Positions 1-32,165 of a DNA stretch of 32,165 bases are shown in pieces (position 1 is the first letter of the stretch; the number at the start of each line of letters is the position of its first letter). Source of the stretch: Alphaproteobacteria bacterium. GTDB lineage: Bacteria; Pseudomonadota; Alphaproteobacteria; Rhizobiales; Hyphomicrobiaceae. Location: contig JAJRZC010000402.1 in assembly GCA_024275435.1 (NCBI GenBank), positions 1 through 32,165 on the forward strand, in the 5' to 3' direction. A program made the position numbers and the translations under genes. The notes beneath the pieces are model-generated. The model made no database searches and was not told where the DNA came from. It worked only from the letters and a program-made list of their open reading frames with translations.

Positions 1-2
1 AG

Positions 3-572
3 GTCGAAGATAAACTTGCCAAGGTGGGTCTTGCCGCCCAAATGGTGCCACTTCTCAAGCCGTGGATTGTCAGCCTGTTGACAGCTGTGGGTACGTGCGA
101 ACGCGAACGCGTAAAAAGCGGTAAACTTGTTTTAGACATGAGGCTGGCTGCTCGGGCTCGCAAGCGGGGCATTCCCGTTGTTGGGCTGGAGACGATCCAT
201 TCACAACTGAAGGCTGCCGCTTCAATTTCCTTAGAAGAGCAACTCAAGAGCTTGCGAACGGGACTTGCTTATAGCCATCGTTCCAATGATCTTATGGAAA
301 CTCTCATCTCGCTATATTTACAGCGGAGGATTGGTGCGGCGATCCCTTTTCAAAAATACCTAGCTTCAAGGGCGGGCCTTCCCGATGCTTCGTTCAAGGG
401 GTTTGAAACGGAGCTGATATTAAAACGAAACCGAAATATGCGAACACGTGCCTTGTCGCTGCTTGGCAAGGGCGGGGCGTTTATCGCTGTGGGAGCTTTG
501 CACCTTGTGGGCGAGAATGGCCTCGTGGAACTTTTTCGCCGATCCGGTTATGATGTTACGCCCCTTGAATAG
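3..572 (+). CDS. TraB/GumN-like protein, 3' part only (cut by window edge)
   Basis: The reading frame is open to the left edge: codons from base 3 continue without a stop into a possible GTG at 24, so the true start probably lies outside the window. About 190 residues are visible. The C-terminal part, with its NRNMRTRALSLL stretch, a small hydrophobic strand (GGAFIAVGALHLVG), then GENGLVELFRRSGYDVTPLE, is the typical ending of the TraB/GumN family (PF01963), where a conserved GALHLxG motif precedes a 'GL...L...GY.V' ending. The family's N-terminal GxxH motif is not present and should lie upstream. Biochemical role in bacteria is poorly defined; relatives are proposed metal-dependent hydrolases related to TIKI proteins. 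It stands alone, followed by about 300 bases without a gene. Confidence 0.75.
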   Translation, partial: VEDKLAKVGLAAQMVPLLKPWIVSLLTAVGTCERERVKSGKLVLDMRLAARARKRGIPVVGLETIHSQLKAAASISLEEQLKSLRTGLAYSHRSNDLMETLISLYLQRRIGAAIPFQKYLASRAGLPDASFKGFETELILKRNRNMRTRALSLLGKGGAFIAVGALHLVGENGLVELFRRSGYDVTPLE

Positions 573-881
573 AAGTTAAGTATAGCTATTTCCTACTGAT
601 GACTACGAAGGGTCGCAGTTTGAAATTGCCCTGCGTCAATAAAGAACTCTTATGAACCTAGTAAGAATGTGCCACCGGGTCGCCCAAAGCCGGTTCCATA
701 CGTGTTTCTGGCTGCACTTCGTGCTATCTCATGGCTGAATATCAGTAACGCATAAGTCACAATGAGCAGAAGCTTAAGTGCTTTGGGGACAAGAGACAGT
801 ATTTTGCTTGATTGGCGGTGTCAGTGGTTTATTCGTTGCGAGCAAGGTGGGCGTCTTATCAATTAGGTGGGTCGTATTCGG
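573..881. other. Intergenic stretch without a recognised gene
   Basis: About 309 bases between the TraB/GumN-like stop and the desaturase start. I see no convincing open frame, no T-tailed hairpin and no clear promoter boxes. The only element I can support is a Shine-Dalgarno-like AGGTGG at 865-870. The promoter of the desaturase gene presumably lies here, but I could not place it. Confidence 0.4.
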
Positions 882-1928
882 ATGAAATCAATGTTGCAAC
901 AAGCAAATAGTGAGACACAGGTGAAACCAGCACGAGATTGGCTGAAAAAGCTGGCTCCGTATCGCGAACCCAATCTCCTTCGCAGTATTGTCGAGCTAGT
1001 CATTACAGGTGCTCCTTTTGTTGTACTATGGATTGCTGCTTGGTGGGCAATGTCGATTAGCTACTGGCTAACTCTGGCAATAAGTATTCCAGCAGCCGGT
1101 TTTCTCGTGCGGCTTTTTTTAATCCAGCATGATTGCGGACATGGTGCTTTTTTCCGCAATCGGAAATTGAATGATTGGGTCGGTCGTGTGATTGGCGTGT
1201 TTACTCTAACACCCTACGACGACTGGCGTCACAGCCATGCTATCCATCATGCATCAACTGGCAATCTCGAAAAGCGCGGCATTGGCGACATAAATACATT
1301 GACTGTACGAGAGTATCGGGCGCTGCCGCGTTGGCGACGCATTGCCTATCGCCTTTACCGTAACCCAATTGTGATGTTCGGGATTGGGCCTGCTTATGTA
1401 TACCTTCTCAGAAATCGGTTGCCGTTCAATCTTACGGAAGCTAGCGCCCGGCAATGGATCAGTACCATGGGAACGAATGCAGCGATTATTTTAATTGCTG
1501 GAATAATTGCCTATACAGTCGGTGCTGGGTCATTTCTTCTTGTTCATTTACCGATTACACTTCTTGCTGCTTCGATGGGTGTTTGGCTTTTTTATGTTCA
1601 ACATCAATTCGAAGACACTGTCTGGAATGAGAGCGAATCTTGGAATGTTCATGAGGCGGCTCTGTATGGAAGTTCTCATTATGACCTTCCCGGTGTTCTA
1701 CGCTGGTTTAGTGCAAATATTGGCGTGCACCATGTTCATCACCTCAGCAGTGGAATACCCTATTACCGCTTATCACAAGTCTTACGTGATTTTCCCGAGC
1801 TTGTTGAAGTCAGGCGCTTAACACTTTGGAAGAGCTTCTCCACTGTGAAACTTAAGCTTTGGGATGAAGCCCAGCAAAGGCTTGTCTCATTTCAGGAAGC
1901 TCGGCGGCATAAGTCAAACGCTGCTTGA
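882..1928 (+). CDS. Membrane fatty acid desaturase
   Basis: Diiron membrane desaturase (PF00487), expected to introduce a cis double bond into membrane-lipid acyl chains in the inner membrane. With the ATG at 882 the protein has 348 residues. All three histidine boxes are present: HDCGH at about 83-87, HSHAIHH at about 117-123 and HHVHH at about 283-287. Hydrophobic spans lie around 38-58, 61-81, 163-178, 199-218 and 220-238, as expected for two hairpins around the metal site. A GTG at 867 also opens this frame, but AGGTGG at 865-870 overlaps it and sits 11 bases before the ATG at 882, so I prefer the ATG. The box spacing resembles omega-6/delta-12 type desaturases; regioselectivity cannot be read from the sequence. 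It is a single-gene unit, and downstream genes are convergent. Confidence 0.9.
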   Translation: MKSMLQQANSETQVKPARDWLKKLAPYREPNLLRSIVELVITGAPFVVLWIAAWWAMSISYWLTLAISIPAAGFLVRLFLIQHDCGHGAFFRNRKLNDWVGRVIGVFTLTPYDDWRHSHAIHHASTGNLEKRGIGDINTLTVREYRALPRWRRIAYRLYRNPIVMFGIGPAYVYLLRNRLPFNLTEASARQWISTMGTNAAIILIAGIIAYTVGAGSFLLVHLPITLLAASMGVWLFYVQHQFEDTVWNESESWNVHEAALYGSSHYDLPGVLRWFSANIGVHHVHHLSSGIPYYRLSQVLRDFPELVEVRRLTLWKSFSTVKLKLWDEAQQRLVSFQEARRHKSNAA

Positions 1929-1990
1929 TCAGGCAGGCCGCAGCAAACTTATGTGTATATATATAGCGGGGGCTTTATAAACTTAAAGCT

Positions 1991-2548
1991 TCAAGCCATT
2001 GTCCGAGCTCTCAGGTGGCTGGCGAACAGCACCATAGTGATTGCACCGATTTCCAGAATCCAGTTCCAGCGCAGGCCAAGGATTTGGTCGTTGATGAATT
2101 GATCGAAATGATGGAATGAGGCTGCTCTCACGACAATAAATCCCAACAGAAGCGTGGTGCCGATAACGGCCAGCCATGTTGCGCTCGCACCATCTCTCAT
2201 CCATCTTCCCAGGGTGATTGCCAGGGCGAGGCAGACGCCAGCAATCACTATGATGAAAACAAGTTGTACAGCCCTGCGGCTCTCATACCAGCCATAAATA
2301 TGAGCAAGCACACGGCCCAGCTCGGTCATGGCCGACTGCAAGTCCAGTTGCTTGTTGATGCCCAGTGCCAAAAATAAAATTGCGATGCTCAACCAGATCT
2401 TGATTTCATTTTGCCTGGCTGGTGCTGATTTTTTCAGCGATCCGGTCAGCTGCCAGCAACTCAAGGATGCCAGCAGGTATAGTAGAACGGTCAACCAGCC
2501 CATGATTGTGGGGTCGCCTATGCCGGGTGACCAATTAAAGTGATTCAT
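1991..2548 (-). CDS. Unassigned multi-pass membrane protein
   Basis: I do not recognise a characterised family. A TTG at 2575 opens the frame, but the ATG at 2548 (MNHFNWSPG) gives a normal start with an AAAGG stretch upstream, leaving 185 residues. Five hydrophobic segments are visible at about 15-33, 51-68, 92-115, 122-142 and 160-178 (ATG numbering), so it is probably an inner-membrane protein with five spans. A conserved-looking GINKQLDLQ stretch follows the second span. It lies 51 bases downstream of the M48-like gene on the same strand, so the two may be co-transcribed. Function unknown. Confidence 0.65.
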   Translation of the reverse strand: MNHFNWSPGIGDPTIMGWLTVLLYLLASLSCWQLTGSLKKSAPARQNEIKIWLSIAILFLALGINKQLDLQSAMTELGRVLAHIYGWYESRRAVQLVFIIVIAGVCLALAITLGRWMRDGASATWLAVIGTTLLLGFIVVRAASFHHFDQFINDQILGLRWNWILEIGAITMVLFASHLRARTMA

Positions 2549-2599
2549 ATGAAACAGTTTTACCTTTAGCCACAAACGGTTCCGATATTGCTGTGAGGT

Positions 2600-3472
2600 T
2601 TACTGGGCCGGTTGAGTTTGGTGGCCTGTGTAGGGCGGGGGAGCCGTATGGGAGATCTGCTGTCCAAGCTCGCCTAAGCGGTGGGGGTAGTGATCGCGAG
2701 CAAAGCTCAGAAGTTCACGGTAGCGATGGACGAGAGGCGGGTGGGAAGAAAAAATCCGGACCAGGAAACCAAAGAAACCCTTGATATCTCTTTCCTGTCG
2801 GGCGATGCCCGTTAAACTTATCTGATGGGAACATTGAGCTCCCACACAGAGCTGATTCATTGCGCTTAATGCAGATTTGATATCACCACCTATGATGGCT
2901 AATCCGAGCCGGTCACCTGACAAAACCACCGCCCTTTCATAAGGATAGAGCAGTAAATTGAAAATCAGAAGCTTCTCTGAAGTGGAGATGAGCGCTTGGA
3001 GGATGGATAGACGGTAGCTTTTTGCACGCAAGGAGCCGATAAAGCGTGCAACGACCCATTTCGCTTCAATGAGTGAGACGTTCTGTTCCAGAAGACCCGT
3101 ATGAATAATTAAGATCTTGCGTTGGAAGAAGGGCATCAGCAGACAGTTGAAAGTGCCTTCTTCTATGACGAAGGTCTCAACGGGCTTTTCATATCCCAGA
3201 TCGTGTTTCACCTCTTCCACCAACCGATGCAGGCCTGGAAAACTGTGTTCATCCACACGTGCACTGTGGGCCAGAAACCAGGTCCTCATCAGTTCTTGCG
3301 AAAACCACACCAGGAAATAGGCAATTGCGAAAAATATCAAAACCAGACCGGCGGTACCGATTACAAGGCCAACCAACAGAAGCGTAATCGGTGCCAAGGC
3401 GACAAGCGCAAGAATGAAATGGCGTTGTTCCTTCGGGTGCAAAAGTAGTTTTAATTCCCGGTCCGAAATCAT
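2600..3472 (-). CDS. M48-peptidase-like membrane protein with lost zinc motif
   Basis: 290 residues. Two membrane spans at about 18-38 and 41-58 are followed by a domain with the layout of M48 (HtpX/Ste24-like) peptidases: a 'TFNCLLMPFFQRKILIIHTGLLE' type core at 107-129, a helix at 136-150, a 'SGDRLGL..GGD..SALSAMNQL' stretch at 185-208, and a C-terminal 'SSHPPLVHRYRELLSFA' at 242-258. Where active members have HExxH, this protein reads RFIGS (143-147), and the usual glutamate of the downstream EAD/ECD motif is replaced (SGD, 185-187). The zinc ligands and catalytic glutamate therefore appear absent and peptidase activity is unlikely; a binding or regulatory role is possible. A GGGGA lies 5 bases before the ATG. 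The open frame is intact, so this is not a decayed gene by frameshift. Confidence 0.75.
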   Translation of the reverse strand: MISDRELKLLLHPKEQRHFILALVALAPITLLLVGLVIGTAGLVLIFFAIAYFLVWFSQELMRTWFLAHSARVDEHSFPGLHRLVEEVKHDLGYEKPVETFVIEEGTFNCLLMPFFQRKILIIHTGLLEQNVSLIEAKWVVARFIGSLRAKSYRLSILQALISTSEKLLIFNLLLYPYERAVVLSGDRLGLAIIGGDIKSALSAMNQLCVGAQCSHQISLTGIARQERDIKGFFGFLVRIFSSHPPLVHRYRELLSFARDHYPHRLGELGQQISHTAPPPYTGHQTQPAQ

Positions 3473-3785
3473 CAGCGTCCCCAGAAGCCAAACACAACAG
3501 GTGAGCTACGCTATAGCTGCAATAGCGCGATGACAAGCAGCAACGCTTCTTTGGAGTGAATTCGCCTTTTTCTGATTGAAGGTCCTGTTAACAGGGCCTA
3601 CCCGTTTGGATTATTCAAAACCCGACCCTAGTGCTTTGTTATATCGTACTTCTTATGGCAAGTGATTTTACTTATTCGCGGAAGCATAGCGTTAGAGGCG
3701 TTACTCATTATTGGTGAAATTATTCTGCTGTGGGTTCTCACAAAAAGATGACGTGATGTCTTGAAAGCTCATCTGCTCAGTGTGA
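3473..3785. other. Intergenic stretch with a palindromic site
   Basis: 313 bases between lpdA and the M48-like gene. No gene is seen. At 3581-3598 there is an inverted repeat whose 12-base core CCTGTTAACAGG (3584-3595) is perfect and is flanked by GG and CC. This could be an operator or a small hairpin, but there is no T-run on either side, so I do not call it a terminator. The rest is AT-rich and could contain the promoter for the M48-like gene and its neighbour. Confidence 0.4.
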
Positions 3786-5195
3786 TCACATATGGATGGC
3801 GCGTTTATCGACGGCCAGGGCAGCTTCTTTTACAGCTTCCGTCAAGGTTGGATGGGCATGACAGGTGCGTGCCAGATCTTCGGCCGAACCACCAAACTCC
3901 ATGATAACAGCCGCCTGCGCGATGATTTCACTTACATTTGGACCAACCATGTGAATCCCTAAAATGGTGTCAGTTTCCTTATCCGCTAGAATCTTGATGA
4001 AGCCTTCGGTGGTGCGATTAACCTTGGCGCGCCCGTTGGCGGTGAACGGGAACTTACCTACATTATAGGTGGTTCCCGCCTGCTTTAATTGTTCCTCTGT
4101 TTTGCCGACGCTGGCAGCTTCCGGCCACGTGTAAAGTACACTCGGGATTACCTCATAATTGACGTGGCCAGCCTGCCCGGCCAGGATTTCCGCAACGGCG
4201 ACACCTTCTTCCTCGGCTTTGTGGGCGAGCATTGGGCCTTTGATCACATCGCCTATTGCATAAATGCCAGGAACATTGGTTTGATATTGCGCGTTCACAT
4301 CAATGTACCCGCGTTGATCTTTCGTTATTCCAGCTTCTTCCAGTCCCAAGCCCTGCGTGAAAGGAATTCGACCGACGGCGACAAGAACCACATCAGCGTC
4401 GGCGCGAGTTACTTCGCCCCCACTGGCAGGTTCTATTGTCAGACGACAGCCAGCGTCATCGGACTTGAGCCCTGTCAGTTTCGAGCCCAGATCGAAAGTT
4501 AGGCCCTGCTTTTTCAATATCTTTTGAATTTCCTTAGCTAGTCCCAAATCCATACCCGGCAGGATACGATCCAAGTATTCAATGACATGAACCTGTGCGC
4601 CGAGGCGTCGCCACACTGAACCCAGTTCCAGGCCGATAACACCTGCGCCCACAACAATCATTTTTTTAGGAACGCGGTTTAATTTTAATGCGCCGGTGGA
4701 TGATACCACTCGCTTTTCGTCTATTTTTATGCCGGGAAGGCCAGCAACATCTGAGCCCGTAGCGATGACTATTGTTTTGGTCTCAAGCACGATGGGCGTG
4801 CTTTCCTTGCCGGTTGGTACCACCTCGACCCTACTTGGACTGAGTATCGCGCCATGACCAATGTGGGTGTCTATTTTATTCTTTTTCAGCAGGTAAGCGA
4901 CGCCCTCGACATTTCCCTTCACGCCGTCTTTCTTGAAGGTCATCATTTTTTTCAAGTCGAGCTTGGGTGAAACCTTGATACCCATGTCGGCGAACTTGTG
5001 GTTTGCTTCTTCATACTTTTCTGTTGCATGAAGAAGTGCTTTTGAGGGGATGCAACCAATGTTGAGGCAGGTGCCGCCGAAAGACGTGCGCTTTTCGACA
5101 ACGGCGACTTTCAAACCAAGCTGGGCTGCACGAATTGCGCAAACGTAGCCGCCAGGGCCTGTTCCGATGACAATAAGATCATAGGCTCCTGACAT
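3786..5195 (-). CDS. lpdA: Dihydrolipoyl dehydrogenase (E3)
   Basis: 469 residues, full length. It reoxidises the dihydrolipoyl group of the 2-oxoglutarate dehydrogenase E2 and passes electrons through a disulfide and FAD to NAD+. Visible motifs: FAD-binding GTGPGGY (11-17), redox pair in GGTCLNIGC (C43 and C48), NAD-binding GAGVIGLELG (about 183-192), a second FAD motif with YAIGDV, and the C-terminal catalytic HAHPTLTE (H448, E453). The start has AAGGA 9 bases upstream. It is the last gene of the suc block, 109 bases after sucB, so E1, E2 and E3 of one complex are encoded together; it may also serve other 2-oxoacid dehydrogenases. Confidence 0.97.
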   Translation of the reverse strand: MSGAYDLIVIGTGPGGYVCAIRAAQLGLKVAVVEKRTSFGGTCLNIGCIPSKALLHATEKYEEANHKFADMGIKVSPKLDLKKMMTFKKDGVKGNVEGVAYLLKKNKIDTHIGHGAILSPSRVEVVPTGKESTPIVLETKTIVIATGSDVAGLPGIKIDEKRVVSSTGALKLNRVPKKMIVVGAGVIGLELGSVWRRLGAQVHVIEYLDRILPGMDLGLAKEIQKILKKQGLTFDLGSKLTGLKSDDAGCRLTIEPASGGEVTRADADVVLVAVGRIPFTQGLGLEEAGITKDQRGYIDVNAQYQTNVPGIYAIGDVIKGPMLAHKAEEEGVAVAEILAGQAGHVNYEVIPSVLYTWPEAASVGKTEEQLKQAGTTYNVGKFPFTANGRAKVNRTTEGFIKILADKETDTILGIHMVGPNVSEIIAQAAVIMEFGGSAEDLARTCHAHPTLTEAVKEAALAVDKRAIHM

Positions 5196-5232
5196 GGCAG
5201 CTTGTCCTTTTTGCTTACGATGGCTCTTAACT

Positions 5233-5258
5233 TATAGGGTGGTGGTATAGGGTGGTGG
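5233..5258. repeat. Perfect 13-bp tandem duplication between sucB and lpdA
   Basis: TATAGGGTGGTGG occurs twice head to tail (5233-5245 and 5246-5258) in the 109-base gap between sucB and lpdA. On the transcribed strand this is a CCACCACCC-rich leader just before lpdA. Function unknown; a replication-slippage duplication is the simplest explanation. Confidence 0.85.
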
Positions 5259-5304
5259 AACCGATTTTCTTTGGTTTGTCCACCTATGGAGGAACATTGT
5301 GTGA

Positions 5305-6612
5305 CTAAAGATCCAGCAGAAAACGTTGTGGGTCTTCAAGGCATTCTTTCACGCGCACCAGAAATGTTACGGCTTCCTTGCCATCGACGATGCGGTGATC
5401 ATAGGACAAGGCGAGATACATCATGGGACGTACGACCACTTCACCATTGAGAGCAACGGGGCGGTCTTCGATGCGGTGCATACCCAGAATCCCGGACTGA
5501 GGCGCGTTTAGAATTGGCGTGGAGAGCATTGACCCGAACACGCCACCATTGGTTATGGTGAAGGTTCCGCCTTGCATATCCTGGATGCCAAGACGGCCGT
5601 CGCGGGCGCGTTTTCCATATTCAGCGATCTCGGCTTCGATTTGTGCGATGGAAAGCCGTTCCGCGTCATGGATAACCGGCACCACGAGACCTTTGTCGGT
5701 GCCCACGGCCACGCCAATGTTATAATAATTCTTGTAGACGATATCTGCGCCATCAATCTCGGCATTGACGGCGGGAATTTCTTTTAAGGCTTGCAGGCAT
5801 GCTTTCACGAAGAAGCCCATGAAGCCCAGCTTGATATTGTGACGCTTTAAAAAAAGTTCCTTGTATTGCTTGCGCATATCCATGACAGCGCTCATGTCGA
5901 CATCGTTGAAGGTCGTGAGTATCGCCGCTGTGTTCTGGGCATCTTTCAAGCGCCGGGCTATGGTTTGGCGCAGGCGGCTCATTTTCACCCGCTCCTCTCT
6001 TGCCGTATCCACTGGAAAGGTTGGCGCGCGCATTTCAGATGAGGGGACCGGGAACACTTCCTCGGGTGCGGTTCTGGCAACTGCAGTTTTGCTTAGGATT
6101 GATGGCTTTTGAGCCTTGGGCGAAGACGTGGCCTTTGCGGCAGTTACATCTGGCTTCAAAATCTGCCCCCGGCGGCCCGTGCCTTTTATATCTTCGGCTT
6201 TCAAGTTACTTTCGGCGAGGGCTTTGCGTGCTGCCGGTGAAGGTGGCATGGCGGCTTGTTTTACGGAAGGTGCGTTTTCTGGAGCGGCGGCCAGGGTTTG
6301 ACTTTCCTGCTTTGGCGCGGATTGATTGTTGCTTTTTTCTGGTTTTGATACAGATTTTACCTGGGTGGCGTTATCGCCTTGGGCAATGGTGCCGAGCAGC
6401 GTTCCGATGTTTACGGTCTCACCTTCTGTCACTTTGATGTCTTGCAACACACCTGAACTGGGTGCGGGGACTTCGACAGTGACCTTATCGGTTTCCAGTT
6501 CAACCAATGGCTCATCGATTTCGACGTGATCGCCTGGTTTCTTGAACCACTGACCCACGGTGGCTTCCGTCACCGATTCGCCGAGCGCGGGTACTTTGAT
6601 CTCTACGGTCAT
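5305..6612 (-). CDS. sucB: Dihydrolipoyl succinyltransferase (2-oxoglutarate dehydrogenase E2)
   Basis: 435 residues, close to the family length. It transfers the succinyl group from lipoyl to CoA and forms the core of the 2-oxoglutarate dehydrogenase complex. Domain order: one lipoyl domain (1-76) with the lipoylated lysine in ETDKVTVEV (K43); a Gln/Pro/Ala/Lys-rich linker (about 80-120); the peripheral subunit-binding domain (about 123-155, [11 protein letters not shown]...[10 protein letters not shown]); a second linker; and the catalytic domain (about 205-435) ending with the DHRIVDG motif (H406, D410). Single lipoyl domain and sequence context, directly after sucA and before lpdA, support SucB rather than the pyruvate dehydrogenase E2. 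It follows sucA by 56 bases. Confidence 0.97.
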
Positions 6613-6668
6613 TGCCTGCGGCCTCTGTTAATGTTCGTTCTTTGCTATTATTCGAAGTAAAGGTTCAA

Positions 6669-9638
6669 CTAACCATTCAAGGCTTCTTCAACCAATGCTT
6701 TTTGCTCTGCCAAGTGTTGACTTGCCAGACCTGTGGCAGTGGCGGCGGAGGAAGGGCGACCAGCATAGAATGCTCGAGGGGTTTTTGATTCGATATGATC
6801 TAGTACCCATTCCAGGTTTGGCTCGATGAAGGTCCAGGAACCCATGTTCTTTGGTTCCTCCTGACACCAAACGATGCGAGATGCATTTTCAAAGCGTCCA
6901 AGTTCCGTAATCAAGGTGCGCGCCGGGAAGGGGTAGAGTTGTTCCAGGCGAAGAATATAAACATCCTTGCGTTCCGCTTTCCGGCGGGCTTTCAGCAAAT
7001 CAAAATAGACCTTACCCGAGCAAAGAACCACGCGCGTTATTTCATGATCCAGTTTCAGTGAGAATTCACCAGCCCAATCGGTGTGTTTTTTGATGTCGTC
7101 ATCATCCCATAGTACACGATGGAATGTGGTCCCTGAACTCATCTCAGCCAGAGTCGAGATGACACTCTTATGACGCAGCAACGATTTTGGAGTCATGATG
7201 ATCAACGGCTTGCGGAATTTCCTGTGAAGCTGACGGCGCAGGACATGGAAATAGTTGGCCGGTGTCGTGCAATTGCAGATCTGCCAGTTGTCTTCCGCTG
7301 ACATTTGTAGAAACCTTTCGAGCCTGGCGGAAGAATGCTCTGGCCCCTGGCCTTCGTAGCCGTGAGGGAGCAGACAGACCAGGCCGGACATTCGCAACCA
7401 TTTGCGCTCGCCCGAGGAAAGGAACTGATCGAAAATCACCTGGGCGCCATTGGCGAAGTCTCCGAATTGAGCTTCCCAGAGAACCAGTGCATTGGGTTCT
7501 GAAAGCGAATAGCCGTATTCGAAACCAAGAACGGCTTCTTCCGAGAGCATCGAATTGATCACTTCAAAGCGAGCCTGATCCGGTGAGATATGTTTTAACG
7601 GGGTGTGGCGACGCTCGGTTTCTTGATCGAACAAGACGGAATGACGTTGAGAAAAAGTACCCCGTTCGCTGTCCTGACCCGAGAGGCGAACTGGAAACTG
7701 TTCCTTTACCAGAGTTCCGAATGCGAGATGCTCAGCCATGGCCCAATCGATGCCTGTACCCGTTTCGATCATCTTTCTGCGCTTGTCGAGAAGTCTTTTT
7801 ACGGTTTTGTGAGCGTTGAAATCTGTTGGGATCGAAGTGATGGACCTGCCGATTTGCTTTAGAACCGAAAGTTCAACGCCGGTCTTTCCACGGCGGGCCT
7901 CATCTTCGGCAAATCCAATGGACGACCAGCGACCATCAAGCCAATCAGCCTTGTTGGGTTTGTAAGTGCCGGCGCTGCCAAACTCCGTTTCCAGATGGGC
8001 GCGAAAAGATGTGCGCATTTGAGAGACTTCGTCTTCGGTCAACACCCCTTCTTCGATGAGGGTTCTGGCGTAGAGCTTTTCTACAGTGGGATGCTTCTTG
8101 ATCCGCTTATACATGCGTGGCTGCGTGAACAGCGGTTCATCGGATTCGTTGTGACCGTGCCGGCGATAACAGAACATGTCGATAACAACGGGCTTTTGGA
8201 ATTTCTGGCGGAACTCCGTTGCAATCTTGGCGACGTGGACAACGGCTTCCGGGTTATCGCCGTTAACGTGGAAAATAGGAGCCTCGATCATTCTTGCGAC
8301 ATCGGAACAGTATGGCGAAGAACGTGAAAAGCGGGGGTTCGTGGTAAAGCCGATTTGATTGTTGATGACAAAGTGAATGGAGCCTCCGGTGCGATGACCT
8401 TTCAATCCTGACAGGCCGAAGCATTCCGCAACGACTCCCTGGCCGGCAAAAGCCGCATCCCCGTGCAGAAGAAGCGGCATCACCGGTGTGCGCTCGTTGG
8501 GGCTACAGCCGTGCTGGTCCTGTTTCGCACGCACCTTGCCCAAAACCACGGGATCGACAATTTCGAGATGTGAGGGGTTGGCGGTCAACGAGAGGTGGAC
8601 TTCGTTGCCGTCGAAAGCGCGATTGGATGATGCGCCCAGATGGTATTTGACATCACCGGAGCCTTCCACTTCCTCGGGCTTATAAGAGCCGCCTTGGAAC
8701 TCATTAAAGATGGCGCGGTGAGGCTTGGACATAACATTGGCGAGGACATTGAGGCGGCCGCGGTGGGCCATGCCGATGATAATTTCTTTCACGCCCAGAT
8801 GACCACCACGCTTGATGATCTGTTCCAACGCAGGAATGAGAGATTCGGCACCTTCGATGCCAAAGCGCTTGGTTCCGGTGTATTTCACATCGCAGAATTT
8901 TTCGAAGATCTCTGCTTCAATGAGCTTGTTGAGAATTGCCTTCTTGCCCTCGAGGGTGAATTTAAAGTTCTTTTCCTCACCTTCTATGCGTTCCTGAATC
9001 CACCATTTCTGCTCTGGAACGGTTATGTGCATGAACTCGAAACCGATCTGCTGGCAATATGTACGGCGCAGAACGGTAATGATCTGTCGCATGGTGGCTG
9101 TTTCAAGCCCCAAGAACCTGTCGATGAAAATCGGCCGATCGAGATCCGCTTCGGTGGAGCCATAGGTCTCTGGCAGCAGGTCGCGATGAAGTTTTCGCTG
9201 TTGAAGGCCCAGTGGATCTAAATCGGCTGCCATGTGTCCCATGACACGATAGGCGCGAATCAACATCAACGCGCGAATGGAATCTTGGGTGGCGCGCATG
9301 GAAGCGGCGGGAGAAAACTCCATACCCGAAATGTGCGCACGTTCCGTCAGCCGTTGGTTTATGGTGTGCTCAACTTGATCGTAGTCACCAGTGAGTGCGG
9401 AAATGAGTTCGCTATTTTGTTGGATTTTTGAAAGCGGAACTGCCCAGCTTGCTGATCGTGGTTCAGCGCTTCCGTCCTTACGTTCCTCGTTGAGGCTTTC
9501 AAAGAACTTACGCCATTCATCTGAGACAGAGCCGGGGTTTTCCTCGTATTGCTCCTCCATCTGTTCCACGTATGCGGCATTGGTTCCATCAAGAAACGAT
9601 GTTTCGAGAAAGGAGCGATTGAGCGGCTCGCGGGACAT
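6669..9638 (-). CDS. sucA: 2-oxoglutarate dehydrogenase E1 component
   Basis: 989 residues. This is the thiamine-diphosphate enzyme that decarboxylates 2-oxoglutarate and succinylates the lipoyl group of SucB. It begins with the E1 N-terminal helix region (SFLDGTNAAYVEQMEEQYEE, about 14-33) that binds E2. Catalytic-core motifs follow: MAHRGRLN (290-297), HGDAAFAGQG (392-401) and NNQIGFTT (426-433), then the transketolase-like pyrimidine-binding part and the C-terminal domain. The ATG at 9638 has AAGGA about 11 bases upstream. A 261-base gap separates it from the zinc-ribbon gene upstream, enough for its own promoter, although it shares the orientation of mdh-sucCD. Confidence 0.98.
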   Translation of the reverse strand: MSREPLNRSFLETSFLDGTNAAYVEQMEEQYEENPGSVSDEWRKFFESLNEERKDGSAEPRSASWAVPLSKIQQNSELISALTGDYDQVEHTINQRLTERAHISGMEFSPAASMRATQDSIRALMLIRAYRVMGHMAADLDPLGLQQRKLHRDLLPETYGSTEADLDRPIFIDRFLGLETATMRQIITVLRRTYCQQIGFEFMHITVPEQKWWIQERIEGEEKNFKFTLEGKKAILNKLIEAEIFEKFCDVKYTGTKRFGIEGAESLIPALEQIIKRGGHLGVKEIIIGMAHRGRLNVLANVMSKPHRAIFNEFQGGSYKPEEVEGSGDVKYHLGASSNRAFDGNEVHLSLTANPSHLEIVDPVVLGKVRAKQDQHGCSPNERTPVMPLLLHGDAAFAGQGVVAECFGLSGLKGHRTGGSIHFVINNQIGFTTNPRFSRSSPYCSDVARMIEAPIFHVNGDNPEAVVHVAKIATEFRQKFQKPVVIDMFCYRRHGHNESDEPLFTQPRMYKRIKKHPTVEKLYARTLIEEGVLTEDEVSQMRTSFRAHLETEFGSAGTYKPNKADWLDGRWSSIGFAEDEARRGKTGVELSVLKQIGRSITSIPTDFNAHKTVKRLLDKRRKMIETGTGIDWAMAEHLAFGTLVKEQFPVRLSGQDSERGTFSQRHSVLFDQETERRHTPLKHISPDQARFEVINSMLSEEAVLGFEYGYSLSEPNALVLWEAQFGDFANGAQVIFDQFLSSGERKWLRMSGLVCLLPHGYEGQGPEHSSARLERFLQMSAEDNWQICNCTTPANYFHVLRRQLHRKFRKPLIIMTPKSLLRHKSVISTLAEMSSGTTFHRVLWDDDDIKKHTDWAGEFSLKLDHEITRVVLCSGKVYFDLLKARRKAERKDVYILRLEQLYPFPARTLITELGRFENASRIVWCQEEPKNMGSWTFIEPNLEWVLDHIESKTPRAFYAGRPSSAATATGLASQHLAEQKALVEEALNG

Positions 9639-9775
9639 AGCGGTTTGTGTCCTTGCAATATATTTCTTATGGTCAGTAGTTAAAACGGGGCAGCGTTACT
9701 TCTTACTTTATTTTAGCACATGCTCGAACATTCGACCTGCACTTACTATTTCCTAGTGCCGGGAGCGGTGAAATA

Positions 9776-9795
9776 GAAGCTGCTGAAAGAGCTTC
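9776..9795 (-). other. Short inverted repeat upstream of sucA
   Basis: GAAGCT (9776-9781) and AGCTTC (9790-9795) form a 6-bp stem with an 8-base loop, about 140 bases before the sucA start. There is no T-run, so it is unlikely to be a terminator. It may be a leader hairpin or operator, or may be chance. Confidence 0.25.
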
Positions 9796-9899
9796 CAGCA
9801 CGCAGACTCTCATATTGATATTTTTGGCGGTGGTGTAGGTTGCAAGTTTGCAGTTTGATTTTTACTGGACCTTAGAACTGAGACATAATCTTGTCTGCA

Positions 9900-10331
9900 C
9901 TACCAAGGTTTAATCTTGCGCACGAAAGTAAGCAGCTGGTTTTTTTGTGAGCCTCTCGGTCTGGAAGAATTGAAAGACGATTTAGTGCCAAAATCCTGGC
10001 TATGGCCGGCCACCATACGCATCTGTTGGGCAAGTTCGCGGCAACGATCGGGGTATTCCTCGCTGTGGTTAGCGTTCTGCATATCAGTGGCGATGACATC
10101 TGCGACCTGCGCTGCGTCGAGAAGAGCCAAGCGAAGATGGGCGAGCTCGCTATCAACTGGCCCGGACTGCTGGTGGTCAAGCTTGTCTTGAGAATTATCA
10201 TATGCTGCACAGCGTGCTTCGCGGATGTCCTCATCGCAGTACCCCTGGAAGCCGCAATCGAAGTATTGGCTATCAAACGTCTCGTAATAGTTGGTCTCAC
10301 CACATTCAGGGCATTTCTTCCAATACGCCAT
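9900..10331 (-). CDS. Small zinc-ribbon protein of unknown function
   Basis: The open frame extends up to 10430, but a GGGGGAGGA tract lies 6 bases before the ATG at 10331 (MAYWKKCPEC), which gives an ideal start and a 143-residue protein. An in-frame ATG at 10337 abuts that tract and is less likely. Cysteines C7 and C10 (CPEC) with C26 and C32 (FDCGFQGYC) look like a zinc ribbon or treble-clef-like site. The middle (about 50-110) is acidic and helical with many Ala, Leu, Gln and Asp; the tail is basic (PRGSQKNQ). I do not recognise a family. It lies between sucD and sucA on the same strand, 127 bases after sucD, so it may be co-expressed with the TCA genes. Confidence 0.65.
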   Translation of the reverse strand: MAYWKKCPECGETNYYETFDSQYFDCGFQGYCDEDIREARCAAYDNSQDKLDHQQSGPVDSELAHLRLALLDAAQVADVIATDMQNANHSEEYPDRCRELAQQMRMVAGHSQDFGTKSSFNSSRPRGSQKNQLLTFVRKIKPW

Positions 10332-10458
10332 TGCCATTCCTCCCCCGCCAACTTTCGTGACTGTCGAGACACAAAAATATAGTATGGCGAAGGGGGATGC
10401 GCCAGAAGGGGGCTGGGCTTTATTTTTCATTTTCTGCAGGGGAAAAAATTATCCCTTT

Positions 10459-11361
10459 TTACCCCTTCAATAGTTCCACCAAGGTTTTGCCGAGCTTGGC
10501 TGGTGAAGGTGAGACGCGCACGCCTGCGGCCTCGAGAGCGGCGATCTTGTCTTCGGCTCCACCTTTCCCTCCGGAAATAACAGCTCCGGCGTGGCCCATG
10601 GTGCGCCCTGGGGGTGCCGTGCGACCGGCGATGAAACCGACAACTGGCTTTTTGCGGCCCTTCTTAGCTTCATCGGTCAGGAACTGAGCGGCATCTTCTT
10701 CGGCCGATCCACCGATTTCGCCGATCATGACGATTGATTTTGTCTCATCATCGGCCAGGAACAGTTCCAGCATATCAATAAACTCGGTGCCCTTCACCGG
10801 ATCGCCACCGATGCCGACGGCCGTTGTCTGACCCAGCCCTTCGTTTGTGGTTTGAAAAACGGCTTCGTAGGTGAGGGTGCCGGAGCGCGAGAGGATTCCA
10901 ACGGAGCCCTTTTTGAAGATGTTACCCGGCATGATGCCGATTTTGCATTCGTCGGGTGTCAAAACGCCTGGGCAATTGGGTCCGATAAGACGAGACTTGG
11001 ATTTGTCGAGGCGGGCTTTGACGTGGACCATATCCATAACCGGGATGCCTTCGGTAATGGCGACGATGAGGGGAATCTCAGCCTCAATGGCTTCGATGAT
11101 GGCGGCGCCGGCTCCTGCGGGAGGAACGTACACGACGGTTGCGTCCGCGCCAGTTGCTTCTTTGCCTTCGGCCACGGACGCAAATATCGGGAGCTTGTGA
11201 CCACTGTCGTCTTGCCAGGTTGTGCCACCTTTTTTGGGGTGAATACCGCCAACCATCTTTGTGCCGTGGTAGTCGAGAGCCTGGGTTGTGTGAAATGTAC
11301 CGGTTTTACCGGTGAGTCCTTGAACGAGGATCTTGGTGTTTGCGTTAATTAGAATTGACAT
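10459..11361 (-). CDS. sucD: Succinyl-CoA synthetase subunit alpha
   Basis: 300 residues. Alpha subunit of the enzyme that converts succinyl-CoA, phosphate and nucleoside diphosphate to succinate, CoA and NTP. It has the N-terminal CoA-binding Rossmann domain ([17 protein letters not shown] at about 9-25), the SRSGTLTYE stretch in the middle, [10 protein letters not shown], and the active-site loop [13 protein letters not shown] with the phosphorylated histidine at about 257. Its ATG lies 3 bases after the sucC stop, so translation is probably coupled and subunits are made in equal amounts. Confidence 0.98.
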
Positions 11362-11364
11362 GAT

Positions 11365-12561
11365 TTAGGCCCCCTTTACCGCAGCGGTGATTTTCGCGGC
11401 GGCATCATCCAGGTCGTCTGCTGCGATGACGTTCAGGCCGGACTCGTTGATGATTTTTTTGCCGAGATCGACGTTGGTGCCCTCAAGTCTCACGACAAGA
11501 GGTACCTTGAGACCAACCTCCTTGACGGCAGCGACGACGCCATGGGCAATGACGTCACAAAGCATGATACCGCCGAAGATGTTGACAAGAATGCCTTCGA
11601 CATTTGGATCAGAGGTGATGATCTTAAATGCGCTTGTCACCTTTTCCTTGGTTGCGCCGCCGCCGACATCGAGGAAATTTGCAGGTTCTGCGCCATATAG
11701 TTTGATGATATCCATGGTTGACATGGCAAGACCGGCACCGTTCACCATGCAGCCGATATTGCCATCCAAGGCAACATAGGAAAGGTCATGCTTGGAGGCC
11801 TCGATTTCTTTTTCGTCCTCTTCCGTCTCATCGCGAAGTTCCAATATATCAGGATGACGAAAAAGCGCGTTGTCGTCGAAGGAAACTTTTGCATCCAAGA
11901 CCCGCAGGTGGCCGTCTGCCATGACGATCAGCGGGTTGATTTCCATCAGGCTCATATCTTTTTCGGTAAAAGCCTTATAGAGAATCGGAAAAAGAGACAT
12001 GGCGTCATCTCTAGCGTCGCCTTCGAGTTTAAGCGCCTCGCATAGCTTTTGGGAATCGTTATCGGTCACACCAGTTTCAGGGTCTATGGCAACGGTTATG
12101 ATCTTGTCTGGAGTTTCTTCTGCGACGGCTTCGATATCCATTCCGCCTTCGGTGGAGACAACAAAAGCAGGTCGCCCCACTGTCCGGTCAATGAGAATGG
12201 AGAGATAAAGTTCGCGCTCTATATTCGCTCCGTCTTCTATATAGAGGCGGTTGACCTGCTTTCCTGCGGGGCCGGTCTGTTTTGTTACCAGCGTATTTCC
12301 GAGCATCTCATTGACGTGGCTTAGTGCTTCGTCTTTGGATTTTGCAAGGCGAACACCACCGAGTGCTGCTGGGCCAAGCTCTTTGAACTTGCCTTTTCCG
12401 CGCCCGCCTGCATGGATCTGGCTTTTCACGACATAAACAGGACCTGGAAGCTTGTCGATGGCGGCTGGAGCTTGGGAGGCGGACGTTATAACGACGCCTT
12501 CTGCGACTGGAGCACCATATCCTTTCAGGACTTGTTTGGCCTGATATTCGTGAATGTTCAT
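11365..12561 (-). CDS. sucC: Succinyl-CoA synthetase subunit beta
   Basis: 398 residues. This subunit carries the ATP-grasp nucleotide-binding domain (N-terminal [15 protein letters not shown], glycine-rich [14 protein letters not shown] at about 46-59, and metal/nucleotide residues in LMEINPLIV) and a C-terminal flavodoxin-like domain ([17 protein letters not shown] at about 326-342, [11 protein letters not shown]-type stretch before it) that contacts SucD. It is the first gene of the sucCD pair. The 306 bases between it and mdh include a 14-bp motif also found before sdhC, so it may start its own transcript instead of only being read through from mdh. Confidence 0.98.
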
Positions 12562-12690
12562 ACTTCAAAGTTCCAATGTTTGAGCCGCTATCTTATTTCA
12601 GCGAAGGATCTTAGCTGCTTTCGGCTCGTGTTCGTGGATCCTAGTGTTTTAATTCTGGCAATTGGTATCCGAAAAGTTCTCGCTAAGAAA

Positions 12691-12704
12691 ACTAGTCAAT
12701 GGTC
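12691..12704 (-). promoter_or_regulatory. 14-bp motif upstream of sucC, identical to one upstream of sdhC
   Basis: On the coding strand it reads GACCATTGACTAGT, about 130 bases before the sucC ATG. The same 14 bases lie 34 bases before sdhC (21923-21936). The match continues on the far side as 3 more identities after 2 mismatches. It contains TTGACT, which resembles a -35 box, but no good -10 follows at 16-18 bases. An operator for a regulator of TCA genes is the alternative. Function is inferred from the match only. Confidence 0.45.
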
Positions 12705-12766
12705 CGATAGGGATTGCCAACGTGGTTTAAACGTTAACGAGTTGCAGTGGTATCTCATCAAGAGTT

Positions 12767-12795
12767 GACCCTGGAGTTCTTATGACCCCAGGGTC
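12767..12795. other. GC-rich hairpin downstream of mdh
   Basis: GACCCTGG (12767-12774) pairs perfectly with CCAGGGTC (12788-12795) across a 13-base loop. It lies between the mdh stop and sucC. In the direction of mdh transcription no T-run follows, so it is not a standard intrinsic terminator. It could protect an mdh 3' end or weaken read-through into sucCD. Confidence 0.5.
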
Positions 12796-12867
12796 TGGTG
12801 TTTATTATTTCGTATTGCAAGATTAGATATTGATGCCCAGCGCGGTGAAAGGTGTTCTTACAGTGCA

Positions 12868-13935
<1,068 letters not shown>

Positions 13936-13943
13936 TCATTGAG

Positions 13944-13963
13944 AAAAAAAGCCTCCTTTTTGG
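13944..13963 (-). terminator. Weak terminator-like hairpin between zapE and mdh
   Basis: On the minus strand AAAAAG and CTTTTT flank a GAGG loop and run into a T tract. The stem is short and AT-rich, so termination may be partial. It lies about 120 bases after the zapE stop and before mdh, and would separate the two transcripts. Confidence 0.35.
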
Positions 13964-14083
13964 GTTAGCCCGGATCGGAAATGGGTTCAACCCAGGTGGG
14001 GCTCCATTTGTGCGACTCCTTTGTGTTCTTTAGACATGGGATATTTACCGCATAATTGACGAAGACACGGATGGGACAAATTT

Positions 14084-15223
14084 TCATATGCGGCTGCTGA
14101 GATAGGCTTCTGATCTCATTTCGGTCAATCGGGAGGCTGTGCGTTCAAACAGATCGGAGCCATCACCGCTCATGTAGAGGTTCTCCGGAGGGGCCTGGGC
14201 TGAAGCAATCAAACAAACACGGGTATCGTAAAGGGTGTCAATGAGATTGATAAAGCGACGTGCATCGTTTCTGTTTTCTGGCGAGAGCTTCGGGATGTCG
14301 TCGATGAGTATTGTGTGAAACTCATGGGCAATGCGTAGAAAGTCCAATGATCCGAGCGGTTTTTCGCACAAATCTGCAAATTTAAAGCGTGCCACGCCCA
14401 TGGAAGCTAAAGGCACATCTATGAAACGACCTTTGAGTTCGAGTTTCATGGGACTGGCGGGATGGTCACCCGTGAGGCGATGCCAATGGGCGTCCATTTG
14501 CTCGCGAGCCATTTGATCAACGGGCGAGAAATACAATTGGCGCCCAGAAAGCTTATCCAATCTGAAGTCTTTTGAGGCTTTGACCTCGTGAACGGCCATG
14601 TTCTCTTGAATCATCTGGATGAACGGAAGGAAGAGAGGGCGATTCAGGCCATTTTTATAAAGTTCCTCGGGATGGGCGTTCGAGGTGGCAACGACGACAA
14701 CGCCGTTTTTATAGAGACCCTCAAACAACCGACTTAAAATCATTGCATCTGCGATATCCGTAACGTGAAGTTCATCGAAGCAGAGAAGCTTGGTGTTTTT
14801 AGCCATGGTAGCGGCGATGGAGGGTATTGGGTCGCCATCAACCTTCTTTCGCGCTCTGGCTATCTTTTCGTGTATTTCCGCCATGAATTCGTGAAAATGC
14901 CAGCGACGTTTTTGAATCACGGGTACTTTTTCAAAAAACATATCCATCAGCATGGTTTTGCCACGACCGACGCTGCCGTAGAGATAAAGACCAGGAGTTG
15001 TGTGCTTTTCCTGGTCTTTGGAGTTCCATAGCCATTGAAATGGTGCGCTTGAGGGGCTTTCGTCATGTGTGGTCAGGCTGATAGCTAGCTGATCAAGCGC
15101 TAAAACGGCTTTATACTGTTCTTCGTCACGATCAATTTCACTTTTTTGCAGCCGATCCAGATATTCGGCCAGAACTGGTCCCGATTGTGTCTCGGGCCGT
15201 TGATTGCTCGCCATCTCGCTCAT
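14084..15223 (-). CDS. zapE: Cell division protein ZapE (AFG1-like ATPase)
   Basis: 379 residues from the ATG at 15223 (a GTG at 15349 would add 42 residues that look unlike the family; ATG 15214 is also possible and no strong ribosome site decides). AFG1/ZapE P-loop ATPase (PF03969), which in E. coli binds FtsZ and acts late in division. Walker A GSVGRGKT at 83-90, Walker B LLCFDE at 146-151 followed by LHVTDIADAMIL, then an arginine/sensor region with FEGLYKNGVVVVATSNAHPEELY, and a C-terminal LIDTLYDTRVCLIASA stretch. The length fits bacterial ZapE (about 370-390). Placement directly upstream of mdh is common in alphaproteobacteria. Confidence 0.93.
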   Translation of the reverse strand: MSEMASNQRPETQSGPVLAEYLDRLQKSEIDRDEEQYKAVLALDQLAISLTTHDESPSSAPFQWLWNSKDQEKHTTPGLYLYGSVGRGKTMLMDMFFEKVPVIQKRRWHFHEFMAEIHEKIARARKKVDGDPIPSIAATMAKNTKLLCFDELHVTDIADAMILSRLFEGLYKNGVVVVATSNAHPEELYKNGLNRPLFLPFIQMIQENMAVHEVKASKDFRLDKLSGRQLYFSPVDQMAREQMDAHWHRLTGDHPASPMKLELKGRFIDVPLASMGVARFKFADLCEKPLGSLDFLRIAHEFHTILIDDIPKLSPENRNDARRFINLIDTLYDTRVCLIASAQAPPENLYMSGDGSDLFERTASRLTEMRSEAYLSSRI

Positions 15224-15661
15224 AGGTGGAAAATGAATCCTGTTTGCCGGTTCGTCCAGACTGATTCGTCTGGGCCCTTGCGACTGGGTTGTTGATATAT
15301 GCGACCCATACCACGGCGAATGTTTCGACCGAAGAGCGCTATAGCGCACAGCGCTGGCGAGACATCATGGGACCGGGATACACGAATACGCCAGAACTCC
15401 ATGGATTTATGATCATTGGCGGGAACAAGTTGCAAGATATCGTGTGCCACATTGCCCTGACTACGGGCCTTTGAATAGGCTTATTGTGCGGTGCAATATT
15501 TCCTAGTTTTGCGGGTGCTTACGCGGGTCGAGGGTGAACCGTGTTGGCACGTATTTCACAACCTAACTAATTTTGCGACGAACACTTTAATGAGCACGAT
15601 TGAAGAGGCCGAACTGCAAATGCAGCTCGTGTTTCACCACTCGGGCATGGAGGCATCTGAA
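15224..15661. other. Divergent intergenic region zapE / GNAT gene
   Basis: 438 bases between two divergent starts. Open frames run in from both sides (upstream extensions of zapE and of the acetyltransferase), but they lack ribosome sites and do not resemble the families, so I treat them as non-coding. No hairpin or clear promoter boxes stand out. Both promoters presumably lie here. Confidence 0.4.
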
Positions 15662-16240
15662 ATGACTCACAATAGGCACATGAAGGGAACCATTCGAAAA
15701 CTATGGCCCTCGGACAAGGATCTATATCGGGACCATCTTTTACGGTTAGACGCTGATAGCCGCCGGCTGAGGTTCATGTGCGAGGTCTCAGACGACTATA
15801 TTAAAGACTATGCAGACCGAATGAATGATTTTGGAAACATTATATTTGGCTATTTGGAGAATGGCGAACTGCGCGCGGCGGCTGAAATTAAAAAACTTGC
15901 GGATATTTGGGGAAGAGAAGCGGAAGCGGCGTTTTCGGTTGAGACTGCATATCAAAATCGTGGATTAGGCACGGATTTGATGGGGCGGGTGATACGCACT
16001 GCGCGCAATCGCGGGATTCGCCTGCTATTTATGAGTTGCTTGGCTGAAAATGCCAAAATGCAGGCTATTGCACGCAACTATCGGGCGGAATTGAAGTATG
16101 AGTATGGGGAGGTGGTTGGAGAGATCATCCCGCAAAACGCGGATTACTTCTCATATATAGCTGAAGCAATGGAAGACCGAGCCGGATATATGCTGGCTGT
16201 TCTTGATTTACAGGCACGCGTCATGTCCAAAGCAGCTTGA
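15662..16240 (+). CDS. GNAT-family N-acetyltransferase
   Basis: 192 residues from the ATG at 15662, chosen because GGAGG (15649-15653) lies 8 bases upstream; the frame itself is open from 15491. The GNAT fold (PF00583) is indicated by the beta4-alpha3 motif A, AYQNRGLGTDLMGRVI (about 96-111), which carries the Q/RxxGxG acetyl-CoA pyrophosphate loop, followed by RLLFMSCLAENAKMQAIARNY, the usual beta5-alpha4 segment. The N-terminal part (IRKLWPSDKDLYRDHLLRLDADSRRLRFM) resembles GNAT proteins that acetylate small molecules or proteins; the substrate is unknown. Single-gene unit ending in a strong terminator. Confidence 0.88.
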   Translation: MTHNRHMKGTIRKLWPSDKDLYRDHLLRLDADSRRLRFMCEVSDDYIKDYADRMNDFGNIIFGYLENGELRAAAEIKKLADIWGREAEAAFSVETAYQNRGLGTDLMGRVIRTARNRGIRLLFMSCLAENAKMQAIARNYRAELKYEYGEVVGEIIPQNADYFSYIAEAMEDRAGYMLAVLDLQARVMSKAA

Positions 16241-16286
16241 TGCCTTTGTTTTAAGGGCTTGAAGCCCCTAAATACAGTTTCTACGG

Positions 16287-16322
16287 AAAAGCCGGAGCTA
16301 TTTTTAGCTCCGGCTTTTTTTT
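16287..16322 (+). terminator. Intrinsic terminator of the GNAT gene
   Basis: A perfect 13-bp stem (16288-16300 with 16305-16317, core GCCGGAGCTA / TAGCTCCGGC) with a TTTT loop runs straight into a T tract. It lies 47 bases after the stop codon. The A-run on the left means it could also work for transcripts from the other side. Confidence 0.92.
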
Positions 16323-16716
16323 GAATCGAATAATTGGAAGACGCAACTCTACGGATTGCCAATGAGTAAGTTTTAGAAACTCATATATACGGCTTTGCAT
16401 TTTTTTAATTCCATTGGCGCAAATTGAATAACATTCTACAAAAGAGAACTCATTGTGGATCGATTTTAGCAAAAAATAGAACTCATGTTCTTTTTGTTAC
16501 GCGCTGAACGTGATTCAATTTATTGATTTTCATTCGTAGAGCCTTCGAAAACAACGTTTTTTGAGGACTTCGTGCAACACTATTTATGGAATTAGAAAAA
16601 ATACACCCGACAATTCAATTTAGTTGTCAACAAAATGAACGAACTTGCACATGATTTTTTTGTTCGAAATTTGATTCGGACTTTTTTGAGAGAGAGAAAG
16701 AAAGAGAGACATTAAA
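16323..16716. other. AT-rich leader region of the H1-like gene
   Basis: 394 bases, clearly richer in A and T than the surroundings, with no supported gene. The motif AGAACTCAT occurs at 16445-16453 and 16478-16486, and a variant with one extra A lies near 16375. Just before the start there is a 22-base pure purine tract (16688-16709, AG-rich) that may serve as the ribosome site. The promoter probably lies here; I could not assign boxes with confidence. Confidence 0.45.
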
Positions 16717-17190
16717 ATGGCAAGAACTACTACTAAACGGAAGGCCGCTGCAAAGCGTCCAGCTGCTAAGAAAAAGGCAGCAACGAAGGCTAAGCGCAAA
16801 CCAGTTGCTCGTAAGACAACTGCTCGCAAGGCCGCTAAGAAGCCTGCTCGCAAGACTACGGCCCGTAAGGCCGCTAAGAAGCCTGCTCGCAAGACTACGG
16901 CACGCAAGGCTGCTAAGAAGCCTGCTCGCAAGACTACGGCACGCAAGGCTGCTAAGAAGCCTGCTCGTAAGACAACTGCTCGCAAGGCCGCTAAGAAGCC
17001 TGCTCGCAAGACTACGGCCCGTAAGGCCGCTAAGAAGCCTGCTCGCAAGACTACGGCACGCAAGGCTGCTAAGAAGCCTGCAGCTCGCAGATCCACAGCT
17101 CGCAAGGCTGCTAAGAAGCCTGCAGCTCGCAGGTCCACGGCTCGCAAGGCTGCTAAGAAGCCTGCTCGTCGGGCTCGGCGCGCCGCTTAA
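16717..17190 (+). CDS. Histone-H1-like Lys/Ala/Arg-rich DNA-binding protein
   Basis: 157 residues made almost only of Ala, Lys, Arg, Thr and Pro, strongly basic, with no globular domain. After a lead-in (MARTTTKRKAAAKRPAAKKK...) come seven copies of the 13-residue unit ARKTTARKAAKKP (16807-17079), two 14-residue variants AARRSTARKAAKKP (17080-17163) and a basic tail ARRARRAA. This composition and the KKPA repeats match bacterial H1-like proteins (HctB/AlgP-like/H1 C-terminal-tail type), which bind and compact DNA. The protein is probably disordered until it meets DNA. The frame is preferred over the overlapping open frames because of its start with a purine-rich leader, its composition and the terminator behind it. 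Confidence 0.88.
   Translation: MARTTTKRKAAAKRPAAKKKAATKAKRKPVARKTTARKAAKKPARKTTARKAAKKPARKTTARKAAKKPARKTTARKAAKKPARKTTARKAAKKPARKTTARKAAKKPARKTTARKAAKKPAARRSTARKAAKKPAARRSTARKAAKKPARRARRAA
16807..17163 (+). repeat. 39-bp coding tandem repeats with a duplicated 3-unit block
   Basis: Seven 39-bp units (16807, 16846, 16885, 16924, 16963, 17002, 17041) are followed by two 42-bp variants (17080, 17122). Units differ at only a few synonymous positions. Units 1-3 (16807-16923) are identical, base for base, to units 5-7 (16963-17079), and unit 4 equals unit 3. The array therefore grew by duplication of a multi-unit block as well as by single-unit steps, and its length is likely to vary between strains. 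Confidence 0.95.
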
Positions 17191-17261
17191 GGCACGTTTT
17201 TTCAATTATGCATGTTTCAGACTGGGCATCTGGAACGTAATTAATTGGAATTTGAATAAAC

Positions 17262-17300
17262 AAGACCGATGCAGCGATTTCGCTCCATCGGTCTTTTTTT
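17262..17300 (+). terminator. Intrinsic terminator of the H1-like gene
   Basis: AAGACCGATG (17262-17271) pairs with CATCGGTCTT (17286-17295), with an inner AGCG/CGCT stem, and is followed by a T tract to 17300. It lies 71 bases after the stop codon. On the minus strand, behind sdhB, the hairpin is followed by GTTTATT, so it might also slow transcripts from that side. Confidence 0.88.
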
Positions 17301-17303
17301 ATG

Positions 17304-17461
17304 GATTCTTCGATTCACGCACTCGCCGAAAATGGCTCGCCCGATCTCAGATATCAGAGACGGGTGTACGGCGACGCTTTTGAGAAAAAGCCAGTGGTTG
17401 CTTGTTATTTTATAGGTTCTTCGATTCACGCACTCGCCTTTAAGGCTCGTACAATCTCAGA
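17304..17461. repeat. Pair of imperfect direct repeats (about 48 bp) at the sdhB 3' end
   Basis: Copy 1 spans 17304-17351 and copy 2 spans 17415-17461. They share an identical 22-base block (17306-17327 and 17417-17438), then GGCTCG, then ATCTCAGA, with short variable spacers. Copy 2 overlaps the sdhB stop codon (17457-17459). Read on the minus strand, each copy has a GCC...GGC hairpin (GCCTTAAAGGC in copy 2, GCCATTTTCGGC in copy 1). I do not recognise the element. Confidence 0.8.
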
Positions 17462-18236
17462 CACGGCGTTCGACCATCAATTTCTTTAATTCAGCTATGG
17501 CTTTGGCTGGATTTAAACCTTTTGGGCAGGCCTTGGTGCAATTTAAGATCGTGTGGCAACGATAAAGCCGGAAAGGATCTTCCAGATTGTCAAGGCGCTC
17601 ACCTGTGGCTTCATCGCGGCTATCCTTGATCCAGCGGTAAGCCTGCAACAGAATTGCAGGGCCAAGATAACGATCTGAGTTCCACCAATAACTTGGACAG
17701 GACGTGGAGCAGCAGGCGCATAAAATACATTCATAAAGACCATCGAGGGCCTCTCTATCTTCGCGAGACTGTTTCCATTCGGTCGGGGGGGTTGGTGTTT
17801 GCGTCTGGAGCCAGGGTTGAATTGAGCGATGCTGAGCATAGAAATTCGTCATATCGGGCACAAGGTCCTTGACGACTTCCATGTGAGGCAAAGGATAGAT
17901 TGTAACGGCACCTTCATAGTCTTCAATGGCATTCAAACAAGCCAATGTGTTGGTCCCACCGATATTGAAGGCACACGAGCCGCAGATACCTTCTCGGCAT
18001 GAACGCCTGAAGGTCAATGTTGGGTCGATCTCGTTCTTGATCTTTATCAGGGCATCCAAGACCATGGGGCCACAGGCATCAAGGTCGATCCAATAGGTGT
18101 CAATATGTGGATTTTGCTCATCCTCGGGCGACCAGCGGTAGATTCGAAACTCCTTCCAGCGACCGGTTGCTTCCGGACTATTCCAAATTTTACCGTTTTT
18201 GAGAGTCGAGTTCTTTGGGAGCGTCAGTTGGACCAT
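17457..18236 (-). CDS. sdhB: Succinate dehydrogenase iron-sulfur subunit
   Basis: 259 residues. It carries electrons from the flavoprotein SdhA through three Fe-S clusters to ubiquinone at the membrane. The 2Fe-2S ligands are in [10 protein letters not shown]...C (C80, C85, C88, C100), the 4Fe-4S ligands in [11 protein letters not shown] (C170, C173, C176) with C237, and the 3Fe-4S ligands C180, C227 and C233 complete the pattern. The length fits alphaproteobacterial SdhB. It is separated from sdhA by about 1 kb holding an orphan gene. Its stop codon lies inside one copy of the repeat pair described separately. Confidence 0.97.
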
Positions 18237-18349
18237 CTTGATTACAGCTCTTTTATGGTTTTCGCTTTCAGGTTAGATACCCATTTGAGATGATTTCATG
18301 CGGCTTCAAAGCACGCGTGTCAAATTTCAAAGTTAGCCAGGGGCGGGCG

Positions 18350-18976
18350 CTATCCAGTTCTGTATTTCTTGAGCTGATTTACCAGAGTTAGCAGTTTCTC
18401 GGCGACCTCCAAGCCCGTTTCTACGCTGGATTTCATTGTCGCACGATCCTGGATCAGACGATTGAGACGATCTTGACACTCACCCAAGCCGAAAAACAAT
18501 TCCTCAGGTGCGTCGATTTCACCGTCCTCCACGGCTGACATGACATCATAGGCATTTTGTGATGCGAGAACGAGCATAGATGCCACATCGTTGATCAGCT
18601 GGAAATAGATGCGCGCAGTTTCCGTAGGTATGCGGGGGCCGTGGACTCCGAATTTTAGTGGCGAGGAGGCAGTGCCACCCTCACCGCAGAACATCTCAGG
18701 GTGGCGCTTGAAGCGTTTGAAAATTTCAACAAGGCCGAGGCAACAGGATTCCAGATCCCTCAAAGCGATAGAAGCCTTGCGCTTGGCGCGGGAACGTTCG
18801 GGTGTCTTTTCCTGGGCAACCCAGTTGATGGTGGCGATGGATGAGATTGCTCCCAGTGCCGCCAAGGCAGGTAAAACGACAGAAAACGGATCAGGGGCAC
18901 TTCTCGTGTCTGATGGCACGGTTTGCTTGGTTTTGGGGCGTTTTTTTGGCGGTGGTGGCTTGGAGCTTTTAGCCAA
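18350..18976 (-). CDS. Orphan protein between sdhA and sdhB
   Basis: I do not recognise a family. The frame opens at a TTG at 19006, but the TTG at 18976 has GGGGGA 8 bases upstream and gives a natural N-terminus (MAKSSKPPPPKKRPKTKQ), so I choose it; no upstream ATG exists in frame. The protein has 208 residues: a Pro/Lys-rich basic head (1-20), one hydrophobic segment (about 31-53, FSVVLPALAALGAISSIATI) that could anchor it in the membrane, then a helical soluble domain (60-208) with cysteines C77 and C78, and regular Leu-rich helices at the end. It sits 258 bases after sdhA and 113 bases before sdhB on the same strand, so it is probably read in the sdh transcript. Function unknown. Confidence 0.6.
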   Translation of the reverse strand: MAKSSKPPPPKKRPKTKQTVPSDTRSAPDPFSVVLPALAALGAISSIATINWVAQEKTPERSRAKRKASIALRDLESCCLGLVEIFKRFKRHPEMFCGEGGTASSPLKFGVHGPRIPTETARIYFQLINDVASMLVLASQNAYDVMSAVEDGEIDAPEELFFGLGECQDRLNRLIQDRATMKSSVETGLEVAEKLLTLVNQLKKYRTG

Positions 18977-19234
18977 CTGAAAAATCCCCCACGTATGGCT
19001 CCCCAACCTGGAGAGCCTTTAACGAACAACTCTTGGCGCGTATCAGGGGCCTTCTTACCAGACAAATTCAGTTGTGAAGCCTTTGGGGTGACGCAAGTGG
19101 GGGAAAAATTGTGAGGAACAGCTTATTGGCATCACAGGTCCTGTAAATTAAGGGATTGAAGTCTGTTTGTTGCTCTCCGGTCATCACTCAAAGGTTTAGA
19201 ATTGCATTGCGGGTTGGAATGCGCAGACAGTTCC

Positions 19235-21076
19235 TTAATACACCCTAGCCTTTGGTTTGATGTAGGCGATTTCATTGGTCATGGTGTAGGTGTGAACCGG
19301 GCGCTCATCGAGCGTCACTTTTTTGGCTTGGCTGTCAGCCCAGCTCAGGGTGTGCTTCATCCAGTTTTCATCGTCGCGATCTGGAAAGTCTTCACGGGCG
19401 TGCGCACCACGGCTTTCCTGACGGTTTGCTGCTCCTGTTACGGTAACGGCGGCCTGGACGATGAGATTGTCGAATTCGAGTGTCTCGATGAGATCGGAGT
19501 TCCATATCAAGGATCGATCGGTGACCGAAACGTCTTCGATGCCCTTCCAGATCTCGTTGATTTTTACGACGCCTTCTTCCAGGACAGGACCGTCACGGAA
19601 CACGGCACAATTATTTTGCATGGTGCGTTGCATATCAAGCCGGAGTTTGGCTGTGGGGGTGTCTCCCTTAGCGTGGCGGAATTTGTCGAGCCGCGCGATA
19701 GCTTCTTCACCGGCATCTTTAGGAAGGTCGTTTTGGCGATCATTTTCGATGGTTTCAGCACAGCGAAGACCAGCAGCGCGTCCAAAGACCACGAGGTCAA
19801 TAAGGGAGTTGGAGCCGAGCCGATTAGCGCCATGAACCGAGACGCAAGCGGCTTCACCGATGGCCATCAGGCCGGGCACGATATGATCGGGATCGCCATT
19901 TTTAAGAGTAACGACTTCGCCGTGGAAGTTTGTTGGAATGCCACCCATGTTGTAATGGACAGTTGGAATGATGGGGATGGGTTCGCGACGCAGATCAACA
20001 CCACCGAATATCTTGGCGCTCTCGGTGATACCTGGCAGGCGTTCGGCGAGGATTTTGGGGTCGAGATGATCAAGGTGCAGGTACATGTGGTCGCCTTCGG
20101 GACCGACGCCTCGACCCTCCCTGATCTCGATTGTTATTGAGCGGGAAACCACATCGCGCGAGGCGAGGTCCTTGGCGTGGGGAGCGTAGCGTTCCATGAA
20201 CCGCTCACCTTCGGAATTCGTCAGATAGCCGCCTTCACCACGTGCACCTTCGGTTATCAATACGCCTGCGCCGTAAACCCCGGTTGGGTGGAACTGGACG
20301 AATTCCATATCCTGTAACGCGATGCCGGCGCGAAGAACCATGGCGTTGCCGTCTCCTGTGCAGGTGTGCGCGGAGGTGCAGGAGAAGTAGGTGCGGCCAT
20401 ATCCGCCGGTTGCCAAAATCACACGTTTCGCACGAAAGCGGTGAATGGTTCCATTTTCCAAACACTGAGTCATGACGCCACGACAGGTACCTTCGTCATC
20501 CATGATGAGATCGAGCGCAAAATATTCGATGAAGAATTCTGCGCTATGACTTAGGCTTTGGCCGTAAAGCGTATGAAGCATGGCGTGACCGGTTCGGTCG
20601 GCGGCTGCGCAAGTTCGCTGTGCTGGCGGGCCTTCGCCGAATTCCGTTGTCATGCCGCCAAAGGGACGTTGGTAAATTTTACCATCCTCGGTGCGGCTGA
20701 AAGGGACACCGTAATGTTCCAACTCATACACGGCATCGGGTGCATGGCGGCATAGGTACTCGATGGAATCTTGATCACCGAGCCAATCGGAGCCTTTGAC
20801 GGTGTCGTACATGTGCCAGCGCCAGTCGTCCTTGCCCATGTTCCCAAGAGACGCTGCGACACCGCCTTGAGCCGCGACCGTGTGAGAGCGGGTGGGAAAG
20901 ACCTTGGTAACGCAGGCGGTTTTCAAGCCGGCTTGCGCACATCCCAATGTGGCACGCAGGCCAGCGCCACCTGCGCCAACCACAACGACATCATAGGTGT
21001 GATCGACAATTTCGTAAGCCTTGCCGGTTATGCTGGGTCCTTCGGCAGCGTTATTCTTATTTGCAGAGTTTGCCAT
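19235..21076 (-). CDS. sdhA: Succinate dehydrogenase flavoprotein subunit
   Basis: 613 residues. Oxidises succinate to fumarate with covalently bound FAD. FAD motif [12 protein letters not shown] (about 31-42), covalent FAD histidine in [10 protein letters not shown] (H65), the active-site HPTG and GARGEGG stretches ([21 protein letters not shown] region, mid-protein), and [18 protein letters not shown] near the FAD C-terminal site. It ends with KPKARVY, as in alphaproteobacterial and mitochondrial SdhA. The ATG lies 6 bases after sdhD, indicating coupled translation of sdhC-sdhD-sdhA. Confidence 0.98.
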
Positions 21077-21082
21077 AAATTA

Positions 21083-21463
21083 TCAGGCTCCGAAGCTTAG
21101 TTTCAGCACGGCCCAAACACTAGCGGCGCCAATGAACACGGAAAAGAATGTGTTCAACATCAGCGCTACGATTTTGGTGCCTTCACTTTCGATGTAGTCC
21201 TCGATGATGGTCTGCATGCCAAGCCGCATGTGGATCACACCGGACAATATAAGTAACAGCAGCAACAATGCCGTTAAGGGATATGACAGGGCCTCACGGA
21301 CAGTTATGTAATCCGCCCCGGCCAGAGAGATGATCAACCCCATAAGGTAGATCACCAAAAACAGATTTGCGACCGCGCTCACCCGCTGCAGCCAGAAGTG
21401 TGATGCACCCTCCTTGGCCGAGCCGAGATGGTAGACTTTCTTTAGTGGGGTGCGCATGTTCAT
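21083..21463 (-). CDS. sdhD: Succinate dehydrogenase membrane anchor subunit
   Basis: 126 residues with three membrane spans (about 28-49, 62-80, 98-120). It binds heme b and quinone together with SdhC. The HMRLGMQTIIEDY stretch (78-90) is the family signature, and H78 is the probable heme ligand. The SHFWLQRVSAVAN segment (21-33) before the first span is typical of this subunit. It lies 15 bases after sdhC and 6 bases before sdhA. Confidence 0.95.
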   Translation of the reverse strand: MNMRTPLKKVYHLGSAKEGASHFWLQRVSAVANLFLVIYLMGLIISLAGADYITVREALSYPLTALLLLLLILSGVIHMRLGMQTIIEDYIESEGTKIVALMLNTFFSVFIGAASVWAVLKLSFGA

Positions 21464-21478
21464 TGTTTTTTATAACCC

Positions 21479-21889
21479 TCAACCGAAGACCAAGACTGAA
21501 AACCAGACGAGCAGCGTCAACGCCACCGAGAAAACAATGGTTCCCCAAGACAGAAGATCGACAGTTTTGATATCCAAGCCCCGGCCCGTATCCCAGATGA
21601 AATGACGAATGCCGCCAAGCATGTGATGGATCAGAGCCCAACTGTATCCAAACAAGATCAGATAACCGAAGGTTGACCCGAAGAATTCACTGGCAATACG
21701 AAATTCAGCTGGGCCGGAAGCGGCTGCAACAAGCCACCACGCCAACAAAACTGTACCAAGATACAAAGCGGCACCGGTGATGCGATGAAGTATGGACATC
21801 ACCATGTTGATGAGTGGTTTGTATATTTGCAGATGAGGGGACAGAGGACGCTTAATTTTGGTTCCCACCGAAGTGTTCGTATTGGCCAT
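21479..21889 (-). CDS. sdhC: Succinate dehydrogenase cytochrome b556 subunit
   Basis: 136 residues. The N-terminal RPLSPHLQIYK (14-24) and SILHRITGAALYLG (32-45) are SdhC signatures for quinone binding. Membrane spans lie at about 33-55, 74-96 and 114-134. IHHMLGGIRHFIWD (87-100) contains the expected heme ligand (H89 by alignment of the GIRH motif). AGGAGAG lies about 6 bases before the ATG. It is the first gene of sdhCDA and follows mch by 127 bases, with a palindrome in between. Confidence 0.96.
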   Translation of the reverse strand: MANTNTSVGTKIKRPLSPHLQIYKPLINMVMSILHRITGAALYLGTVLLAWWLVAAASGPAEFRIASEFFGSTFGYLILFGYSWALIHHMLGGIRHFIWDTGRGLDIKTVDLLSWGTIVFSVALTLLVWFSVLVFG

Positions 21890-21919
21890 ACGGCTCTCCT
21901 AACACACCTGTCGCGAAAA

Positions 21920-21936
21920 TTGACTAGTCAATGGTC
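21920..21936 (-). promoter_or_regulatory. Palindrome and shared motif upstream of sdhC
   Basis: TTGACTAGTCAA (21920-21931) is a perfect 12-base palindrome. Extended to 21936 it contains the 14 bases that also occur before sucC. It lies about 30 bases before the sdhC ATG. A possible promoter (TTGCAG, 17 bases, TAAAAC on the minus strand) lies just upstream, so the palindrome would fall a little downstream of the start of transcription, as expected of a repressor site. This is inference. Confidence 0.45.
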
Positions 21937-22016
21937 GCATATTGGTTTTTTTAGCGTTTTATCCTGCCAAATGCTTTGCTGCAATCTATTGCTGTTATAG
22001 CTGGAATCACCTTCAA

Positions 22017-23075
22017 CTAGCGTGGAATAACCAGCCAGATATCCAGATCGAGGAGAACGCCCTCTTTGTATTTTCCCTCTTCGTCTTTTAGTGGAAAACC
22101 CTCGGCACTCATATTTTTGACAGCGACCAAGCGCACCCTTAAGGCCCCGATATCGGAGCGATCAGGGATTTCAGACTTATCTAAAATTTCCGACCAGGCA
22201 TAAACGGTGTCACCAGCAAACAAAGGTGCAACGTGACGGCCAGCGTTGATGGCGGCGATGTGAAAAGCATTTTGCAACCCATTAAAGGAAAGCGCACGAG
22301 CAAGCGAGATGATGACGCCGCCGTAGATGATGCGTTTTCCAAAACGGCCCTTAGATTCGGTGTGCTGATTAAAGTGCACCTTCGCCGTATTCTGATAAAG
22401 GCGGGTTGCCATGGCGTGCTCGGCTTCTTCGATGGTCATGCCATCCACGTGGTCAATTTTTTCTCCAACCTCGTAGTCTGCCCATCGATAGGGCGAGCCG
22501 GCAAGGTCGAAGTCGTACTTGGAAATGTCCAGGTGGGGGACTGCCGAGCCGAGCTTTGATGGTTCGAGGGCGCTTGGTAGGTCGGGTACAACTGTTTGCG
22601 GTGCCGGGCTGGAAAAATCACGCTTTCTCACCATGACCCAGCGTATGTATTCGATTACGATATCGCCATCTTGGTTGCGGCCAGTGGAGCGGACGTAGAC
22701 AGTGCCGGTCTTAGCGTTTGAATTTTCCTTCAGGCCGATCACTTCAGAGACGGTGCTCAGAGTATCTCCGGGATAGACGGATTTTACAAAGCGGCCGCCT
22801 GCATAACCAAGATTTGCAATGGCGTTAAGTGAGATGTCGGGAACGGTTTTACCAAAAACGACGTGAAACGCCAGCATGTCATCTAGTGGAGAGCGCGGGT
22901 AGCCTATGGCCTGGGCGAAGGTGTCGGCTGACTGAACAGCAAAGCGCGGGCCATAAAGACTCATATAAGCTGCGACATCTCCCGTGGTGACGGTTCGAGG
23001 AGTGGTGTGCTTGAGGATTTGACCGATATGATAGTCCTCGAAGAAATTGCCCGAGTTTGTCTTTGTGGTCGTCAT
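22017..23075 (-). CDS. mch: Mesaconyl-CoA hydratase (beta-methylmalyl-CoA dehydratase)
   Basis: 352 residues from the ATG at 23075 (MTTTKTNSGNFFEDYHIGQ); the frame is open to 23186 but the extension is unlike the family. Double hot-dog (MaoC-like) hydratase that interconverts mesaconyl-CoA and beta-methylmalyl-CoA in the ethylmalonyl-CoA pathway. The protein closely follows the Rhodobacter-type enzyme as I remember it: NPGNFFEDF-like start, FHIVFGKTVPDISLNAIANLGYAGGRF-like segment (about 90-115), EYIRWVMVRKRD, DYEVGEKIDHVDGMTIEEAEH, and YGGVIISLARALSFNG near the second catalytic site. It lies directly upstream of sdhC on the same strand. The usual partner genes (mcl1, ccr) are not in the window. 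Confidence 0.88.
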   Translation of the reverse strand: MTTTKTNSGNFFEDYHIGQILKHTTPRTVTTGDVAAYMSLYGPRFAVQSADTFAQAIGYPRSPLDDMLAFHVVFGKTVPDISLNAIANLGYAGGRFVKSVYPGDTLSTVSEVIGLKENSNAKTGTVYVRSTGRNQDGDIVIEYIRWVMVRKRDFSSPAPQTVVPDLPSALEPSKLGSAVPHLDISKYDFDLAGSPYRWADYEVGEKIDHVDGMTIEEAEHAMATRLYQNTAKVHFNQHTESKGRFGKRIIYGGVIISLARALSFNGLQNAFHIAAINAGRHVAPLFAGDTVYAWSEILDKSEIPDRSDIGALRVRLVAVKNMSAEGFPLKDEEGKYKEGVLLDLDIWLVIPR

Positions 23076-23376
23076 GCTCTGGATTTTCCTTCGAAAGGAT
23101 GCAGCGGATTTGGCCGCGTGTTGAGAATTGCTGTGGCCGTGCCAAGCCTGGAACATCGGCCGGAATATGGCGGGGCCGGCGCGCAAGTCAACTCTTCAGG
23201 TTGTCGCTTTAGGCAGATTGTCTCGAAAAATTGATATTCATGCCTCAGGGAGGCGAAATAGGTCAGATTTTTCCGGTCTTGTTGTACGTGAAGCCTGACA
23301 TGAAGGAGGACCGGGGCAGTATGGGGGGCCTGAATGGTGTGTGGATCGGTAATCGGTATATGTCGTGGTGAAGTCA
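23076..23376. other. thpR-mch intergenic region
   Basis: 301 bases without a supported gene. It contains a small GCCTC/GAGGC hairpin (23242-23254) without a T-run. The region is long enough for an mch promoter, but I could not identify one. Nothing else stands out. Confidence 0.35.
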
Positions 23377-23955
23377 TCACAGCTGGGAATTGAGCTGATC
23401 TTCACTCATTGCCAGTGCTCCGGCCAGCGGGATGGTGCGTTCGACCACATAGGGGCCTCCGCCAGTGATTGGTTTTGCGGAAAACAATGAAACATGGCTG
23501 ACGAGAAACGATTGGGATTGAAAGTTGGCATTGCGGGAAAGATACTTCGCCAGGGCTTCCGCTCTTGGATAGCGAAGCCGTGCTATGGTGACATGTGGGT
23601 GAAAACTTCTTAGTTGTGGAAGAAGACCGGCGGCGCGGCCTGCTGTTTCGTGAGCTCGTGCCAAACTTAGAAGTTCGGGCCCGGCTTCCACACCAGCCCA
23701 GATCAAACGAGGCTGTCGTCCTGCAAAGGTGCCGAGGCCCTTCAGGCGCATCTCGAAGACACGAATGTGGTTGATCTCATTTACGAAATGCGCGAACTCA
23801 TCGGCTGTTCGGTTGTCGATATCGCCGGCAAAGCGCAATGTGAGATGCAAATCATCAGCCTCAATCCAGCGCGTGCCTGGCATAGGCTGGTTCAAATCTA
23901 AAATCTGATCCTTGATTTCTTCTGGAAGAGCGATCCCTGTAAATAAGCGAGGCAT
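23377..23955 (-). CDS. thpR: RNA 2',3'-cyclic phosphodiesterase (2H family)
   Basis: 192 residues. 2H phosphoesterase formerly called 2'-5' RNA ligase (LigT); it opens 2',3'-cyclic phosphates at RNA ends. The two catalytic HxT motifs are present: HLT (37-39, in DLHLTLRFAGD) and HVT (121-123, in FHPHVTIARL). The N-terminal RLFTGIALPEEI is typical. The gene lies 124 bases downstream of the esterase gene on the same strand and may share its transcript. Biological substrate unknown. Confidence 0.92.
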   Translation of the reverse strand: MPRLFTGIALPEEIKDQILDLNQPMPGTRWIEADDLHLTLRFAGDIDNRTADEFAHFVNEINHIRVFEMRLKGLGTFAGRQPRLIWAGVEAGPELLSLARAHETAGRAAGLLPQLRSFHPHVTIARLRYPRAEALAKYLSRNANFQSQSFLVSHVSLFSAKPITGGGPYVVERTIPLAGALAMSEDQLNSQL

Positions 23956-24079
23956 GATCTTATTCTCCCCCCAACAGTGAGTGGTGCGAAGGAAACCCGC
24001 ATGACGATCCTGGCATTTCGTTTTCTCGGTGTCAGCCCCTTTTTCCCTCGCAGAATATCTTTTGTGCTTAGATGTGGGT

Positions 24080-24826
24080 TCAGGGCGTTACCGTCTTTTT
24101 TCCTGCTACATCCGTACAGAGGGCTTTTGCCCGTTTCAGCAGGTCTTCGACCTTGGGAATAATACGCTTTACGATTTCAAGAATGCCTTTGGGGTTGGGA
24201 TGAAGGCCATCTGGTAGATTTAACTTTGGATCAAGTGCCACGCCTTCAAGAAAGAATGGGTAGAGCAAGACATCGTGTTTGGCTGAGAGTTTTTGAAAAA
24301 TGGGATTGAAGGCTGCTTCGTAATCTTTGCCCCAATTTCGTAGTGCACGCATGCCGGTAACCAGAACGGCAATGTTTCGGGCCTTAAGCTTGGTTATGAT
24401 TTTGTCGAGGTTGTCATAGGCTCCTTGAGGAGAAGTGCCGCGAAGCGCATCGTTTGCGCCTAGTTCCAATATCACCGCATCTGTTTTTGTAGAAACAGCC
24501 CAATCAAAGCGCGCCAAGCCACCACTCGTTGTATCGCCGGAGACGCCTGCATTGACGATAATAACTTTGTGACCTTTCGCTTTGAGGGCTTTTTCAAGTT
24601 GTGCTGGAAAAGAAGCGCTTTGCTGGAGCCCATAGCCTGCGGTCAAACTATCGCCGAACGCAACCATATGAATTGGTTCTCCTGGCTTGCAACGCGCTGG
24701 ATCCATGCCATCGGCCGCAGAGGATGTGCTGGGTACAGATATGAATACTGAGCTGATCAGCGTCGATACGAGGATTGCCAGTGAACACATTTGCGTCATT
24801 CTATGGCGACACTGCTTATGACCCAT
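24080..24826 (-). CDS. tesA: SGNH arylesterase / lysophospholipase (TesA-like)
   Basis: 248 residues with an N-terminal signal peptide (hydrophobic stretch about 13-35, cut near SSA-ADG), so periplasmic. SGNH hydrolase blocks: FGDSLTAGYGL with nucleophile S60, GVSGDTTSGG (G97), LGANDALRG (N125) and DGLHPNPKG (D206, H209). It should hydrolyse acyl esters or thioesters of lysophospholipids and related substrates. An AAGG lies 7 bases before the ATG at 24826; an internal ATG at 24799 would still leave a signal peptide. It is divergent from the ABC pair, the same arrangement as tesA/ybbAP in E. coli. Confidence 0.9.
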   Translation of the reverse strand: MGHKQCRHRMTQMCSLAILVSTLISSVFISVPSTSSAADGMDPARCKPGEPIHMVAFGDSLTAGYGLQQSASFPAQLEKALKAKGHKVIIVNAGVSGDTTSGGLARFDWAVSTKTDAVILELGANDALRGTSPQGAYDNLDKIITKLKARNIAVLVTGMRALRNWGKDYEAAFNPIFQKLSAKHDVLLYPFFLEGVALDPKLNLPDGLHPNPKGILEIVKRIIPKVEDLLKRAKALCTDVAGKKTVTP

Positions 24827-25050
24827 GTTTTTGCCTTACCAATTCTTCAAGTGAAAGAGTGCGAATATGAACTTATACATCCAGCATATTTGCGAGCGAT
24901 CAATTTTTCATGATCTGACCTAAACATTCCAAATCGGTCGGAACCATGTTCCCGTGTGTCATCTGGTAGAAGTGCTGTGGGCATTTTTACAAGACCACCA
25001 CTTCGTATTTAAGTTAGAAATCACATTTTAATGGCAGGTTTTTCGAATTC

Positions 25051-25776
25051 ATGAGTGACCCATCAAAACCTATTGTGACATTGCGGGATGTCCATCTGGC
25101 TCTGACCAGCCGGGCTGGAACAATAGAGATCTTACGTGGGGTTGACCTTGAAGTTCCACTAGGTCGTTCGCTGGCTGTTGTAGGCCCATCAGGATCTGGC
25201 AAAACCTCGCTACTTATGGTGATCGCGGGCCTGGAGAGGGCAACGTCAGGTATTGTTGAGGTTGCGGGACATGACTTTGGCCAGCTAAATCAAGATGGTC
25301 TGGCACGGTTACGCGGGACAGATATCGGGATTGTATTCCAGTCGTTTCATCTGGTGCCGACCATGACGGCACTAGAAAATATCTCCCTTCCGCTTGAGCT
25401 ACAAGGGCGCGGGGATGCATTTGAAATTGCAAAAAGTCTTTTGCGAGAGGTGGGCCTTTCCGATCGCGCTGGACACTTTCCTGCCGAGCTTTCGGGCGGT
25501 GAACAGCAGCGCGTTGCAATCGCTCGTGCGCTATCAACCCAACCAAAGTTGATCCTCGCTGATGAGCCCACTGGAAACCTGGACACGAAAACCGGTGATC
25601 AGGTAGCCGATCTTCTGTTTGATTTGCAAAAGTCGTTTCGCACCACATTGATTCTCATCACCCATGACGAACGGCTTGCTGCACGTTGCGAGACACGGGC
25701 ACTCATGAACGATGGCCGGATTATTGAGAGTCCTTTGAGTGTTGTGTCATCGGCTTCCAAGGTCGAAGCGGGATGA
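25051..25776 (+). CDS. ybbA: ABC transporter ATP-binding protein (YbbA/LolD type)
   Basis: 241 residues. ATPase subunit of a MacB/LolCDE-like type VII ABC system. Walker A GPSGSGKT (45-52), Q-loop in [11 protein letters not shown] (about 93-103), signature LSGGE (147-151), Walker B LILADE (167-172) and H-loop in LILITHDE. The sequence belongs to the LolD/YbbA group. It overlaps the permease gene by 4 bases (ATGA), so the two are translated together. Substrate unknown; the neighbouring lysophospholipase and the family both point to lipid or lipoprotein handling at the envelope. Confidence 0.93.
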
Positions 25777-28349
25777 ATAATACTTGCGCTAAAAATTTAA
25801 ATTCAAGCGATCTTTTCGCCATGCCTTTGTCTCCTGTCGTTGTGCTGGCACGGCGCCAATTGCGTTCTGGTTTGTCTGGGTTTTACGTGTTCATTGCCTG
25901 TATCGCGCTTGGGGTGATGGCCATTGCCGCCGTGGGGGCTCTAACAGATTCAATGCGTGATGGTCTTTCACGTCAGGGCCGGGTGATTCTGGGCGGTGAT
26001 ATTCTATTAAAGCGCGTTCATACCCGTGCCTCGGAAAACGAGCGGGCAATTCTCGATGAGATGGCTTCTGTTTCTGAGACTTTAAGTATGCGTGCCACGG
26101 CGCGAACAGAGGATGGAAGCGAGCAGAGTCTGGTTGAATTGAGAGGCGTCGATGCGGCTTATCCCATGGTTGGCAAGCTGTCATTGGGATCAACTGAAGA
26201 AAATACTGCTGCTCATATAGGTGAGGGCGCTGCTGTTGAACCATTGCTCCTTGAGCGTCTCAATCTCAAGCTTGGTGATAAGCTGAAAATCGGTACGGCT
26301 GATATTGAAATCACGTCCGTGATTGAAAAGATCCCAGATGCACTTTCAGGTCGCCTGAGCTATGGTCCGAATGTACTGATGTCTCTTGATACGCTTTATA
26401 GTACGGGTCTCGTTCAACCGGGCGCTCTGTTGCGTTGGCGCTACGCACTCAAGATAGATGGTACTCAAGTTGACGAGGCGGCACTGGGTAAGGCACGCAA
26501 TGAGCTGAAGCGCCAACTGGCAGGGCATGGCTTTACGGTAACCGATGCGCGAAACCCAGCACCCCAGATCCGATTTATGCTGGAGCGACTTCGTCAATTT
26601 TTGACGCTGGTTGGTTTGACCTCTCTTTTGGTGGGCGGTGTTGGTGTTGCGAATGCCGTTTCGGCGTTTGTCGACAAGAACCGAAAGACCATTGCGACGT
26701 TAAAAAGTATTGGGGCAACTGGAACGCAAATCTTCATATTGTTCCTGGTGCAGGTTTTGAGTCTTGCTCTGGTGGGCGTGTTAATTGGGCTTGTGGTGGG
26801 TCTACTCGTGCCAGGTCTTATTGGATGGCTTTATTCCGATACGCTGCCAATTGTTCTTTCTCCTTCGGTTTCTTTTACCACTGTGTTTACTGCCATTTCT
26901 TATGGCGTTTTGGTGTCCTTGCTGTTCTCGATCTGGCCACTTGGACGTCTGAGTCAAATGGGCGTCACGGTGTTGTTTCGCGATGAGGTGGGTGAGGGAT
27001 CGGCATGGCCCTCAGCGAAGATTATCGTGGCAACGTGTGTGCTTGCAGGAATGCTTATAGCTTTGGCGATTTTCAGTTCTGATGCGCGTACGCTTGCCAT
27101 TTATTTTTGCCTCAGCACTGCTTTGGTGTTTGCCTTTTTTGTCTTTCTTGGCACTGCCTTGACATGGGTTGCACGCAAGGCACCCCATCCTTCTCAGGTT
27201 ACTTTAACGTTGGCGCTGAGAAGTTTGGCCGCTCCGGGGGGATTAACGAAGTCCATTGTGCTTTCATTGGGAACCGGACTTTCCGTGCTTGTGGCGGTTA
27301 CTTTGGCCGATACCTCTTTTCAACAAAGGCTGGAAAACCGGCTGCCTGAAACATCTCCCGATTATTATCTTCTGGATATTCCTGCTGACGGACTGGGTGA
27401 ATTCAAGAGCCTTGTTACTCGGTTTAGTCCATCGGCCACAGTGCGCGATGCGCCAATGCTGCGTGGTCGGCTGGTGGCTCTGGCCGGTCGGCCGGTGGAA
27501 GAAATAAAGCCGCCAGAAGGGGCGCGGTGGGTTTTACATGGTGACCGGGGCATTACATATGCCGATAAACTTCCTGAAGGTTCAAGACTCACAAAGGGTG
27601 CTTGGTGGGCCAAGGACTATTCAGGCGAACCGTTGGTTTCTTTTGAAGCGGATCTGGCGGAAAAACTGGACCTTGATGTTGGTGATACTGTGAGTGTGAA
27701 CATCCTTGGCAGGGATATTACCGCCCGCATTTCAAACCTTCGCAAAGTTGATTGGGACAGTCTCGCCATAAACTTTGTCATGGTGTTCTCGCCAAACACC
27801 TTGAAAGGTGCGCCTACCAACCGTCTGGCCACGATTAAGTTTCCCGAGCACACGACCTTGCGAGAGGAAGCTCAAGTGGTGCGGGCGCTCTCAAAGGCGT
27901 TTCCCACAGTGGCTCAAGTGCGTGTGAAGGATGCTATTTCTTCATTTCATACAATATTCAAGAAAATCATGTGGGCGGTGCGTGTTGCGGGAGCGTTCAC
28001 GTTATTGGTTGGGGCGCTGGTACTTGCTGGGGCGTTTGCGACGGCAAGGCGGCGGCGGGTACGCGATTCGGTCATATTGTTAACTCTGGGGGCGACGCGC
28101 CGGCAAATTCTTGCAGCTCATCTCATTGAATACCTGATAATCGCACTTGTGAGTGCTGGGTTTTCAATTCTGCTGGGATCGGCAGCAGCAACGCTGATTT
28201 TAACTCAGGCGATGGATATGCCTGTTTCGTTCTCATTGGCCAGGGTGCTTGAGATATTGTTTATCGCTAGTGGTCTTATGATACTGTTTGGATCGCTAGG
28301 CACTTGGCGGGTATTGGCAACCCGGCCGGTAGCTTATCTCAGGTCCTAG
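25773..28349 (+). CDS. ybbP: FtsX-like ABC permease (YbbP type)
   Basis: 858 residues. Long permease with the layout of YbbP: one N-terminal span (about 38-57), a large periplasmic domain, an FtsX core with three or more spans (about 282-400), further spans about 415-465, a second periplasmic domain (about 500-715), and three C-terminal spans (about 730-855). The repeat of the FtsX unit (PF02687) twice is typical. It is a partner of the ATPase encoded just before it. The transported or extracted substrate is not known. The conserved position opposite a TesA-like gene supports the YbbP assignment rather than LolC/E. Confidence 0.9.
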   Translation: MNNTCAKNLNSSDLFAMPLSPVVVLARRQLRSGLSGFYVFIACIALGVMAIAAVGALTDSMRDGLSRQGRVILGGDILLKRVHTRASENERAILDEMASVSETLSMRATARTEDGSEQSLVELRGVDAAYPMVGKLSLGSTEENTAAHIGEGAAVEPLLLERLNLKLGDKLKIGTADIEITSVIEKIPDALSGRLSYGPNVLMSLDTLYSTGLVQPGALLRWRYALKIDGTQVDEAALGKARNELKRQLAGHGFTVTDARNPAPQIRFMLERLRQFLTLVGLTSLLVGGVGVANAVSAFVDKNRKTIATLKSIGATGTQIFILFLVQVLSLALVGVLIGLVVGLLVPGLIGWLYSDTLPIVLSPSVSFTTVFTAISYGVLVSLLFSIWPLGRLSQMGVTVLFRDEVGEGSAWPSAKIIVATCVLAGMLIALAIFSSDARTLAIYFCLSTALVFAFFVFLGTALTWVARKAPHPSQVTLTLALRSLAAPGGLTKSIVLSLGTGLSVLVAVTLADTSFQQRLENRLPETSPDYYLLDIPADGLGEFKSLVTRFSPSATVRDAPMLRGRLVALAGRPVEEIKPPEGARWVLHGDRGITYADKLPEGSRLTKGAWWAKDYSGEPLVSFEADLAEKLDLDVGDTVSVNILGRDITARISNLRKVDWDSLAINFVMVFSPNTLKGAPTNRLATIKFPEHTTLREEAQVVRALSKAFPTVAQVRVKDAISSFHTIFKKIMWAVRVAGAFTLLVGALVLAGAFATARRRRVRDSVILLTLGATRRQILAAHLIEYLIIALVSAGFSILLGSAAATLILTQAMDMPVSFSLARVLEILFIASGLMILFGSLGTWRVLATRPVAYLRS

Positions 28350-28353
28350 AGTG

Positions 28354-28384
28354 TGTCAGTGTCCGGAGTAATCCGCCACTGACA
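28354..28384 (+). other. Hairpin with a GTAA loop downstream of ybbP
   Basis: An 8-bp outer stem (28354-28361 with 28377-28384, TGTCAGTG/CACTGACA) encloses a CGGA/TCCG stem closed by the GNRA-type loop GTAA. It starts 5 bases after the ybbP stop. The following sequence is AT-rich (ATAACTTATTGTTTTA) but not a clean T-run, so termination is possible and not certain. Confidence 0.55.
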
Positions 28385-28540
28385 TAACTTATTGTTTTAC
28401 AGTGTTATTTCTACTTTAGGGTAAATGTCCTTAGGAACTTTGCCATCGAAATGGAGCCATCTGGGACCGTTTCATCCTTGTACATCTTGAAGTTAGCTGT
28501 CAGAATCCCCATTTGTTCCAAAGAATGTGTATTTGGGGTT

Positions 28541-28570
28541 CTTGAAAGCGTCACCCTTGAGGGTCATATT
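28541..28570 (+). promoter_or_regulatory. Probable promoter of the Bax-inhibitor-1 gene
   Basis: TTGAAA (28542-28547) and CATATT (28565-28570) are 17 bases apart, an ideal spacing. The -35 element reads CTTGAAA, which also fits the CTTG start of alphaproteobacterial heat-shock (RpoH) promoters. Transcription would begin near 28577 and give a leader of about 45 bases. Assigned by eye only. Confidence 0.45.
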
Positions 28571-28597
28571 TCATCACGAACCACAAATTTTGAAAAA

Positions 28598-28626
28598 GCC
28601 GCTTTAAAAGGGAACTAAGCGACATG
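28598..28626 (+). promoter_or_regulatory. Small leader hairpin at the Bax-inhibitor-1 start (ybhL-leader candidate)
   Basis: CGCTT (28600-28604) pairs with AAGCG (28617-28621), leaving the ribosome site AAGGGA in the loop and ending 2 bases before the ATG. A 'ybhL leader' RNA has been described upstream of this gene family in alphaproteobacteria; I cannot check the match to its consensus, so the identity is a suggestion. Confidence 0.35.
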
Positions 28627-29403
28627 GCAGAACTAGACGAACGTTACCAACAATCGGGAACCGCGACACGCACTGGCGTGGCGGTTGATGAGGGCCTGCG
28701 CGCTCACATGCTCGGTGTTTACAACTATATGACAGCGGGAATCGCATTGACGGGCGTTGTTGCCTATGGGCTGCTTCAGTTCACAACGACCACTGATCCT
28801 TCGCTGGCTGTTGCAACCTTGCGCAATGGAACGATGCTTACCGAATTGGGCCGTACGCTTTATGGCTCACCCATTCAGTATGTTCTGATGTTTGCTCCGC
28901 TCGCGTTTGTGCTGTTTTTGAGCTTCCGTGCTCATAAGATGAGCGTTGGCGCCGCACAAATTGCGTTTTGGAGTTTCGCGGCTGTTATGGGGCTTTCGCT
29001 TTCTTCCATCTTCCTCGTCTACACCGGTCAGTCGATCGTGCAGATTTTCTTTGTAACGGCGGCCGCATTCGCTAGTTTGAGCGTTTGGGGTTACACAACG
29101 AAGAAAGACATCTCTGGTTGGGGTTCTTTCCTGATCATGGGTGTTGTGGGAATTATCATCGCAGCGATCGTCAACCTGTTCTTGCAGTCCAGTGCATTGC
29201 AGTTTGCTATTTCAGCGATCGGTGTTCTCGTGTTTGCGGGCCTAACGGCTTACGATACGCAACGGATCAAGGACGAGTATTTGGTGTTGCGCCATGATAC
29301 AACAATGCTTGCCAAGTCAGCAATCTTGGGCGCATTGAGCCTATATCTTGACTTCATCAATATGTTCATCTCGATGCTGTCCCTGTTTGGTAACAGAGAA
29401 TAG
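28624..29403 (+). CDS. Bax inhibitor-1 / YccA-YbhL family membrane protein
   Basis: 259 residues with seven membrane spans (about 32-52, 74-96, 103-123, 126-148, 155-177, 182-202, 228-250). The family (PF01027) forms calcium- or proton-linked channels in some bacteria, and YccA modulates FtsH. The start MAELDERYQQ and the block LRAHMLGVYNYMTAGIALTG are usual in alphaproteobacterial members. The last loop has YDTQRIKDEY, with the acidic residue used for pH sensing in BsYetJ-type proteins nearby. It is a single gene, with its own promoter, leader hairpin and terminator. Confidence 0.93.
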   Translation: MAELDERYQQSGTATRTGVAVDEGLRAHMLGVYNYMTAGIALTGVVAYGLLQFTTTTDPSLAVATLRNGTMLTELGRTLYGSPIQYVLMFAPLAFVLFLSFRAHKMSVGAAQIAFWSFAAVMGLSLSSIFLVYTGQSIVQIFFVTAAAFASLSVWGYTTKKDISGWGSFLIMGVVGIIIAAIVNLFLQSSALQFAISAIGVLVFAGLTAYDTQRIKDEYLVLRHDTTMLAKSAILGALSLYLDFINMFISMLSLFGNRE

Positions 29404-29467
29404 GGAACGATCTTTGGGCTTCGGCGGTTTTGCTGACCGGCGGGCCTGATCCCTAGATAAGATCAAT

Positions 29468-29509
29468 AAAAGCAGCCTCTTCTATTTCGATAGTTGGGGC
29501 TGCTTTTTT
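29468..29509 (+). terminator. Intrinsic terminator of the Bax-inhibitor-1 gene
   Basis: AAAAGCAGCC (29468-29477) pairs with GGCTGCTTTT (29498-29507), with an inner CTAT/ATAG stem closed by a TTCG tetraloop (29486-29489), and runs into a T tract. It starts 65 bases after the stop codon. Confidence 0.9.
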
Positions 29510-29687
29510 GTTGCCTGGGAAGCCCTTCGGCGACCTTTCGTTTTTATCTTACTGTTGCTGGAGCCACCTTGTTAACCCACCTGGGTCGCAACCCATTTTT
29601 CCACAGCAGATCACGCAATCACCTTGTCATGGTCAAATTCACGACTCCTGCCGGTCAACGTTGAGCCCTAATGTTACAGGATATTAC

Positions 29688-29790
29688 AGATGTTGCCTCA
29701 CGGTCCGGTCTGAATAACGAGGCCCTGGTTCTTTAAGCCCCCTAGCCCCCCGGGGCCACTTTGGAAGGATCGGACCGTACGGCACAGTCT
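29688..29790 (+). ncRNA. Candidate structured RNA (rod-like hairpin)
   Basis: The two sides of this segment fold back on each other. A 12-bp stem pairs 29700-29711 with 29767-29778 (ACGGTCCG with CGGACCGT, then four pairs with two G-U). Outside it, TGCC pairs with GGCA and AGA with TCT. Inside it, after a 9 x 9 internal loop, GGCCCTGG (29721-29728) pairs with CCGGGGCC (29750-29757) around a 21-base C-rich loop. The + strand is chosen because a hairpin with a short T-run follows at 29833-29860, giving a transcript of about 170-180 bases. The rod with a central bubble is 6S-like in outline, but I cannot confirm any family; it could also be a leader of the peptidase gene. Confidence 0.35.
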
Positions 29791-29832
29791 CCTAAGTTCG
29801 TTACTACCTACTTCTCCCTATCTCCTACGCGA

Positions 29833-29860
29833 GGACCGGTTTCCCCCAAACCGGTCCTTT
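29833..29860 (+). terminator. Perfect GC-rich hairpin with short T-run
   Basis: GGACCGGTTT (29833-29842) pairs perfectly with AAACCGGTCC (29848-29857) around a CCCCC loop and is followed by TTTC. It may end the candidate RNA upstream, or act as a leader hairpin for the peptidase gene. The T-run is short, so the terminator call is moderate. Confidence 0.55.
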
Positions 29861-30039
29861 CGCCGTTTATGGTCTAAGTGCCTCACGATTTAGGCTGGTG
29901 GACCTTCCCCTAGACGTTATATGGATTGTTCAAATCAACACCCTCATTGAGCGATTGGTTCCGGGCTAATTTTTTTCGTTCAAGTGAATCGTTTCGCGAG
30001 TGTTTTTTCCCAGCTTCCCCTTACCAAGAGGATTTAGTG

Positions 30040-32133
30040 ATGGCGTCTGTGAAACAACGGTCAAAAAGTGCAAAGGCCTTGACGCAGTCGAAGATGGACA
30101 ACCCGCTTTTAAAACCGTGGCGTGGGTCATTTGGTATGCCGCCGTTTGAAGAAATCCAACCAGCGCATTTCCTACCGGCCTTTAAAATTGCCTTAAAAAA
30201 GCATCGGGAAGATATTTTATCGATTGCTAAAAATGAATCACGTCCGACGTTTTCCAATACCATCAAGGCGCTGGAGAAATGCGGGTCTGAACTGCAACGT
30301 ATCTGTCGTGTTTTCTATAATCTTTCTGGCTCTCATACGAACCGCGAGCTGCAGGAAATTGAGCGAGAAATTTCTCCAAAGCTCGCGGTTCATCAGTCCG
30401 CGATATTTATGAATTCTGCTTTATTCAAACGTGTCGAAGAGCTGTATTTGAAACGCAATAAATTAAAGCTTGATGATGAGCAACTACGTGTCCTGGAACT
30501 CTACTACACTTGGTTTATTCGTGCTGGAGCTCAGCTAAAAGCAAAGGATAAAAAGCGCGTTGCTGCAATTCAAGAACGCCTGGCTACGCTTACGGCTGCG
30601 TTCATGCAAAATGTATTGGCTGATGAACAATCCTGGTACCTTGAGCTCTCATCAGAACGTGATCTTGCGGGACTGTCTGAGTCTATGCGCTCGGCCGCCA
30701 GACAGGCTGCAATGGACCTAGGGCTCAAGAAAAAGAATGCTCATGCCATTACGCTGGCACGTGCCAGTGTCGAAGGTTTTTTGACGCAATCGACCCGCCG
30801 GGATTTACGCGAAAAGGCGTTTAAAGCCTGGGCTTCGCGCGGAGAAAAGAGTGGCAAAACAGACAATCGACAAATTGTAGCGGAGGTGGTCGCCTTGCGC
30901 GCTGAACTGGCCGATATTCTTGGGTTTGAATGTTACGGCGATTATGCGCTTCAAGATACCATGGCGAAGACTATGGAAAACGCCCGGGGTCTGTTGGATA
31001 GCGTGTGGCCGGCAGCGGTTGCGCGTGCGCAAGAAGAACACAAGGCGCTTTGCGAACGTGCGCGATCTGAAGGTCAAAATTATAAAGTTGAAGCCTGGGA
31101 CTGGCGGCATTTTTCCGAGAAGGAACGCAAGGCACGGTTTGATCTCGATGAAGCGGAACTGAGGCCCTACTTGCAGCTGGAAAATATTATCCAAGCGGCA
31201 TTCGATACGGCAAACAAGTTGTTCGGGCTGAAATTTACCGAAGTTGAGAATGTGCCTGTCTATCACCCCGATGTTCGTGTGTTTGAAGTCACCGATAAGA
31301 AAGGTGAACATGTTGCGATATTCATGGGGGATTATTTTGCCCGGCCTTCCAAACGATCTGGAGCCTGGATGTCGAACTTCCGGTCCCAACATAAAATTGG
31401 CAGGGATGTGCGACCGATCATAGTCAACGTGATGAATTTCTCGAAGGGCGCTGAAGATTCTCCGGCTTTACTGACGTTCGATGATGCCCGCACATTGTTT
31501 CATGAGTTCGGGCATGCGCTTCATGGCATGTTGTCTGATGTGACCTATCCTGCCATTTCAGGCACGTCCGTGTCGCGTGACTTCGTAGAGCTACCATCGC
31601 AGTTGTTTGAGCATTGGATGATGCAACCGGATATCTTGAAGCGTTATGCTGTGCATGCTGAAACTGGAAAATCGCTGCCGGTGAAACTGCTAAAGCGCTT
31701 GAAAGCCGCCCGCAATTTCAATCAGGGATTTGCGACAGTGGAATACACGGCGTGCGCCATAGTTGATCTTGAACTGCACAAGCGATCGACGTTTCAGGGG
31801 TTTGATACCTCAAAGTTTGAGAGCCAAGCACTTTCTGATATCGGAATGCCTAGTGCCATTATCATGCGTCACAGACTTCCTCACTTTATGCACATCATGG
31901 GCGGGTATGAGGCAGGCTACTACAGTTATCTTTGGTCGGAGGTCATGGACGCCGATGCCTTTTCTGCTTTTGAAGAGGCTGGCGATATTTATGATAAGAA
32001 AATCGCCCGCCGTTTGAAAAAGTATATCTACTCGGCCGGCAATCGACGGGACCCTCATGAAGCCTACAAAGCTTTTCGGGGGCGTCCGCCGGAAATTGAT
32101 GCCCTATTGAAGAAGCGCGGCTTTAAACACTAA
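30040..32133 (+). CDS. M3-family oligopeptidase / peptidyl-dipeptidase
   Basis: 697 residues from the ATG at 30040, chosen because GAGG lies 8 bases upstream; an in-frame start at 29926 would add 38 residues unlike the family. Zinc metallopeptidase of the M3A group (Dcp/OpdA, thimet-like) that degrades short peptides in the cytoplasm or periplasm. The zinc site HEFGH (H488, E489, H492) and the third ligand in FVELPSQ (E517) are intact, and the C-terminal HIMGGYEAGYYSYLWSEVMDADAF carries the substrate-binding His and Tyr residues. It resembles Dcp more than OpdA by its start (NPLLKPWRGSFGMPPFEEIQPAHF). No signal peptide, so probably cytoplasmic. Confidence 0.93.
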   Translation: MASVKQRSKSAKALTQSKMDNPLLKPWRGSFGMPPFEEIQPAHFLPAFKIALKKHREDILSIAKNESRPTFSNTIKALEKCGSELQRICRVFYNLSGSHTNRELQEIEREISPKLAVHQSAIFMNSALFKRVEELYLKRNKLKLDDEQLRVLELYYTWFIRAGAQLKAKDKKRVAAIQERLATLTAAFMQNVLADEQSWYLELSSERDLAGLSESMRSAARQAAMDLGLKKKNAHAITLARASVEGFLTQSTRRDLREKAFKAWASRGEKSGKTDNRQIVAEVVALRAELADILGFECYGDYALQDTMAKTMENARGLLDSVWPAAVARAQEEHKALCERARSEGQNYKVEAWDWRHFSEKERKARFDLDEAELRPYLQLENIIQAAFDTANKLFGLKFTEVENVPVYHPDVRVFEVTDKKGEHVAIFMGDYFARPSKRSGAWMSNFRSQHKIGRDVRPIIVNVMNFSKGAEDSPALLTFDDARTLFHEFGHALHGMLSDVTYPAISGTSVSRDFVELPSQLFEHWMMQPDILKRYAVHAETGKSLPVKLLKRLKAARNFNQGFATVEYTACAIVDLELHKRSTFQGFDTSKFESQALSDIGMPSAIIMRHRLPHFMHIMGGYEAGYYSYLWSEVMDADAFSAFEEAGDIYDKKIARRLKKYIYSAGNRRDPHEAYKAFRGRPPEIDALLKKRGFKH

Positions 32134-32165
32134 GAACCGCGATCAATCTAGTTGGTTAGCCAAGA

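Follow-up and report, generated by a model that had tools for sequence, protein, structure and literature searches.

The window, i.e., the whole stretch of 32,165 nucleotides analysed here, comes from an alphaproteobacterium of the family Hyphomicrobiaceae. At 2600..3472 of its reverse strand lies an ORF of 290 amino acids with an ATG start and no internal stop, an intact frame as the first-pass annotation had read it, which was recognized by Pfam, profile-profile comparison and tree as the gene of a non-peptidase M48 homologue (hereafter pseudo-M48) with an N-terminal hydrophobic part and an M48-type domain. Three genes that we take from their sequences to be odhA, odhB and lpdA lie upstream on the same strand, with 313 bases between lpdA and the pseudo-M48 gene. 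Downstream, an ORF at 1991..2575 (reverse strand; ORF search, hydrophobicity scan and tblastn) encodes a membrane protein, and its likely ATG, at 2548, is placed 51 bases past the pseudo-M48 gene. The first-pass annotation had given this protein five spans; a simple hydrophobicity scan shows three strong windows. The GC3 of the window copy (0.54) is ordinary in comparison with 13 other genes measured (0.41-0.63). A promoter scan returned 0 sites (shuffled sequences average 2.4), and no match for pseudo-M48 was found in PHROGs. Elsewhere in the window, positions 16717-17190 of the forward strand encode a lysine/alanine/arginine-rich repeat protein with KKPARKTTARKAA-type units, which looks histone-H1-like by eye.

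Several landmarks of the M48 layout can be located in the protein, all on the reverse strand. A Kyte-Doolittle scan gives a single merged hydrophobic stretch at residues 16-62 (3287..3427), which is long enough for two membrane spans and is read as such; in a number of relatives, among them L008 and L019, the same scan splits it into at least two windows. By alignment, N109 of the pair F108-N109 (3146..3151) corresponds to the Asn of the NA[FL] motif, and it is kept in all eight pseudo-M48 members with data as well as in seven of seven active relatives. Profile-profile comparison and alignment place RFIGS (residues 143-147, 3032..3046) where HE[LI]GH is expected, and PYERAVVLSGD (residues 177-187, 2912..2944) where the Glu ligand is replaced by V183. 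The C-terminal M48-type motif, FSSHPPLVHRYREL (residues 242-255, 2708..2749), was found by alignment, with P245 and R250 invariant in 9/9 pseudo members and 7/7 active relatives. An AlphaFold2 model of the protein, made from a 2-row alignment, has a pLDDT of 45.5. The M48 layout claimed by the first-pass annotation is thus borne out by a hydrophobic stretch sufficient for two spans and the presence of FSSHPPLVHRYREL, together with the kinship described below.

Kinship with M48 and loss of the metal site

The Pfam Peptidase_M48 profile matches residues 81-255 with 21.1 bits, barely above the gathering score of 20.3, and a Pfam M48 scan of the organism's own genome (E 1e-3) gave seven M48 places, the window ORF not among them; kinship with M48 therefore needed a stronger test. 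In a profile-profile comparison (hhalign), the clade of the window protein and four active M48 proteins were aligned over 234 columns with a probability of 99.7 and E 3.2e-25, gap-free across RFIGS/HELGH and RAVVLSGDR/RAREYTCDR, and a profile of the four active members alone retrieves the window protein at E 1.7e-23. At the level of sequence, Pfam and the profile comparisons together establish homology to M48 over the domain. No M48 structure was found by sequence in the PDB with the window protein or with the clade profile, and active relatives match the Ste24p and BepA entries weakly. The best score against the NCBIfam HtpX equivalog is 16.1 bits (cut-off 341), and a Pfam M48 match at E 0.01 is obtained for only five of the ten rows of the clade alignment (two of the ten stem from a single broken gene). 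Two of the seven own-genome matches share an identical stretch of 147 amino acids and look like one gene, which gives six M48 genes with HExxH.

The zinc-binding positions have been replaced throughout the clade. R143-F144 stands in place of His-Glu in all nine pseudo members, the second His position (residue 147) is occupied by Y in seven and S in two, and the position of the downstream Glu ligand (residue 183) by V in eight and I in one; at the corresponding positions, H-E, H and E are all kept in the seven near active relatives. With HExxH absent and the downstream Glu replaced in 9/9, the loss of the M48 metal site is shown at the level of sequence for the entire clade. Neither an HE..H nor an H...H pair occurs in the compared stretches of any of the nine (the C-terminal 155 amino acids only in the case of G497), and HE..H is found in 7/7 near active relatives and 5/5 HtpX-type rows, rows that had been cut out with such a pattern: the active rows were extracted by a HExxH-type pattern from loci chosen earlier by profile searches without it. 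Around the replaced positions, G146 is invariant in 9/9 pseudo members and common to the seven active relatives, and Y178, R180 and D187, the Asp retained four residues after V183, are likewise common to both groups. On the other hand, every clade member has W139, E179 and R239, positions at which all seven active relatives differ.

In a MAG contig of another genome (G090), the VARFIGSLRAKSYRLSI stretch is identical in a protein of 72% overall identity, which makes a base error in this segment very unlikely. The two central claims of the first-pass annotation, that RFIGS takes the place of HExxH and that the downstream glutamate is missing, were therefore upheld by the gap-free alignment of residues 143-147 (3032-3046) to HELGH and of V183 to Glu (E 3.2e-25). 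HExxH, whose presence in close homologues it had proposed to check, is absent from all eight relatives grouping with the window protein, and both refutations it had named were looked at: no HExxH occurs elsewhere in the compared stretches, and a sequencing error is improbable for the reason given above.

Distribution and maintenance of the clade

The clade has nine members (the window copy, L008, L019, L020, L028, L029, L030, L031 and L017). Among the eight relatives, one belongs to a Hyphomicrobiales MAG (G090 and MAG contig JANQOC010000058.1 carry the same gene, which was counted once), six belong to Azospirillaceae, with L020 and L028 near-identical (97.5%), and one, frame-broken, comes from another alphaproteobacterial order. 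The frame break splits the latter copy, that of G497, into L017 and L018 and may be an assembly error or a real lesion. At least one member is hidden by its name: L019:4974-5888 (WP_193353759.1), which has no HExxH, is called "M48 family metallopeptidase" by RefSeq.

When 100 related genomes were searched with the single sequence (E 1e-3), six had matches, namely the own genome, G090 (72% identity), G021, G058, G013 and G096; the matches of the last four, as well as the second match of the own genome, are M48 proteins with HExxH. Profile searches, whose counts represent samples at given cut-offs and not a census, had hits in 2/397 genomes of the order at 1e-10 (G000, G090), 2/385 of the class at 1e-6 (G000, G497), 1/43 of the order of G497 at 1e-8, and 4/82 of the order of G488 at 1e-8 (3/45 in the genus of G488 and one in another). 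G488, an Azospirillum-like genome, had been selected through a marker protein whose A. lipoferum counterpart is 92% identical. At the level of the phylum (1e-8), 5/349 genomes were matched, G000 alone with the pseudo type and four with active proteins carrying HE[LI]GH. A search of the class with the active profile (1e-15) matched 4/372, i.e., the window protein itself and three active proteins. Plasmid records contain two Azospirillum copies of pseudo-M48; a Persicobacter plasmid (CP012861.1, 537236-537886) has a weak match to the A. lipoferum protein (22.8%, E 3e-6). The distribution of pseudo-M48 is sporadic.

With five HtpX-type rows as the root of the tree, the nine pseudo members (G497 by its C-terminal part of 155 amino acids only) form one branch with support of 100/99 and a stem of 1.31 changes per column, adjoined by the seven active relatives with support of 88/77 of their own; program warnings for this tree concerned two long rows and the meeting of long branches, those of HtpX and the pseudo group. 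When motif columns and HtpX rows are both left out, the pseudo and active groups are split at 100/100, in an unrooted tree. No intermediate between the active and pseudo forms was found among the relatives searched.

Nei-Gojobori dN/dS is 0.036 for L020/L028 and 0.09 for L031/L017 (dS 1.5, 155 codons). In other pairs, dS is saturated or nearly so (pN 0.19 for L019/L029 and 0.11 for L020/L030), including window/L008 (pN 0.21, pS 0.84), so that no dN/dS is available for the window gene itself. Judged by these ratios, purifying selection is acting in those pairs for which a ratio is available. The fixed replacement in nine grouped members and the low dN/dS in two usable pairs indicate a maintained and apparently old non-peptidase branch, in agreement with the earlier proposal that the loss was selected and does not represent decay. 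Moreover, the replacement is shared by relatives from other environmental bacteria, which makes the lost cutting activity look both old and preserved.

Genomic neighbours in other bacteria

The neighbours in the window, which the first-pass annotation had considered as a context for the protein, were not found again at the other loci. A tblastn search (E 1e-3) of these eight loci, each 9 to 14 kb long, gave no match for either lpdA or the downstream membrane protein. The downstream protein, whose sole other match among 18 genomes is in G003 (57%), beside other genes, is thus probably not a partner. In G090, the contig has only 323 bases ahead of the start codon, which show no lpdA tail and blastn similarity of at most 9 bases, so that an lpdA gene might still lie further upstream; what we take to be an aldolase-like gene lies downstream of pseudo-M48, with presumed transporter-like genes further on. 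Neither pairing is therefore supported, and no partner emerged in the window.

In Azospirillum, all five loci (L019, L020, L032, L033, L034) have pseudo-M48 beside suf genes, and in A. lipoferum an IS630-type transposase gene sits between them. The GC3 of these copies is 0.38-0.45 vs about 0.75-0.96 for most neighbours, and G488 lacks the gene, according to both the profile search of its genome and the 8 kb examined at its suf locus. Distribution and composition suggest that pseudo-M48 is an acquired accessory gene in Azospirillum.

A different arrangement occurs in G1190 and G497, which belong to different families. Here pseudo-M48 is head-to-head with the gene of a fusion protein of TIR_2 plus FGE-sulfatase (L035:7681-8973, forward strand; L036:5033-6328, reverse strand). 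The two TIR-FGE proteins are 69% identical, and both pseudo-M48 proteins are extended at the C-terminus and end similarly. It is possible that the two genes form a module. An FGE gene near the active M48 gene of G950 was also considered as a link and was taken as a coincidence, since this genome has ten FGE-type matches.

The foremost alternative to a general binding role starts from this pair: a TIR-FGE conflict module resembling a defence system, in which the TIR protein would have the pseudo-protease as its sensor or anchor in the membrane or as a decoy partner, and the window copy would be an orphan or associated with another effector. The divergent pairing in two families despite differing outer flanks, the sporadic distribution of pseudo-M48 and the deviating GC3 in Azospirillum are consistent with it, and FGE, TIR and inactive peptidases are all described in bacterial conflict systems in the available parts of PMC7159879 and PMC10907252. 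However, the sample is small, comprising two pairs whose pseudo-M48 genes are sisters, and the TIR part is matched in only 2 of seven pseudo-M48-bearing genomes (E 1e-10); at the same threshold, the match is confined to the FGE part in G000 and three Azospirillum genomes, and there is none in G090. Furthermore, 0/72,556 plasmid records reach 80% coverage of the TIR-FGE protein, the pseudo-M48 copies of the window, L035 and A. lipoferum match nothing in PADLOC at E 0.01, and the GC3 of the window copy is ordinary. Such a module is thus considered unlikely as an explanation of the clade. Slightly more doubtful still is a mobile two-gene version, in which the zinc-free M48 membrane protein would sense or hold a peptide signal and control the head-to-head TIR-FGE effector, the window and Azospirillum copies being derivatives with a changed partner.

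Possible role and comparison with known proteins

The window protein is rather likely to be a paralogue of M48 proteases in the inner membrane whose zinc site is lost and whose role is to bind a peptide or partner instead of cutting it. The M48 groove, in which N109 is kept, may hold a peptide or a part of a membrane protein, and the bound state would regulate or tether a partner at the membrane. The scaffold or sensor role suggested in the first-pass annotation is thus a conjecture, though a reasonable one. In thermolysin-like enzymes, the Asp corresponding to D187 touches the first zinc His; on this basis, R143, located at the position of that His, might pair with the retained D187, so that the core would be rebuilt without metal.

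Hydrolysis by another metal site or a different chemistry is improbable. Such activity could draw on the invariant polar residues, kept or new (H12, E104, N109, R143, E179, D187 and R239), but any H...H pair and any invariant Cys are missing, and H12, the only invariant His of the clade, precedes the hydrophobic stretch. A decaying pseudogene, to which the frame shift in the G497 copy might point, can practically be dismissed in view of the open frames of the other eight members, the motif fixed in 9/9 and dN/dS well under 1 in two usable pairs. Chance resemblance to M48 would accord with a Pfam score just 0.8 bits above its cut-off, the missing PDB match and the own-genome scan, and is equally negligible given the profile-profile and retrieval E values.

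Pseudo-M48 can be compared with several known groups. Nearest in the tree are unnamed active M48 proteins with HE[LI]GH and the downstream Glu (L024-L027, L057-L059), which have the same domain order, an N-terminal hydrophobic part (in rows reaching it) and the same residues at N109, G146, Y178, R180, D187, L208, G211, Q226, P245 and R250. Unlike the clade, they keep all four catalytic/zinc residues (7/7), and several are extended at the C-terminus by a part that includes another hydrophobic stretch. In L024, L026, L027 and L058, this stretch appears in part pilin-like. HtpX, Ste24 and BepA are active zinc proteases, the former two membrane-attached; the window protein has in common with them the HPP-type C-terminal motif and would be expected to have their fold, and neither it nor the clade matches their PDB entries by sequence. 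iRhoms and FtsHi are likewise membrane protease relatives kept after losing catalysis, but they belong to other families and their functions are partly known.

For bacterial conflict systems, catalytically dead peptidase domains have been proposed to be peptide-binding or dominant-negative, and the cases named in the available text are trypsin and caspase domains, rarely metallopeptidases, with M48 unnamed (PMC7159879). As far as their accessible parts extend, M48 is mentioned in neither PMC7159879 nor PMC10907252, and M48, Ste24, HtpX and OMA1 occur 0 times in a review of pseudopeptidases (PMC11266112). A limited literature search, covering some sources in part, found no description of a conserved inactive M48 clade, and the clade may already be described.

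These findings suggest that one of the major families of membrane proteases has a dead, conserved branch in bacteria, concealed in at least one record behind the annotation of a metallopeptidase. If the binding reading is true, the branch would provide an iRhom-like case in M48 and a clean way of testing what the M48 scaffold can do once catalysis is gone. Moreover, the TIR-FGE neighbour makes one possible role of these proteins directly testable.
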